From IMG/VR virus record IMGVR_UViG_3300037485_001761, positions 1-63,612 of that record: a stretch of DNA of 63,612 nt. One strand, 5' to 3'. The notes under the pieces were generated by a model, which was not told the origin of the DNA, did no database searches, and saw nothing but the letters and a program-made list of their open reading frames with translations. Below are positions 1 to 63,612 of the stretch, piece by piece; position 1 is the stretch's first letter; the number at the start of each line of letters is the position of its first letter. The DNA is from a virus. A program made the translations under genes and the position numbers.

Positions 1-2
1 CC

Positions 3-728
3 GAGATTGTAAATAGCCGCATTAACGTGGATGGCGACTTAGACCCTTATTATATACTAGGCGCTAGCCAATTAATGAGCCTCCGTTCCTCGGACTCAAC
101 CGCAGTTCCTGCCGGATTTCCTAACGCTGCTGCCGTTGGAGATACCGGAGTTCTTCGTTTAGTGTGTCGCGATGTTGGAACCGGCGTTAACGGAGCCAAT
201 GTTACCGCAATGCATCAAGAGAATGCGTTGTGGTTGGCACCTGCGCAAAACTGGACTGCGTTATTTGATATTAAACAGTGGACAGAAAGAAACGACGCAG
301 TAACCATTCAGTTCTCTGAATTCGGTTTAGCTTCAACTATCACGGCTTCAGACTTGATTGACCCAGCCAAGGTTCCTGCTTACGGAAACGGTAGCACAAC
401 CGACGCCCCGTTTGTTGCAATCAAACTTTACGGAAACCAAGGCCGCATTATCTGCCGTGCTACTACAGGCGCAGCGCTGCAAACTTCTTCGGCATTTAGC
501 CTTCCTACGGGCTCTTTCCTCTGCCGGTTGGAATACAACCACGGAGCAACCAGCGGAACTCCTACGTTAGCTCTGTATGTAAATGAGCGTCCGGCTACAA
601 GTCTGAGCACTCGCATCACTGGCCCCTTACAGATTTTTGCGCGAAACTGTCATGCGGCTGGCTATGTTGCGGCAACTGCGGCACCAAGCGTTCTTGATAT
701 TGATATGATCGCTGTAGCGTTAAACTAA
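3..728 (+). CDS. C-terminal part of a virion protein, lectin-like beta sandwich (partial)
   Basis: The reading frame is open to the left edge, so the true start lies outside the window; an in-frame GTG at 27 is only the first possible internal start. The visible 240 or so residues alternate short hydrophobic strands with Gly/Ser/Thr turns. They end in a strand (DIDMIAVALN) like those that close concanavalin/laminin-G type jelly rolls. There are no transmembrane segments and no catalytic motif that I recognise. It precedes other virion genes on the same strand, so a head decoration, fibre or appendage role is inferred. Its last 113 bases overlap the convergent antirepressor gene at 616-1383. 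A major capsid protein is not excluded but the strand pattern does not suggest HK97 fold. Confidence 0.6.
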   Translation, partial: EIVNSRINVDGDLDPYYILGASQLMSLRSSDSTAVPAGFPNAAAVGDTGVLRLVCRDVGTGVNGANVTAMHQENALWLAPAQNWTALFDIKQWTERNDAVTIQFSEFGLASTITASDLIDPAKVPAYGNGSTTDAPFVAIKLYGNQGRIICRATTGAALQTSSAFSLPTGSFLCRLEYNHGATSGTPTLALYVNERPATSLSTRITGPLQIFARNCHAAGYVAATAAPSVLDIDMIAVALN

Positions 729-1383
729 TTTGTGGCTCAAAGTACTTTGATTTAAGTTCTCTGACGTGCAATTTCCCTTGCAAGCAGAGAGCTATTTGGG
801 CATTCTTTCTCTCTATTCCCAGCACTCTTCTTACATTATAATAAAACATTCCTGTTAACTTTTCACTCTCAGACAAATTAACGATGAAGTGTTTTCCTTC
901 TTCTAAGCCCAATTCTTCTGCGGCTTCCGCAACAATAATCATCGTTTTCTCTTCCATCGGAACTTCAGGCACGTACTTTGTCCCGTATTCGTTGGTAACC
1001 ATTTTTCCTCTCTTGTCCCTGTAATCGACCTCCTCACTTAGTGAGGTGGTTAAAAGCTGTCTTTCGCATTCCAGGAAATATTTTCTGACACGTCTTCCTA
1101 TTTCTGTCTCCTCAACCATCGCCAACTCTTTGGACATGTTTAATGTCAAGTAATAGTCTGATTTTGAGGTTCCAGATTTGGAACCTGAAGAACAGGACTT
1201 GGGTTGACGTATCTCAAAGTCAACGTTCTTGACGAATTCGTATCGCTCGATTTGTCTTTTCATCCAGGTGGAAAAATTAGAAGCCACCTCCAAATTCCGA
1301 TGAAGCACTGACGCCTTCACAGGAAACTTGGAACCGGTTAATTTTGTTAAAGGGAATTGATTTTGTAACGCTAAACTTGACAT
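616..1383 (-). CDS. AntA/AntB-type phage antirepressor (copy 1)
   Basis: The first 110 residues match the AntA/AntB antirepressor pattern as I know it: a SVLHRNL...W segment, an F-x-K-x-V-D-F stretch, a YYLTLNMSKELAMVE segment and the closing RRVRKYFLECERQL. Such proteins inactivate phage repressors by direct binding. The C-terminal half (from about residue 125) is unrelated to known DNA-binding domains that I can see and is shared in part with the paralogue at 9241-9879. The gene sits alone on the minus strand inside late virion genes, with its own promoter (1471-1499) and a pseudoknot leader (1401-1460), which is a moron-like arrangement. The ATG at 1383 has GAAAGGG about 6 bases upstream. 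The 3' end overlaps the convergent virion gene. Confidence 0.85.
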   Translation of the reverse strand: MSSLALQNQFPLTKLTGSKFPVKASVLHRNLEVASNFSTWMKRQIERYEFVKNVDFEIRQPKSCSSGSKSGTSKSDYYLTLNMSKELAMVEETEIGRRVRKYFLECERQLLTTSLSEEVDYRDKRGKMVTNEYGTKYVPEVPMEEKTMIIVAEAAEELGLEEGKHFIVNLSESEKLTGMFYYNVRRVLGIERKNAQIALCLQGKLHVRELKSKYFEPQISLTLQRSYQYQERLVPQLPQHSQPHDSFAQKSVRGQ

Positions 1384-1400
1384 AAAAGCCCTTTCACGAG

Positions 1401-1460
1401 AGCCTCTATTCGTTAGTTAAAGTGTTGCGTAGGGAGAGGCTTCAATTTCAACCTACGCAA
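1401..1460 (-). promoter_or_regulatory. H-type pseudoknot in antirepressor 5' leader (copy 1)
   Basis: Read on the minus strand, TTGCGTAGG (1460-1452) pairs with CCTACGCAA (1433-1425). AGCCTCT (1441-1435), which lies between those arms, pairs with AGAGGCT (1407-1401) beyond them. The interleaved order gives a classical H-type pseudoknot with 9-bp and 7-bp stems, a 10-nt first loop, 1 nt between stems and a 17-nt last loop. It begins a few bases after the predicted transcription start and ends just upstream of the Shine-Dalgarno of the antirepressor. Copy 2 at 9900-9961 has the same design with compensatory base changes. Control of translation is inferred. Confidence 0.75.
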
Positions 1461-1470
1461 AACTTCTTCC

Positions 1471-1499
1471 TTTATCCTGGCTTCTCCGAACCACGTCAA
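1471..1499 (-). promoter_or_regulatory. Sigma70-type promoter for antirepressor copy 1
   Basis: On the minus strand there is TTGACG (1499-1494), a 17-bp spacer and GATAAA (1476-1471). The same layout, with TTGACT and TATAAG, lies in front of the paralogous gene at 9972-10000. Transcription would start near 1464, directly before the pseudoknot. Confidence 0.7.
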
Positions 1500-1621
1500 T
1501 CAAACTTCACATTCGCCCACATCCTGTGCTACTCTCAAAAAGAGCTTTATTATTACACAGACGATTTAACGCATTTGTAAAGACCTTTGAACCCACTATT
1601 AAATAATCACGAGGAGTTTTT

Positions 1622-1954
1622 ATGCCAGGTAACATGTTTGCAGGTCAGCAAGATGAAATGACAAAAGGGCCACACAGCGAGCCCGACGAAGATATTGATT
1701 CTATTATGTCACAAGATATTACTTCTCCCGAAGACAATCCTGACGATTTATTCGGAAGTGACGGTTCTCCCTTAGCTTCTGCTTTAGAAGGAGCGGGATA
1801 TAACGCAACTCCTGAGCAGTTAACTCAGATTGAATCAATCCTCGGCAAACCAGGGGCCGCAACACCTTCTCTCGGTGCCAAGAAACCTGCAATGCCAATG
1901 CCCGGCGGCGCTGTTCCCGGAGCGATGGAATCAGGCGACATCCCACAAAGATAA
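1622..1954 (+). CDS. Small acidic virion-associated protein, unknown
   Basis: A 110-residue protein rich in Asp, Glu, Pro and Gly with no recognisable domain. A short segment around residues 50-80 (SALEGAGYNATPEQLTQIES) looks helical; the last 30 residues are a low-complexity Pro/Met/Gly tail. The start is preceded by GAGGAG about 6 bases upstream. It is followed after 12 bases by another acidic unknown gene and then by the connector gene, which suggests a late operon and a role in virion assembly. The 238-bp gap before it holds the divergent antirepressor promoter and pseudoknot. No function can be assigned. Confidence 0.75.
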   Translation: MPGNMFAGQQDEMTKGPHSEPDEDIDSIMSQDITSPEDNPDDLFGSDGSPLASALEGAGYNATPEQLTQIESILGKPGAATPSLGAKKPAMPMPGGAVPGAMESGDIPQR

Positions 1955-1966
1955 TAGGAGTTATCA

Positions 1967-2752
1967 ATGGCTAAGAACGTAGAAATGGATCAAGATTTAC
2001 TTGACGAAATTATGCAGGGGCTCTCCGATGGCTCGGAATATGAAGAAACCCCGGAAGAAGAAGCCAAGCGAAAAGCTAAATTGGGCATTGACGCTTCTGA
2101 AGATTTTTCGATGGATGACTTCATGTCAGAACTCGATAAGTTTGACCCCGGTGCCGAAGAAGCCGGAAGCGGAAAAGCCGTTAAAAAGCGTAATTGGTAT
2201 CATGATGCCACTCCCGCAGAAAAGGATTCACAATTCGGGGATGCTCCTAACGAATTGATAGATGATAGCTATCTTCGCAACCTTAATACCGTTCTCCCAG
2301 ATAGCGAATCCTCAGAGTCCGACGCCTTGTTCGACTCCGTTGGTGGAGAATCTGAAGATGATAGTTTCCGTCGAAGAACAGCCGAAGCAAAAAAGAAATA
2401 TCCTAACGCCGGTGAAAAAGGCTTGGCTAAAGAAAAAGTAGCCGTTAAACCCTTAGGTAAAGGTGGAGTTGAAGTGGAAAAATCTAAAGCATTTGGTAAA
2501 GCACGACCTTTGTCGAATATTCCTTCCGAAGGTGACTTATTCGGTGCCAAGCGACCGGAACGCCCCGCACACACACCCGCGGCAAATACGCCTCCTAAAG
2601 GCCCAGCTCCCGTAGGAAAGTTAAAAGATAAATTAGCGCCAAATGGAATGGCTGAGAAATTCGGCCAATCTTACAAAGTACAAAGAGCTTTAAAAGAAGC
2701 AGGGATTCCTGATCAGAAGATTCAAGAGCTGTTAAAAAATCTTGGATTATAA
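1967..2752 (+). CDS. Charged virion-associated protein, unknown
   Basis: A 261-residue, strongly charged protein. The N-terminal 90 residues are acidic (LLDEIMQGLSDGSEYEETPE), the middle is Ser/Asp/Glu rich, and residues 150-215 are Lys/Pro rich and probably disordered. The last 40 residues (AEKFGQSYKVQRALKEAGIPDQKIQELLKNLGL) form a likely helical hairpin. TAGGAG precedes the ATG. It lies 14 bases before the connector gene and follows another acidic small protein. The composition would suit an assembly or packaging accessory protein, but I do not recognise a family. Confidence 0.75.
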   Translation: MAKNVEMDQDLLDEIMQGLSDGSEYEETPEEEAKRKAKLGIDASEDFSMDDFMSELDKFDPGAEEAGSGKAVKKRNWYHDATPAEKDSQFGDAPNELIDDSYLRNLNTVLPDSESSESDALFDSVGGESEDDSFRRRTAEAKKKYPNAGEKGLAKEKVAVKPLGKGGVEVEKSKAFGKARPLSNIPSEGDLFGAKRPERPAHTPAANTPPKGPAPVGKLKDKLAPNGMAEKFGQSYKVQRALKEAGIPDQKIQELLKNLGL

Positions 2753-2765
2753 TAGGAGTTGAGCG

Positions 2766-4037
2766 GTGAATACAAAAGAAATGGTCACTAATGTCCGTGA
2801 ATTGGTACACGAGTATCAAACTGATCCAATAAGCGATTCATATATCATTCACCGTTTAAACAACGCATATGTTTACGCTTACAATCATTTCGTCAAAGCC
2901 AACTATGAGCTTTACGGAATTGCTGAAGACTTGCAACTATCAGCCGGTATCTTTGAATATGATTTACCGGAGAACTTATTCAACAAACGGTTGAAAGTTC
3001 TCGCTGTTCCTGCTCCTCCGAATGAATCTACGAATCCTTGGAGCTGGCAACCGGTTAAAAAGGTTACTTATGAACAGGCTTTAGTATATCAAACAACGAG
3101 AATCCGCACCTATTACCCTGAAGTGTGGTGTCAGCTCAACAATAAAGTTTACATCTTTCCGCCTCCTTTACAGAGCTACAAAGCAAAACTTATTGTCTCC
3201 AGAAAGATTCCTCCTCTTGGAGTTTTCTGTGGTACTATTACAGAACTCCGCAGTAACGAGATATTCCTGAGTGAGCTAAACGATAGTGAGGTTGAAGATA
3301 ACGCGGGATTCAATGATACCGCCTTTATCTCAGTAAGTGATTGCGATACCGGTGAGGTTAAAGCGCTGTATTCTTATTCAGCGGTCAACACAACGACGAA
3401 GAAAATATCTCTTCAAACCTCTCCCCGGAAATACGCGAAAGCCGTTATTCAGGATTTAACGTACACCGCAGTAACCGCTGGAACGGGTGAAGAACTCATC
3501 AATATAACGTATGTAGGGGGCGGAACTGCTGGAGCGGAAGTTGTCACGGTTTCAGGGAAAGCTATTTCTGTTAAAATTCAAAGCGCGGTATCTACAGCTA
3601 CGCAAATACAAACAGCGATAAATGCCTCGGCTGCCGCATTGCTGTTAATCAGTGTCGCGGTTACCGGAACAGGCGGAACAGCTCAGACGATTCAATCAGC
3701 TTATTACTTAATAGGTGGAGAGAATGATTTCAAGGGTTGTACCATCTCGGAATTGCCGGGAACTCAATGGGGAACGATACAAGTCGGCGACCTCGTAACC
3801 TTTGGATACACAACTGGAGCTTCGGTTTATGGTGAAGCGTTTGATAATTTCCTCATTGACTGGGCAGTAATGCGCGTCAGAGGCGGTATCAATGAAACCG
3901 ATAAAGAAACCGAAAACGCCTTAAAGCTTATGCTTCAAGAACTCATGGGAGACACCGGTGGACGGCCTATGGGAATCAATATTAAAATGGTGGAACGGAA
4001 TTACTACGGACGCAAGATAATGAGGATTAGCCGATGA
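2766..4037 (+). CDS. Head-tail connector / tail tube A-like protein with inserted beta domain
   Basis: The GTG start has TAGGAG upstream. The N-terminal 60 residues (MVTNVRELVHEYQTDPISDSYI...LNNAYVYAYNHF) and the last 60 resemble the helical adaptor proteins that attach below podovirus portals (T7 gp11-like or P22 gp4-like class). A segment with the pattern IQDLTYTA...GGGTAGAEVVTVSG...STATQIQTAINAS (about residues 225-320) is inserted between them. That same module is repeated in the 785-aa protein at 49207-51564, so a surface-exposed domain seems to have been placed inside a connector. The gene overlaps the next by 4 bases (ATGA), as expected for adjacent connector and nozzle genes. The family assignment rests on architecture and position. 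Confidence 0.6.
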   Translation: MNTKEMVTNVRELVHEYQTDPISDSYIIHRLNNAYVYAYNHFVKANYELYGIAEDLQLSAGIFEYDLPENLFNKRLKVLAVPAPPNESTNPWSWQPVKKVTYEQALVYQTTRIRTYYPEVWCQLNNKVYIFPPPLQSYKAKLIVSRKIPPLGVFCGTITELRSNEIFLSELNDSEVEDNAGFNDTAFISVSDCDTGEVKALYSYSAVNTTTKKISLQTSPRKYAKAVIQDLTYTAVTAGTGEELINITYVGGGTAGAEVVTVSGKAISVKIQSAVSTATQIQTAINASAAALLLISVAVTGTGGTAQTIQSAYYLIGGENDFKGCTISELPGTQWGTIQVGDLVTFGYTTGASVYGEAFDNFLIDWAVMRVRGGINETDKETENALKLMLQELMGDTGGRPMGINIKMVERNYYGRKIMRISR

Positions 4038-7000
4038 CTTTACTTGCTAACTCAACAGCAATCATCCCCGTATCTTCACAACACGGGTTTGATGGCTCCA
4101 ACACGATTCCGAGCATCGATGAAGGATATTGCATCGACTTAGAGAACGCGGACTTAAGCGAAGCTGGAGTCATTCGAAAGCGTCCAGGGCATTGTCCTTA
4201 TCACTCCGATTTTCCTTGTAAGATGATTTACGAAACCAGGTTAGCCGTAGGCGGATACAGTTTAGCTTACGACAAGATAAATTTTCGTTCTCTTACAGTC
4301 AGAGTTACCGTACTAAACGCAGCCGGGCTAGCGTTTCTTGACAGTAAATTCGGGTATCAAACAAACCGAGTAGCCGACAGTAAATATGCCATTGCTGAGA
4401 TATTAAATTCTCTGGACGGTGGTTATGCCGGAATGATAGAAGACAATGAAATACTGTGGGACAATACCACTATGGCAAGCACTAAATCATGGAAGCCGAT
4501 AAAGATATTATCCCCCTCCATTTTTATTATTCCCGCAGGTATCCTCCCTGCTGCGAATGTGTCGGTTTATGCACATCCAGGATGCTGTCTACCTAAACTA
4601 AAAAGAATTACTAACGTTGAAATAGTGAGCGTGGCTCCTGGGACAAACAATGCGTATAAAGTTTACACGGTAGAATATGTACATTCCATCGGATATTACT
4701 GGTGTCCCGTTCAAGGCAAAATGACCTTTTCATCCAAAGTTAATGGGGAATATGTTATCTTTATTCCTGCGGTAATGAGCAGTCGTCCAGACTTTGTAAA
4801 AGATGCGCTGTATTTCGTAGCCCCAATAATTTCTCGCACGAGTGATGCTGACGTAACAACCGCTGCCACAGTGTATCCAGATTCCGTTGAAGCAGAAGAC
4901 AGGATAACTTATTCAACCATTGCTGCTGGAACTTACTATGTAAAAGGAATTGGAGCTGAAGTTATACCTACGGCACTGGAATCTTTCTATCAGCTTTTGG
5001 AAGAAAGAGATAAACTTGTAACGTGTGTCGATGGAAATCTTTACAAAGAACCCTCAACCTTCTTCACGACAACTCAATATTCCATCACTCCTCCTTCAGC
5101 GTTAACCGGACAGACTCTGACAAAAAGCCTCGGAGTATATTTCATAACATATGCGGGGGCGAATACTGTATATCTCGTAGGGGATAAAGTATTTATTCAG
5201 CGACAGAACTCTGATACCCAGGCAATTACAGTATATCAGATGCTAGTTTCAGCGGTAACTACTGCTGGGGTTTATGTTACCGGAGACGCCCCGGCTACTG
5301 TTAGTACGGGAGAAGTTCTACATTTTACCCGGTATACGAACACAATAACCATTTCAGGAAGTGGATTCCCCACTGGAATGATCATCTATGTTGATGGAAT
5401 AACCCCATATAGAGTTAGTTACTGTGATGCAGGTGTTTTAGGGTTTGACTATCCAATAAGCATTTCTTCTAATTCTTTAATCTACGTCTGCAATCCGTGG
5501 GAAGTTGTTGAGGCATATTCAACAAAGATAAGATTAGACCAAGTTTCAGGGAATGTTACAAAAATTAAACCCTCCACCAAATACTCATTTGGAGCCTACA
5601 TTGGAGACGATAAAGGCATAGTGCGGTATGATGGGAATATTCCGTTTAATCTTTCACTTCCTGGCCCAAAGGTTATCGGGGCACGAAGTATTCCTGGAAC
5701 AAAAGGAACATTTCCTATTGCCGTATCCGCCAATAACCAGAAGATAGGTCAACCTGTTAGAGCAGTGTTTACCTATGTGTTTTACGACGTAAATGGAATG
5801 AGAATTGAAACAGAAAACACGGTGCTCGGAGATGGAAGCATTACGCCTAACGCGGCTGGAGACGGAAGCGATTACGCAGAATTAGTCGAGTATAAAATCA
5901 GCTATCCTCCATTAGTTCCTGCCGGGTACCAAGTATTTGTTCATGCTTATGTGTCCACCATAAACACAGAAGTAAATGTAGAACAAGACTTTTTCCTCTA
6001 TAGAATAATCAGGATATTCCCAAATGCGGCTGACGTTACTCGTGATGTCTATTCCCCAATTTCCGTTATTGTGGGAGATATTCCCGGTTCTGCGTTAGCT
6101 TCGGCTCCGGTATTGTCCAGCATAGGCAATCCAATATTGGTTCCGCCGAGAGCGAAACACCTGGCAACAATAGCTGGAAGATTACTTGCAGCAAACTTAA
6201 CCTCATTCCCCTATGTAAAGTACAAACCTTTGAGAGTGTTTGACGATGCAAATAGGTTTGCGGCATATTTATACATCAAAGTATCTGAAGATAACGGGAC
6301 AACGTATAAGGAATATTACACTGCCCCCGTAGGCATGGTAGCCAATGGAACGTCACAACAGGCAAATACAAGTGACGTTAATGCCACCACCACGGTGTTG
6401 GGAGGGACAGATAATAACTACCCCGCCACGTTTCCTGGGTACCTGGTTAACGCCCTCGAGTACGGAAATGCGGAGGTTGGAGTAGGAGCAGCAACGGTTG
6501 CTTATACAAACACCGCAAACATCTTTAAAAGCGCGGACTATACGGCCCCCGCTACTTTCACTGCTGGAACAACTCGTGTAGTTATGCGCAAAGGTAGCCG
6601 ACAAGTAAACATCAAAGGATTGCCAATAAAATTTGAAACAGAAGTCTTCACAGTGTCTAAACCTGCGGCGGATATTATCTATAATGCCACGAGCTACTGG
6701 ACAGACCCAACTTTCGGCACGGATGGAGTTCCTGAAGCCATCAAAGGAACGGGGTTTGCAGTATTCGAAAATGTTCCTGCCATAGGCGGTAAATTTCTCC
6801 GAAGTAACTTAGATGGGGTGTATATTTCTTGCGGAACAAATACCGCTAATCCCGAATTGGTGTTATCCTTTTACGAAGATGTATTTCCAAAAGCTACGTG
6901 GAATGCATCTATCGACACCAAATATTTAGTCCTTCACGGAGTGGGAACCTACATTTCAGTCACCTCTACCCAAGGTGACGAAGTACTTTCCTTCGATGAG

Positions 7001-9244
7001 GATTTAGTTTGGTATTGTGTGTTCACGGACACTGTAGCAATCGTCCTGTCAGGCGGAGGAACTCGGACAATAAATAATTACCGCATCACTCCTTTCCTGG
7101 TTAAAGGAGCCGGGGCTACTGCTTCCTTTGATGCCGTAACTATTGGAACAGTCAGTGGGGGAAATACTTTAGATAATAGAGATATTACTATTGAAGTCTT
7201 TAGAGCGCTGAACACTGCAACCGCTGTTGATTCCTATGTTGCTGCTTTGAAAGATTTCACCATTCCTCCTGATTACGTTACAGTCGCTAAAGCAGGAATT
7301 GGAGGAGCTGGGGGTATTTTCGCCGTAGGTGATTATCTAACTTTTGAACTACTTAATCTTGATAGACAGAAACTCAGTGCGAACTTTCCTAGGCTGTCCG
7401 GGGTTTCTTGGGTGGTTACAGCCTCAGCCGCCGGAACTATTACGGTAAAATCAATTTCTACCAGAGCCATAAAGCCCGGAGGAATCAGCGAATCCGTAGT
7501 ACTAAATGCACTTAGCTATGTAGTTAATACGAAGAAAATGTTTACGGTAGGACTAACCGGGAATGTTCCATATCTTACCACGTACCTTACTGCGGGAGTC
7601 GGACTCTATGGAAGAGGGAGTTATTTGCTGGTGCGGGGCTACGATAATGACTCAGTATGCTTAGAATTAAGTGGACCAATTGATGAAATAACAGGAATTG
7701 CCACAAATAAAATTATAATCCCTATCCCCAAACCTTGGCTGACTACGGGAACCGCTACCGAAACCTATGCAATAGACTACCGAAAAATAACCGGCGTGAT
7801 GAATTCCTGCGTCATTCGTAGCTTTCCTTTGGTTTACGGAAGATACCCAATTCCCGTTCCCCGAAGGCTATCTACTAACAGTGAATTCTATGATTTAGCC
7901 TTGCCAGTGTATTCTCAAAACCAATACATTAGCGACAATACTTACGTTCAAATCACCAAAAGATTCCTTCACGCTATTCGTAAATCGACCAATGTTCCTA
8001 GTTTATCAACCACCGAAAACATCTCGGTTGGAGAATTCGTGGTCTACTCGACAGACGGAGAAAACAATTTTGTCACTGTCTCCGCCGTGGGAGGGCCTGG
8101 TTACTGGGAAATTCAAGGAATAGACAATACCACGCTCCTCCCAGTAACCGTGAAACCGGTCTACAATACCAATTACACGCTATACGGGCGAGAAGATAAC
8201 CGTGGCTCATCTTTGATTTGGACGGATACTGTTTCAGCTTCTAACGCAATCCTTGGCTCCTTGCCTACTTTCCGCAAGGATTTTTACAAAGAGATTAATG
8301 CGGAAGACGACTCAGAGATCACCGGGATGGCGGCTTTCCAGAATGCGGGAATCATCACAAAGAAGAATTCTATTTGGCGGGTTACTTTCGACGAAAGCGG
8401 GAAAATCGCAGCCCAGAGAATCCAGTCACCCACAGGAAGTGTTGGTGGAAACAACCTCCCAACTACAATTTCTTATTGTTACTTTATGAACGCATCGGGC
8501 GTCTATTTCACCGATGGCAGTACGACGGAGCAAGTGTTTAAGCTTAACCGCTTCTTCAACGAAAACGTGGATACGTCTGAACGAATGCTAAAACGATGTG
8601 CGGGTTACACGGACGCTGAGAGAAAGATTGTCCATTTAGGGGCTCCTTATTACAGTAAATACGTGGACAACACAGGTAACGTTAACGGTCAGTTCGATTA
8701 CTGCTACAACGACGGAGTCTTCGGCTGGAGCGCAAACATTGGAATACCAGCTCTTAAATTCGTTACCGCGAATCGAGAAATATTCTTCATCAACGCAGAA
8801 GGCGGAGTCAGTAAAATCCGCAATGAAGATTCCCTTTCTCGCTTTAGAGACGGAAACGGGCCGATAGATTTCAACCTTAAAACTCGATATCTGGACGCGG
8901 AAGAATTACAGAAGTATAAATTCTTACGGAATGTGCTGTTCGCTTTTGGAGATTATTCCACGTTCAATGCAGAAACATATTACACGATTGATTTTAAATC
9001 GGCGGAGTACCCTCTTGAGATTTACAATCAAACCGGGGCTTCTTTCTACAAAGGAACGGTAACCCAAGGAAACACGCAGCTCTTGAAGCAATTAAGAGAG
9101 ACGATAGCTCAGAGAGTCTTCACTATCTCTTTCCGATTAGCGGAATCAACGGTGGACACAGATTTCCCTATTTACCGGATTTCTGTGGAAGGATGGTTGG
9201 GGAACAGCCGCCTTGTAAGCCAAAAAGGCGGGACTCGGACTTAA
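4034..9244 (+). CDS. Very large tail nozzle / tail tube B-like protein
   Basis: A 1,736-residue, beta-rich protein. Its start (HGFDGSNTIPSID...DLENADLSEAGVIRKRPGH) follows the pattern of podovirus nozzle proteins (T7 gp12-like): a conserved opening strand, then an R-K-R-P element. The C-terminal 350 residues (GMAAFQNAGIITKKNSIWRV; FTDGSTTEQVFKL) look like the propeller-type blades of these proteins. At 1,736 residues it is about twice the length of T7 gp12, with extra Gly/Thr/Val-rich strands in the middle that may be appended domains. It overlaps the connector gene by 4 bases and is convergent with antirepressor copy 2, overlapping it by 4 bases. No enzyme motif is seen. Confidence 0.65.
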   Translation: MTLLANSTAIIPVSSQHGFDGSNTIPSIDEGYCIDLENADLSEAGVIRKRPGHCPYHSDFPCKMIYETRLAVGGYSLAYDKINFRSLTVRVTVLNAAGLAFLDSKFGYQTNRVADSKYAIAEILNSLDGGYAGMIEDNEILWDNTTMASTKSWKPIKILSPSIFIIPAGILPAANVSVYAHPGCCLPKLKRITNVEIVSVAPGTNNAYKVYTVEYVHSIGYYWCPVQGKMTFSSKVNGEYVIFIPAVMSSRPDFVKDALYFVAPIISRTSDADVTTAATVYPDSVEAEDRITYSTIAAGTYYVKGIGAEVIPTALESFYQLLEERDKLVTCVDGNLYKEPSTFFTTTQYSITPPSALTGQTLTKSLGVYFITYAGANTVYLVGDKVFIQRQNSDTQAITVYQMLVSAVTTAGVYVTGDAPATVSTGEVLHFTRYTNTITISGSGFPTGMIIYVDGITPYRVSYCDAGVLGFDYPISISSNSLIYVCNPWEVVEAYSTKIRLDQVSGNVTKIKPSTKYSFGAYIGDDKGIVRYDGNIPFNLSLPGPKVIGARSIPGTKGTFPIAVSANNQKIGQPVRAVFTYVFYDVNGMRIETENTVLGDGSITPNAAGDGSDYAELVEYKISYPPLVPAGYQVFVHAYVSTINTEVNVEQDFFLYRIIRIFPNAADVTRDVYSPISVIVGDIPGSALASAPVLSSIGNPILVPPRAKHLATIAGRLLAANLTSFPYVKYKPLRVFDDANRFAAYLYIKVSEDNGTTYKEYYTAPVGMVANGTSQQANTSDVNATTTVLGGTDNNYPATFPGYLVNALEYGNAEVGVGAATVAYTNTANIFKSADYTAPATFTAGTTRVVMRKGSRQVNIKGLPIKFETEVFTVSKPAADIIYNATSYWTDPTFGTDGVPEAIKGTGFAVFENVPAIGGKFLRSNLDGVYISCGTNTANPELVLSFYEDVFPKATWNASIDTKYLVLHGVGTYISVTSTQGDEVLSFDEDLVWYCVFTDTVAIVLSGGGTRTINNYRITPFLVKGAGATASFDAVTIGTVSGGNTLDNRDITIEVFRALNTATAVDSYVAALKDFTIPPDYVTVAKAGIGGAGGIFAVGDYLTFELLNLDRQKLSANFPRLSGVSWVVTASAAGTITVKSISTRAIKPGGISESVVLNALSYVVNTKKMFTVGLTGNVPYLTTYLTAGVGLYGRGSYLLVRGYDNDSVCLELSGPIDEITGIATNKIIIPIPKPWLTTGTATETYAIDYRKITGVMNSCVIRSFPLVYGRYPIPVPRRLSTNSEFYDLALPVYSQNQYISDNTYVQITKRFLHAIRKSTNVPSLSTTENISVGEFVVYSTDGENNFVTVSAVGGPGYWEIQGIDNTTLLPVTVKPVYNTNYTLYGREDNRGSSLIWTDTVSASNAILGSLPTFRKDFYKEINAEDDSEITGMAAFQNAGIITKKNSIWRVTFDESGKIAAQRIQSPTGSVGGNNLPTTISYCYFMNASGVYFTDGSTTEQVFKLNRFFNENVDTSERMLKRCAGYTDAERKIVHLGAPYYSKYVDNTGNVNGQFDYCYNDGVFGWSANIGIPALKFVTANREIFFINAEGGVSKIRNEDSLSRFRDGNGPIDFNLKTRYLDAEELQKYKFLRNVLFAFGDYSTFNAETYYTIDFKSAEYPLEIYNQTGASFYKGTVTQGNTQLLKQLRETIAQRVFTISFRLAESTVDTDFPIYRISVEGWLGNSRLVSQKGGTRT

Positions 9245-9879
9245 AAGAAACAGGTATACTCGGATATAAGTCCAACATCTTTCGAGGACAGTTCAGGATT
9301 CTCTATCAGCTTTATCAGTTTCTTCCGAGTAACTTTCTTTCCTCCGACATTTGCATCCAATAATTCAATCATACAGGTCAACAACTGCTCTCTGTTTAAT
9401 TCACTGGCTAGACTATCTCCAGTTTCAATCCCTAATATTTCGGCAGCGGACGCGACAACTTTAATCTTCTTTGCTTCGGGCAGAACTTTAGGTTTATACT
9501 TTGTCCCGTACTCGTCAGTGATCATCTTCCCGGTTGGCTTTGAACTGAGCAACTGTCTTTCGCATTCCAGGAAATATTTTCTGACTCGTCTCCCGACCCA
9601 CGTTTTCTCGACCATCGCTAACTCTTTAGCCCTGTTCAAGGTCAAATAAACTTGTGACTTGGCGGTCAGGAATTCCTGACCTGAAGAACAAGAATTCTTT
9701 TGACGTATCTCAAAGTCCTTGTTCTTCTCAAATCCGTATTCTTCAATCCTGACTTTCAGCCAGTCTGTGAACTTCCACCCGGATTCCAAATTTCGATGAA
9801 GCACTGACGCCTTCACAGGAAACTTGGAACCGGTTAATTTTGTTAAAGGGAATTGATTCTGTATCGTTAAACTTGACAT
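9241..9879 (-). CDS. AntA/AntB-type phage antirepressor (copy 2)
   Basis: Paralogue of the gene at 616-1383. The first 120 residues are nearly the same apart from substitutions (MSSL.IQNQFPLTKLTG, then SVLHRNLE, then RRVRKYFLECERQLL), and the linker GKM.T.EYGTKY.P is shared. The C-terminal 90 residues are different (ending VGLISEYTCFF), so this part has been exchanged or has diverged fast, as in many mosaic antirepressors. It has its own promoter (9972-10000) and pseudoknot leader (9900-9961). AGAGGG lies about 8 bases before the ATG. The stop overlaps the convergent nozzle gene. It probably binds a different repressor from copy 1; that is inference. Confidence 0.85.
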   Translation of the reverse strand: MSSLTIQNQFPLTKLTGSKFPVKASVLHRNLESGWKFTDWLKVRIEEYGFEKNKDFEIRQKNSCSSGQEFLTAKSQVYLTLNRAKELAMVEKTWVGRRVRKYFLECERQLLSSKPTGKMITDEYGTKYKPKVLPEAKKIKVVASAAEILGIETGDSLASELNREQLLTCMIELLDANVGGKKVTRKKLIKLIENPELSSKDVGLISEYTCFF

Positions 9880-9899
9880 AAATGGGCCCTCTGTTGTAT

Positions 9900-9961
9900 G
9901 AGCCCTTCAGTAGTGTTACTATAGTTTTGCGTGGGGAAGGGCTCTAATCTGGCCCACGCAA
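9900..9961 (-). promoter_or_regulatory. H-type pseudoknot in antirepressor 5' leader (copy 2)
   Basis: On the minus strand TTGCGTGGG (9961-9953) pairs with CCCACGCAA (9935-9927), extendable to 11 bp with two flanking T-A pairs. GAGCCCTTC (9944-9936) pairs with GAAGGGCTC (9908-9900). The order is interleaved, with an 8-nt first loop, no bases between the stems and an 18-nt last loop. Compared with copy 1, an A-U pair in stem 1 is replaced by G-C and several positions of stem 2 change on both sides while pairing is kept. This supports a real RNA fold. It sits between the promoter and the ribosome binding site. Confidence 0.8.
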
Positions 9962-9971
9962 AACTTCTTGC

Positions 9972-10000
9972 CTTATACTGGCTTTACTAAGCCAAGTCAA
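9972..10000 (-). promoter_or_regulatory. Sigma70-type promoter for antirepressor copy 2
   Basis: On the minus strand there is TTGACT (10000-9995), a 17-bp spacer and TATAAG (9977-9972). This is a close match to the sigma70 consensus. The expected start near 9965 puts the pseudoknot at the extreme 5' end of the mRNA. Confidence 0.8.
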
Positions 10001-10028
10001 TTATCCTCTTTATACGGAGGACGCATCA

Positions 10029-10553
10029 ATGAAATTCGAAGGAATAAGTTACCAACCCACTGGAAATGAACCCGCAGAACTTGCTAAATTTTTACAGCAT
10101 TATGCTCTAGTTAATCGCTTCCTGCTTAGGTTTAATGAGACGGGAATCTCCGTTGCCGAGAACCTTAAGACTTTTAATCGAATTGTTCCTATTGCCCATG
10201 GACTTAAGATGACAATTGCCCATAATCTGGGCTCGGCTCCTCTCTCCTTTCAAGCAAATGGGAGAATAGAGTTCATTCAAATAATCAGCAAGAGTTCTAG
10301 GAACGTTGTGATTAAAGCAAAGCTATTAACCGTCGCCATCCTGGAAACTACCCCCGGAAAACCGCAAGACAGAATCCCGGTTTCAGACGTTACGTTCTTT
10401 AAAGTCGGAGATCAGGTTACCGTAGGCAAACAAGTTCGTACTATTATGGGAATCGATAAAGAGAAACTCCTTCTCGACAACAACGTGATTTACGATTCCA
10501 CAATTCACACCGTCTCCCTCTACTCCGAAAAAGCTGACATTTTCATGATGTGA
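10029..10553 (+). CDS. Virion-associated protein, unknown
   Basis: A 174-residue protein that begins a rightward late operon after the antirepressor interruption. GGAGGA lies 6-7 bases before the ATG. Residues 55-75 (VPIAHGLKMTIAHNLGSAPLSFQANG) resemble the his-asn-leu strand-turn seen in small phage fibre or adaptor modules, where a short loop reports mean wavelengths of beta strands; this is only a resemblance. The second half (about residues 100-165) is a regular alternation of beta strands, with VGDQVTVGKQVRTIMGI reminding of a small barrel. No catalytic or membrane feature is visible. A structural role is inferred from position. Confidence 0.65.
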   Translation: MKFEGISYQPTGNEPAELAKFLQHYALVNRFLLRFNETGISVAENLKTFNRIVPIAHGLKMTIAHNLGSAPLSFQANGRIEFIQIISKSSRNVVIKAKLLTVAILETTPGKPQDRIPVSDVTFFKVGDQVTVGKQVRTIMGIDKEKLLLDNNVIYDSTIHTVSLYSEKADIFMM

Positions 10554-10578
10554 CTTTCGAAGGAACTCGTTGTAAGCT

Positions 10579-10653
10579 ATGACAGAGATGCAATCTTATC
10601 TTCTGCAAGCACATGACGAGGAAATTTCTTATGGGGTTACGAACACCTTCTGA
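10579..10653 (+). CDS. Possible 24-aa ORF in front of internal virion protein
   Basis: This short frame (MTEMQSYLLQAHDEEISYGV, then 4 residues) lies between two virion genes and overlaps the beginning of the next gene in another frame. An AGGA 14 bases upstream is rather far for a ribosome binding site. It may be a small gene, or the original N-terminus of the following protein separated by an indel near 10640. Weakly supported. Confidence 0.25.
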   Translation: MTEMQSYLLQAHDEEISYGVTNTF

Positions 10654-13600
10654 CTGGATGACGAGAAATACTCAATCGCAATTCAAAAAACCGACAACTG
10701 AAACCGGTCTGACACCGAAACAGCAAGATATGGCGGGCAGCATGTACCCGGGGGCGTTCAAGCCCAGTGAACCCGTGCCCCAAGACGAAACAGTCAACGC
10801 CACTGAAATGCGTCAGGAAAAAGCCCAAACGCAAATTCAGAAACCGGAGAAACAAGAAGCCAAGCGCAAAGAGATGGAGCAATCGGGAATCGGCATGGCG
10901 GTGGCCGAGGCTTCCTCCAAAATCGGCATCTTCAAATACAAACTCCAAGAAGAGGTAAACAACTTTCTCACGCAAGGCCCTACGGAAACCGGATTGCAAT
11001 CTTACGTAGGAACCGATGGACTTGTTCACACCGGAACAGTCAACGCCACTGAAATGCGTCAGGAAAAAGCCCAAACGCAAATTCAGAAACCGGAGAAACA
11101 AGAAGCCAAGCGCAAAGAGATGGAGCAATCGGGAATCGACATGGCGGTGGCCGAGGCTTCCCCCAAAATCGGCATCTTCAAATACAAACTCCAAGAAGAG
11201 GTAAACAACTTTCTCACGCAAGGCCCTACGGAAACCGGATTGCAGTCTTACGTAGGAACCGATGGACTTGTTCACACCGGAACAAGTCAAGACGCGCTAA
11301 ATCCCGCGGTCGCTGAAAAGCAAGGCGCTCAACAGGGAATCCTCAACACGATGCGCCCGTTCCTCGAGCAAACCGGAGCCGGTGGATTTAAGGCAAAACA
11401 GTTCAAAGATGTTGCCAGTGGCTTGTTCGCGAATCCCACGGCTGACACGAGTCGGTTGATTCAAATGGTCGACACCCTCGACATGCTCGAGGATCAGGGA
11501 ATGTCCCAAACCACCGAAGCCCAGGCATTACGTGCCCAACTCGAAGAGATGGACACGTTCGGCATTGCTTCCGATTTGCGGAATACCAAGAAAACCTATG
11601 AACAACTTATGGGCGCTGGAAGACAAGATCCTACTAAATGGTATGGAGAAACTGGCAAAGAAGGAAACACGGCGTTAGAGTTAGCGACTCTTTCCTCAAC
11701 CAATATTCAAGATGAACTTGAAAAAGCTATGGTTTCGGCCTCTGGATTGTTCAGCGGTGAAGTGGAAAGCTCGTTGAAGAAAACCTTCGATACGCAATCC
11801 GCACAAGCAGAACGAGCCAGTAAATGGAGTCAGGAAGCCAACACCCAATTATCGAGTGCCTTAGACACGGTATTGAAGGAAGAACGCGGAGAATTTGGCA
11901 CGGCGAAAGACAACCTGTACAAAGTCCTCGACCAAGTCAAAGGCCCCCTTAATGAAATTATGAAGAAATACCCAGAAGCTACTTTTTGGGGCGATATGAT
12001 GCAGGATACTGGCTCCTTCTACGAATTCATTACCACGGCACTCAATGACCCAGAATCCGGGATTGCCGCAGAAGACAGAGCCATGTTGCGAAAATACCTG
12101 GGTGACGCTGCCGGGGAACAAGGGCAATTCTCCATGTGGTTGGACGAATTGTCGTCAACCGGAGGCTTTACCGTTGTTCAAGAAGACGCTAACGGCGTAC
12201 CTAAAGAAACTACTCTCCGACCTGACGGAGCGATGAAGAATCAGATTACTCGATTATTATCCGACCCGAACGTCGATAAACAGTGGGCTTTGGGCCAGGT
12301 AAAAGAGATGATGTACAATGTGAAGATTGACCCTTCAACTACGGTAAGAAGTTTCTTCGGAGACTTGTTAAGTGGAGTGAAGGATTTATCGGATACTAAA
12401 GCCACGCAACAAGAGTTCACCACATCCCTAGAAAAGACGATGGCCGGGTTTCTTGGAACCAAGACAGAAGATATTTTCAAAAGAGGCATGACAGAGTTGC
12501 TTAAGGATTCGGGAATTCCTGGCCTGGATAAAATGACGACCGCAGCGCTAAAGCTAGAATTTGATAAGTTACCCCCTAACGTTAAAGCGGAATTGACCAC
12601 TCAAATACAAAAAGAGCTTCAATCCGTCATGGGGGGACAGGAAATTGCTTACACTAAAGCCATGCAAGCTGGGACAAAAGATGCTAAGGAAGCGGTTGGC
12701 ACTAAATTAAAAGAAGCACAATCTGAATTGTCAAGATTAAATACACTGAAAGCCAAGAACACCAATCTCGTGAATGAGGCATTTGGTAAACTGTGGACAA
12801 ATCTCCAGACACAAAGGACTGCCGTTAACGCGGCTACCCCTAAGCTACGAACAGAAATAGACAATTCTCCTTGGTTTCAGCAAATGATTTCTTATGGATT
12901 AGCGAAGCCCGAAGACGCGGCTTCCATAGCTAACGCCATGTCTATGGAAAAGCTGCTCCCGGTACTTAAACAACTTAACCCGGCTATCGGAGCTGGGTTG
13001 CCTAACTTAGCGTTGTACTTCGATGTAGCCAATGGTGTGGTCGATTTAAAAGGAATTGCTAAATACTACGACGCAGTAGAAAAAGTAGCCGGAGAAATCT
13101 TAGGGAACCCTGGTAAATACTCTGAAACTTTCGCTGATATGTACCGACAAACAGCGGAAGGGAAGCAATTACTAGAACAACAAGTATCTAGGGACAAGCA
13201 AATCAGCGAAGCAATAAACACTCTCGCCGGAACCGTTACGAATTTAAATGCGATGAATTCCACCGTTGACGGGTTTGTCTCTCAACTTGGAAAGAAGTTG
13301 CCTATTGTGATGGATGCGGGACAAGTGGTAAATACTTTACTGGGAGCCGCTCAAGGAGACGCTCTTACCGGTGAAAATCTAGCCCCGACTCTCGAAGGAA
13401 TGGGAGTGGAGCAAGATAAAGATGGAAACTTCTTCCTGAACTTTGGAGGAAAGTATATTCCTATTGACGCAGACACTCTCAACAAAATCGTAGAAGCTAA
13501 GAACGCCAATGTTAAGTCTGCCGTAGCCGAAAGTGACTTGTTAAAAGGTGTGACCACTCAAGGGTTAGGCGCAAGCAATCTCCCTGGGAATATGACGATT

Positions 13601-14377
13601 GCGAAACCTTTAACGCAGCAAGAAGCAGGCAAAGCAGTGCTTAAAGAAGTGTACCGCAAAGACCCTGAAAGATTTAAGCGAGAGATAAAAGAATCACTAC
13701 CAGGGTCGGAAGTTACTTATGATTCCACTTCCAGCACGTACACTGTAAAAACTCCTGCGGGATTAGAAATCGTAATGCCTTCTACCGAAACCTTTATCGA
13801 TAAAGTTTCTGATAGCAAAGGCTTTGGTTCAGATTTAGTGACCCAACTCGGTGGAAGCCCTGACCCTAGCAAAATGTACACTCAAAAAGATATTCAAGAT
13901 TTAACAGCGTCGGGCGCTCAACCGGGAGGAGGATCTAATTTCCTCCGCACTGACTTTATGCGCAACCAGATTCTTGCCCTCAAAGATACTGTAGAGAAAG
14001 CGGTTCCTGGATTAGACGGAAAAGCAAAAGTTAACATCGACAAATCAGGAAATGTTATCATTATTCCCCAAAGCCCAGATGGAGTTATCGACGAAGTGAA
14101 TGGAATCCGCATGACTGTCGACCCCCGTACCAATAAAGTGACAAGGATTGATTACAACGGTCAAGCAGTAGAGCCAACAATAGACCCCAAAACAGGGGAC
14201 ACTGTCTTCAAGCCCGTTAGAGGCGTCACTCCTGTAGAAGTAGCAGCGGATGAAGATTACAACGTGGCAGCGGGAAAAGTAGCACCTTCTGTAGAAGGCA
14301 AGCCAATGACAGAGAAGAGAGTAAAAGAGACAAAGAATGAGAATACCCGAGAAAATAGGTACGCCAAAGATGTTTAG
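10631..14377 (+). CDS. Large internal virion (ejection-type) protein with 82-residue tandem repeat
   Basis: I choose the ATG at 10631 (GAGG 9 bases upstream); the frame could start at 10613, but no Shine-Dalgarno supports it. The product is about 1,249 residues. It is mostly alpha-helical, rich in Gln, Glu, Lys and Ala, with no signal peptide. Near its N-terminus an 82-residue unit (TVNATEMRQEKAQTQIQKPE...) occurs twice in tandem. The middle contains long coiled-coil-like segments; the last 300 residues carry small beta-rich units. Size, composition and neighbourhood (ahead of four more Gln/Ala-rich proteins and a 2,081-aa protein) are those of podovirus core or ejection proteins. I see no transglycosylase motif. 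Confidence 0.65.
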   Translation: MGLRTPSDWMTRNTQSQFKKPTTETGLTPKQQDMAGSMYPGAFKPSEPVPQDETVNATEMRQEKAQTQIQKPEKQEAKRKEMEQSGIGMAVAEASSKIGIFKYKLQEEVNNFLTQGPTETGLQSYVGTDGLVHTGTVNATEMRQEKAQTQIQKPEKQEAKRKEMEQSGIDMAVAEASPKIGIFKYKLQEEVNNFLTQGPTETGLQSYVGTDGLVHTGTSQDALNPAVAEKQGAQQGILNTMRPFLEQTGAGGFKAKQFKDVASGLFANPTADTSRLIQMVDTLDMLEDQGMSQTTEAQALRAQLEEMDTFGIASDLRNTKKTYEQLMGAGRQDPTKWYGETGKEGNTALELATLSSTNIQDELEKAMVSASGLFSGEVESSLKKTFDTQSAQAERASKWSQEANTQLSSALDTVLKEERGEFGTAKDNLYKVLDQVKGPLNEIMKKYPEATFWGDMMQDTGSFYEFITTALNDPESGIAAEDRAMLRKYLGDAAGEQGQFSMWLDELSSTGGFTVVQEDANGVPKETTLRPDGAMKNQITRLLSDPNVDKQWALGQVKEMMYNVKIDPSTTVRSFFGDLLSGVKDLSDTKATQQEFTTSLEKTMAGFLGTKTEDIFKRGMTELLKDSGIPGLDKMTTAALKLEFDKLPPNVKAELTTQIQKELQSVMGGQEIAYTKAMQAGTKDAKEAVGTKLKEAQSELSRLNTLKAKNTNLVNEAFGKLWTNLQTQRTAVNAATPKLRTEIDNSPWFQQMISYGLAKPEDAASIANAMSMEKLLPVLKQLNPAIGAGLPNLALYFDVANGVVDLKGIAKYYDAVEKVAGEILGNPGKYSETFADMYRQTAEGKQLLEQQVSRDKQISEAINTLAGTVTNLNAMNSTVDGFVSQLGKKLPIVMDAGQVVNTLLGAAQGDALTGENLAPTLEGMGVEQDKDGNFFLNFGGKYIPIDADTLNKIVEAKNANVKSAVAESDLLKGVTTQGLGASNLPGNMTIAKPLTQQEAGKAVLKEVYRKDPERFKREIKESLPGSEVTYDSTSSTYTVKTPAGLEIVMPSTETFIDKVSDSKGFGSDLVTQLGGSPDPSKMYTQKDIQDLTASGAQPGGGSNFLRTDFMRNQILALKDTVEKAVPGLDGKAKVNIDKSGNVIIIPQSPDGVIDEVNGIRMTVDPRTNKVTRIDYNGQAVEPTIDPKTGDTVFKPVRGVTPVEVAADEDYNVAAGKVAPSVEGKPMTEKRVKETKNENTRENRYAKDV
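10790..11281 (+). repeat. 246-bp in-frame tandem duplication (2 copies)
   Basis: Copies at 10790-11035 and 11036-11281 differ at only about three positions over 246 bp: Gly/Asp, Ser/Pro and one silent change. The period is exactly 82 codons, so the protein frame is kept. Near identity points to a recent duplication or continuing homogenisation. Confidence 0.95.
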
Positions 14378-14387
14378 GAGATAGCAG

Positions 14388-15143
14388 ATGCCGTCATTTT
14401 CGTCAGAAGTTTACGACTCGACTAAAGAGAAACCAACGGAGGAACAGCTTTCTCCATACACTGACTATCTCCAACGTCGGGCAAAAGCTGCCCAACAATG
14501 GGAAGGGTCGGGTACCGCGCCAACTCCCACTACGTCGATTGCCGATCAATTAGCCGCAGAAAAGGGCTACCGAAGCGGGGAATACGGGCGAAGGGAGAAA
14601 GCCGCAACGCAACAAATGGGCCTCGCCAAAGCCGAGGACACGAGGCAAGGCACTGTCGCTGACCGGGTTAGACAAGCTCTGTACAACCGAGAAAATATCC
14701 AGGACAAGCTGGAAACTCAACAATCCCAATCCCAGCGAACCTTCGGCCAGGGCATGGAGGAGATGCAACAGCAAGCGGGACAGACAATTGCCAAGCAGGA
14801 TTTCTCGGCCTACCAGAACGCTGGAGACAGGTATGACTCTCTCATGGCGGCCTATGACAAGGGCACCGCTGAAATGGGAATGCTTGATGCGGCTAAAGGA
14901 AACGCGCTAAAGATGGCGGATTTAGATGCTTACTTTGCCCGTGTAGGCAATGACATGGACAACGCATTTAAAGATTGGCAAGCCACGGCCCAGTTCGACG
15001 CCACCCAGGCATTGTCTCAACTTAACAGCCAAGCCTCAGGTATCGCCGCCATGATTGACGGAATAATGAAAATCGGCGGGGGCGTTGGATATGAAACCAT
15101 GGAAAGCACCTATTTCGGAGGAACTCCCGTATGGAACGGTTAA
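14388..15143 (+). CDS. Internal virion protein candidate, Gln/Ala-rich
   Basis: A 251-residue protein with GGAGATAGCAG before the ATG. It is almost entirely predicted helix: residues 25-190 are dense in Ala, Gln, Lys and Glu (for example LETQQSQSQRTFGQGMEEMQ). The C-terminal 40 residues become Gly-rich (MKIGGGVGYETMEST). It lies 10 bases after the 1,249-aa protein and its end overlaps the next gene by 13 bases, so the set is one operon. Podoviruses often have two to four such helical core proteins that are ejected with the DNA. The role is inferred from composition and position only. Confidence 0.6.
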   Translation: MPSFSSEVYDSTKEKPTEEQLSPYTDYLQRRAKAAQQWEGSGTAPTPTTSIADQLAAEKGYRSGEYGRREKAATQQMGLAKAEDTRQGTVADRVRQALYNRENIQDKLETQQSQSQRTFGQGMEEMQQQAGQTIAKQDFSAYQNAGDRYDSLMAAYDKGTAEMGMLDAAKGNALKMADLDAYFARVGNDMDNAFKDWQATAQFDATQALSQLNSQASGIAAMIDGIMKIGGGVGYETMESTYFGGTPVWNG

Positions 15144-15517
15144 GGAAAATTCTCAACGCCTTAAACAGCGTTGACTATCTCAACGCTAAAAACGCACAGC
15201 CCGAAGAACAAGTTCCTGACGAAAGCCAGGAAGCCGCCGTCATGGGACAACCGTTGCCGGGAATGGAACAACCTCCTCCACCGGCCCCTGGCTTGCATCC
15301 TCAAGCATTCGACGCCATGGATTCCACCATGAATGCGGATTTAATGCCTGAGTTGCCGTCAATGCAAGCGGAATCGAGCCAAAAACTTTCTCCGTTTAAC
15401 AAGAAACTGAAATACCTTGAGATGATGAATAAGAAGCAGGATATGAACAATCCAGGCTTTAAACCTAAAAAGATTTTAGCCGGTGGAGGATTAGATAATG
15501 GCCCTGGAATTTTCTGA
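15131..15517 (+). CDS. Small Pro/Met-rich virion-associated protein, unknown
   Basis: A 128-residue protein whose ATG overlaps the end of the preceding gene and has CGGAGG upstream. An N-terminal helix (MERLRKILNALNSVDYLNA) is followed by a Pro/Met/Gln-rich stretch (GQPLPGMEQPPPPAPGL). A basic helix (LSPFNKKLKYLEMMNKKQ) and a Gly-rich end follow. It overlaps the next gene by 20 bases. No family recognised; probably a short accessory of the internal core. Confidence 0.6.
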   Translation: MERLRKILNALNSVDYLNAKNAQPEEQVPDESQEAAVMGQPLPGMEQPPPPAPGLHPQAFDAMDSTMNADLMPELPSMQAESSQKLSPFNKKLKYLEMMNKKQDMNNPGFKPKKILAGGGLDNGPGIF

Positions 15518-16349
15518 TTGGGGATTAACTCCCGAGGAAAAAGTGGCTTCGCGCAAGCAGGCATTGGATGCTTATTTCAATGTAGCGCAGCCCATGGAGA
15601 AAGAGCGTCAGGGAATGGAGCGCGGGAAACTCGCTTCGGACGTGTACTCAGCTTCCGCTAAAGCCGCCAAGGAAGGCGACAATGCTGGGATCAGCGACAT
15701 TATGGCGAAGGCTCAACAGCAAGCCTCCGAACTAATTCCGCAACAGCAACAGAAGCAACAGGATTTAGCGTACCAAGGAGCCCAGTACAAAGAAGATATT
15801 CTCGGCTCCAAACAAGAAGCGGCGGTAGGAAACTATGAACGAAATACCGTCGAATACAAGGACAAGATGTCTGATCAACTCGCCAAGCAAGCCTTTGAAA
15901 TGGGCTACCAGGCGAAAGAGCTGGCCCTGAGCCAGAACGGCGCACTTGCTGACCGAGGCTTGCAGCAATTGTACAAAGATTTGCAGGCAGGCCGAGTCAA
16001 TAAAGAAGAGATTAGTGGATTGCAATATCAGCTTGCAACTCGAGCACAGCAAATGAAAGCTGACTTGGACAAAGAGCTAGCCACGCAAAAAGGACAATTG
16101 GAGTTAGAGCTGAAGAGTAAAAATCTCACCGCAGCGAAGGCCCGGATGCAAAAGATAATTGATAAACAAAAAGAAATAGCCAAGGACGCGGCAAAAGCGG
16201 GAGCCCTCGGTGGAATATTAAGTGGAATAGTAGCAATCGGAGGCGGAGTTGCGGCAACCGCGATCACCGGAAATCCGTTCATGTTCTATCCAGGGTACCG
16301 AGCAACCGAGGATCTTACGTCAGGCATTTCAAAAGTAGCGGGAGGATAA
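15498..16349 (+). CDS. Internal virion protein candidate with C-terminal hydrophobic segment
   Basis: A 283-residue protein with GGTGGAGG about 8 bases before the ATG. Residues 20-225 are a long helical, Gln/Ala/Lys-rich region (QQQQKQQDLAYQG). A strongly hydrophobic, Gly-rich segment near residues 233-262 (AGALGGILSGIVAIGGGVAA) could enter a membrane. This helical rod plus hydrophobic tip would suit a protein that helps form a DNA ejection channel in the host envelope; that is inference. It ends one base before the next gene. Confidence 0.6.
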   Translation: MALEFSDWGLTPEEKVASRKQALDAYFNVAQPMEKERQGMERGKLASDVYSASAKAAKEGDNAGISDIMAKAQQQASELIPQQQQKQQDLAYQGAQYKEDILGSKQEAAVGNYERNTVEYKDKMSDQLAKQAFEMGYQAKELALSQNGALADRGLQQLYKDLQAGRVNKEEISGLQYQLATRAQQMKADLDKELATQKGQLELELKSKNLTAAKARMQKIIDKQKEIAKDAAKAGALGGILSGIVAIGGGVAATAITGNPFMFYPGYRATEDLTSGISKVAGG

Positions 16350-16350
16350 A

Positions 16351-17898
16351 ATGGAAGAAGAAAATCAAAACCCAGATGAAGCAAATAATGAATGGTACCA
16401 ACAAATATTAAGCCTGATTGGCTCTACTCCCGCTGAAGCTTCGGCTATGCCTGCTAAAGCAATCAGGGAGACGACAGCTCCGGTAGCTCCGGCACCTGCC
16501 ACTAAGGCCCCGGCCTTTAATCCCAACGATCCCGCCCTGACTGCCATGTTGCAAGGGCTAGGTAAGCCTAAAGCTCAGCCGGGAGCTTTTCCGTTTGCTG
16601 CGACTACTGCTCAACCGAAAGCAGTGAGCCCGTTGCAAGCGGCTGCGGGGAAACTTAAACAAAGCAAAACTCCACAAAAAGCAACTCCAAAAGTGGCAGC
16701 TCCGACCCCCGCGCCAACTACGGGCAACCAGGCGGCCACTTATCCTGTGGCCAATCCTAAGTTCTCGGGGACAAGCACTTCGGGAGAAAGCACCACGACT
16801 AAGACAGAAGACCCCACACAAGTTTTAGGGAAAATAAGTGAACTTAGTGAAGCACAGAAGAATTTACTTTCTACTAAAATTCCTCCTTACAAGGAATTCT
16901 TAACAGACGTTGAGCAGAAACAGAAAGAGAGATTCGGCAACACGGAAAGAGCGTACAACGCCTATCACGGAGAACTGGACAAATCGACAAGGGGGCAGTT
17001 CTGGCAAGACATGATTCACTCTCTAGGACAAATCGTTGCCGGGGGAGCGGCTTATGCTTCCGAGAAACCTGTCATGAATTACTACAAACCCATCAAGATA
17101 TTTGATAAGCAAGCGGTTGACGCGAATGCAAAAGCCAGAATGGAGATGACAACCAATCTCGCGAAACAGAGATTTGATGATGCGGTTCAATCTCTTCAAG
17201 CAAGACGTGACCTGAGTGTTGAGGAGAAATCTATCGCGTATGCCGCGGAAGTGGACAAACTGAAAAACGCGGTCTCGGTACTAAAAACCACAATCCCGAC
17301 TACCCAAGAAGAAACTAAAGGGGCTCAAGGAATAGTGGACATCCCCCGAGATAGAATTGCCGCAGCTAAATCGGGAGGCGGGCCAAAACCTCCTCAATAC
17401 GTCGAGCAGAAAGAACCTACTTATCCTACGGAAGCCGCTAAAACTAACACAGGATACCTGTCCAAAATGTCTCCCTATATGAACAACCCAGTAATGGCGG
17501 GTTCTCCCGAAGATCAAGCCAAGAGCTATGCCAATCCTCGGAGTGTCCGTGGAGCATTCCCCTCGGTAGCCCTAGAGAAACTTTACCTCTATGCCTATAA
17601 CAAGAGCGGAGACAAATCTCCTCAGGCAATAACGAAAGCCGCTAATGAATTACTGACGAGACACTTGGCCCAAGCTCCAGAGGCAAGCACCAAAGAAGCT
17701 TATCTATTAGCGAAGGAAAGAGAAGCGTTGCAAAAAGCTGGAGTAACCGTATTCTGGGCAATTCCTCAAGTCATGATGAGAACAAAGGATGGGGTTTCAG
17801 AGTATGACGCAGCAAACCCTTTGGACGCTAGAAATCCCCACGCCTACATCAACAAGGTGAATGCGGCTAAAACACAGATACAATCTCAAGGAAAATAA
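16351..17898 (+). CDS. Internal virion protein candidate, Ala/Pro-rich N-terminus
   Basis: A 515-residue protein starting after GGAGG. Residues 30-150 are low-complexity Ala/Pro/Thr/Lys (APVAPAPATKAPAFNP), probably disordered. From about residue 155 a helical domain begins (LGKISELSEAQKNLLSTKIP; LAKQRFDDAVQSLQARRDLS). The C-terminal third contains a compact domain with several aromatic residues (LEKLYLYAYNKSGDKSPQAI). There are no catalytic motifs that I recognise. It is embedded between other core-type proteins and 11 bases before the 2,081-aa gene. Confidence 0.6.
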   Translation: MEEENQNPDEANNEWYQQILSLIGSTPAEASAMPAKAIRETTAPVAPAPATKAPAFNPNDPALTAMLQGLGKPKAQPGAFPFAATTAQPKAVSPLQAAAGKLKQSKTPQKATPKVAAPTPAPTTGNQAATYPVANPKFSGTSTSGESTTTKTEDPTQVLGKISELSEAQKNLLSTKIPPYKEFLTDVEQKQKERFGNTERAYNAYHGELDKSTRGQFWQDMIHSLGQIVAGGAAYASEKPVMNYYKPIKIFDKQAVDANAKARMEMTTNLAKQRFDDAVQSLQARRDLSVEEKSIAYAAEVDKLKNAVSVLKTTIPTTQEETKGAQGIVDIPRDRIAAAKSGGGPKPPQYVEQKEPTYPTEAAKTNTGYLSKMSPYMNNPVMAGSPEDQAKSYANPRSVRGAFPSVALEKLYLYAYNKSGDKSPQAITKAANELLTRHLAQAPEASTKEAYLLAKEREALQKAGVTVFWAIPQVMMRTKDGVSEYDAANPLDARNPHAYINKVNAAKTQIQSQGK

Positions 17899-17909
17899 CG
17901 GAGATTAAC

Positions 17910-20900
17910 ATGGCGACTGAAGAAGAAGTTGACACTGAAGAAACTGGAGCGGATGAAAATTATCAGTACGCCCCTCCGAAGCCTGTGGTGGACGATGAGG
18001 CGCTTGCGATAGCCAAAGCTGAGCTAGCACAAGAAGCTCAACCGGCACAAGAGCAACCAGCTCCCGCTCCCGTCGTAGCTACTCCTAAAGCTCCTCCTAT
18101 TCAAAGGAAGGGAGAGGTGACGGCTGTTGAATTAGACCCGGAGGAATCCGCAATCCTGGATAAGATTTCGGAGATGGCTAGCCGGAAACCGCTGTCGTTC
18201 AAGGAATTGGGAGACGCAATAAAGGGCAAGCCCTACGCCGACCAACAAAAGATAATTGAAGAGAATGAAGCAATCCGAGTAGGTGAAGCCCAGACTCCCG
18301 ACTTCATGGCAGAGGTCATGGGGAAACTTGGAACCTTAGCCAAGGACACCGCTCACACGGTATTCCCGACACTCGTTGACCCGGCCACTGCGGAAGAGAA
18401 CAAGCAATATTACAAACCGATATTCGGTAGAAAATCTACTCCCATTAGCCAGTGGTATGACCCAAAAACCAAGAGAATACCTGCAAACAAGTTAGAAGAG
18501 TTTCTTGCCTATGAACACGCGGGACTCACGCCCGAAAAGAAAGAATTCGTAACGTCAAGAGTATTATCCGCCGTCTCGGACATTCCTCCCGAAGAGATAA
18601 TAAAAGGCCGAGTTCTTGGCAATTCGTCTTCCTCGATAGCCAAGCTTGCTCAGACAATGGACGCTTTATTGTTTCAAGAAGCAGGCAGCAAGTATGCAGC
18701 TTACGGGATTAATAAATTCCTTCGAGAAAAGCCAAAGATGCCTCCTGAATTCTTTTCCCCTGAAGTCAAGAATTACATCAAAGACAACCTTCACAATGGA
18801 GGCTCCGTGGGCACCAATTTGTTCGAACTACAAATCCCCACGGATGCGAAGAACGCCGATGAAGCGATGAAGGAAATGTGGAATACTTATGCCGGGGCTG
18901 CTCGGGATATGTATTTTGAAGTAGGAAAGAATAAATTAGCGGCCAATGCCGGTGTCCCTTTATTGTTTGTTGGGTCTCGAGGCATTGGCGCACTGGCAAA
19001 CCCGCTGACCACAATTGCCGCAAGACGGGGCGTTAAGTTTGGCGGGCAACTCATTGCCTCATTCGTAGAGGGTGGCCTTATGGCCTCGCCTACTGAAGCA
19101 GAAGGTAAAACCTGGACAAGTACCCTGGCCGCCGGTGCCTTAGGTGCGGGATTCCACGCCGTGGGTGAAGGAGTCGCCAAAGTATTCTCTTCCAAAGCGG
19201 GAGTTGACGTTGACGCTTCCCCGAGGCAAAACAGAGAACTTCAAAAAGAAAGACAGGTAGCCGAAGCATTTCCTAATGCAAAAACCGAACACCTCATGCA
19301 AGTGGCTAGAGGCGAAGTGGACATTCCCAATGTGCTTGAATCGGACAAGCCCGCCCTACGGCAAAAAGCCGGAGAGATGGCTAAGGGACAAGTTATCAAG
19401 GATGTGGTTGGAGATGTTCCTATTTCCCCGGAAACGATGGAAGTCGTCCTCAACCAAGGGGTAAGAGATAAAAGGGTTCAGGAACAGCTTGACCACATGA
19501 TGGCCATAACGGATGGCGTGACTCCGCAACAAAAGATGACGGACACGGCGTTTAAGAAGACGATGGCACAGATGCCGAAGGAAACAGCCGAGTTGATGCA
19601 AGGGCTCAGGGATTCCGCAGACTATAAATTAGCCCTCGAGTCTCCTGAGAGAATGCAAGAACTGTTAAGGAGTAAAGGCTTAGAACATGCTTACTCTCCC
19701 TTCGATTATGAGTTGCAAAAGACAGTCGCCAACAAGCCATCAATGTACCGACAGTATCTTATCGAATCCGCTAAAATATTAACGGACAACCTCGATGAGA
19801 CTAAACTGACTCGTTATGATTTAGGAAAATCCAGTTCCCGGACAATCAGAAACCTCATTGAGATGAGCGATAATCCCGTTGACTTCAATACGTCTGTTGG
19901 AACCTGGAGAGACTTAAGCACGGATTTAGCGGATAAAGTCGTGAAGATGTCCGACACAGCGTCCTACTTAAAAAAGATAGACGACCCCCGCATTCAATTT
20001 GTCAGGGAGCATATTGATGAAGCTGTCGCCAATAACCGACAAATCGACCGGGGATATGTTATCCAGGAACTTAAGAAAATTGGAGAGGACACCGGGCAAA
20101 CAGGACTCACGGGGAGGATGACTTCCCAGGTTATGGCGTATAACAACATCCTCAACAAGATGGGTGAGGTTAAACAGGACATTCAGAACTCAGTAAGCAA
20201 AACAAACAATGTGAACGTAGCCAGGGAAACTGCGAACAAGAGAGTGCTCCCTCACGAGAACCTTATCAAATCAGCCGGGAGTTACGACGACCCTGTTGCC
20301 GTCGCCGCTAGGTTTAATGAGCACATTAACCCCGCAATGCAGAATCCCAAGATTCCAGCAGAGGTTAGAGCGGCCACCGATAACTTCATCAAACAATCGT
20401 CAATCAATGTGGCGGCGGGAGCCCAGATTCCTAAAGCCTTTGTTGACGGATTTAAGTTAGAAGTCGAGAAAGCCAAAGGCGTTGTCGGGATAAATTCTTT
20501 AAGAGATTTGGCGGGAGCTGTTGAACATTGGAACAAAGAGATAGGCCACATCGATTCATTGAAAGAAACACTCGGGCAATCTTTCGACAGCCCATCCTCT
20601 TTATCGAAGCTTATTCCCGCATTCCAGCAAGCTTCCAAAGATGTTATTTCTCCCGTCAACTTGGAAAGATTGGACACGTATCACAGCTATCTTTCCTCTG
20701 TGTGGACACAGGCACTCGAAGGGACGGGATTGCCGGACAAAACTAAACTCCAGCTCTTCAGCTATCTTTTCGGCGGGACTGAAGTAAAACTTAAAGCAGA
20801 AGCGGATCCTGGAAACATGATACGGACACAGGAACATGCTCAAAATGTGTTGGATGCGTTGACTTCCAACTCCCGAGAAGTGCTTGACACGCTAAACAAT

Positions 20901-23900
20901 ATTCACCAAGAAGTCCTCGGCGTTCCATTGAACCGGGAATGGTTTCTCGCAAATATCGCAACTCCCCTCAACGATTTCAATTCAGGACGAGCGGTAGAAA
21001 AGCTGTTACTCGATGTTAAATCCTATTCCAAACATGTGGAGACAGCGAGAGAAGGTAAAGGTAATCCAAGCACCGCATACCTCGACAGCCTTAATTCAGA
21101 GATGAGAGATTACGAGATAGTCAAGAAAACGAATCTCTCGGTAGGAAATGACTTTTCCGAACTCCAAGGATACGAGAGACTCGCTTCCCATCGAATGACT
21201 AAAGAATTTGGCGGGCTCATTAAAGAAGCCGAAACTAAAATAAAGGGCAAATGGGGCTTGTCCGGTTTCTCGGAGATAGCAGGAAAGTTAACGGGCTCCC
21301 GCGGATTAGCCGGGCTCTATGATGTGATGTACTTGCAAGGCAGGGATGGAGTCGCCTCGCTTACCGATGTAGGCAGGCTAACCAAGAACATCTTTACCAG
21401 TGACTCCCGGTTCGCAGAGTACAAGAAACTGTTTGAAGATTATAAAACCCACGGCAATCCTGAGAAACTTGAAAAGTTTGTCGAAGTCGCGATGCAAGCG
21501 TCTGGCATTGAAGGAGCGAAGATAGCTCAACTCAAGACAAAGAACTTCGTCAATCACTTCATTAACTATTTCTCCGACCCCATCTTGTGGGCAAGCCACA
21601 TCGACCAGGCAATGTGGCGCGAAGGTTTCGAGTACATTAGCTACGCCAACAAAGCTCGGGCTAAATCTTGGGATATTCATGAAGAAGTTATCGCGGCGCA
21701 CAATGAAGCGTACAAACATAAAGACGTGAATCTCCAACCGAGAAAATGGAGAGAGGATTACGTCACGACCAAGAAAGAAAACAACACGGCACTTACGGAC
21801 ACCCATGACTCTATCTATCTGACAGAAGATTTAAGCAGACGCTTTGGCTCTAGCTTAAAAGGACAGCTCGATAAAGCAAATGAGATAGGCGTTGAACAAC
21901 TCATGCACCCCGCTCGTGGATTGATTCAGGATCTCCAAGCAATGGTCAGAGATTCTCACACCGCTCACTCCAAATCCTACTTGCAGGAGCACGGAGTTCT
22001 TCTTCAAGCGCTAGGCTACACCGCAGAATCCAAGGCGATAGCAGAAGCGATAAAGAGGGAAACCCCCGCCGCGATTGGTGAGATAAGGAGAAACTTGTCC
22101 AAGGTAAACACCTATAACTTTCTCCAGAATGTGGATGCGCTAGGGGCCGCTCCGATCATCAACACAATTTTTAAATCTCTCGGCTACTATTTACCGCAAA
22201 TCTTGTTAAGCCATCCTGCAAGTATTATCAAGAATGTTATCCAGCAAGGATTGCGCCAAGCCTCCTTCACCAAAGGTGGAGTAGCGGCTATCCCTCAATT
22301 CTATTGGAGTACCCTCCGAGGATTTCTTTCTGACTCATACATGCCAATGGCGTCGTATATTACTCCAGCGTCCCATAAGGCGGTTAACCGAGTCGGTAAA
22401 TTACTCACAGATAATGTGAAACGGTCAGAAGTTAAATTCATTGACCAGATGTCCCAGATTACCGACAAGGCAGGAAGTAGAAAAGACGTAGCAGGAAAAG
22501 TGGTTGAGGCCCTCACGGGAATAACACCAAAGAACGCGATGTCTCCGATAGCGCGGGGGGCAAGATTCCTGGAACGGGTTGTCGACACCTCGGCAGAAGG
22601 AGCTACCGGATTACTGAAAGAACGGGTTGAAGCGAAGATGTCCAAAGCTTCACTGGCTCGGGGAGCTTATGTTTTCGAGAAAGCACTCGCTGTGTACCAG
22701 AAAGAAGGCATCCAAGGAATGTACGAGTACTTGAAACCGCAGATGGGCACGAAGACAAACACGCATGTGTGGAATCTCGCTCAAACAGTAGACAGGATAA
22801 CGAAAGAAGGCGGCGACCCTTTCGCCCATGCCATTGATGACTTTATCCTTATGTACCACGACAACGCAGTCGGTAGATTCGGGCCACGGAACTCTCCCCT
22901 CATCCTCACCAAGCTAGGGGCTAGCACTCTTATGCCCATGGGGACACGGTTCTTCAGTGCAAAGACAAATGACTTGTACCGCATGGGCATGACAGGCCGA
23001 GAACTACATAGCGCTGCGGGAAAGCTAAGTGCCGGTCATAAAATTCCTCCCGCTATCGGAGGGCGCATCCTCTGGTCAATGATGACCGCAAGCGGCATTG
23101 GGCTGACGACGTGGGGTTTGTACGAAGGAGTGGAAAGTATCCTTGGAACTAGTACCCAAGACAGAAGCGATATGGAGCAAGAGACAGCGCTTCGAAGGAT
23201 GTATCGTCACGGGACAGGGATTGACATCACCGGGACAGCCCCCATAGATGTGAAGTTCTATAAGGATTTGGGAAGTAAAATATACCAAGGAGACTTAATG
23301 GGAGCAGGCGGGATTGCGGCGACTGCCTTTATTGACTCTAGCCGTCAAAGAGGAATTCCCTTTGCGGGGCCTGAATTAATGGAAGTGTGGAATTCCCTGA
23401 AGACACTCAATGAGACAACGGGGGATAAGATTCCCATCCTTGACCGGATTACGTCCAACCTTGATAGGATGACGGCAGAGTTGAACAAGTTGAATCAAGA
23501 GAGGGCACAAATTGCTCAGACTCCGGAAGGCTACAGCAAAGAACACGTTGCGGGGATAGACACTCGGATAGAGAAACTTATCGAAGATGTGTCCGTCACT
23601 AAAGCAAAATATGAAAAGTCGATGTACGCTGGGATAGCCGATCACATACTAAATAACTTCCCTGCCACGGCCTGGCTCGCTCACGGCTTCCATCCATTTA
23701 CTGTAGCAACGAGCTACCTCGATGCCCAGGCTAATGAACAACTCAACCGAGATAAATGGGAAGCGTTAGCCGAAGACGGAAAGGTCGGGCCACTAGGATT
23801 AATACAACAGTTCATGGGGATGACTGCTCAGGGAGACAGGAATATTCAGGTATCCCAAGCATTCTACTCACGGTATTACCAGCCCATGGTCGAGCACGGC

Positions 23901-24155
23901 TTATTGTCTGCCAAGCAAGCGGATACCTACGCAAAACAAGCGTACCAATATGACGCCATGTTGACAGAGTTAGACGCTGACTTGAATCTTTTGATACAAT
24001 CAGAAATGGTACCAGGGAAGAAGCCATTGGAAAAGATTAAGAACAAAGTAGCTCCGACTATGCGGATACCAGCTCCCGAAATATTCTACCGAGAACTTTC
24101 TCCTGAAGAGAAGGTTATCCAGCAAAACTCTATTTTACCCAGAGGAGGTAAGTGA
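17910..24155 (+). CDS. Giant internal virion / DNA ejection protein (2,081 aa)
   Basis: The largest product of the window. Residues 1-70 are acidic then Pro/Ala-rich. Residues 80-330 are mixed helix, and around 345-420 there is a hydrophobic Gly/Ala-rich zone (VPLLFVGSRGIGALANPLTT; TSTLAAGALGAGFHAVGEG) that could contact a membrane. The remaining 1,600 residues are overwhelmingly helical with long heptad-like stretches. Length and composition recall the largest ejected protein of T7-like phages (gp16 class) and giant helical proteins of other podoviruses. No transglycosylase, protease or methyltransferase motif was seen. It closes the core operon; its stop overlaps the start of a 20-aa gene. 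Confidence 0.65.
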   Translation: MATEEEVDTEETGADENYQYAPPKPVVDDEALAIAKAELAQEAQPAQEQPAPAPVVATPKAPPIQRKGEVTAVELDPEESAILDKISEMASRKPLSFKELGDAIKGKPYADQQKIIEENEAIRVGEAQTPDFMAEVMGKLGTLAKDTAHTVFPTLVDPATAEENKQYYKPIFGRKSTPISQWYDPKTKRIPANKLEEFLAYEHAGLTPEKKEFVTSRVLSAVSDIPPEEIIKGRVLGNSSSSIAKLAQTMDALLFQEAGSKYAAYGINKFLREKPKMPPEFFSPEVKNYIKDNLHNGGSVGTNLFELQIPTDAKNADEAMKEMWNTYAGAARDMYFEVGKNKLAANAGVPLLFVGSRGIGALANPLTTIAARRGVKFGGQLIASFVEGGLMASPTEAEGKTWTSTLAAGALGAGFHAVGEGVAKVFSSKAGVDVDASPRQNRELQKERQVAEAFPNAKTEHLMQVARGEVDIPNVLESDKPALRQKAGEMAKGQVIKDVVGDVPISPETMEVVLNQGVRDKRVQEQLDHMMAITDGVTPQQKMTDTAFKKTMAQMPKETAELMQGLRDSADYKLALESPERMQELLRSKGLEHAYSPFDYELQKTVANKPSMYRQYLIESAKILTDNLDETKLTRYDLGKSSSRTIRNLIEMSDNPVDFNTSVGTWRDLSTDLADKVVKMSDTASYLKKIDDPRIQFVREHIDEAVANNRQIDRGYVIQELKKIGEDTGQTGLTGRMTSQVMAYNNILNKMGEVKQDIQNSVSKTNNVNVARETANKRVLPHENLIKSAGSYDDPVAVAARFNEHINPAMQNPKIPAEVRAATDNFIKQSSINVAAGAQIPKAFVDGFKLEVEKAKGVVGINSLRDLAGAVEHWNKEIGHIDSLKETLGQSFDSPSSLSKLIPAFQQASKDVISPVNLERLDTYHSYLSSVWTQALEGTGLPDKTKLQLFSYLFGGTEVKLKAEADPGNMIRTQEHAQNVLDALTSNSREVLDTLNNIHQEVLGVPLNREWFLANIATPLNDFNSGRAVEKLLLDVKSYSKHVETAREGKGNPSTAYLDSLNSEMRDYEIVKKTNLSVGNDFSELQGYERLASHRMTKEFGGLIKEAETKIKGKWGLSGFSEIAGKLTGSRGLAGLYDVMYLQGRDGVASLTDVGRLTKNIFTSDSRFAEYKKLFEDYKTHGNPEKLEKFVEVAMQASGIEGAKIAQLKTKNFVNHFINYFSDPILWASHIDQAMWREGFEYISYANKARAKSWDIHEEVIAAHNEAYKHKDVNLQPRKWREDYVTTKKENNTALTDTHDSIYLTEDLSRRFGSSLKGQLDKANEIGVEQLMHPARGLIQDLQAMVRDSHTAHSKSYLQEHGVLLQALGYTAESKAIAEAIKRETPAAIGEIRRNLSKVNTYNFLQNVDALGAAPIINTIFKSLGYYLPQILLSHPASIIKNVIQQGLRQASFTKGGVAAIPQFYWSTLRGFLSDSYMPMASYITPASHKAVNRVGKLLTDNVKRSEVKFIDQMSQITDKAGSRKDVAGKVVEALTGITPKNAMSPIARGARFLERVVDTSAEGATGLLKERVEAKMSKASLARGAYVFEKALAVYQKEGIQGMYEYLKPQMGTKTNTHVWNLAQTVDRITKEGGDPFAHAIDDFILMYHDNAVGRFGPRNSPLILTKLGASTLMPMGTRFFSAKTNDLYRMGMTGRELHSAAGKLSAGHKIPPAIGGRILWSMMTASGIGLTTWGLYEGVESILGTSTQDRSDMEQETALRRMYRHGTGIDITGTAPIDVKFYKDLGSKIYQGDLMGAGGIAATAFIDSSRQRGIPFAGPELMEVWNSLKTLNETTGDKIPILDRITSNLDRMTAELNKLNQERAQIAQTPEGYSKEHVAGIDTRIEKLIEDVSVTKAKYEKSMYAGIADHILNNFPATAWLAHGFHPFTVATSYLDAQANEQLNRDKWEALAEDGKVGPLGLIQQFMGMTAQGDRNIQVSQAFYSRYYQPMVEHGLLSAKQADTYAKQAYQYDAMLTELDADLNLLIQSEMVPGKKPLEKIKNKVAPTMRIPAPEIFYRELSPEEKVIQQNSILPRGGK

Positions 24156-24217
24156 TGACTTATTCACGGCAAGAGTTTACCAAAGAAGTTAATCCACCAA
24201 CACCCGAAGGAGAATAA
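24155..24217 (+). CDS. 20-aa peptide between virion gene and endolysin
   Basis: This short frame (MTYSRQEFTKEVNPPTPEGE) starts in a TGATG overlap with the 2,081-aa gene, with a perfect AGAGGAGG about 6 bases upstream. It ends immediately before the endolysin ATG. Its own end supplies the AAGGAG used by the endolysin. It may be a translated leader that couples lysin translation to the virion operon. Confidence 0.5.
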   Translation: MTYSRQEFTKEVNPPTPEGE

Positions 24218-25483
24218 ATGGACAAGCCATCGTCAAAGTTCCTGGAATACGTCAAAGTTCTTAAAAATTGTGAGCTAGAGTTTCCCGCGTTAAAAGTGGC
24301 AATTTTGGCACAATCGATCATGGAGTGTGGCGTCGGTGTCACCAAATTATTTCAAGATCACAATAACCCACGCGGTGTTCATTACTATGATTTCCTGAAA
24401 AAGTACGCGGTTGGCGTTGATTATGTAACCGATACTGAACCTGATGGCCATGGGGTATTTTGCAAGTTCTTTACGTTGGATGACGCGGCTAAATCATACT
24501 TTTTATGGTTCGATTATTGGCCACATTATGGCGATTGGCGCGTTTATGCACGCAAGACGCCAACAGACTTTTTGGCTTGGATTGGGCCTCATTACTGCCC
24601 TCCTGGTTATACTGCGAGTTGGGCAAGTCAGCATGGTGGCCTCAATTACCACCAATATATCATGCAAAATTTGTATCCCGAAGCAGAGAAATTGCTAGCA
24701 GCGGCGCAGACAACTCCAACAAATAAGTCCTACCGTGGCGAGCTTGACCCGACGACGATGAACTTCCGAATCATTGAAGAGCCGGGCTCCGTGGTTTATG
24801 CCACCGTGAAAACGGAACAAGGAAGAAATCTCCATCTCCTCGCAGGAATTAAAGCAGCCCTTGACCTTGGGGCCTATCGAACTCTTATCGTTAACTGGGA
24901 CAAGGCAACTCCTCCAATTCCTCCCGTCGAGCCTCCCAAACCCCCGAGCAAAGTTAAAACGATCTACGTCGAACCCGGCCATAGCAAATCGGTACAAGGC
25001 GCTCAAAGCCTAGGCGCTGTTAACGAATATGAGATGAATGAACTCGCTGCAAAAATTATGATCGAAATGATTGAGGCATCAGGCCATAAGACGAAGACAC
25101 TGAATCCTGACCCCGACAATTTAGACACAGTTGGCAACGGGGCTAAAGGATGCGATGCCGCATTTTCAATTCATCACAATGCGTATGACAAAAAAGAGCA
25201 TTATTTCCGCTGTTATTTCGCGAAAACTCCCAAAGCATCCTCGGTTTCCCTTGGTAATAAAATAGCCATTGCGGTAGCCAGTGAGCTTAAGCTGCCTGAA
25301 GTAAACAACGAGAATTCTGGATTCACTGTACCGAATATCTTTAATGGAGTTTGTAGCGGCCCTTCAATGCTGTTAGAGTTATACTTTATCGACGCCTATA
25401 AAGACCGAGCAGTTATCGTCGACCGAACTACAAGAGCCGCGAAAGCCGTAGCACAGGAGATTATTAAATGGGCCAATTCATGA
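24218..25483 (+). CDS. Two-domain endolysin: glucosaminidase plus Amidase_3
   Basis: A 421-residue cell-wall hydrolase. Residues 7-160 match the N-acetylglucosaminidase (FlgJ/LytG-like) fold: SIMECG with the probable catalytic Glu36, then HNNPRG, a FTLDDAAKSYFLW stretch and a C-terminal Y-x-x-x-I helix. A Pro-rich linker lies at 228-245. Residues 247-421 are an Amidase_3 zinc N-acetylmuramoyl-L-alanine amidase: zinc ligands His255 (EPGH), Glu270 and His320 (HHN), and catalytic Glu387 (LLELYF). No signal peptide or wall-binding repeat is present, so export would need a holin or virion delivery. It directly follows the ejection-protein operon. Two catalytic domains with different bond specificity are common in lysins of phages that attack Gram-positive hosts but are not restricted to them. 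Confidence 0.9.
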   Translation: MDKPSSKFLEYVKVLKNCELEFPALKVAILAQSIMECGVGVTKLFQDHNNPRGVHYYDFLKKYAVGVDYVTDTEPDGHGVFCKFFTLDDAAKSYFLWFDYWPHYGDWRVYARKTPTDFLAWIGPHYCPPGYTASWASQHGGLNYHQYIMQNLYPEAEKLLAAAQTTPTNKSYRGELDPTTMNFRIIEEPGSVVYATVKTEQGRNLHLLAGIKAALDLGAYRTLIVNWDKATPPIPPVEPPKPPSKVKTIYVEPGHSKSVQGAQSLGAVNEYEMNELAAKIMIEMIEASGHKTKTLNPDPDNLDTVGNGAKGCDAAFSIHHNAYDKKEHYFRCYFAKTPKASSVSLGNKIAIAVASELKLPEVNNENSGFTVPNIFNGVCSGPSMLLELYFIDAYKDRAVIVDRTTRAAKAVAQEIIKWANS

Positions 25484-25797
25484 AGCATAAACCGTTGAGA
25501 GATAAGCTTACTACCGAAGGTGGTGGTAGAGCGTACCATATGGTTTCAAGTAAAATAGCGAAAGATTCTTCGGGAAATCCTCAAGTAGTCACTGTGGAAA
25601 GAGAGAAGATGATGGAAAAGCTCGGAAGAAATCCCGGAAGAGATATTGTAGCTATGCATAAAACGGGAGGCTCCCACTTCAATCCGAAGGGCGACCCTTT
25701 TAAAATGGGCACGAGAGCCGAAAATACGAGTGACTCAAACAAGGCTAGAGCGAAGAAGTTTAAAGATAAATTCAAGACGGATAAGGCTAAGAGTTAG
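25468..25797 (+). CDS. Small basic protein, unknown
   Basis: A 109-residue protein overlapping the end of the endolysin gene by 16 bases. It has about 25% Lys/Arg, a central segment (EKMMEKLGRNPGRDIVAMHK) that may be helical, and a Lys-rich tail (ARAKKFKDKFKTDKAKS). No transmembrane segment is present, so it is not an obvious holin or spanin. The stop is convergent with the zinc-ribbon gene, overlapping it by 11 bases. Nucleic acid binding is possible from charge alone. Confidence 0.65.
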   Translation: MGQFMKHKPLRDKLTTEGGGRAYHMVSSKIAKDSSGNPQVVTVEREKMMEKLGRNPGRDIVAMHKTGGSHFNPKGDPFKMGTRAENTSDSNKARAKKFKDKFKTDKAKS

Positions 25798-26050
25798 CTC
25801 GGGAATGGAGATACTGATTCAAGGGGCGTGGAGATTTTGAAGCGTCCCACTCACTTTCAGCGGGTTTAACCAATCCATGTTTCGGGTGAAGCACGGCTCG
25901 GTTCTTCTGAAAACAGGATTTGCAGACCGTTAGAAAATTCTTAGGGCTCGGAGTTTTAGTGGTTTTATTCCGCAATATTCCTTGCATCGGTTCCACCGTT
26001 TCCTGGCAAAAGTAGCAAGCTTCCGCGTATCTGTTTGGTCGGTTTATCAT
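25787..26050 (-). CDS. Zinc-ribbon protein translationally coupled to Ro60
   Basis: An 87-residue protein. Cys12-x2-Cys15 (CYFC) and Cys43-x2-Cys46 (CKSC) form a probable zinc ribbon, with a basic loop between them and another basic stretch after it. The start codon overlaps the Ro60 stop (ATGA), so the two are translated in a coupled fashion and probably act together. I know no standard partner of this type in bacterial Ro operons, where RtcB/RtcA is the best-known neighbour. Nucleic acid binding is a reasonable guess. HNH nucleases also use such cysteines, but no His-Asn-His arrangement is seen. Confidence 0.75.
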   Translation of the reverse strand: MINRPNRYAEACYFCQETVEPMQGILRNKTTKTPSPKNFLTVCKSCFQKNRAVLHPKHGLVKPAESEWDASKSPRPLNQYLHSRANS

Positions 26051-27615
26051 GAATTAATAAACTCCGTAAAGATAGCCGGGGACGCCGTATCAAAGCCCAC
26101 TAAATCCATTCCATGAACATCTTCAGGATCGTTAATCGTAAACTCCGTCGCCGTCATACCCCACACGGCTAACTTTACCTTCGGATTGTTGGCAAAATTC
26201 CGGTAAGCGTTTAACGCGGCAGTAGGATGCTCTCCACTGTTAGTCTCGTTATCGGTGAACACGGCAAACGCATCAATGTTCTTCACGTTCCTCTTTATCG
26301 CGTGGTTAAACGGAATGGAACAATCTGTTCGGTCAAACGGGAGGTTCGAAATAGTCTTTATCACCTGGCTCATATCCATCCCAGCATGAATCCGCAACGG
26401 GATAAACCCCCCACTGAAGCCCCAGAATTCGTGAGACTGGCACGACCTAGCAACCACCATGGCCATAATTGCGGAGGCCTCACGAGGAGTAATCCTCATC
26501 CCTCCACAGGAGTCGGAGGCCATCGACCCGGACACGTCCAACGCTAACAGCACATTCTTATCCGACTTCTCAATGTTGCCGAAGGAGGCGTAGAACGCTG
26601 TCATTAAAGCAGAGATAATGGCGGGAGACGGGAGCCAAGATAATGAGCCCTTCTCACCATGTCCTTCCATATAAATTTTCGCCGCATTGTACAGAAACAA
26701 AGGATGGACTTTGCTTCGTTTCACTTCTTCTTCATCCAACAAACGGCTGACTATTTGCCCCGTCCACTTGCTAAAGGGAGCGATAATTCCGAGAGACGTA
26801 AGCCTCCCCAAGTTTCTCACCAACGCCATTAACGGGGTATTGGGCAATAGAGCTTCCCACACTTCTCGAGTCGTTAAATGTTCCGTAGGAATCATTTCCC
26901 ACGTCATCTTGTTGGCAGTGATAACCCGGCAAACCCTGTCCGTGTCCTTCTCCGTCTTCAGCGATTCATAAGCCTCAATCAATGGATGAAGCTTTTCCAG
27001 GGGCTCGGACTTGCCGACAACCCATTTAAGGATGGAATTCTTCGCGGCGTCCCTTGTCCTTGGATGCGACAACCGGAGAACATCTCGATGCGTCCAACCA
27101 TTTCGCTGTCGATATTTAACCACTTGATACGCAATCTTATCGGCATCTTTTTCGGTGTAAAATCGTGCTACGGAATTTCGTAACCCGTGGCCCCATTTCT
27201 GCACATAGTCTACAAACTCGAAAAGAAACGTCGAATAGCCACACAACGTCGGGATTACTTTGTACGCTTCTTTCTTGGCTTCCGGTGTCCCGTAAACCAG
27301 GACAAGGGACAAGGCAAACAGGCACGGAGATTTCTTCGGAGCCCGGTTGCTGTTCGCGATTTCTACGATTTCTTGTACCACTCTCACGCCGTCAACGGCG
27401 AGGAGGTCAATAACGACCTTCGCATTCTCTGCGGTCATTTCCTTCGCAGTTGCATAGTAGCTACCGTTCGAAGAACCAAGAATAAGGAATCGCTTTAAGC
27501 TGTCCCAAGGATTTAACTTGAACACATAAGCGCCACAGTTATTGGCAACCATCGGTTTTCCGGGAATGGGAGAAGAAAGATTCGGAGTAAAAAAAGAAAG
27601 ATAAGGATTAGGCAC
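26047..27615 (-). CDS. rsr: Ro60 / Rsr-type TROVE protein with vWA domain
   Basis: A 522-residue ortholog of the Ro60 autoantigen. Residues 1-340 form the TROVE HEAT-repeat ring: an N-terminal GAYVFKLNPWDSLKRFLILG, then SNRAPKKSPCLFALSLVLVY, then TEKDADKIAYQVVKYRQRNGWTHRDVLRLSHP, each characteristic of the family. Residues 350-522 are a von Willebrand A domain with the MIDAS motif D360-V-S-G-S-M. Ro60 proteins bind misfolded RNAs in the ring and Y RNAs on its outer surface; in Deinococcus a Y RNA tethers Ro60 to PNPase. The GTG start has AGGAG 6 bases upstream. A Y RNA lies 105 bases upstream on the same strand and a zinc ribbon is coupled downstream. Phage-borne Ro homologues are known (mycobacteriophage Bxz1, for example). 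Confidence 0.95.
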   Translation of the reverse strand: MPNPYLSFFTPNLSSPIPGKPMVANNCGAYVFKLNPWDSLKRFLILGSSNGSYYATAKEMTAENAKVVIDLLAVDGVRVVQEIVEIANSNRAPKKSPCLFALSLVLVYGTPEAKKEAYKVIPTLCGYSTFLFEFVDYVQKWGHGLRNSVARFYTEKDADKIAYQVVKYRQRNGWTHRDVLRLSHPRTRDAAKNSILKWVVGKSEPLEKLHPLIEAYESLKTEKDTDRVCRVITANKMTWEMIPTEHLTTREVWEALLPNTPLMALVRNLGRLTSLGIIAPFSKWTGQIVSRLLDEEEVKRSKVHPLFLYNAAKIYMEGHGEKGSLSWLPSPAIISALMTAFYASFGNIEKSDKNVLLALDVSGSMASDSCGGMRITPREASAIMAMVVARSCQSHEFWGFSGGFIPLRIHAGMDMSQVIKTISNLPFDRTDCSIPFNHAIKRNVKNIDAFAVFTDNETNSGEHPTAALNAYRNFANNPKVKLAVWGMTATEFTINDPEDVHGMDLVGFDTASPAIFTEFINS

Positions 27616-27719
27616 AAGAATCTCCTATGGCGGATGAATTATTTCCTCTATCGGTAGAGATTCTCGCTCAAGGCGGGAAATAACGATAAAGGAAGCGACC
27701 CGCGCGGGGGTTATAATAT

Positions 27720-35130: not shown

Positions 35131-36057
35131 ATGCAACAAGTAAAAGAAAAAATACCGATCGAGAACCGACGGTTCTCCTATTCAGCCAGTACAACTTATC
35201 AAAGTTGCCACATGAAATACTGGCTCAAATATATAGAACAAGTGGACAAGGATCCCGATGTTGAAGATGACGGCGATGCTCTTCGCTTCGGGAAAGCGAT
35301 GCACAGTTTACTCGAACTGTACCGGCACGATTATCGGTGGATGGGGAAACCTGAATTTCGGTTAGCACATGACAAGATTATGGAAGAGAACACCATAACT
35401 GACCCAGCGGTTCAAACCCAAATCCTTTCCTGTGGTGTCACGGCTTCCGAATTACATATCCGCAGCAAACTTGAAGTCGTCGGTATCGAAGTCGAAATAG
35501 GCGACCGTGATATTATTGGTTACGTGGACTTGGTTGTCGGAGATGTTTATGGCTGGTGGTGGATTGTTGACCTTAAATCGTCGGGCCTTGTAGTTGAATC
35601 CCTCTTTGCCAGGTTGCATAAAGACCCGCAACTCTCTCTTTACGCCCACTACGCGCCGATGTTAGCGGAGAGACTAAAGCTCGACGTTAATAAATTTGCC
35701 GGAGTTCGTTACCGCGTCGTGCAGAAACCCAAGACAAAACCAAAGCAAGGCGAATCGGTGTCTGCTTATTGCACTCGAGCGGATATTCTCTGTCATGAAG
35801 TTGTGGTGGATAAAGCTCATCTTCCTACGGATGAACAGTTTACGAAGATGAAACGGCTCAAGCAAGGAGCGATGATTCTAACGCATGAAACGGCAGAAAA
35901 GAATGTGGGAAACTGTATTCAATATTTCCGCCCCTGTGAATTTTGGAGTCATTGCTATGGGGCCACATATACGGTATGCAAAGATATGTTGCCAAGGTTT
36001 ACGCAGAAAAACATTAGCGACCAAACATTAACCCCGGATGAAGATTTACTTTTGTAA
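35131..36057 (+). CDS. Cas4/RecB-like PD-(D/E)XK nuclease
   Basis: A 308-residue nuclease. Opening YSASTTYQSCHMKYWLKY is the characteristic RecB/Cas4 N-terminal helix with Cys26. His58 (GKAMHSLLE), Asp133 (GYVDLV), Asp147-x-Lys149 (VDLKSS) and Gln167-x3-Tyr171 (QLSLYAHY) complete the PD-(D/E)XK site. Cys262, Cys269, Cys275 and Cys283 near the C-terminus with Cys26 can hold a 4Fe-4S cluster, as in Cas4 and AddB. Phage members act as 5'-3' exonucleases in recombination. It is 16 bp after the SSB-like gene and ahead of the SNF2 helicase. Confidence 0.9.
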   Translation: MQQVKEKIPIENRRFSYSASTTYQSCHMKYWLKYIEQVDKDPDVEDDGDALRFGKAMHSLLELYRHDYRWMGKPEFRLAHDKIMEENTITDPAVQTQILSCGVTASELHIRSKLEVVGIEVEIGDRDIIGYVDLVVGDVYGWWWIVDLKSSGLVVESLFARLHKDPQLSLYAHYAPMLAERLKLDVNKFAGVRYRVVQKPKTKPKQGESVSAYCTRADILCHEVVVDKAHLPTDEQFTKMKRLKQGAMILTHETAEKNVGNCIQYFRPCEFWSHCYGATYTVCKDMLPRFTQKNISDQTLTPDEDLLL

Positions 36058-36083
36058 AACCTACAGAATAAGGAATAAACACA

Positions 36084-36824
36084 ATGTACAGTCAGATTAC
36101 TTTACAACATATTGGAATTGACACCTATCTTATGGCAATTCGCTTGCAACTTCGTATTGATCACGCTGGGCGTAGCGAAGAGTATATGCGGTTTCTTGGC
36201 TTCACGAATACCGAGAAACCTACAGCACTTCAACTCTCTGAATGGGTGGAAGCGCAAAAAGCTCACTGCTACAAACAATTTGAAGCGACCTACATTAACG
36301 CAACTCCGGTAGCGGGTGTCGTAGCTCCTGTAGTGCCTATCACTCCTTCAGTAGTTCCTCCCGTTGTGGAGGCTCCTGTGGTTATTGTGCCTGCTATCAC
36401 TGCTCCCGTTGCCGCTCCCGTCGAAGCCCCGAAACCAAAGGGCCGAGCCAAGAAAGCGACGGAAACTGTGGAGACGACAGCAACTCCCGTTGTTGATGAG
36501 CCGGTACATCCTGTAGTCACAGAAACTCTTCTCGTGAATGACGATCCTTTAATGCCGGTGGCTGAAGAGAAGCATGACGACATTATGTTCAACCGAACTG
36601 ACCGAGTTCACATCACTCCGATCATGGATAAACTGGCATCTTTCGATAAGAACTGGAAAACCAACACCGCCTTAATCACCAAGTTAAAAGCGGTTCTTGA
36701 CCTCGCGAACGAGAAATGGATTTTCATCCGAGATGGCAAGCTCAACAAAGCACTTCCGACCTCGGTTATCTGGGCCGCGCAGAACGATGTTGCTCTTCCC
36801 GAACCTCATTATATCTCGGAGTAG
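36084..36824 (+). CDS. Two-domain protein with Val/Pro/Ala linker, unknown
   Basis: A 246-residue protein, ATG preceded by AAGGAATAAAC. Residues 1-75 form a helical domain (RSEEYMRFLGF; LQLSEWVEAQKAHCYKQF). Residues 76-170 are a low-complexity linker of Val, Pro, Ala and Thr. Residues 180-246 form a second small domain with Trp (NEKWIFIRDGKLNKALPTSVIW). The C-terminal domain may contact nucleic acid, but no family is recognised. It is 3 bases upstream of the SNF2-type helicase and probably works with it or the nuclease. Confidence 0.65.
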   Translation: MYSQITLQHIGIDTYLMAIRLQLRIDHAGRSEEYMRFLGFTNTEKPTALQLSEWVEAQKAHCYKQFEATYINATPVAGVVAPVVPITPSVVPPVVEAPVVIVPAITAPVAAPVEAPKPKGRAKKATETVETTATPVVDEPVHPVVTETLLVNDDPLMPVAEEKHDDIMFNRTDRVHITPIMDKLASFDKNWKTNTALITKLKAVLDLANEKWIFIRDGKLNKALPTSVIWAAQNDVALPEPHYISE

Positions 36825-36827
36825 TCA

Positions 36828-38084
36828 ATGTTACCCGAAGTAAAACTCTATAAGCATCAAGATAAGACTGTGGAGTTTTACAAAACGAAACCTGCAATCC
36901 TTAACAGCTCTGAGCCAGGCACCGGTAAAACTCTCACCGTAATTAAGCATTGTGAAGGAATGGGCAAAGTCCTTATTGTTTGTCCCAGCTTTCTCTGCCT
37001 TAACTGGAAGAGAGAATTTAAACTGTTTGCGGGAGAGGATGTGGCTATTTGGCCTCAAACGGCAAGGGTAACTCTGTTCAGTGTCGACTCTATTTGGAGA
37101 GACGCTAAACCATTTATGGGGCTAGATTTGCTTGTTATGGACGAAAGCACATACATCTCAACAGTTTCCGCCAGACGGACGAAGGCCTTCCACGAATACG
37201 TTAAGCTTCATCAGCCTAAACAACTTATCCTCATGAGTGGAACCCCGATTAAGAATCGCATCACTGAGCTTTACTCTACCATGCTTTTGTTAGACTATTA
37301 TTACAACGAGGGATTTCGCAGACACTTTTCCAATCAATATTCCTTTAATCATTACTTCTCCAACCCCGTCGTGAAGTACTTAGGCCGAAGACAAATAACC
37401 CAATTTGAAGGGCAAAAGAATGTCGATGACCTTAAGCGCCGATTGGCGGGGAAATGGATAAAGTTTACCTTACAGGAGCTAGAAGATTTACCTGATATTA
37501 TTTACGATGAAATTAGTGCTGAGGTTAAAGAGACAAAAGAACTCGCTGTAGTTGAACGTGAGCTGGAAGAAGGTTGGACATTAATGGAGCTTGGCGCTCC
37601 TCCCAGCGGGGGTCATATCTCTACGCTTAAGATGGAATCGGCGATAGCTAAAGTTCCCTTTGCTATCTCCCTTATGAAAGATTTACTTGACCAAGGCCAC
37701 GGCCCCCTCATTGTGTTCAGCGATCACCGAAAACCTGTTGAGATGATCTGCGAAGCGTTCGACAACTCTGAAATGATTCGCGGGGACACGCCGAACAACA
37801 TTCGCGAAACTATTGTGAGACAGTTTCAATCTGGAAAGATTGACGTTCTTGTCGGTACTATTAAAGCCATGGGAATTGGTTGGACATTAACGTCGTCGAA
37901 TACTGTGGTAATGTTAGACCGGTCGTGGGTAGTCTCCGAAAATGAGCAAGCGGTTGGTCGAATTTACCGCGCGAGTCAGAAGCGTCATTGCCGCATTATT
38001 GAAATAGTTCGACCAGGTGTCGACACCCGCATTAGCCGCACACTAAGAGCAAAAGAAAAAGTTATAAAGGCGGTTGGGCTATAA
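36828..38084 (+). CDS. SNF2/DEAD-like superfamily 2 helicase
   Basis: A 418-residue helicase. N-terminal lobe: Q-like LYKHQ, Walker A SEPGTGKT (Lys34), motif Ia VLIVCPSFLCLNWKREF typical for SNF2, Walker B DEST (Asp105-Glu106), motif III LMSGTP. C-terminal lobe: motif IV-like PLIVFSDHRKP, motif V VLVGTIKAMGIGWTL, and motif VI EQAVGRIYRASQ. Phage enzymes of this kind act in replication or recombination fork remodelling, often next to a RecB-like nuclease as here. It ends the rightward block; a terminator for the opposite strand follows at 38081-38111. Confidence 0.9.
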   Translation: MLPEVKLYKHQDKTVEFYKTKPAILNSSEPGTGKTLTVIKHCEGMGKVLIVCPSFLCLNWKREFKLFAGEDVAIWPQTARVTLFSVDSIWRDAKPFMGLDLLVMDESTYISTVSARRTKAFHEYVKLHQPKQLILMSGTPIKNRITELYSTMLLLDYYYNEGFRRHFSNQYSFNHYFSNPVVKYLGRRQITQFEGQKNVDDLKRRLAGKWIKFTLQELEDLPDIIYDEISAEVKETKELAVVERELEEGWTLMELGAPPSGGHISTLKMESAIAKVPFAISLMKDLLDQGHGPLIVFSDHRKPVEMICEAFDNSEMIRGDTPNNIRETIVRQFQSGKIDVLVGTIKAMGIGWTLTSSNTVVMLDRSWVVSENEQAVGRIYRASQKRHCRIIEIVRPGVDTRISRTLRAKEKVIKAVGL

Positions 38085-38111
38085 AAATAAAACCGGTTGT
38101 GAAACCGGTTT
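38081..38111 (-). terminator. Terminator at the end of the leftward early operon
   Basis: A 9-bp stem AAACCGGTT/AACCGGTTT with a 4-base loop (38090-38111). On the minus strand it is followed by TATTTTTAT. It lies between convergent operons and should stop leftward transcripts; on the plus strand the T-run is short (TTTCT), so effect there is weaker. Confidence 0.8.
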
Positions 38112-38163
38112 CTGGAGTCCTTAGTATTTATCTCTCACTGTGCTTTGCTTTGTTGGCACGGTA

Positions 38164-38358
38164 TCAGCTTTTTGAGCAGATGACAAGCGTAAACCGATCA
38201 TCCACTATTTGCCGGGAATAGCTATGGGTAAACCGATGAACGGTATGAGGGATAACTGTGCTCGTTAATTCCTCGATCAATCCTTCCGGCAAAACTGCCG
38301 GTTCGTCAATCAATAAATCGAATTCAGGGGTCGCCGGTTTCTTTTTAATCTTTGCCAT
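38164..38358 (-). CDS. Small protein, last gene of leftward operon
   Basis: A 64-residue protein with AGAGGTGAT before the ATG. N-terminus is Lys-rich (MAKIKKKPATPEFDLLIDEP), then acidic, then a mixed strand region (RQIVDDRFTLVICSKS). The ribosome binding site lies inside a duplicated copy of the end of the preceding gene. No family recognised. Confidence 0.6.
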   Translation of the reverse strand: MAKIKKKPATPEFDLLIDEPAVLPEGLIEELTSTVIPHTVHRFTHSYSRQIVDDRFTLVICSKS

Positions 38359-38360
38359 TA

Positions 38361-38434
38361 CATCACCTCTGGGCCGCTTATGCCCTGAAATTAAATTAAG
38401 ATTCTTACATGACTTCTGGGCCGCTTATGCCCTG
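38361..38434 (-). repeat. Duplicated 27-bp gene end
   Basis: 27-bp copies at 38361-38387 and 38408-38434 differ at two positions, both silent. Each encodes QGISGPEVM and a stop on the minus strand. The second is the true end of the gene at 38405-38809; the first is a fragment without a start and carries the ribosome binding site of the next gene. Confidence 0.9.
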
Positions 38435-38809
38435 TGCCTTTAGATTTTTATCGCGTTCTCGCAGGATCTCTCTTCGTAGTTTCGGGCTATCTTCAGCAAA
38501 CATTTTGTACGCATAATGTTTTTGCTGTTCAGGACTAAACGTTTGAATTCCTCGAGATTCCTGCAAGCCTAATTCAATAGCGCAGATAGGATCTTCTTGC
38601 GCGAGAAACCTGCGACGGAATCCTTTATCATCGACCAAGTCACTCTCTGACTTGAACTCCCTCATGGAGTTAAACGTGTTCCCTGCCCACAATTCAAACG
38701 TAATTTCGAATTCATGATGCCCGCAATCGCAGGCTTCATCGGGTTCTCCGAAAGAGTTATGAACTATCTTCCCGCAGGATTTACATTTATAATCATGAAT
38801 GAATGGCAT
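38405..38809 (-). CDS. Protein with N-terminal zinc ribbon, unknown
   Basis: A 134-residue protein. CKSCGK (residues 9-14) and CDCGH (27-31) form a zinc ribbon similar to those in FmdB/regulatory-type small phage proteins. The rest is charged and helical (QQKHYAYKMFAEDSPKLRRE). It is in the leftward chain of small early genes. The end is duplicated just downstream. Nucleic acid or protein binding is likely, but no function can be named. Confidence 0.7.
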   Translation of the reverse strand: MPFIHDYKCKSCGKIVHNSFGEPDEACDCGHHEFEITFELWAGNTFNSMREFKSESDLVDDKGFRRRFLAQEDPICAIELGLQESRGIQTFSPEQQKHYAYKMFAEDSPKLRREILRERDKNLKAQGISGPEVM

Positions 38810-38865
38810 TATTATTTCCCCATTCGTGGTTTAATTTTAATGTGAATGAATGGCATTATTGGCTC

Positions 38866-39108
38866 CTAGATTGTCTCTTTGTCTTTGTCTTCTTCATACC
38901 GTTTGGCGAGTATATCATAATTTGCCTTAGATGGAATCTTTCCATCGGCCCACCAGTGATACAACACACGGGGGTTAATTGAGAAGTAGATCGAGGCCCT
39001 CGGCGTCGTCAGCTTCATCGTGTCCCGATAGAAGCGGATTATCGTCCTGGCATTTGCGTGCTGATTCTCCGGCAGATGGGCTTTGTTCAATGTCTTTATC
39101 GGTTGCAT
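38866..39108 (-). CDS. Small helix-turn-helix DNA-binding protein
   Basis: An 80-residue protein. Residues 22-75 look like a Cro/YdaS-type helix-turn-helix (TIIRFYRDTMKL; VLYHWWADGKIPSKANYDIL). GGAG lies 9 bases before the ATG. The first 134 bases overlap the end of the upstream gene in another frame, an unusually long overlap. The ribosome binding site and start sit in a short repeat (GGAGACTTTTTAGATGCAACC) that also occurs 60 bases upstream. A regulator of early gene expression is a reasonable inference. Confidence 0.65.
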   Translation of the reverse strand: MQPIKTLNKAHLPENQHANARTIIRFYRDTMKLTTPRASIYFSINPRVLYHWWADGKIPSKANYDILAKRYEEDKDKETI

Positions 39109-39739
39109 CTAAAAAGTCTCCCTCTGCATTGACAGTGTCTTTATCGGTCGCATCTTCGGTTGCATCTAAAAAGTCTCCCTCAGTGTTGTAAAATCCTTTT
39201 AAGGAAAAATTGTATTTCGTTCCGCTCTTTTCGTGAGACTCCTTCCAAAATTCTTGGGAGGATTCGATTTGATTCTTCAATGCTTCCGTTAAAATCCGAA
39301 TGGCTTCTTCCCCATTCTCGGGTAACGTAGCCAGTCCCGGTGGGGTTCTGTCGACGTAATAAAGCAGGTTGTACAGTTTCCCATAAAGAAGAATATCGGA
39401 GAACAGTTTCTTGTTCATCTGAATTCCTCCTTGTTTCCTGCGTAAAACTTGATGGACAAACGTAGAAACCAGGTTGCCAATTGTCGGCACCTTCGGGGCA
39501 ATTGTGGGCCTAGTATTCTTGTCCCCGTTCCACTTCAACGTTACGGGAAACCGGGAAGTGTAGAGTACTTCGGAAGGTTTTCGCGTCCTGGTCGATAATA
39601 CTTTGTAAAGTATCGCGCCGCCAACGTCTTCCGTAATGACTTTGATATTACAATACGCCTGTTTATTTTTGGGTTTGTAGTTGACTTCTGTAATTTCTTT
39701 TGCTGGAGCAACGTAAGCTGGTTTCTTCTTCGGCGGCAT
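38975..39739 (-). CDS. Early protein with duplicated acidic motif, unknown
   Basis: A 254-residue protein. N-terminus is Lys-rich (MPPKKKPAYVAPAKEITEV), then a mixed domain to about residue 175. An acidic tail follows with a repeated GDFLDAT(E)DATDKD unit. The tail overlaps the helix-turn-helix gene in a different frame for 134 bases. Residues 40-110 alternate strands with basic residues. No family recognised. The ATG is preceded by GGATATAGAC with only a weak Shine-Dalgarno. Confidence 0.65.
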   Translation of the reverse strand: MPPKKKPAYVAPAKEITEVNYKPKNKQAYCNIKVITEDVGGAILYKVLSTRTRKPSEVLYTSRFPVTLKWNGDKNTRPTIAPKVPTIGNLVSTFVHQVLRRKQGGIQMNKKLFSDILLYGKLYNLLYYVDRTPPGLATLPENGEEAIRILTEALKNQIESSQEFWKESHEKSGTKYNFSLKGFYNTEGDFLDATEDATDKDTVNAEGDFLDATDKDIEQSPSAGESARKCQDDNPLLSGHDEADDAEGLDLLLN

Positions 39740-39741
39740 GT

Positions 39742-40017
39742 CTATATCCTTTCCAAGTCTTTTGATTTGATGATGGAGTAGGATCTATCACTCCCCACGA
39801 ACATTAAATCCCCGGCTTCCGCATCGACGGTACACGTGTCATTGCCGAATTTATGAGGAAGTTTTATGGTCTTCATCTCGTCTCTCTGTATAGTGAATAC
39901 ACTTTCTTTTCTTCTTACACGATAACTAAGCCAACGTCCATCTATCTTTTTCTTGTACAGCATAAAGAATTTGCCATACCGCGTGGCCTCTTCTAATAAT
40001 GCTCGAGTCCATTCCAT
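39742..40017 (-). CDS. Small unknown early protein
   Basis: I take the ATG at 40017 (AGGAG 9 bases upstream) rather than the TTG at 40026, which would lie directly against that site. The 91-residue product (MEWTRALLEEATRYGKFFML...) is basic in the middle (KKKIDGRWLSYRVRRKES) and ends in short strands (DLMFVGSDRSYSIIKS). It is 3 bases from the next gene. No family recognised. Confidence 0.6.
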   Translation of the reverse strand: MEWTRALLEEATRYGKFFMLYKKKIDGRWLSYRVRRKESVFTIQRDEMKTIKLPHKFGNDTCTVDAEAGDLMFVGSDRSYSIIKSKDLERI

Positions 40018-40067
40018 CGTACCCAACTCCTTTTGTGTCCGGTTATTCTGCGTCCTTCGGACTCAAA

Positions 40068-40238
40068 TTATGAATCGGTTTCTTTTTTAATGGCCTTCAG
40101 GGCTACTGCTCCGAGATAATGTGTCAACGGGTTTGTCTCTTTATTTACATGATCCAACGGAGGATCAAAGTCAATTCTTAAATCTATTTCGTGACTGCCA
40201 TCTTCTTGTGCTATAGTAATAATTGTTTTACTTGCCAT
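40068..40238 (-). CDS. 56-aa acidic early protein
   Basis: Product begins MASKTIITIAQEDGSHEIDL, followed by a helix ending in KAIKKETDS. It lies between two other small leftward genes, 6 bases after the one upstream. GAAAGG upstream is a weak ribosome binding site. The strand-turn-strand start suggests a small folded domain; no family recognised. Confidence 0.6.
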   Translation of the reverse strand: MASKTIITIAQEDGSHEIDLRIDFDPPLDHVNKETNPLTHYLGAVALKAIKKETDS

Positions 40239-40243
40239 TGCAT

Positions 40244-40411
40244 TTAGCCTTTCAATAATTTAGTTTTAAACCCTAGTTTCTTACACCACCAAAGAAAATT
40301 CTCAACATCAGGCTCATAAATATCGTAGACCATTATTTTATGTGAAATCCCTACTACTTTTACTTTCACTGTGCGCTTTTTGCCTACAAGAATTGTGTTG
40401 CACTTACCCAT
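40244..40411 (-). CDS. 55-aa basic early protein
   Basis: Product begins MGKCNTILVGKKRTVKVKVV and ends in a Trp-rich helix (FLWWCKKLGFKTKLLKG). Its start overlaps the stop of the gene at 40404-40616 (ATGGGTAA), which indicates coupling. No family recognised. Confidence 0.6.
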   Translation of the reverse strand: MGKCNTILVGKKRTVKVKVVGISHKIMVYDIYEPDVENFLWWCKKLGFKTKLLKG

Positions 40412-40616
40412 TTGATGGGCCTACTTCATTAGAACAAAACGTATCTAAATGATTTGATACGAAATCTTCGTTTAGTCCAACGTTACCTTGTATCAAATTA
40501 TATTGGATTACCTCCAGCATTTTCCTAACATCGTCAGATTGAATCCAGCTACCGTCGCCATCTTCAGCGCAAAGCACGCGGCTGCCGTCGTGCGTGTACA
40601 TGCTAAATCGTTTCAT
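40404..40616 (-). CDS. 70-aa early protein, unknown
   Basis: AGGAAGGAG precedes the ATG. The product (MKRFSMYTHDGSRVLCAEDG...) has a short beta hairpin then a helix (DDVRKMLEVIQYNL). Similar D-G-S-x-V patterns are seen in many small phage accessory proteins of unknown role. The start overlaps the stop of the membrane protein upstream (ATGA). Confidence 0.6.
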   Translation of the reverse strand: MKRFSMYTHDGSRVLCAEDGDGSWIQSDDVRKMLEVIQYNLIQGNVGLNEDFVSNHLDTFCSNEVGPSNG

Positions 40617-40783
40617 CGATACTCCTTCCTGTTAAGCCATACATATATAAATGCGATAACAGTAATGGGCCACAACAGTATAATACCGTTTAAATACCAC
40701 TGTTCCGTTGCGCTGGTGAAATCTTTGAATAGCCCACGCACACACCACCCAATGGCTAACCAAATAACTATCCCTATAATCAT
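40613..40783 (-). CDS. Small two-span membrane protein, 56 aa
   Basis: The first span is residues 1-18 (MIIGIVIWLAIGWCVRGLF) and the second about 32-50 (GIILLWPITVIAFIYVWL). The two flank a polar loop with the tail NRKEYR. Both ends overlap neighbours by ATGA, so it is coupled to both. Its shape would fit a holin, but its place in an early operon suggests a host membrane effector instead; undecided. Confidence 0.65.
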   Translation of the reverse strand: MIIGIVIWLAIGWCVRGLFKDFTSATEQWYLNGIILLWPITVIAFIYVWLNRKEYR

Positions 40784-41211
40784 TTCTCCACCACTTTAAC
40801 ATTCTGTTTAAGCAAATTAACGGTATTTTTAAACGCCATTTGCAGCAATTCATTCGATATTTGCAGGTCATCTACCTGAGCGAGCCATACCAGCCATAAC
40901 GCAATCGGAAATATATTCAAGCACCTCAATTTTTCATGTAGATGATGCCTGCTAATCTTTTTATGATTGTCCCACCAAGTGTGTTCAGCAAATCCCGTTG
41001 TAAAATCCTTGTGAAACTGTATAATCTCAGTGAATTTATCGGTGTCGTGCTCGTAAAACCTCCTCGTTATATCTTCTCGGAAAAAAAATCCCGCAGTGAC
41101 GACATCAACGATGTGACTACTACTAGATGCCAACAAAGTTTGCTCGCTCACAGTCTTATAATCACATGTTCTTGTGTCTGCTGTTTCGGATTTCTTAATA
41201 TAAATAGTCAT
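40780..41211 (-). CDS. 143-aa early protein, unknown
   Basis: Start overlaps the previous stop (ATGA-type coupling with the gene at 41208). The product is mixed helix, with several His and Trp in the middle (FAEHTWWDNHKKISRHHLHE). No metal-binding motif can be set out with confidence. The last third is helical (NELLQMAFKNTVNLLKQNVK). No family recognised. Confidence 0.6.
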   Translation of the reverse strand: MTIYIKKSETADTRTCDYKTVSEQTLLASSSSHIVDVVTAGFFFREDITRRFYEHDTDKFTEIIQFHKDFTTGFAEHTWWDNHKKISRHHLHEKLRCLNIFPIALWLVWLAQVDDLQISNELLQMAFKNTVNLLKQNVKVVEK

Positions 41212-41603
41212 TTCTTTTCACCTTTCTTATATTTTATCTTAATCATTTTCTTATCTCTGTTACCGCAGCTTGGGCACGGCGTCAGATAGTTTCCTTTAAA
41301 CTCCCACGTACACTCCTTACATTTCCTAGGTAGCGTCCGTGTGATGTTCAAAGTATGCGCCGACATCTTCTTGGTAATATCCCTTGTAGTCCGCAACCCC
41401 AATCTTTTTATCTTCTCGACCACGGTTGTGCGGTTTAAGCTTAACAAATTAGCCGCGGCATTCGTGGTCAAGGTCGAGTCTAATGCGGTAGCCACTAGCT
41501 TCCGTTGATAAGCTTCCGTCAACTCACCAAACCTTTTCACGCCGATTAACTCAATGAGTTTATCTTCTGTCTCGGTCAATGTGGCGGTGTATTGGTTAGT
41601 CAC
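41208..41603 (-). CDS. Fis-type helix-turn-helix plus zinc-ribbon regulator
   Basis: A 131-residue protein. Residues 45-75 (AANLLSLNRTTVVEKIKRLGL) closely follow the Fis/NtrC C-terminal helix-turn-helix pattern, with the two arginine/lysine-bearing recognition residues. A zinc ribbon follows (CKECTWEF...CPSCGN) and then a Lys-rich tail. It should bind DNA and is the best candidate for an early transcription regulator of the leftward operon. Its ends overlap both neighbours by 4 bases. Confidence 0.75.
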   Translation of the reverse strand: MTNQYTATLTETEDKLIELIGVKRFGELTEAYQRKLVATALDSTLTTNAAANLLSLNRTTVVEKIKRLGLRTTRDITKKMSAHTLNITRTLPRKCKECTWEFKGNYLTPCPSCGNRDKKMIKIKYKKGEKK

Positions 41604-41815
41604 ACTAGCTCCTGAATACCGTAATCTTTTAACAGTTCATCTATCTTGTCTTGCACATCTTGAACCGTAATCATCACTGATTGTTTCTTCTCTTTATCTA
41701 GCCACTCTCGCAAATCGGAGATAGTGTTGAAAGCGTCATAGGCTAACTGGGTTCTGTTCAATTCTTTTACGTCTTGTGGCATTGAGAAGGTTTTATTAAA
41801 TTCTACTATAGTCAT
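41600..41815 (-). CDS. 71-aa early protein, unknown
   Basis: A mostly helical, acidic protein (ISDLREWLDKEKKQSVMI; QDKIDELLKDYGIQELV). Coupled by 4-base overlaps to the helix-turn-helix gene and to the gene at 41812. No family recognised. Confidence 0.6.
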   Translation of the reverse strand: MTIVEFNKTFSMPQDVKELNRTQLAYDAFNTISDLREWLDKEKKQSVMITVQDVQDKIDELLKDYGIQELV

Positions 41816-42087
41816 TTCGTTAGCTCCTTTTTTGCTTTCTTCTTTGCATTAGTAACAGCGAGCTTTTCCCGTCGCATTTGCTTTGTCTTGCATCCACAAC
41901 TCTTCGTCATATCCCGGATAAGAGAGTTAATTCTAACAAGCATAGGCGCACTCCCGCAGACGCATTGGCAAAGGTGATAGGAATATCTTTGTCCTTTCAC
42001 CCCGTGAACAACTCGTTCACTTATCACGGTTAAATATCCAATTTTTTTGTTAATTTGTATTGTTTTTCCTCGTAGTATTTGTTTCAC
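41812..42087 (-). CDS. Zinc-ribbon protein of phage AP2/HNH-associated type
   Basis: A 91-residue protein with the pattern G-Y-L-T-V-I-S-E-R, then YHLCQCVCG, then VRINSLIRDMTKSCGC and a basic tail. This is the N-terminal zinc-ribbon module found in phage AP2-type or HNH homing endonucleases, here without the nuclease domain. It may be a stand-alone DNA-binding protein or what remains of an endonuclease. Overlaps neighbours by 4 bases on each side. Confidence 0.7.
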   Translation of the reverse strand: MKQILRGKTIQINKKIGYLTVISERVVHGVKGQRYSYHLCQCVCGSAPMLVRINSLIRDMTKSCGCKTKQMRREKLAVTNAKKKAKKELTK

Positions 42088-42305
42088 GATATGAATTCTC
42101 CCGGAGTTACGTCAAACTTATTCAATAGCTGTTTGAATTTCTCGTGAATCTTTTCAGCGTCATCGGGGGTGTCTTGTTCTAAATTCTTCCAGAGATACCG
42201 GGACATAGATTCAATAATCAATCCATAATCAAGCGCTTTGAGACAGCGATTTAATTCTTCATCCTCTGACAGATCCGAGGTGTCAAATATCATGGTTACT
42301 TTCAT
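42084..42305 (-). CDS. 73-aa acidic early protein, first gene of operon
   Basis: Product MKVTMIFDTSDLSEDEELNR... is acidic and helical after an initial strand. It is the first gene after the leftward promoter at 42358-42387. GAAAGG lies upstream of the ATG. Its acidic nature and leading place are reminiscent of anti-host peptides, but nothing specific is seen. Confidence 0.6.
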   Translation of the reverse strand: MKVTMIFDTSDLSEDEELNRCLKALDYGLIIESMSRYLWKNLEQDTPDDAEKIHEKFKQLLNKFDVTPGEFIS

Positions 42306-42336
42306 TCGTCTTTTTCCTTTCAGTGGGTTGCTTGTG

Positions 42337-42387
42337 TTGCATACAACGGTGTTATCTTGTATAAGTTAAACAGGTATCGATTGTCAA
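42337..42387. promoter_or_regulatory. Symmetric divergent promoter with shared -10
   Basis: Rightward: TTGCAT (42337-42342), 17 bp, TATAAG (42360-42365). Leftward: perfect TTGACA (42387-42382), 18 bp, TATACA (42363-42358). The two -10 boxes overlap on opposite strands, so only one polymerase can open this site at a time. Rightward it serves the gene at 42423, leftward the gene at 42305 and the chain below it. Confidence 0.75.
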
Positions 42388-42422
42388 GAGATATTCTCGG
42401 AAAAACAAAGAGGGATTTTGTA

Positions 42423-43037
42423 ATGCATAATTCGGAATTTAGATTGAGTGAGTACTTGGAAGTTCTTTCCCACGCATTGTCGGTAGAGCGTGACCATTTG
42501 ATAGCTAACTGCGGGTTAACTGCGTCAGAGCACAACGGAATGACCTTATATAACAATACAGTAGAGGCAAATTTTAACCTCGCTGAAGCTCTATCCTTGT
42601 ACTCCAAACAGCTTGGAGAGGGAATCGACGCGAAGGTCGAAAGGGTTTTGCGGTTGACTCAAAAAGCTTTTCGGGGAATGTGTATTTGTTACGGCGTGGT
42701 TTTCGCAAACGAGCAAATAGATTTTGACGTTATCGAAGCTCGATTAAAATGGAGCGATGCTATTGTGGCAGATACGGAAGTGGTGTCCGAGAATGCGGAA
42801 CAATATGTGATGAAGTACACGGAATTGTTTTCAGATGCTCTAGGCTCTGTTGTATTACTCTTAAAGAATTTGAGTTGTCAGACTTATGAGCGACAAGCTC
42901 TAGTGACAGCAATGAGAAGTATTTCTATTTTACTACGTCGCATGGCTTCCTTGTCGAAGTATAAATTGAGTGAGTTATGTAAGCAGGACGTGGACTATTT
43001 GAAACGATTAATGCCAGGAACTTTTACCACAATTTAG
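42423..43037 (+). CDS. Early protein of the rightward block, unknown
   Basis: Although the frame is open from a TTG at 42357, the ATG at 42423 follows GAGGG and lies downstream of the predicted transcription start, so I take it as start. The 204-residue product is almost all helix (SEYLEVLSHALSVERDHLIA; QKAFRGMCICYGVV), with a Lys-rich end. No DNA-binding motif is certain. Position on one side of a mutually exclusive promoter suggests a switch regulator; that is inference. Confidence 0.65.
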   Translation: MHNSEFRLSEYLEVLSHALSVERDHLIANCGLTASEHNGMTLYNNTVEANFNLAEALSLYSKQLGEGIDAKVERVLRLTQKAFRGMCICYGVVFANEQIDFDVIEARLKWSDAIVADTEVVSENAEQYVMKYTELFSDALGSVVLLLKNLSCQTYERQALVTAMRSISILLRRMASLSKYKLSELCKQDVDYLKRLMPGTFTTI

Positions 43038-43066
43038 CGTCAATCACTTGACAGGGCGGCCTTTTT

Positions 43067-43411
43067 ATGCTAAAAACTAGGGTAACGCTGGATGAATTTC
43101 TTTCTACTCAGAAGAATGAAATCATTAAGAAGGTTAGTAGAACGCTTCAAATGAAAGAAGCTTTGATAAGTAAATACTTTGACAGAGAAATTGAAAGAGT
43201 AAAGAAAGATTTAGCAGATAGCCGAAAAGCGGTTAAGGTATTCGGTGTTCTAGCCATTAAATCCTCAGAAAATGTGGTGTTTGAGGCGGGAGTTGATGAA
43301 GTAAACTTGCAGCTGGAAACGGTATTCAAGCTTAAGTTAAACAAGCAAGGCTTGAAAGAGTTGTTACCTAATACGAAGAAGGTAACGATGGAAAGGTTTC
43401 CTTGTGAATGA
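43067..43411 (+). CDS. Helical/beta early protein, unknown
   Basis: A 114-residue protein: a long N-terminal helix (EIIKKVSRTLQMKEALISKY), then short strands (KVFGVLAIKSSENVVFEAG) and a final helix. AGGGCGG upstream is a weak ribosome binding site. Overlaps the next gene by 8 bases. The layout of helix then strands faintly recalls the HU/IHF fold, but the key Pro/Gly arm is absent. Confidence 0.55.
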   Translation: MLKTRVTLDEFLSTQKNEIIKKVSRTLQMKEALISKYFDREIERVKKDLADSRKAVKVFGVLAIKSSENVVFEAGVDEVNLQLETVFKLKLNKQGLKELLPNTKKVTMERFPCE

Positions 43412-43784
43412 GGATGAGGTGACTCTCGAAATTGGTAGGGAGTTAATGCGTCGGCTCGCTCAAGACGAGATCGTGGGATTGTCGAGCCTAGGCTCGCTCC
43501 TATTGCAGTATAAGAGCAACGTAGAGCTTCGATTAGGATTAAGCCTACCGATAGCTATCCCTCGGGGGGTTCGATTGCGCTTTGCCCCATCAAAAGAATT
43601 TTTAGTCAGTTTTTTTCGAGGAAAGAATAGCTCTTGGTTTAGTCACCTGGTTTTGCGTAGACTGAAACGGTCTACTGCTTTTCAGCCGTCTCACCGAAGG
43701 AAAGTCAATCCCACGGAGAACGGAGTCAATAAAGACAAAGGCAACCAGGCCAATAAGAAACTTAATCCCAAAGGCCATGAGTAG
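43404..43784 (+). CDS. Possible HU/IHF-like DNA-binding protein
   Basis: A 126-residue protein from a GTG start. Residues 8-70 (RELMRRLAQDEIVGLSSLGS; IPRGVRLRFAPSKEFLVSF) match in order the helix, GLGSF-like strand and VxFxPSKxF closing element of HU/IHF. The DNA-binding arm is shortened and the tail is basic (HRRKVNPTENGVNKDKGNQ). The C-terminal third overlaps antisense with a membrane-type frame on the other strand (43602-43871); only one may be used. Assignment is weak. Confidence 0.5.
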   Translation: MNEDEVTLEIGRELMRRLAQDEIVGLSSLGSLLLQYKSNVELRLGLSLPIAIPRGVRLRFAPSKEFLVSFFRGKNSSWFSHLVLRRLKRSTAFQPSHRRKVNPTENGVNKDKGNQANKKLNPKGHE

Positions 43785-43871
43785 GCCAATGATTAAGGCA
43801 ATGGCTAGGAACACGGTTAAATCCAAGAGGCTGAAAAGGATTACGACACCAATTATAATTAAAGCAGTCAT
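43602..43871 (-). CDS. Small membrane protein, antisense to previous gene
   Basis: An 89-residue frame starting with MTALIIIGVVILFSLLDLTV, three or so hydrophobic segments and a basic tail. It starts 4 bases after the stop of the SSB-like gene, so would be translated from the same message. It overlaps the rightward gene at 43404-43784 for 183 bases. Hydrophobicity supports it, overlap weakens it. Confidence 0.45.
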   Translation of the reverse strand: MTALIIIGVVILFSLLDLTVFLAIALIIGLLMAFGIKFLIGLVAFVFIDSVLRGIDFPSVRRLKSSRPFQSTQNQVTKPRAILSSKKTD

Positions 43872-43875
43872 TGAT

Positions 43876-44199
43876 TCACCAGGGCAATACGGAAATGTAA
43901 GCCGCGAAAAGCATGACGACTGCTTTACTTGAGCCTGTCGTCGAGAACGTTTTATCTTTGCGAATCCTGCCATCAATGTAGACTTTATCCCCGGCGACGA
44001 GTTTCTTTTCGAGCACTAACTGACAAAGTTTTCCTTGAAGAATGACGGGAAATACTTCATCTTCGTCACCTACATTAACGATAACAGTATCCACATTTGT
44101 TTGGGATACTCGGGGCTCTTCAGTGTTTATCACGGTAGCAACGAGGCTAAATCTTGAAATCATAGCGGCTTCATCCTGTCTTAGTGTAACGTCTGACAT
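43876..44199 (-). CDS. SSB-like OB-fold protein
   Basis: A 107-residue protein with GGAGAAG before the ATG. The order of strands (FSLVATVIN; VIVNVGDEDEVFPVILQG; LVAGDKVYIDGRIRKDKTF) follows the OB fold of bacterial SSB, including the GD-x-V-Y-I-D-G-R-I element close to the usual GDxVxVxGRL. It lacks an acidic tail. It could be a second ssDNA-binding protein next to that at 34713, or an accessory OB protein. Confidence 0.7.
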   Translation of the reverse strand: MSDVTLRQDEAAMISRFSLVATVINTEEPRVSQTNVDTVIVNVGDEDEVFPVILQGKLCQLVLEKKLVAGDKVYIDGRIRKDKTFSTTGSSKAVVMLFAAYISVLPW

Positions 44200-44251
44200 C
44201 TTATTTCTTCTCCGCTAGAGTAGTAGGTTTTACGGTTATTGTCTATTCGGG

Positions 44252-44548
44252 CTAGGTTTCCTGTATCAATTGAACGCCACAAGTATTACACAGGTTGCGG
44301 TCGTTCTCGCATTTGTAGCAGACGGCTTCGTAGTTTCGCTGGTTCCAAGCAACTCTAGCATCATCACTCGAATAGTTAACCCCTTGTTCATCTCTTACCG
44401 GCCCGCTTGTCCCGCATTTATCGCAAATGATTTGGTGCGAGGCAAAGAATGAAAGTCTGAAATACGTTTCCCCGCAAAAGGGACATGGGGGTAAATCTTT
44501 CGAAGAGGTTGCAAACTTAAAATTGGTTGCGTGTTTTGTCTTATCCAT
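44252..44548 (-). CDS. Lar-like zinc-ribbon protein (restriction alleviation family)
   Basis: A 98-residue protein with the Lar family pattern: CPFCGE (residues 22-27), ICDKCGTSGP, then A-x-x-A-W-N-Q-R-N. A second ribbon CYKCEN...CNTCG follows at the C-terminus. Lar of the Rac prophage modulates type I restriction; many phage relatives are of unknown role. It ends in the leftward early chain and overlaps the next gene by 8 bases. Confidence 0.75.
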   Translation of the reverse strand: MDKTKHATNFKFATSSKDLPPCPFCGETYFRLSFFASHQIICDKCGTSGPVRDEQGVNYSSDDARVAWNQRNYEAVCYKCENDRNLCNTCGVQLIQET

Positions 44549-44786
44549 GGCTCTTAATTCCTTCCAAATACTTGTCCATTGTTGCTCTTAACTCTGCCTT
44601 TGCAGTGTCGAGGCTCGTGAACGACTTTCGCATGATGAAGCCTTTTTGCAGTGATTCTTTTGATCCAAAGTCCATAATCACGGCAAGAAAGGAACCCGAG
44701 GCCTCGTTAACTCTGCCTACTACTTTTCTTTTATCGCAACTAAACACAATGGGATCTTCTCTATAAATACATTCGCTATCATTCAT
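44541..44786 (-). CDS. 81-aa early protein, unknown
   Basis: I take the ATG at 44786 (GGAG 9 bases upstream, and overlap with the stop of the 43-aa gene). The product starts MNDSECIYREDPIVFSCDKR, continues with strands, and ends in a helix (TAKAELRATMDKYLEGIK). The longer frame from 44867 covers the preceding small gene and is unlikely. No family recognised. Confidence 0.6.
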   Translation of the reverse strand: MNDSECIYREDPIVFSCDKRKVVGRVNEASGSFLAVIMDFGSKESLQKGFIMRKSFTSLDTAKAELRATMDKYLEGIKSHG

Positions 44787-44914
44787 GACGCTTTTCTCCA
44801 TTTTTTTTCTACGAGAAATGCTTTTAACTCTGCTGAAGTAAACAGTTTGCCTTGTCCGTCGGGACACCTGACTAGGTGAAATCCTTCGCTGTAGAAATAG
44901 TGAACTATGTACAT
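44783..44914 (-). CDS. 43-aa early protein
   Basis: Product begins MYIVHYFYSEGFHLVRCPDG and ends in a basic helix (KAFLVEKKWRKAS). The start overlaps the gene at 44905, and its stop overlaps the next start (ATGA), so it is coupled on both sides. Good support from context despite its size. Confidence 0.6.
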   Translation of the reverse strand: MYIVHYFYSEGFHLVRCPDGQGKLFTSAELKAFLVEKKWRKAS

Positions 44915-45297
44915 AATGACTCTTTCCTTGTTACTCGGTAAATGTTAACAGTTTTACTTATTTCTTCCAGCGTGATATTATGTAAAGCCAAGGCAGTTAT
45001 AACGCTGTTAACTCCACAGCCGCCAAGGGCTCTTATTGCATTAAACTCTTTACTTCCCATGGGAAACATAAAACATAAAACATCTGATAAGATTGTTGAT
45101 TCTTTACAAAATCCACACCCGGTAACGCGGGCAATGGTTTTCCCGCCAAAATTGTTTATAGTTGGCGTATGGCCCCACATCTTGGATGGTTTCCATTCTA
45201 TAGTTAAGGTAAACTCATTACCGCTTCTTTCGATAAATTCTTTGGCTCGTTTTTCTAGTGTTGTTAACTTCGGTGTCTTCATTTTAATATCCTTCAT
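44905..45297 (-). CDS. 130-aa early protein, unknown
   Basis: The product begins MKDIKMKTPKLTTLEKRAKE and contains cysteines at GCGFCKE, VLCFM and GGCGVNS, which could hold a metal but match no family that I know. A helical C-terminus (LALHNITLEEISKTVNIYRV) follows. In the leftward chain, it overlaps the 43-aa gene by 10 bases. Confidence 0.6.
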   Translation of the reverse strand: MKDIKMKTPKLTTLEKRAKEFIERSGNEFTLTIEWKPSKMWGHTPTINNFGGKTIARVTGCGFCKESTILSDVLCFMFPMGSKEFNAIRALGGCGVNSVITALALHNITLEEISKTVNIYRVTRKESLCT

Positions 45298-45301
45298 TGT
45301 G

Positions 45302-45493
45302 TTATCCTTTGATTGCGCTATGGGGTTCGTTTCTTATTGTTGTTTCTATTTCAAATAATCCATCTTCATTAAAGTAATTTTCTTTTTTATTGTCTTCGTA
45401 ATAGCGTTCAACTATTTGACTGTAATTCCTTGCGGTTCTTACGGTTACTTTAAAATATTTTAGCCATTCGTTTTTTATCTTGCTTCCCTTCAT
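45302..45493 (-). CDS. 63-aa early protein, unknown
   Basis: Product MKGSKIKNEWLKYFKVTVRT... is basic then acidic. The segment WLKYFKVTVRTARNYSQIVE resembles a helix-turn-helix but is too short to be sure. It overlaps the upstream gene by 4 bases. Confidence 0.55.
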   Translation of the reverse strand: MKGSKIKNEWLKYFKVTVRTARNYSQIVERYYEDNKKENYFNEDGLFEIETTIRNEPHSAIKG

Positions 45494-45684
45494 TGTCTTT
45501 CTTCCTTTTCAATTAGTTGTCTATTCATCGTGTTCCAAATGGCTTTTAGCTTCTTGGCGTTATGAGTTTTCGTTAAAGCGTAATCGGGGTTTTCTTTATC
45601 CCAATTTGGTAAAGAGGTTTCCAGATCTAAGCAAAGCCTTAGATAATGTTTCCTTAAAAATAATTCATCTATTGTTTGTGACAT
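45490..45684 (-). CDS. 64-aa early protein, unknown
   Basis: A charged helical protein (MSQTIDELFLRKHYLRLCLD...) with a Lys/Glu-rich end. It is 4 bases downstream of the lipoprotein gene and overlaps the next by 4 bases. No family recognised. Confidence 0.55.
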   Translation of the reverse strand: MSQTIDELFLRKHYLRLCLDLETSLPNWDKENPDYALTKTHNAKKLKAIWNTMNRQLIEKEERQ

Positions 45685-45688
45685 AAAA

Positions 45689-45874
45689 TTATTCCTTTTC
45701 CTGTGTTTGTTGTTGCCTTTGTTCCTGTTTTGCGTTCGGCGTTACGCTTGTAGTTGTGTCCGGTGTTACCGCCGGATAAACCGTTTCGCATTTCCCTGTA
45801 AATCCTTGACGCGATGAACAAGCCATAAGCATGAACACCAATGCCGTGATAATTATCTTGACCAATTCCTTCAT
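45689..45874 (-). CDS. Small lipoprotein
   Basis: A 61-residue protein with a type II signal sequence: MKELVKIIITALVFMLMACS, lipobox LMAC with the lipidated Cys19. The mature part is polar, Thr/Gln/Glu-rich. It starts in TAATG overlap with the previous frame. Such small lipoproteins may act in superinfection exclusion, or as an outer-membrane spanin; no inner partner lies next to it, which argues against the latter. Confidence 0.7.
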   Translation of the reverse strand: MKELVKIIITALVFMLMACSSRQGFTGKCETVYPAVTPDTTTSVTPNAKQEQRQQQTQEKE

Positions 45875-46059
45875 TACGTTTCCCTTTCGATAGGCCAGCC
45901 ATTACCTGTATTGATTGGCTGGCCGATTAAGCCTTTAAGCATTTCCCAATAAACCTCGGGGTTGAGTTTCCAGCGTAGTTTTTCTACGTATTACGGTTAT
46001 GAATGTATCGACCAACGAGGTACATCTTTTGTACCTCGTTTATATTCTACCCATTGCAT
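45874..46059 (-). pseudogene. Decayed or split small early gene
   Basis: A 20-aa frame with a proper GAGAAG and ATG (46059-45997; MQWVEYKRGTKDVPRWSIHS) stops. It is followed in another frame by a protein-like stretch without a start (KLRWKLNPEVYWEMLKGLIG...) that ends exactly at the lipoprotein start. Two stops lie between, so more than one change separates them. Either a disrupted gene or a 20-aa peptide plus remnant. Confidence 0.4.
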
Positions 46060-46060
46060 A

Positions 46061-46465
46061 TTAACACTTCTCTTGATTGCAATATTTACAGTTTTCATCT
46101 GCACATGGCTCAAATTCATTTGAGATAATGTCTCTGCAAATTTGTTCTATGCGTTCATCAGCCTGTCGCGCTGTGTCGTACATTTTCCTACGTATGTTAC
46201 TGCCACTCCACGATATTTCTGAATTAGCTATTATTATGTCGATGTCTGGTTGTATTTTTTCAAGCAAATCGCCAATTTCGCTATCCGTTAATTTCTCATC
46301 GATGGGCCATCTCCGCGTTAAGCCAACGAAGACATCGCTTGGTGTTGCGTTTATTTCGCCCGAAAATCGAGTGTCCACCGTGCCGTCTTGATAAAGATAA
46401 GCATGCGCGGGCTGTGCTAAATGGCGTGTGGGGTACTTATAAAAGTTAGGTCTACATGTGCTCAT
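46061..46465 (-). CDS. 134-aa early protein with C-terminal Cys cluster
   Basis: AGGAG lies 6 bases before the ATG. The product has a central helical domain (DSEIGDLLEKIQPDIDIIIA; TARQADERIEQICRDIIS) and ends in a Cys-rich tail (CADENCKYCNQEKC) that may bind zinc. It is coupled to a 21-aa leader frame upstream by an ATGA overlap. First larger gene after the promoter at 46584-46612. No family recognised. Confidence 0.65.
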   Translation of the reverse strand: MSTCRPNFYKYPTRHLAQPAHAYLYQDGTVDTRFSGEINATPSDVFVGLTRRWPIDEKLTDSEIGDLLEKIQPDIDIIIANSEISWSGSNIRRKMYDTARQADERIEQICRDIISNEFEPCADENCKYCNQEKC

Positions 46466-46527
46466 ACCGTTCTCCTGTTAGCGCTCCATTGCGCCCGTGT
46501 TTCGTTGGAAGCAAAGATAATACTCAT
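46462..46527 (-). CDS. 21-aa leader peptide
   Basis: ATG with GGGAG 9 bases upstream; product MSIIFASNETRAQWSANRRT plus one residue. Its stop overlaps the start of the next gene (ATGA). It is the first translated frame after the leftward promoter, and could be a small effector or a leader that controls translation. Confidence 0.5.
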   Translation of the reverse strand: MSIIFASNETRAQWSANRRTV

Positions 46528-46583
46528 AACAAAAGTCTCCCTTAATAAAGGCTAACGCCAGTAGCGTAAGCGGGTGAAGTGAA

Positions 46584-46612
46584 AAGATAACGCATAAAAC
46601 GGGATACATCAA
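46584..46612 (-). promoter_or_regulatory. Sigma70-type promoter of the leftward early chain
   Basis: On the minus strand there is TTGATG (46612-46607), a 17-bp spacer and TATCTT (46589-46584), with a start expected near 46577. It is next to the repeat-rich region, 50 bases before the leader peptide. Confidence 0.65.
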
Positions 46613-47048
46613 GCGCAATAAACGCAATAAATTATTTGCGGATTGCTCAAAAAAGCGAATGCAATTTACGCGCCAAGGGTTTCAAGCGTGAAATCATTCA
46701 GCTTTTTCGCGGGGAGCGGTGTCCAAGGATTTGACAAAAGTGTCTAAGGATTTTTCGTGAATGATTACAACGTTTCGCTGCTACACTGGTTCCAAGCGTG
46801 CTATCAATGTAAAGGGCGTAGCCGAGACGTGTGTAATCAGGTATGCTGATACCGATATCCGTGTTGTATGTTAGTAATGGGTTACGGAGAGGGCGAGGAA
46901 AGATGGGAAATAGTGGAGTGTTAACAGTGGTGTAGCTAGGTAGCATGAGAGGTTAACATAGGGGGGACCTCCACTTTCCTGCCCCCTATTCCCTGGAACC
47001 TAGCGAAACGATTGAATTTATTAAAGGGGGCAAGGGTGCTTTATACAC

Positions 47049-47075
47049 TTGGATTTAGAACGAGTGTTCTATAAT
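47049..47075 (+). promoter_or_regulatory. Promoter-like site with LexA-type operator
   Basis: A perfect TATAAT (47070-47075) overlaps the palindrome TAGAAC-GAGT-GTTCTA (47056-47071). Its core GAAC-GAGT-GTTC fits the Gram-positive LexA consensus GAAC-RNRY-GTTC. A possible -35 TTGGAT is only 15 bp upstream, shorter than ideal. The transcript would run into the tandem repeats. Confidence 0.5.
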
Positions 47076-47090
47076 AACGTGATGGCGTAA
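47071..47090 (+). repeat. Left arm of perfect 20-bp inverted repeat
   Basis: ATAATAACGTGATGGCGTAA here equals the reverse complement of 47594-47613. The two arms bound 503 bp that contain all four tandem repeat families. The right arm overlaps the stop codon of the gene at 47610. Both arms carry a -10-like TATAAT/GATAAT directed inward. Confidence 0.9.
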
Positions 47091-47222
47091 CAGTGACTTT
47101 ATTAAGGAATACAGTATTGGCTTTGGAGAGCCATAGGCTAGATAAGTGTTGGACTGACTATAAGGATAAAGGTATTGGCGCAGACCCCCGATGTGGGAAG
47201 GGGTGGCGGGCGGTTCGGTATC

Positions 47223-47369
47223 CGACAAACGCGTGAAAAACTGCCTCTTTTTCCTTTTTCCTGTGAAATCGACAAACGCGTGAAAAACTGCCTCTTTTTC
47301 CTTTTTCCTGTGAAATCGGCAGAGATCGACGTGAAAAACTGCCTCTTTTTACTTTTTCCTGTGAAATCG
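47223..47369 (+). repeat. Tandem repeat, 47-53 bp unit, 3 copies
   Basis: Units start at 47223, 47270 and 47317 and share a GTGAAAAACTGCCTC core, a polypyrimidine tract and a CTGTGAAATCG end. The first two are nearly identical; the third has a changed start and a one-base change in the tract. Confidence 0.9.
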
Positions 47370-47443
47370 GGGTTAGTTTAGCAGAGGGTTAGTTTAGCAG
47401 AGGGTTAGTTTAGCAGAGGGTTAGTTTAGCAGAGGGTTAGTTT
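47370..47443 (+). repeat. Tandem repeat, 16-bp unit, 4.6 copies
   Basis: Unit GGGTTAGTTTAGCAGA at 47370, 47386, 47402 and 47418, identical in all, followed by a partial copy GGGTTAGTTT. No pairing within the unit is evident. Confidence 0.95.
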
Positions 47444-47460
47444 CCCTGTAATATCACTGT

Positions 47461-47503
47461 ACCTACCCTACCCCCTACCCCCTACCCCCTACCCCCTACC
47501 CTC
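47461..47503 (+). repeat. Heptanucleotide repeat (C-rich)
   Basis: About five units of CTACCCC with flanking variants. The G-rich complement, GGGGTAG-like, could form four-stranded structures. Confidence 0.9.
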
Positions 47504-47514
47504 TGTCCCACAGA

Positions 47515-47578
47515 CACGCTTGGAACCGATCACGCTTGGAACCGATCACGCTTGGAACCGATCACGCTTGGAACCGCC
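47515..47578 (+). repeat. Iteron-like repeat, 16-bp unit, 4 copies
   Basis: Unit CACGCTTGGAACCGAT at 47515, 47531, 47547 and 47563 (the last ends CC). The 13-mer CACGCTTGGAACC also occurs inverted at 46788-46800, and with one mismatch at 46678-46690. Six copies in two orientations within 900 bp point to a protein-binding site array. Confidence 0.9.
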
Positions 47579-47593
47579 GCATTGTGACGCTGT

Positions 47594-47613
47594 TTACGCC
47601 ATCACGTTATTAT
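47594..47613 (-). repeat. Right arm of perfect 20-bp inverted repeat
   Basis: Reverse complement of 47071-47090. It covers the last codons' stop of the leftward gene at 47610-48242. Similarity continues imperfectly inward (ACAGCGTCAC against CAGTGAC). Confidence 0.9.
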
Positions 47614-48242
47614 CGTAATTTAGGTTTACTGCAAAACAATTGGCGTTTCGCTTTTTCCATAAAAGGTTGGTTCAGTGAATGGATCATCGCTTTCAAGTCA
47701 TCCTTGAAACCGAGGTCTGTAATACTCTTCCCTCTTTCTGCGGATTGCCGCAACTCTGTGATAAGGGAACTAGCACTGCCGGAAGTAGTAATAATCTTCT
47801 CCTGAATAAGCCATGAAAGTGCTTCGGAATTCAGTGATTCGGCATAATTTTTTGGAGCTGAAATGGATTCATTTTCACCGGCGTAAAATTTAAACTCCGT
47901 ATCGAAATGATACTTCTTAACGGTTTCCATATTGAACAGGTTTTGTGCGATGATTGTTTCCTTCTTCCGGGTTGTGCTGATAATTCGTCTTAAGTAAATC
48001 TGGTAGAAAGGATTACTGGAAACAAACTCAATCTTTGAAATGATGACCTTGCACAGGGAATCTTTCACTCGATAATTGCACACTTGTCCCAGTGAATAGG
48101 GACAGGCGGCGAAAGCTATTTCCCTTTCAACTTCTTCAAGCTCTTTATGGATCGCTTGAAACCGTGGAAGGATTCTTTCTCGATCATAAAACAATTGCTC
48201 AAGACTGGAGTTCAGGAACTTCGGTTTATCAACAGTCTGCAA
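47610..48242 (-). CDS. 210-aa protein beside the repeat region, unknown
   Basis: TTG start with AGGAG 7 bases upstream. The N-terminal half is helical (LPRFQAIHKELEEVEREIAF), then beta strands with many basic residues (KVIISKIEFVSS; YLRRIISTTRKKETIIAQNL), and a helical end. The basic strand region could bind nucleic acid. Its gene end lies in the right inverted-repeat arm, so it is physically tied to the repeat region. It may be a protein that recognises the repeats, but no initiator or helix-turn-helix motif is certain. Confidence 0.6.
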   Translation of the reverse strand: MQTVDKPKFLNSSLEQLFYDRERILPRFQAIHKELEEVEREIAFAACPYSLGQVCNYRVKDSLCKVIISKIEFVSSNPFYQIYLRRIISTTRKKETIIAQNLFNMETVKKYHFDTEFKFYAGENESISAPKNYAESLNSEALSWLIQEKIITTSGSASSLITELRQSAERGKSITDLGFKDDLKAMIHSLNQPFMEKAKRQLFCSKPKLR

Positions 48243-48284
48243 TTTCCAACTCCTTCTTTGATTGGCCAGCCAGTATATCGTGTA

Positions 48285-48713
48285 CTAGAGAAGGAGATCT
48301 TCGTTACCTGGCAATGGAATTGAACGGCTAACCGCACGATCATCTCGCTGCATAACTGCATATGTTATATCCGAGCCCTGATAAACTTTAATTTTTCTTA
48401 TGCCTTTTACTCCAGATTTAGGGAACACAGTTTCCCGGTAGTCGAAGGGAAGTCCATCGGTAAGTCGGATTAAAGTTGAAATGTTGATGGCAAACTTTTC
48501 CCGAAAAACTGGAGCTGCCGCAAGTACTTCTGGCGGAATTTCGGGAAGAACTGCGTCCTTCACTTCCATCAAAGAGTAAAACTTATTCGGGTTTAATTTC
48601 TGCCAATCTAACGAATAAACATAAGCTATATTACTGGCAACATCGACAAATAATTGTGGATGGAACGTCATTCGTATCTGCTCTATAATCTTTTTACCGC
48701 CAATTTGCTTCAT
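48285..48713 (-). CDS. 142-aa protein, unknown
   Basis: The ATG lies inside the end of the 38-aa frame upstream (overlap 20 bases) and has GGGGAAAAG in front. The product has a strand-rich first half (FVDVASNIAYVYSLDW), a Pro-rich helix region (VLPEIPPEVLAAAPVFREKF) and strands at the end. No family recognised. Together with the genes on either side it forms a short leftward operon. Confidence 0.6.
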   Translation of the reverse strand: MKQIGGKKIIEQIRMTFHPQLFVDVASNIAYVYSLDWQKLNPNKFYSLMEVKDAVLPEIPPEVLAAAPVFREKFAINISTLIRLTDGLPFDYRETVFPKSGVKGIRKIKVYQGSDITYAVMQRDDRAVSRSIPLPGNEDLLL

Positions 48714-48810
48714 CCCGCTTTTCCCCTATTGAACGCATATATCGAATCTTACCCTGCGAGGGATGAGGTAAAAAGTCAATGAGCCCTCTATCACACTCTA
48801 TCCATTCCAT
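48694..48810 (-). CDS. 38-aa small protein
   Basis: ATG with perfect GGAGG 8 bases upstream; product starts MEWIECDRGLIDFLPHPSQG. It overlaps the start of the 142-aa gene by 20 bases. Strong ribosome binding site makes it likely real. No family recognised. Confidence 0.55.
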   Translation of the reverse strand: MEWIECDRGLIDFLPHPSQGKIRYMRSIGEKRDEANWR

Positions 48811-48836
48811 CTTACTTTCCTCCATCCTATTTTAAC

Positions 48837-48865
48837 TTGACAAGGTAAACTGAATCCAGTATCCC
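48837..48865 (+). promoter_or_regulatory. Promoter for gene at 48920
   Basis: Perfect -35 TTGACA (48837-48842), 17 bp, TATCCC (48860-48865). It points rightward to the small gene at 48920 and lies back-to-back with the leftward gene at 48810. Confidence 0.6.
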
Positions 48866-48919
48866 GAGATTAGCGGATTACTCCGCGTCATGTGCATAGC
48901 TTTTACAGGAGACTTTATC

Positions 48920-49183
48920 ATGGGATTTTATGTGCCAGACAATTTAGTTCGAGACAATATGAAGTTTATTCTTGGCTACACTGAGAAAGAAATTAAAGCA
49001 GGAAACATGAAAAATGATGAGGGTTATGTTTATCTTGATGTGCTTAAGAAAGTATTTCGAGATATTCTAGTTTCCAGTGAATATATCCCCACGGATGTAG
49101 CCGCCGAACAGGAGAAAGATAGGAGTGAACGACGGCGAATGTTACGAGGAAACATTAGTACAGGAAGACCCTACGCAGGTTAA
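48920..49183 (+). CDS. 87-aa protein, unknown
   Basis: I take the ATG at 48920 (AGGAG 8 bases upstream). The product (MGFYVPDNLVRDNMKFILGY...) is charged and helical (DVLKKVFRDILVSS; AAEQEKDRSERRRMLRG). It stands alone rightward, facing the 785-aa gene. No family recognised. Confidence 0.6.
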   Translation: MGFYVPDNLVRDNMKFILGYTEKEIKAGNMKNDEGYVYLDVLKKVFRDILVSSEYIPTDVAAEQEKDRSERRRMLRGNISTGRPYAG

Positions 49184-49206
49184 ATAATAATTTAAACCCC
49201 GAAGGG

Positions 49207-51564
49207 TTACTTAACCGTGGAAACCGCGGTACAGGTAATCTGTCCACCGGAAGGATTTAACTTCAACCGGAAATACTGAGGTTGGATGCTATTAACTGTC
49301 CAAATATTTGAAGTCTGTCCCGCCATATTTACCGCTTCTCCTCCGTAGCCCGTAGGAACATCTTCCCACAAACTGTTATCGACTGACCACTGAAGGCTGA
49401 GAGTTGCTGCAAACGCGGCTGCGGTTACCGTGTGTTGTCCTGTTCCGTCTCCGGTGATGGGAACCGCTGTTCCCGCCAACGCATTAGCTAGTGAAGAGGC
49501 AAACTTTAACGTGTTGTCATCGATACGAATCGCGTAATAATTCTGTGCCGCTAAACCCGCAGGAAGCCCACCTCCCGTAGTCAATGCAAACAAAGAACCG
49601 GTAACGAGAGTGTGGCCTGTAATGAAAACTCGGTTAGGAAGTGCCTCGGTTGACTTGGTAAAGTCATTGTCGACACCATTTTCTAACGGAGTTGCTGCGG
49701 TAACGACTTGTGCAGCCGCTCCATTTCCAGTCACCGAAACATCCACCAAAGCTGCTGCGGGAACCGAAGCATCGACAACCGTTTTCACCTGGGCCGCCGT
49801 GGTTACGCCGGTTTCCAGGTAAACTTGAATCGCGCTTGCCGTAACAACTACTTGTGCAGAAGCCCCGGCTCCACCATACCCGCCCGCTAAATTAGCGACC
49901 GCAGAAATGGCTTGAAAGTTACCCGCTGTTCCCGTGATTGAAGTATCCACTAAAGCCGCAGCCGCCACCGAAGCATCCACCGCAGCTTTAACCATTGTTG
50001 CTGTCGAATAAGCCGGGGTTAAGGTATAAGTTGTTGTGGCATCGCCATCAGAAGCAATATCAATTGCCGTAGCTCCCATTGCGTTGGCGTAGGAAGTTGC
50101 AAACTTTAGCGTGCTTCCGTCAATCACAATAACCCAAGAGGGGGTTACGAGATTTGTGGGAAGTGTTCCACCGGTTACTGCTACTTTATTTCCAGTTGTG
50201 TAGCCATGAGTAGGAACTGTTATCGTATTGGCGGTTTGATTGACTGAGGAATTGACGCCACCTGCTAACGCGGTAGCAACTTGAGCAATTTGTTGATTTG
50301 TCCCGGTGCCGGAAACCGTAATATCGACAAGAGCGGCAGAAGGAGCGTCTGCCTCAACCGCAGTTTTAATTTCAGCGGCAGAAGTTCCCTTTGGAACCAC
50401 TGTGAAAGTACCCCCGGAAGTGCCTTGGTCGGTAAGGTTTACCGCGCCGCCGCCGAAAGTAGCCCCTAACTTGATCAAGCCAGGAGCGGAGTTAACCACC
50501 CAATAATCTGTACCGGTAGCCAGTGGATCGGGCAACGTTCCGCCTGGTGAAGTAAGCCGAACTCGAACACCGTCGACTAAAGTATGCCCGGCAATGGCTA
50601 AAGTATTGTTGCCAACATGAACGCCGGAATTTACCCCACCCGCTAATGGCGTAGAAACCGTTGGCGTGACTGTTCCGGGAGTGGTGACTGCGACTGTCGC
50701 GATTGCGGTAACCGCTGCGACTAAGTCATAAGCTGTCTTAACTTGTGCAGCGGTAGACACACCGGATTCAACCACAATTAAAATCTTGTAAGGGTCTAAC
50801 GCGGTGCCTGTTCCGCTTAACGTAACTGCTTCAGCTCCCGCAGTGCCGCCGCCGTCGAAATCCACTTCGAGGTAAACGCCGGTGTCGCGCACAACTGAAG
50901 TAAAGGTCAGCCCGTTAGATAGCAAAAATGGAGCGATGCCGGAAACAAATGTGCCGGAAGCGTAAACCCCTTGCATGGCAACCGTGATTGCGGAGACTGC
51001 GGCTGAGGAGGATTCTTGCCCCCCGAACCCAGTGTTTGCGTAGGCAACGGTGACAGAATCCCCAGCAACGCCTCTCGTATCGGCGACGTAAGTTAAATCT
51101 TGAATTATCTTAGAAGATGCGGTACCCGTAACAAAAGTTTTCACGGCATAGGAAGCTTGATCCTGGACTGCTACGGAAATAGCGCTGCCTCCAACGGTAA
51201 CAACTTCAGCTCCGGCGGAGCCCCCGGAAGTATAAGCAACGGTAATAGCATTCCCACCACTGCCTTTAGCGTCAGCAGTATAAGTAATATCCTGGATAAC
51301 TTTCGAGGCTTTTATGGAATCAAGATACTGTACAGTAATCGAGTTCCCGGCAGTTCCAACAATATCTGCCGTGTAAGTCAAGTCAGCAATAGCTTTTGAC
51401 GCTTTAACTCCTGAATCAAAGGTAACTACAGCGGGAGTTACTCCGGCCCAGAGGGCGGAAAAAGCCGCACCAAAGAAGCCTCGTGGAACGGTAACTGTGT
51501 CAGAATACGTTAAGTATCCTCGACTGGTTACGGATAAAATGGTGACAGGTGCTACGGTCGTCAT
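49207..51564 (-). CDS. Repetitive beta-module appendage protein (785 aa)
   Basis: Built from repeats. The N-terminal half has three units with the pattern IQD(L/I)TYTAD..G..G..ITV.Y, each with a following GAEVVTV-like strand and a helix (STAAQVKTAYD). The C-terminal half has three units with the pattern ITGHTLVTG...LP..L...YWVI.ID..TLKFA and helices AAVDASVAAAALVD. The end (LQWSVDNSLWEDVPTGYGGE) is beta-rich. The same first module occurs in the connector at 2766-4037. Repeats and location after the tailspike suggest a fibre or head-surface protein. Last gene of the leftward module. Confidence 0.6.
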   Translation of the reverse strand: MTTVAPVTILSVTSRGYLTYSDTVTVPRGFFGAAFSALWAGVTPAVVTFDSGVKASKAIADLTYTADIVGTAGNSITVQYLDSIKASKVIQDITYTADAKGSGGNAITVAYTSGGSAGAEVVTVGGSAISVAVQDQASYAVKTFVTGTASSKIIQDLTYVADTRGVAGDSVTVAYANTGFGGQESSSAAVSAITVAMQGVYASGTFVSGIAPFLLSNGLTFTSVVRDTGVYLEVDFDGGGTAGAEAVTLSGTGTALDPYKILIVVESGVSTAAQVKTAYDLVAAVTAIATVAVTTPGTVTPTVSTPLAGGVNSGVHVGNNTLAIAGHTLVDGVRVRLTSPGGTLPDPLATGTDYWVVNSAPGLIKLGATFGGGAVNLTDQGTSGGTFTVVPKGTSAAEIKTAVEADAPSAALVDITVSGTGTNQQIAQVATALAGGVNSSVNQTANTITVPTHGYTTGNKVAVTGGTLPTNLVTPSWVIVIDGSTLKFATSYANAMGATAIDIASDGDATTTYTLTPAYSTATMVKAAVDASVAAAALVDTSITGTAGNFQAISAVANLAGGYGGAGASAQVVVTASAIQVYLETGVTTAAQVKTVVDASVPAAALVDVSVTGNGAAAQVVTAATPLENGVDNDFTKSTEALPNRVFITGHTLVTGSLFALTTGGGLPAGLAAQNYYAIRIDDNTLKFASSLANALAGTAVPITGDGTGQHTVTAAAFAATLSLQWSVDNSLWEDVPTGYGGEAVNMAGQTSNIWTVNSIQPQYFRLKLNPSGGQITCTAVSTVK

Positions 51565-51566
51565 AT

Positions 51567-51731
51567 TTATTCTCCTTTTGGTACTGGAATAGGGGCTTCT
51601 TTTTTCGGCAATTGCTGAATAATTAAAATCAACTCATGAACTTGTTTGAACGATACGTGCGGGTGTATTGCTATTGACAACGCATTAACAACGGCATCCT
51701 TCGTTTGGTTGTCTAAAATAAACTCTTCCAT
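51567..51731 (-). CDS. 54-aa small protein in appendage module
   Basis: ATG with GGAAT upstream; product begins MEEFILDNQTKDAVVNALSI, helical with a Pro-rich tail. The gene end gives the AAGGAG of the 785-aa gene. It lies 3 bases downstream of a small membrane protein. No family recognised. Confidence 0.6.
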   Translation of the reverse strand: MEEFILDNQTKDAVVNALSIAIHPHVSFKQVHELILIIQQLPKKEAPIPVPKGE

Positions 51732-51734
51732 TTA

Positions 51735-51953
51735 TTATTCCTTTGGTTTAGGGCAAGTTAAAGTTCTGACGCATGGCAGCTTATCCGCCAAACGTTCTAA
51801 TACTAAAATCCGAGAGTTTTGTGTAGTCATTCCGACGTTCATCCGTTGCATTTGTTGATTCAAACGGTGCATTTCTCGCCAGATAGCCCCTAGCAATGCA
51901 ACAATGAAAGTGGATAAAACAGATATAATAGCAGAAACTATTTGTGGTGTCAT
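51735..51953 (-). CDS. Small membrane protein, holin candidate
   Basis: A 72-residue protein: one N-terminal span (MTPQIVSAIISVLSTFIVAL...) then an amphipathic helix (EMHRLNQQMQRMNVG). This layout is common in class III holins and XhlA-type lysis proteins. It is far from the endolysin, so the role remains uncertain. Confidence 0.6.
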   Translation of the reverse strand: MTPQIVSAIISVLSTFIVALLGAIWREMHRLNQQMQRMNVGMTTQNSRILVLERLADKLPCVRTLTCPKPKE

Positions 51954-51983
51954 AGCAATCGTCCTCCTTGACGCGGTAACATC

Positions 51984-52214
51984 TCACTTCTTCTTCTTCA
52001 CGTTATCTTTTATTTCTGCAAGTGCCCCAAGTATTTCTGCCTTTGTTGCGGCACTAAAAACAGTGCTCTCATTGACAGACTCTTCGTCTGGAATGCAAGC
52101 AGCAAAGCCTATAATCAAATGGGGCATGTATTTCTCGATAGTATTCAACCTCAAATTAAAATACTCGTTTATTTCTGTTTGTTTCCATTTAGAGTCAATT
52201 TTTACTAACGCCAT
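51984..52214 (-). CDS. 76-aa protein, unknown
   Basis: Product starts MALVKIDSKWKQTEINEYFN and ends in a Lys-rich tail. A helical protein, 11 bases after the tailspike gene. No family recognised; may be a chaperone or small tail part. Confidence 0.55.
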   Translation of the reverse strand: MALVKIDSKWKQTEINEYFNLRLNTIEKYMPHLIIGFAACIPDEESVNESTVFSAATKAEILGALAEIKDNVKKKK

Positions 52215-52225
52215 AATTATTCCTT

Positions 52226-55186
52226 TTATGCATTATCATATGTTGGGATTCGTCGCGTGACTCCATTAATTATAATCTGTAGGTAGCTAACACCTGCGGC
52301 CGTAGATGTCGTTAATGCCGCTGTATTTAGTGTGTGCAATGCCGTTCCACTGCTTGCGCCAAGCACCCATCCGCCAGTCGAGGCATAGCCCCCCACATCG
52401 ACGTTAAACGCTCCAAAGCGCAATCCAGTACCAACACCAACTCCCGTTTTAACAGACGCTAGCCAGCAATTTCCGCCGGAGATGTCAATACCAAAATAGA
52501 GTTTTGGGTTGTTGGTAGCATCAGTTAGTGCGGTTAAAATAAGGAGAGGATTAGACCCTAAAGTGCCCTCTATGCCGATGATATTATGCTGGGAAGCAGT
52601 TGTAAGAGAAGAAAGTCCTGCCGAAAAAGAGCCACTATCAGCAACGGTTAGTGCGCCGTTATTTATATTAAATCCTGTTGTCGCAGCGTAAATAATCTTA
52701 CCTAATGCCGCTGTCCCCACATAAGACCGCCACCTACCGATATTTAATTGGAGCTGAGTTGCACTGACCGCAACGCCAATTCTCACCGAATAAGCAGTTA
52801 CTCCAGGCTCGGTAGCAGTTATTAAACCGTCTGTTGCAGCACTTAAGTAATAAATGCCACCGACAGTTAATCCCCAACCGGTTTTTGTAATCTTTCCGGT
52901 TTTAGCCAGCACGAAATAATTCGTAGTGGCACCAACAACTACACCGATAACTTCACTTGCTGCTGCTGTGGCAGCCTTTGCTTTTGTGTAAGTTCCCGCA
53001 TTCGAATAAAGGACATCACCAGCAACAAAGCCATGTGCGACGGCGTTAATTAACTCTCTTGAGCCTTCAGAGTTTGAAACAATCTCCCAGTATCCTAAAT
53101 TAATATCCGTAGTAAGTGCGGCGCTTGCTGTGTGAGCAGTGACACATCGCCATTGTCCTACAAATCCTTCGGTAGTCACTCTAACGAAATTTCCGATGCG
53201 ATATGTTTTAGCGGTTCCCCAATCTAGTACAGAATTGTAATCATCAAGCCGATCAGCTAATAATTGAACAGTTGATTCCGCGCCGCTTAGCTCTCCGTTA
53301 AAATTTGTTGTATCGAGAGTAATTGCCGCGCCTGCCGCCGTTGATCCACCAGCATAAGTTTGATTCGCAACTTGTTTTGCTGGGGTTACTGCGACAATAG
53401 ATCCGCCTGCCGCGTTAGTTACCGTGATAAATCCAAGCTGAACGATTTCGAGTGTCCTCAACTGCGCCGAAAAAGCACTAACGTTTCCCGCAGCAATGGC
53501 ATTAGCGGCGGATGCGTTGCTGGCATATGTCCCAGTTGCGTCAAGCTGAATAATGTACGTTGGATTTGCTGAATTAATATCATCTTTAAGCACACCAACT
53601 CGCATATTAGCGCGTTGTGTCCCAGTTAATGCGGTTGCCGCTGTGCCGTTATTCCAAAATAAAGGGGCCGCTGTTGTTGGCGTGCTTAGCTGCGTTAGCC
53701 CGCTTGCCGCTACATAGACGACGCGAAACGTTAGTGCGGTAGCAGCGCTATCGGGGATTGTTGTCTCTAAACCGTGGTCTAGCAGTGTACACGCGCCAGT
53801 TAAATTCACTGTCCTGCTAGCAGCAACCAGCGTTCCTATTGTCGCTCCACCGTTATTTTCGAGCAACGGCCCATTGGATTTATGCAGATATGTCGATGTC
53901 TTTTCTTGAAAATTTGCACCGTGATTTTCTTTAGCCACGACATATGCAGTTCCGTCGCTGTAAACTTCAAATAGAATTATCGTTGTGTCAGAAAGCCCGG
54001 TAGAAGATGTGTTAGTTCCAATTGCTCCGTTGCCGTCAATATAAACATAATTAGTCGCGTAATCAGTGAGCGTGACAGTTTGATTTGCTGCCCATGAAAC
54101 TGGCACTGATTTGATCAGTCCAGAACCAGCTCTTAACAATGTAAATACTCTAGTGCCAACGACATAACTATAAGCAGCCCCAGAGCCGGCAAAGGCAATA
54201 AATCCGCAATGCTCTTCTGCTTTAGGCGTTACTATTGATACGCCAGCGCCCGCTTGTGTTAATGGTCTATTCATCGTGCATTGCATTACTTTTTGGGTGT
54301 CAGCGGCAGCGGTGTCAGTGATATTCATAGTCGTAAAACCGTTTATTACAGCGACACAGTTAGTCTGTAATAGATTCGCCCCAGCTCCGTCAGAATGAAA
54401 TGCTGTCGCTGTTCCTCCAGAGATACCAGTTAGGCGCATGGACAATCCGTTGATAGCCCCTGAGGTATTTGCTGCTACAGTACTAAATCCGCGAACTTCT
54501 CCAGCAAATGTGCCGATAGTATCGGTAAAAAATAGAGATCCACCAGAGATTGTTATTCTACCGGTTGTCCCATTCCGAATTAAAGAGTGTGTTCCTGCGC
54601 TGTAATTGCCTCGCATGGAAACAGCGAGGTTAAATAACGTGACTGTTCCAGTTCCTATTAAATCCCATCCAATAACGTTTTTTGTAATTGTCGCGGATCT
54701 AACGTCGGCAACCGTTGTATTAGTAGACGCAAAAGACGTGCAAGAAGATTTAACCCCAGTACAAATAAAATCTCCACTCCCGATTGCGGAGACGGTGACA
54801 TCGGTAAGACTAAATCTGGTGCCGCTTACATCAACAATAATTTCATTATCCGCAATGGGCGCATAGGATACTGAGATCCCTTTAATTCCTGATGTGCCCG
54901 TCGATGTTATTTTTCCTACAATGAACACAGTGGCAGTAATGCCATTTGTTAGAAATACGCCATCCTTAAGTACTAAATTTTTTGTATAAGTTCCCGGGCA
55001 AGTTATTATTTCATACGGTTTTGTTAAACTATTTGCGTCTGAAATGCTGTCAATTGCATCTTGAATGTCGGTAAACATTGCGCCGCTTTTGCCAACAGTA
55101 ACCACTTGTGCTAGATCTTGTGGAACTAAATTGAATCCAGAACCCGTTAAAGGATTGTAAATTTGTTGTCGTGGTGTATGGGCCAT
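52226..55186 (-). CDS. Tailspike with pectin-lyase-like beta helix (986 aa)
   Basis: The N-terminus (VVTVGKSGAMFTDIQDAIDS...PYEIITCPGTYTKNLVLKDG) is the opening of a right-handed parallel beta helix of pectin lyase/pectinesterase type. Repeating Gly/Thr/Ser strands run to about residue 330. After this come mixed beta domains and two helical linkers (ETLESTVQLLADRLDDYNSV is the type of trimer coil), and Gly-rich C-terminal strands. Such spikes bind and cleave host surface polysaccharide. No intramolecular chaperone (SGNH or Ser/Lys protease) was seen. It follows two beta-sandwich proteins, and ATG has GGTGGTATAAG upstream. Confidence 0.75.
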   Translation of the reverse strand: MAHTPRQQIYNPLTGSGFNLVPQDLAQVVTVGKSGAMFTDIQDAIDSISDANSLTKPYEIITCPGTYTKNLVLKDGVFLTNGITATVFIVGKITSTGTSGIKGISVSYAPIADNEIIVDVSGTRFSLTDVTVSAIGSGDFICTGVKSSCTSFASTNTTVADVRSATITKNVIGWDLIGTGTVTLFNLAVSMRGNYSAGTHSLIRNGTTGRITISGGSLFFTDTIGTFAGEVRGFSTVAANTSGAINGLSMRLTGISGGTATAFHSDGAGANLLQTNCVAVINGFTTMNITDTAAADTQKVMQCTMNRPLTQAGAGVSIVTPKAEEHCGFIAFAGSGAAYSYVVGTRVFTLLRAGSGLIKSVPVSWAANQTVTLTDYATNYVYIDGNGAIGTNTSSTGLSDTTIILFEVYSDGTAYVVAKENHGANFQEKTSTYLHKSNGPLLENNGGATIGTLVAASRTVNLTGACTLLDHGLETTIPDSAATALTFRVVYVAASGLTQLSTPTTAAPLFWNNGTAATALTGTQRANMRVGVLKDDINSANPTYIIQLDATGTYASNASAANAIAAGNVSAFSAQLRTLEIVQLGFITVTNAAGGSIVAVTPAKQVANQTYAGGSTAAGAAITLDTTNFNGELSGAESTVQLLADRLDDYNSVLDWGTAKTYRIGNFVRVTTEGFVGQWRCVTAHTASAALTTDINLGYWEIVSNSEGSRELINAVAHGFVAGDVLYSNAGTYTKAKAATAAASEVIGVVVGATTNYFVLAKTGKITKTGWGLTVGGIYYLSAATDGLITATEPGVTAYSVRIGVAVSATQLQLNIGRWRSYVGTAALGKIIYAATTGFNINNGALTVADSGSFSAGLSSLTTASQHNIIGIEGTLGSNPLLILTALTDATNNPKLYFGIDISGGNCWLASVKTGVGVGTGLRFGAFNVDVGGYASTGGWVLGASSGTALHTLNTAALTTSTAAGVSYLQIIINGVTRRIPTYDNA

Positions 55187-55187
55187 C

Positions 55188-55979
55188 TTATACCACCTTG
55201 TAATTTGCGGTTGATGTATCTTTTGTGGCGTCGCTATACGTAATCGTAAGCGTTTGTTGCGTCACTGTAGCCAGCTTAGTCACATAATAATCGTGAGTAG
55301 CGTCTACAGAAGCATCTAATTCATCGTATGCTTTGGTAAATAATGCTGACCCCATCTGATTAAGTCTAGTAGTAACTGCCGCTACATTCGTATTCGTAGT
55401 GCCAATTAATGTTTCAATTCCATCGATATGTCCAACTACTGTTGTAGCTATATCCGTGTGAAGTGTATCGAGTTTTGTATTTGTTGACGCAACTAGAGTT
55501 TCTAATCCATCGATGTACCCTGCCATCAATATTAACTCGGCAAGAACTTGAATCTGTGTTGCTTCGGTTGCCGCGTTGCTAGACAAGGTAACATCTCGTG
55601 GAACCATAACGCTGGATTGAACAAATGTTCTGAAAACTCGGGAAAGATAAAGCGTGGTACCTGCCGCCGCTTCGACTTTTACTCGAACAACCGGTGACAA
55701 TGGCCCATTACTTGGGTCTAATTTTATCTTCGACAAACCAATTCCGGTGATTACATCCGCAGTAAACGCGGGAACCGCGGCATAAGTAGCCCCGGCATCG
55801 AAGGATTCCTCCATCGTGATTGTGGCAGATGTGCCGCCAAAGATGCCAACTACCAGGCCTACAATGAGAGTAGTGGCGTCGGCGGCACTTAGAGCCCCCA
55901 TCGGAATGTATAAGGGGGTGCTATCTGTAATCAGCCGCAAATAATTTTCCTTTGGTATCTCTATCAGAGAGTAAGACAT
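55188..55979 (-). CDS. Beta-sandwich and coiled-coil appendage protein
   Basis: A 263-residue protein. Residues 1-130 form a beta sandwich (TTLYLSRVFRTFV at its end), related in layout to the next protein (ITKFFRTTRG). Residues 150-210 are a helix with repeated DGLETLVASTNT/DGIETLIGTTNT units, a probable trimeric coil. The end is beta (TLTITYSDATKDTST). It fits a fibre or head-fibre trimer. One base separates it from the tailspike. Confidence 0.6.
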   Translation of the reverse strand: MSYSLIEIPKENYLRLITDSTPLYIPMGALSAADATTLIVGLVVGIFGGTSATITMEESFDAGATYAAVPAFTADVITGIGLSKIKLDPSNGPLSPVVRVKVEAAAGTTLYLSRVFRTFVQSSVMVPRDVTLSSNAATEATQIQVLAELILMAGYIDGLETLVASTNTKLDTLHTDIATTVVGHIDGIETLIGTTNTNVAAVTTRLNQMGSALFTKAYDELDASVDATHDYYVTKLATVTQQTLTITYSDATKDTSTANYKVV

Positions 55980-55981
55980 CT

Positions 55982-56416
55982 TTACCTACCTCTCGTAGTT
56001 CTGAAGAATTTTGTAATCGTTGCGCCGCTCACTGCTTGGGCGGTTACCTTCACTCTCATAAAGGGCATGAGGGTTTGCCCGGCTGTGGGGAATAGCCCAA
56101 TTGTCAAGTACTCGCTCGCGGGAGTTCCCGAAGTCCCGCCCGCGCCGAAGTCGACCGCCGCGACAACCGTTTCCCATTCCGCGTCGGGAGCGTCCGAAAG
56201 GGTCGCTTGTTCCAAGGTGACTTGCACATCGGAAGTCAGAGTCCCGTACCTTGTCCCGGAAAGGGTAAAGAACACTCCATCCTTGCTATCCCAGAAAGTG
56301 AGACTAAAAGGTCGTGAAGTGTACGTGGTAGAAGGAAGAACCACAATCGTTTCCGCCCCGGAATACGAATCGTGGCTCAGAAAACTTATGTTAGAAAACG
56401 CAATATTCATGGTCAC
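55982..56416 (-). CDS. Beta-sandwich virion protein
   Basis: A 144-residue protein, strand-rich (FSLTFWDSKDGVFFTLSGTR; FMRVKVTAQAVSGATITKFF). Its end resembles the first domain of the 263-aa neighbour, so the two may be duplicated modules. The start overlaps the stop of the small terminase candidate by 4 bases. No enzyme motif seen. A surface or collar role is inferred. Confidence 0.6.
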   Translation of the reverse strand: MTMNIAFSNISFLSHDSYSGAETIVVLPSTTYTSRPFSLTFWDSKDGVFFTLSGTRYGTLTSDVQVTLEQATLSDAPDAEWETVVAAVDFGAGGTSGTPASEYLTIGLFPTAGQTLMPFMRVKVTAQAVSGATITKFFRTTRGR

Positions 56417-56913
56417 CCCTGTAATCTTTTGAGTTCTGCTTCTAATGCTTCTGTGGATTTATTGGCAAGATGTTTAGGTACCTGGGCAGTGTTCTTAAAG
56501 TTAATAGTCTGATTTACTTTCTGTTCTTTTCTCATATCGGTTCTAAGCAATAACTCGGCTGCTTTTAACTTTACCATAGCTAATTTTGAATCGACACCCG
56601 AGTCAAGTGCGAGGTCGAGGATCTCGGTGACCACATCGGCGGCTTTCTGTTTTGCTTTTTGAATTGTCATGAGGTGGGAATCGGGAGACAGCAACCACAG
56701 GAAAAATCCCGGTTGCTCAATCCAGGAAGCCAGTTGAACGTATTTGAAAGGTGCAATATACGGGACTAAAAGTTCAATTTGACCTTCAGTAACCTTCCCT
56801 AAAACACTGGAAGGGGCTCGTTCGTGGAGAAGAAGTTTTAATGCAATGTGGTTATCGCTAGGTTTAAAGGAGTCTAATTCCAGCATCTCGGCTAGATTGA
56901 TGTCTCTGCTCAT
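56413..56913 (-). CDS. terS: Candidate small terminase subunit
   Basis: A 166-residue protein. Residues 1-80 form helices (LELDSFKPSDNHIALKLLLH; EGQIELLVPYIAPFKYVQL) that could be a DNA-binding domain. Residues 95-140 are a coiled helix (KAADVVTEILDLALDSGVDS; MVKLKAAELLLRTDMRKEQK). Such an N-terminal helical and central oligomerisation domain with a flexible C-terminus is usual in TerS. It is transcribed away from the large terminase (57224). Because TerS sequences are poorly conserved, the assignment rests on layout and place. Confidence 0.5.
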   Translation of the reverse strand: MSRDINLAEMLELDSFKPSDNHIALKLLLHERAPSSVLGKVTEGQIELLVPYIAPFKYVQLASWIEQPGFFLWLLSPDSHLMTIQKAKQKAADVVTEILDLALDSGVDSKLAMVKLKAAELLLRTDMRKEQKVNQTINFKNTAQVPKHLANKSTEALEAELKRLQG

Positions 56914-56985
56914 GTTAGGCTATCCTCAAGACGGTTTTATCTGTGTACTCATTCAGTAATGTAACATGTTCAATGGAGCTGTTCT

Positions 56986-57222
56986 ATGGCAATCGCAGAC
57001 TTTTGGTTTCACCACGACGAAGCAGTCGCGGGGAGCCAGGATAAAAAGAAAGTTTTGGCAAAGGTGAAAAAGAGCAAGTTGCGAGATTACCTTGGCCCCA
57101 CTTCGGCTCCGGCGGCGTTACCCTCGGCTCACGAAATTCGGCTAAAAGTAATGGCTCCGAAAAAAGAAGAGAAGAAACCAACTAAGAAATCCACCAAAGA
57201 CAAGATACTCTACAAGGCATAA
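56986..57222 (+). CDS. Small basic protein before terminase, unknown
   Basis: A 78-residue Lys-rich protein (DKKKVLAKVKKSKLRDYLGP; KKEEKKPTKKSTKDK). GGAGC lies 8 bases before the ATG. It ends 1 base before the large terminase, so is part of the packaging operon. May bind DNA or be an accessory of the terminase. The 72-bp gap upstream holds divergent signals, but no convincing promoter. Confidence 0.6.
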   Translation: MAIADFWFHHDEAVAGSQDKKKVLAKVKKSKLRDYLGPTSAPAALPSAHEIRLKVMAPKKEEKKPTKKSTKDKILYKA

Positions 57223-57223
57223 A

Positions 57224-58762
57224 ATGGCATTAGATAAGGACAAGATAGCCTTAATTGAGCAAATTCAGGAAGAATCTATCAACCAGCGAAACCGTTTGGT
57301 GGACTCTTTCATACCTGACAATCCGAAAGCCAAGCCTTTCCCTGCTCAAATCGCCTTTTTGAAGGACAAAAGCCTGTCCAAACTCGCTCGTTGTGGTAAC
57401 CGAGCGGCTAAAACCTTTACTGCCATGCGAGATCTCGCGTGGAAACTTACAAAAACTCACTGGTATCGACAGGATTACAACGTATTTCAAATCCACGACA
57501 AGCGTTGGATGGAAAAAGCGAAGACGGTCGAGCTTGAAACCAGATACTTTAGAACAAAATCAGAGATTCACTGGATTGTTGGCCCGACTTATGAATTCGT
57601 CAACGGTGTGATGTGGACTCAATACCTCGAAAAGATGATTCCTGCTTGGTATATCATGGATATAAAGAAAACCAACCAAGGAAATATCGAATCCGTTATC
57701 TTTAAGAATGGTGACGTTCTCAAGTTTAAAACTTATGCACAGCAAGAAACCACGAAGATGGGTTTCGCGGTAAACAGTGTCTATATCGACGAAATGCCTT
57801 CTGATTACCAGACAATTACGGAACTAATTGTCCGAACTTTTGACTTAGATGGAAGCATTACGTTAAGTTTTACGTCTCTCGTTGAAAACGACGATATTGT
57901 AAAATATCTTGACTCTTCCTGCAATAGCGGGACGATGAGCTTCCATAATTGGGGCATTTACGACAATCCCCATTACTCTGAAAATCCTGAAAGAATGAAA
58001 CGGGTGTTGGCGGAATACGCGAACATGCCAGAGAATGAAAGAAACGCCCGTCTTTACGGCACATGGTTCGTCAAAACTCCCGACAAAGCGGTATTTGAAG
58101 GAATTGAACCGGAGATTGTACGGGATTTTCCCATCCCGGAAACGTGGAGAAGAGTAAGGTACACCGACCCGGCGAGTCACGTAACTGGGCACTGTGAATT
58201 TGCCGAAGACCCGGCAACCGGCGAGTGGTATTGTTACTTAGCCAAAGAGTTAACGTGGGGTCACATCGTTAAAGCGTCCGATATTATGGACGCGATAGAG
58301 AAGTTTAAGCCTTTTCCTAGCTACAGATACCATGAAAGTGTTTATGATAACGCTGAAGCTTGGTTCGGAGCGGAGACTAAAAACAAGGGCTACCGTTCTT
58401 GCATTCTCAAGAATAGAGAAGCCGCCATCATGGCTACCCGTGAATCAGTAGGCTCAAAAAGAGTTAAATTCTTTGAAACCGGAGCGGCCTTACTGTTAGT
58501 TCAGCTTAGAGAGTATAAATTTAAAAAAGATGGATTCGGAGTGGTTAAAAAGAAAGACCACATGCTGGATTGCCTTATGTATTTCAGTAGAGAAATCCCT
58601 AAAAGGATTCCAGTGAATCCAGATTACCAAACGCTTATGCAGCAAGCGATAGCAAACATTCACGCCAATGCCGAAAATATCCCGAAAAAGCAACACTTTG
58701 TGAAAACATTACACACACCTTTTTTCAGTAGATTACCAGTATATAGACGAGGAGTTAGATAG
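57224..58762 (+). CDS. terL: Terminase large subunit
   Basis: A 512-residue packaging ATPase-nuclease. ATPase: Walker A-like CGNRAAKT (Gly58, Lys63, Thr64), with Ala where the second Gly usually stands; Walker B VYIDE (Asp189-Glu190); coupling stretch SFTSLVENDD. Nuclease: Asp315 (YTDPASH), Asp375 (YDNAEAW) and Asp445/Asp449 (KKDHMLD) as an RNase H-like site. The length is in the usual range. It is followed by a short membrane protein, portal and scaffold, the typical order of a head operon. Confidence 0.92.
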   Translation: MALDKDKIALIEQIQEESINQRNRLVDSFIPDNPKAKPFPAQIAFLKDKSLSKLARCGNRAAKTFTAMRDLAWKLTKTHWYRQDYNVFQIHDKRWMEKAKTVELETRYFRTKSEIHWIVGPTYEFVNGVMWTQYLEKMIPAWYIMDIKKTNQGNIESVIFKNGDVLKFKTYAQQETTKMGFAVNSVYIDEMPSDYQTITELIVRTFDLDGSITLSFTSLVENDDIVKYLDSSCNSGTMSFHNWGIYDNPHYSENPERMKRVLAEYANMPENERNARLYGTWFVKTPDKAVFEGIEPEIVRDFPIPETWRRVRYTDPASHVTGHCEFAEDPATGEWYCYLAKELTWGHIVKASDIMDAIEKFKPFPSYRYHESVYDNAEAWFGAETKNKGYRSCILKNREAAIMATRESVGSKRVKFFETGAALLLVQLREYKFKKDGFGVVKKKDHMLDCLMYFSREIPKRIPVNPDYQTLMQQAIANIHANAENIPKKQHFVKTLHTPFFSRLPVYRRGVR

Positions 58763-58763
58763 T

Positions 58764-59012
58764 ATGAGCGAGTACTTTATCATTGGATTATTAGCCCTGA
58801 ACACTATTATTGGATTTGTATCCTTTTATTACGTGGCTCAGTGGAAGAAAAGTCAGTCCCTCCAAGTATCCTACATGGCGGATAGGTTGGATGACTTGCA
58901 ACAGAAGATTGGAATTTTAGGCAAAGTATTAAAGATATTTGAAGACGAAACCCAAATATTACAAAGAAGAAATGAGCACACCATTAAACAACGATTTCGT
59001 CAACCGAGGTAA
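58764..59012 (+). CDS. Small membrane protein with coiled coil
   Basis: An 82-residue protein with one N-terminal span (FIIGLLALNTIIGFVSFYYV) then a helix with heptads (LQVSYMADRLDDLQQKIGIL) and a basic tail. The shape fits a holin-like or inner-membrane spanin-like protein. It sits between large terminase and portal, where a lysis gene is unusual but known from other podoviruses. GAGTTAGATAGT precedes the ATG. Confidence 0.6.
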   Translation: MSEYFIIGLLALNTIIGFVSFYYVAQWKKSQSLQVSYMADRLDDLQQKIGILGKVLKIFEDETQILQRRNEHTIKQRFRQPR

Positions 59013-59017
59013 TAATT

Positions 59018-61006
59018 ATGGCAAGGATACGGTTACTGTCAGATGATGAATACATAAAAATGCTAGCTTCGAAGTTTGACGAGTCTAAAAGGAAAATGGA
59101 CAAGCTAAAACCTGAATATGATATGGCGGAAGCCGCGTATCAGGCCATCTCTGCGCCCGCAGACCACGCGGGATTAGATACCGGGCTAGCCACGCAGGCG
59201 TTGTATTCTGGTAAAAATATGCAGCAAGAGATGCCAATGGTTGAAGGATTAGATTTGGCGAAGGCTATCTTATTCCTGCATTCCAAGCTCTGTATTTCTG
59301 ATCCGATTGTGCAATTTAATCCGAGAAAGCAAGACCCAGCTACTAAAAAAGCGGTGGAATGTGCTCAGAACTACCTACCATTCATGAAACAGAGAATGAA
59401 GTTGCAAGAAACCCTGGAATCAGGGCCATATCTTCACCTTTGTGTTCACGGTTCAGGAATTGTTTACAACGGATGGGACGCCGACGGCGGTGAAATGCCC
59501 TTAGATAACTTCCCGGAAGACCCGGTAGCGTTGGAACAAATGCTGCAAAAAGGCTTCAAGATGGAGGGGGATTACGATTTACGGAATGTCCATCCTCGTA
59601 AATTCTTTCCAGATGCTTCGGCGGATCATTGGCAAAACTGTGAAGATTGTTTTGAAGAATGGGAATTACCGTTTGAAGAAGCCATGTATCGCTTTGGTGG
59701 AACAGATCAGCAAAACATTTTGCGTGAATTCCACAAGGTACGCAACGATAGTGCCCAGGCAGAGGCGGATAAAAGTGTAAATCTTATCAAGCTTTACATT
59801 TACCATCAACGGGGCCGCCCTTGGAACGGATTTCTTGGCTCTCAATCTGTTTTCGTCGACCCAGAAGCTCCTCGATTACTGACAAGGAAAGCGAACCCGT
59901 TCACGCACAAGCGTTTACCTTATTCCGTCTACACCGACGTGGATATTCCTAACAACGTGATGGGGATGAGCCGAATTGTATACGGGTACCAGGCACAACT
60001 TTGCATCAATAACATTTTGTACCTTATCCACAAGAACATCGCGCTATTCGGCGGCAATAAAATGCTACTTCCTGAAGGAGCCGTAAACGATGACACGGTT
60101 AATAACTCCTTAGAAGGCGTGAGCTATTTCAACCCCACGACTGGTGGGAAACCTGAGCTAATTCGCCCCGCAAACGTCACAACTGACGTGTGGAGAGCCT
60201 ACGAAATTCAAAAAGCGTACATTAACAATATTTACGGGATGAATGAGTTCTCTCAAGGTCAAATCCCTCGTGAGTTATCCGCCTATGCCGTACAATCTGC
60301 GATGGAAATGGACGACAAATACAGAATCCGGCTGTTTAACAAAAAGAAACTGTTTTTGCGAGAGATATACTACCAGGGATTAGAGAATACCAAGCAATAT
60401 ATGACGGAACAACGTAGGTTAAATATTGTGGGCATCGAAAGCTTCACTAATGACGGGTACTTTAGTGCTTCCTCCTTAGTTGGAGATTACGATATTGACG
60501 TAGACTACGGCCCTTACTTGCCAGTCGACCCCGCTGCGCGAAAATCACAGTTGCTCGAATTTATCAAGAGTGGTTTCTACGAAAAAGCAGGCGGCAACAT
60601 GCGAAAAGCGGCATCACTGCTTATCGACGGCAGTATGTTAGATGTCAAACAAGATTTAGGGCAGTCCAACAAACGGCAGGAAGCGGAAATCGACAAAATA
60701 ATTAATGGAACTGCGGTAGTCATTCAACCTTGGGACGATGACGAGATGCACGCGGCTGCGGTAGAAGAATTCGCGCGGTCAGAAACCTTTGAATCGCTCC
60801 CCGTTGAAATAAAGAAAACAATATGGTCACATGGAGAGGCTCATGTAAAACGTATTGCCGAGAAAATTGCCAAAGGGCAACAGAAACCCCCCGTTCCTGG
60901 GCCACAAGGTAAACCTCCCATGGGGGCTGGCCCCGGGCAACCTGCACAGCCTCCGCCAAATTCACCACCCACACCGCTAGCACAACCTAGCGGGCCAACA
61001 ATCTAA
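59018..61006 (+). CDS. Portal protein
   Basis: A 662-residue protein with a long helical N-terminus (DESKRKMDKLKPEYDMAEAA). A wing/stem region follows with the typical HPRKFFPDASADHWQNCEDC-like stretch. The hallmarks of podovirus portals include RLPYSVYTDVDIPNNVMGMS and GYQAQLCINNILYLIHKN (membrane-like helix alpha), then NNIYGMNEFSQGQIPRELSA. The C-terminal 60 residues are Pro/Gly-rich. Length is within the P22/N4-like range. The gene lies between terminase and scaffold. Confidence 0.88.
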   Translation: MARIRLLSDDEYIKMLASKFDESKRKMDKLKPEYDMAEAAYQAISAPADHAGLDTGLATQALYSGKNMQQEMPMVEGLDLAKAILFLHSKLCISDPIVQFNPRKQDPATKKAVECAQNYLPFMKQRMKLQETLESGPYLHLCVHGSGIVYNGWDADGGEMPLDNFPEDPVALEQMLQKGFKMEGDYDLRNVHPRKFFPDASADHWQNCEDCFEEWELPFEEAMYRFGGTDQQNILREFHKVRNDSAQAEADKSVNLIKLYIYHQRGRPWNGFLGSQSVFVDPEAPRLLTRKANPFTHKRLPYSVYTDVDIPNNVMGMSRIVYGYQAQLCINNILYLIHKNIALFGGNKMLLPEGAVNDDTVNNSLEGVSYFNPTTGGKPELIRPANVTTDVWRAYEIQKAYINNIYGMNEFSQGQIPRELSAYAVQSAMEMDDKYRIRLFNKKKLFLREIYYQGLENTKQYMTEQRRLNIVGIESFTNDGYFSASSLVGDYDIDVDYGPYLPVDPAARKSQLLEFIKSGFYEKAGGNMRKAASLLIDGSMLDVKQDLGQSNKRQEAEIDKIINGTAVVIQPWDDDEMHAAAVEEFARSETFESLPVEIKKTIWSHGEAHVKRIAEKIAKGQQKPPVPGPQGKPPMGAGPGQPAQPPPNSPPTPLAQPSGPTI

Positions 61007-61020
61007 GGAGATAGCTTTTT

Positions 61021-62232
61021 ATGGCAGACAATTTCCAAACAGCTCCTCAAACTTCTGCACCCGCGCCCCAGACATCCTCGGCACCTGCGCCTCAGACGTC
61101 CTCGGCCCCGGTGAGATCTTCAGGAATAAAACAACCTGAAGGAGTTTACACTCCCGAAGATATTTTCTCGGAGTTTTCCAGGAAAATCGGATTGGAATCC
61201 GATATTTCGCAAGACTTTTCCAACGCAAAGAAGTATGAAGATAAGTCAATTCAAGATTTATACGACCACCTGGGAGATTCGGGAGATGAGCCGCCCGCCG
61301 CTACAGAGAAACCAGCGGCCCAAGAGAGCGATCCTCGCTTGCCGGGAACTTTGGATGAGTCTGAGGCGGCAGCGGATAAAGAATTTGCTTACGAATACAC
61401 GGGTAAAATTGGAGATGAAGAGAAACAAATCCAATTTAAAAGCCGTGAACAGATAGACCGAGCCATTACCAAAGCTTTAGTGGCAGAGAAAATCTACAAA
61501 CAGCATAAAGAGCTTCAAGCGCGAATTCCTGACCTCGAAGCAAGCCATGCTTACGCACAACGCATTGACGAAATGATTGAAAAGGAACCGTTAACTCTTC
61601 TCGACACAATCATGGAAGACCTTGACGATGAAACCGTTAAAGATTGGTTGATTGCCAAGGCAGATCACTATTCCCGACCCGTTAAAGACCGGGAAATTGA
61701 CCGTAAACTCCGCCAAGCTGACATCCTTCAAAAGAAACTAGACGCTCTTGAACAACGGGAAGCTCAATTAGAGCAACGCCGAACGGAATCCGCGGCGGAA
61801 GCTGACCGTCACACCGTCCAATCGTGGGGAGACGGTTTAATGGCTAAAGTCCGAACCCGCATTCCTGAGGAATATTTCCCTGTGATGAAGGATATTTTGC
61901 AAAGTTCTCTTATGGAAGGCCGTCAACGACGTGACGCGAAGGAAGCGGTCACCATTAAAACGTTGGACTCTATCTTTGCACGTCGCGCAAAACCAATTAT
62001 TGAGCTGATTAATGCAGCGAAAAAGGCGGGATCAGGCAAAACAATCCAGGCCGAGGTGGGCCGGGCTATCGACAGCAAGAAGCAAGAGGGATTAAATCGA
62101 GTTCAGCAAGCCGCCGCCAGCATGGGCCAACGACAACAGGCTACTAAACCCAATAAAGAGTTTAACGTGTCTGAAGTATTTGACGATTTGATTTCTGGAG
62201 TAGGAACAGGTCGCTATCGAATGAGAGAGTAA
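61021..62232 (+). CDS. Scaffold-like head assembly protein
   Basis: A 403-residue acidic protein, disordered at first (repeats of APQTSSAP), acidic to residue 120. It is then a long helical zone (DREIDRKLRQADILQKKLDA; REAQLEQRRTESAAEADRHT) and ends in a small domain (EFNVSEVFDDLISGVGTGRY). This is the composition of scaffolding proteins that act between portal and capsid genes. AAGGAG precedes the ATG. The capsid gene expected next is not found; a Rha-like gene on the other strand comes instead. Confidence 0.7.
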   Translation: MADNFQTAPQTSAPAPQTSSAPAPQTSSAPVRSSGIKQPEGVYTPEDIFSEFSRKIGLESDISQDFSNAKKYEDKSIQDLYDHLGDSGDEPPAATEKPAAQESDPRLPGTLDESEAAADKEFAYEYTGKIGDEEKQIQFKSREQIDRAITKALVAEKIYKQHKELQARIPDLEASHAYAQRIDEMIEKEPLTLLDTIMEDLDDETVKDWLIAKADHYSRPVKDREIDRKLRQADILQKKLDALEQREAQLEQRRTESAAEADRHTVQSWGDGLMAKVRTRIPEEYFPVMKDILQSSLMEGRQRRDAKEAVTIKTLDSIFARRAKPIIELINAAKKAGSGKTIQAEVGRAIDSKKQEGLNRVQQAAASMGQRQQATKPNKEFNVSEVFDDLISGVGTGRYRMRE

Positions 62233-62323
62233 CTTTAGATTCTTGTCCTGAGTCAATCAGCCAGCTCAATTTTAAGCCGGCTAACATAAGAGGTGGTCTT
62301 ATTAAAGTTTTCGGGGTTTAATT

Positions 62324-62602
62324 TTAATCCTTCTCTTTATTAAATTTATCTATTTCCGCTTGAACGTATGTGACGAAAAGCAAAATTCCTTTCGCCGTCA
62401 ACTCGAAGCACGGAGTTTTCCCTCTCCGTGTCTCCCGCTCACTCGACGCCACGTGGCGTCGAGTAATTGACTCAGGACAAGCTTGAAGCATTCTCCGAAT
62501 GCTCCGAAGAAGTTCAGCGTGTCGAACTCCCAAGGCATCGGCTAACGTAACGGAGGAAACCGTCGAACCCGAATTAGACGGCAAACACATTAAATCTGTC
62601 AT
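62324..62602 (-). CDS. Rha-like phage regulatory protein
   Basis: A 92-residue protein resembling the pRha/Rha domain: VTLADALGVRHAELLRSIRR, then FELTAKGILLFVTYVQAE. Rha of lambdoid phages is a regulator whose exact target is unclear. As with the two antirepressors this is an isolated minus-strand gene inside the late region, with its own promoter (62697-62725) and hairpin leader. A perfect 24-bp palindrome lies within the coding region. It is followed leftward by 91 bp containing no gene. Confidence 0.7.
   Translation of the reverse strand: MTDLMCLPSNSGSTVSSVTLADALGVRHAELLRSIRRMLQACPESITRRHVASSERETRRGKTPCFELTAKGILLFVTYVQAEIDKFNKEKD
62441..62464. repeat. Perfect 24-bp palindrome
   Basis: ACTCGACGCCACGTGGCGTC followed by GAGT is its own reverse complement, inside the Rha-like gene. 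Right after it, 62466-62481 is the reverse complement of 62242-62257 (ATTGACTCAGGACAAG), a perfect 16-bp match near the end of the scaffold gene. Confidence 0.9.
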
Positions 62603-62660
62603 AACAATTTTCCTAATGATCGTATTTGGCTTTTTTCATCAGAACTGGTAGAAAGGAAGC

Positions 62661-62690
62661 AGCGGAGAGGCGCTCAAAAGACTATCCGCT
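62661..62690 (-). promoter_or_regulatory. Hairpin in leader of the Rha-like gene
   Basis: On the minus strand AGCGGA (62690-62685) pairs with TCCGCT (62666-62661) around an 18-nt loop. Its place, just after the start site, equals that of stem 1 of the pseudoknots of the two antirepressor genes, but no second stem is found. Confidence 0.5.
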
Positions 62691-62696
62691 AAATCC

Positions 62697-62725
62697 TCTT
62701 TACTCACTTCCCTGATCCAAGTCAA
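62697..62725 (-). promoter_or_regulatory. Sigma70-type promoter for the Rha-like gene
   Basis: On the minus strand there is TTGACT (62725-62720), a 17-bp spacer and TAAAGA (62702-62697). The -35 and following TGG are the same as in the promoter at 9972-10000. Confidence 0.6.
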
Positions 62726-62732
62726 CACACAG

Positions 62733-63374
62733 TCACCGACGAATCTCTACCACTACATCGAAGTCCCCGCAGTAGTAGAACATATCGGGTGTTAATCCTT
62801 TAGCCTGCATTATCTTTTTCTCGAATTCTTTAAACCGTTCTTCGTAATTAACAGCAACCCTAATCGCGTCACGCACTAACTCTACACACGAAACAGCTTC
62901 ATCATTCATCAAATCAAATAAAGTATCATAAGGTTTTCCGTAAAATTTTCTCGCTCTGTCCAGTGCTGTCGTCCAATCTTCACGGGTAAATCCTTTAGGC
63001 TTTAAGAGGACAACGGAGTCACAATCAAACACTTTCTCGAAAGGGGAGTAAATTACTCCTTTCCCTATCGCTTCAATAAACTTAAAATCCTCTAATCCGT
63101 TAATTCCGTCTTCGAGGTTCAAAAAAGCGTGTGTCCAATAACCGAGTTTTCCTCCTTTAAGGAGCCCGCCAAGACTGATTAAATAGGTGGTTAAATGCGT
63201 CTTCCTTCGCGTCAGTATCACGTAGTGATTATCTCTGCATAGCTTGGCTAAGTTAAACCAATCTGCCGTGGTGAGGTTGTAGGCTTTCCCATGACTGAAG
63301 AAAGCGTGAATCTTTCCCCAGGAAATGGGAGAAATAATCTTCAATGAAATAAACTTCCATAGAGCTTTTAACAC
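62733..63374 (-). CDS. Permuted NlpC/P60 (YiiX-type) papain-like protein
   Basis: A 213-residue protein. The order His82 (YWTHAFLNL), Glu101 (FIEAI) and then Cys163 (AVSCVELV), with the His before the Cys, is the permuted papain-like fold of YiiX/YaeF-type proteins. Regular NlpC/P60 proteins have the Cys first. These act on acyl or amide bonds, in lipids or peptidoglycan. In a phage it may help in entry or lysis, or be a late virion enzyme. GTG start with GAGGTG before it; the start overlaps the previous stop by one base. A first hydrophobic part (LWKFISLKIISPISWG) could be membrane-associated. Confidence 0.75.
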   Translation of the reverse strand: MLKALWKFISLKIISPISWGKIHAFFSHGKAYNLTTADWFNLAKLCRDNHYVILTRRKTHLTTYLISLGGLLKGGKLGYWTHAFLNLEDGINGLEDFKFIEAIGKGVIYSPFEKVFDCDSVVLLKPKGFTREDWTTALDRARKFYGKPYDTLFDLMNDEAVSCVELVRDAIRVAVNYEERFKEFEKKIMQAKGLTPDMFYYCGDFDVVVEIRR

Positions 63375-63612
63375 TATTTCACCTCTGAAATAGCTTCGAA
63401 TAGTTTAGCTCTTTGTGGGGTAAGGGTTACCTTTTTCCCAGCAAAACATTCCGGCATGTGCTCTGCCATGCGTTTATTAGCATAGTTGTTAAGGATTGAA
63501 TATGCTTTCACTAAATCTGTTTTATTGTAATCAGCATAATGATAATACGTCATCCCGGAATTTTTGAACTGCGCGTGTATGGTTGGATTGCGTTGCACTT
63601 CTTCATATCCTT
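63374..63612 (-). CDS. Protein open at right edge, unknown (partial)
   Basis: The frame is open to the window end (GYEEVQRNPTIHAQ...). A GTG at 63598 gives a 74-residue product, but the true start may be beyond. The visible part is helical with many Tyr, Asn and Lys (SGMTYYHYADYNKTDLVKAY). It overlaps the start of the permuted NlpC/P60 gene by one base. No family recognised. Confidence 0.5.
   Translation of the reverse strand, partial: GYEEVQRNPTIHAQFKNSGMTYYHYADYNKTDLVKAYSILNNYANKRMAEHMPECFAGKKVTLTPQRAKLFEAISEVK

Follow-up and report, generated by a model that had tools for sequence, protein, structure and literature searches.

Pseudoknot leaders of two phage antirepressor genes: candidates for a translation switch

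Pseudoknots and a competing hairpin in two antirepressor leaders

Here, we analysed two short leaders that precede two AntA antirepressor genes of a phage. In both leaders, two interleaved stems, designated S1 and S2, form a predicted pseudoknot, while the 3' strand of S2 can alternatively pair with the Shine-Dalgarno region in a hairpin designated P3. We propose that the leaders act as cis-acting bistable translation switches with the pseudoknot as the on state and P3 as the off state; we infer the switching, its sign and its trigger, and put the probability of this reading at slightly below one half (about 0.48). The competition of S2 with a Shine-Dalgarno hairpin for one strand offers a concrete mechanism, which was absent from the preliminary description of this DNA. 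More tentatively, the leaders may represent a novel type of small leader RNA, combining a 5'-terminal pseudoknot, competition of S2 with a Shine-Dalgarno hairpin, location on mobile antirepressor cassettes and a self-specific switch in each copy. Owing to its small size, the leader lends itself to full mutational testing.

The antirepressor genes

The analysed window covers an entire IMG/VR record (63,612 bases), which is classed as 'linear' and may be a fragment of a phage genome. Matches to the AntA domain were obtained for two genes of the record only, both scoring above the Pfam cut-off of 27 bits:

616-1383, minus strand: antirepressor 1, AntA domain, 255 aa (Pfam PF08346, E 1.5e-19, 70.8 bits; PHROG anti-repressor Ant)
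9241-9879, minus strand: antirepressor 2, AntA domain, 212 aa (Pfam PF08346, E 2.2e-15, 57.4 bits; PHROG anti-repressor)

The AntA match of the first gene (E 1.5e-19) bears out its earlier assignment as an antirepressor. Close relatives of the two proteins were found neither in viral nor in genome contigs when single-protein and two-copy queries were employed. Compared with each other at the DNA level, the two genes share a 98-bp block spanning codons 1-32 (1289-1386 versus 9785-9882) with about 95-96% identity (91/96 within the codons), while identity elsewhere amounts to 78% (31/40) in the promoter block, 62% in codons 33-59 and 72% in codons 60-112. Local gene conversion or a constraint at the nucleotide level would explain the high identity of codons 1-32 relative to their flanks.

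Architecture of the leaders

The leader of antirepressor 1 (copy 1) comprises the following elements:

1471-1499, minus strand: putative sigma-70-like promoter, TTGACG-17-GATAAA (read from the sequence and aligned with copy 2)
1452-1460, minus strand: 5' strand of S1, TTGCGTAGG (read from the sequence, stem scan)
1435-1441, minus strand: 5' strand of S2, AGCCTCT, within the S1 loop (sequence, stem scan)
1425-1433, minus strand: 3' strand of S1, CCTACGCAA (sequence, stem scan)
1401-1407, minus strand: 3' strand of S2, AGAGGCT, common to S2 and hairpin P3 (sequence, stem scan, folding)

Transcription would start near 1464; a consensus promoter scan did not detect the copy 1 promoter. S1 (9 bp, 1460-1452/1433-1425) and S2 (7 bp, 1441-1435/1407-1401) are interleaved, with loops L1, L2 and L3 of 10, 1 and 17 nt, and S1 has an extension AGU/ACU set off by one mismatch. 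The Shine-Dalgarno sequence AAGGG (1393-1389) and the ATG (1383-1381) follow 3' of the stems. The preliminary description had located interleaved stems of 9 and 7 bp within 1401-1460, between promoter and ribosome binding site, and was accurate in this regard.

The corresponding elements of antirepressor 2 (copy 2) are:

9972-10000, minus strand: putative sigma-70-like promoter, TTGACT-17-TATAAG (read from the sequence)
9953-9963, minus strand: 5' strand of S1, TTTTGCGTGGG (sequence, stem scan)
9936-9944, minus strand: 5' strand of S2, GAGCCCTTC (sequence, stem scan)
9925-9935, minus strand: 3' strand of S1, CCCACGCAAAA (sequence, stem scan)
9900-9908, minus strand: 3' strand of S2, GAAGGGCTC, common to S2 and P3 (sequence, stem scan, folding)

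The layout is the same as in copy 1, with an S1 of 11 bp (extendable to 13 pairs), an S2 of 9 bp, loops of 8 (L1), 0 (L2) and 16 nt (L3) and a Shine-Dalgarno sequence GAGGG at 9891-9887. Both leaders display the features of an H-type pseudoknot, i.e. two interleaved stems and loop lengths able to span the grooves, and in both the stems begin within a few nt of the putative transcription start. The 3' strand of S2 ends 17-20 nt 5' of the AUG in both copies and leaves the Shine-Dalgarno sequence outside the pseudoknot. A leader peptide was considered and rejected: a short ORF is possible in each copy as judged by eye, but starts and frames differ. The promoter spacer of copy 2 contains a palindrome, TGGCTTAGTAAAGCCA (9994-9979), with an imperfect counterpart, TGGTTCGGAGAAGCCA, in copy 1 (1493-1478), a possible operator.

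Evidence for selection on both stems

An exact-complement scan of the whole window (S1 of at least 9 and S2 of at least 7 bp) returned only the two antirepressor leaders, at a chance expectation of 0.025 matches per strand for first-order Markov sequence; the copy 2 locus also scores on the reverse strand. The aligned leaders are 66% identical and their loop sequences differ, while all 16 stem pairs of copy 1 are still paired in copy 2 and none is broken. Three pairs changed on both sides, namely A:U to G:C in S1 as well as U:A to C:G and C:G to U:A in S2. Under independent substitution at 15-35% divergence, keeping 16/16 pairs with at least three double changes has a probability of approximately 1e-6. 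Since all pairs are kept, three of them by two-sided change, this single comparison of two paralogues from one record, which is not a phylogeny, provides good evidence that the pairing in both stems is under selection. It thereby substantiates the earlier claim that compensatory change between the copies points to a selected RNA structure.

The same changes bear on the question whether the interleaved inverted repeats act at the DNA level, as operator or recombination sites. The palindrome in the copy 2 promoter spacer makes a nearby DNA operator plausible, but the S2 arms changed complementarily and a recognition sequence was not kept; in addition, the repeats sit between promoter and ribosome binding site. 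We consider a DNA-level element highly improbable. Just as improbable appears a ligand-binding riboswitch with a pseudoknot aptamer. H-type pseudoknots located beside a Shine-Dalgarno sequence are found in preQ1 and SAM-II riboswitches and offer a model for such a reading, but the curated Rfam riboswitch families gave no match in the window leaders, and the loops, in which the binding pocket would be expected, are poorly conserved. Ligand sensing, as put forward in the preliminary description, is unsupported in view of the differing loops and the lack of an Rfam riboswitch match. Weak matches of the leaders to mir-242 were discarded as chance matches to a hairpin.

Beyond the two copies, a homologue of the window leader was not found by protein, pattern or nucleotide searches. 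The nucleotide searches yielded no leader-like sequence in phages and plasmids, a stricter DNA pattern of the leader gave 0 matches, and other DNA-pattern matches, among the matches listed, were attributed to chance. Two related phage records, G001 and G002 (terminase 62% identical), did not contain a pseudoknot in the same scan with S1 of at least 9 and S2 of at least 7 bp.

A predicted competing hairpin with the Shine-Dalgarno region

Minimum-energy folding, a method which is blind to pseudoknots, placed the S2 3' strand of both copies in a hairpin with the Shine-Dalgarno region:

1382-1409, minus strand: P3 of copy 1, pairing 1409-1399 with 1392-1382 (folding, -11.5 kcal/mol)
9884-9905, minus strand: P3 of copy 2, pairing GGGCUC (9905-9900) with GGGCCC (9889-9884) (folding, -10.4 kcal/mol)

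P3 hides most of the Shine-Dalgarno sequence AAGGG plus the AU of the start codon in copy 1 and most of GAGGG (9891-9887) in copy 2. Pseudoknot and P3 exclude each other because both need the 3' strand of S2. When this strand was paired with the 41 other gene starts of the phage, its own start was equalled or beaten by 0/41 in copy 1 and 3/41 in copy 2, and 1% (copy 1) and 3% (copy 2) of spacer shuffles paired as well as P3. In the alignment column 1405/9905, which holds an A in copy 1 and a G in copy 2, the partner in S2 and the partner in P3 both changed from U to C, so that both alternatives were kept. The significance of P3 is nevertheless modest and follows in part from the near-palindromic Shine-Dalgarno regions; the copy 2 hairpin has only six contiguous pairs, and one P3 pair of copy 1 corresponds to A-A in copy 2. 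P3 as an intrinsic terminator (attenuation) gained no support from a terminator scan.

Following our switch proposal, the first approximately 80 nt of each antirepressor mRNA would constitute the regulatory element. S1 would fold first and hold the 5' strand of S2 in its loop; the emerging 3' strand of S2 would then close the pseudoknot, leave the Shine-Dalgarno sequence exposed and keep translation on. Since the last strand of the pseudoknot is transcribed ahead of the Shine-Dalgarno sequence, the pseudoknot should have the first chance to fold on the nascent RNA. If S2 were unformed or opened, its 3' strand would pair with the Shine-Dalgarno region in P3 and translation would be off. Folding kinetics, a bound protein or an antisense RNA are candidate triggers; judging by the gene order, antisense RNA could be provided by plus-strand transcription of the late operon crossing the cassettes. 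The proposal is supported by the pseudoknot with its compensatory pairs in two copies and by rough energies of the two forms, which are within range of each other: hand estimates with a Dirks-Pierce-type penalty gave -19 kcal/mol for the pseudoknot versus -23 kcal/mol for S1 plus P3 in copy 1, and -33 versus -26 kcal/mol in copy 2. Against it stands the ability of the S1 loop to pair with the start region (-12.6 kcal/mol in copy 1 and -11.1 kcal/mol in copy 2, with 0/41 and 1/41 other starts as good). This pairing leaves room for a third form, which would be repressed, and for an opposite sign of the loop.

The pseudoknot might also be a static structure, which shields the 5' end of the mRNA or binds a protein, e.g. 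the antirepressor in an autogenous manner, with P3 being incidental. The start of the pseudoknot only a few nt from the putative transcription start fits such a role, and autogenous pseudoknot operators occur in phages, as exemplified by gene 32 of T4. We still regard this explanation as unlikely: the loops, which are the usual protein contacts, differ between the copies, and the sharing of a strand by S2 and P3 in both copies is left unaccounted for.

Relation to known RNA control of antirepressors

C4, sar and IsrK are known examples of antirepressor control by RNA, exerted via the gene's own leader or by antisense RNA, whereas the pseudoknot shape of the leader is new. In the Gifsy-1 prophage system IsrK/orf45-anrP, the IsrK RNA shifts the antirepressor mRNA from an inactive to an active structure (PMC4825925), which sets a precedent for a switch. 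There, the inactive fold is released by RNA pairing, and the system employs a separate sRNA and translational coupling to an upstream ORF; the text of PMC4825925 does not use the word 'pseudoknot'. In P22, pairing of the sar RNA controls initiation on the ant mRNA (PMC12197685), but sar is a separate antisense RNA, while the element in the window is a leader fold. In literature combining antirepressor, pseudoknot and phage, titles and opening lines mentioned no such leader.

C4 (RF01695), which is known from P1/P7 and prophages, derives from the antirepressor leader and pairs through a loop near the Shine-Dalgarno sequence, with a specificity that varies by system (PMC5320573, PMC12197685). 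The window leaders share the position 5' of the antirepressor gene and, judging by the promoter position, probably a common transcript with it. C4 is an RNA of approximately 77 nt with three stems, which is processed by RNase P and blocks its site in trans, as opposed to one hairpin and a cis pseudoknot in the window. The antirepressor start region is the target of two complementary loop elements of C4, a' and b', the latter of which overlaps the Shine-Dalgarno sequence; in the window leaders, one loop element pairs 5' of the Shine-Dalgarno sequence (S2), and the start region also offers a pairing, albeit a weaker one. A second family, sRNA-Xcc1 (RF02221), lies directly 5' of AntA genes (L144, L254) and shows covarying pairing beside the Shine-Dalgarno sequence, but adopts a larger fold with stems P1, P2 and P3 of its own and a conserved AUACAAUACCC core, which is absent from the window. 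Covariance models of C4 and sRNA-Xcc1 gave no match in either window leader at E<=10, while the C4 model scored 73.4 bits for locus L202 as a positive control. The window leader is somewhat similar to C4 and Xcc1 in its proposed working, but a member of neither Rfam family.

A wider query yielded at least 160 distant AntA loci (best 80 or fewer per search), which among the matches listed have at most 52% identity over the domain. The compact pseudoknot leader of the window was present in 0/159 scanned distant loci, among the matches listed. At relaxed thresholds (S1 of at least 8 and S2 of at least 6 bp), five of the 159 loci passed versus 0.4 expected, all five within Xcc1-like leaders. Leaders of larger size (C4, sRNA-Xcc1) are found in many distant loci; their loops pair beside the same site. 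L202 matches C4 and also contains the a1b1 target of C4. L144 matches sRNA-Xcc1 above the gathering score with 73.7 bits, as does L177, but there the match lies at 2682-2772, well downstream of the AntA match. The Bartonella leader L254 reached 50.2 bits (E 2e-8), just under the cut-off of 53. The Xcc1 and Xcc1-like leaders are located as follows:

1336-1420 of L144: Xcc1 leader
about 1294-1446 of L228, L232, L235, L254, L290, L293, L145, L182 and other Bartonella-type loci: Xcc1-like AntA leaders

All 17 Bartonella-type leaders examined have a loop with 7/7 complementarity to the bases running into the Shine-Dalgarno sequence, in nine distinct sequence pairs, while cross-pairing of non-matching leaders gave an average of 4.6/7. 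Because C4-like and Xcc1-like leaders with complementary loops occur in the homologues, these comparisons indicate that RNA control at the antirepressor start site is common among AntA genes. A much smaller, structurally unrelated RNA control on antirepressor cassettes, in a phage lacking a recognised integrase, would suggest that such control had more than one origin and travels with the gene.

These relatives provide the main rival to the switch, an antisense repression of opposite sign as in C4: the S1 hairpin would act in cis, or in trans after processing, and pairing of its loop with the leader just 5' of or over the Shine-Dalgarno sequence would repress translation. The occurrence of C4 and sRNA-Xcc1 directly 5' of AntA genes (L202, L144) and the perfect loop complementarity of all 17 leaders from Bartonella prophages are in line with this reading. 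So are the pairing of the S1 loop with the start region and the diverged specificity of S2, for which cross-copy pairing reached -6.6 and -5.8 kcal/mol compared to -10.3 and -15.8 kcal/mol for the own strands. However, the 3' strand of S2 stops short of the Shine-Dalgarno sequence, at a distance of 17-20 nt from the AUG, S1 is a single hairpin rather than a multi-stem C4 fold, and both family models failed to match even at the permissive E-value. Overall, we judge a C4-like mode of action rather unlikely.

Two further observations concern the homologous leaders. sRNA-Xcc1 has been described as an sRNA encoded by integrons, and here it makes up the leader of AntA genes; the literature searched did not name it together with antirepressors. 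The Xcc1-like loop and the segment that follows it covary with two sites, located on and 5' of the antirepressor Shine-Dalgarno sequence, as in C4. Approximately 90 nt before its AntA match, L198 carries a C4-like leader without an Rfam match at the gathering score, the loop of which (CGACTACTCAT) pairs with ATGAGTGGTCG, extending into the Shine-Dalgarno sequence GGAG.

Genomic setting of the cassettes

Both antirepressors are part of cassettes, which were delimited by comparison with the related records:

729-1621, minus strand: cassette 1 with antirepressor 1 (flanking homologues 11 bp apart in G001 and G002)
9245-10028, minus strand: cassette 2 with antirepressor 2 (flanking homologues overlapping by 4 bp in G001)

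AntA matches are absent from G001 and G002. Since the flanking genes are 11 bp apart or overlap by 4 bp in G001, both antirepressors, together with promoter and leader, are exact, moron-like insertions at junctions of late genes, oriented opposite to these. The 3' end of antirepressor 1 extends into the convergent gene at 27-728.

A tyrosine integrase, a serine recombinase or an HTH_3 repressor was not found in the record, which may be incomplete; the search controls matched. A choice between lysis and lysogeny is consequently unproven for this phage, and the role in lytic/lysogenic control ascribed to the leader in the preliminary description is not supported. Repressors of other phages could be the targets of the antirepressors.

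Two repetitive stretches were observed elsewhere in the record. A near-perfect tandem duplication of 246 bp (98%) is located at 10786-11277, inside a structural gene of 1254 aa. The stretch 47071-47613 contains several tandem repeat arrays with units of 47, 16 and 16 nt, has a perfect inverted repeat of 20 bp at its borders and is possibly a replication origin.
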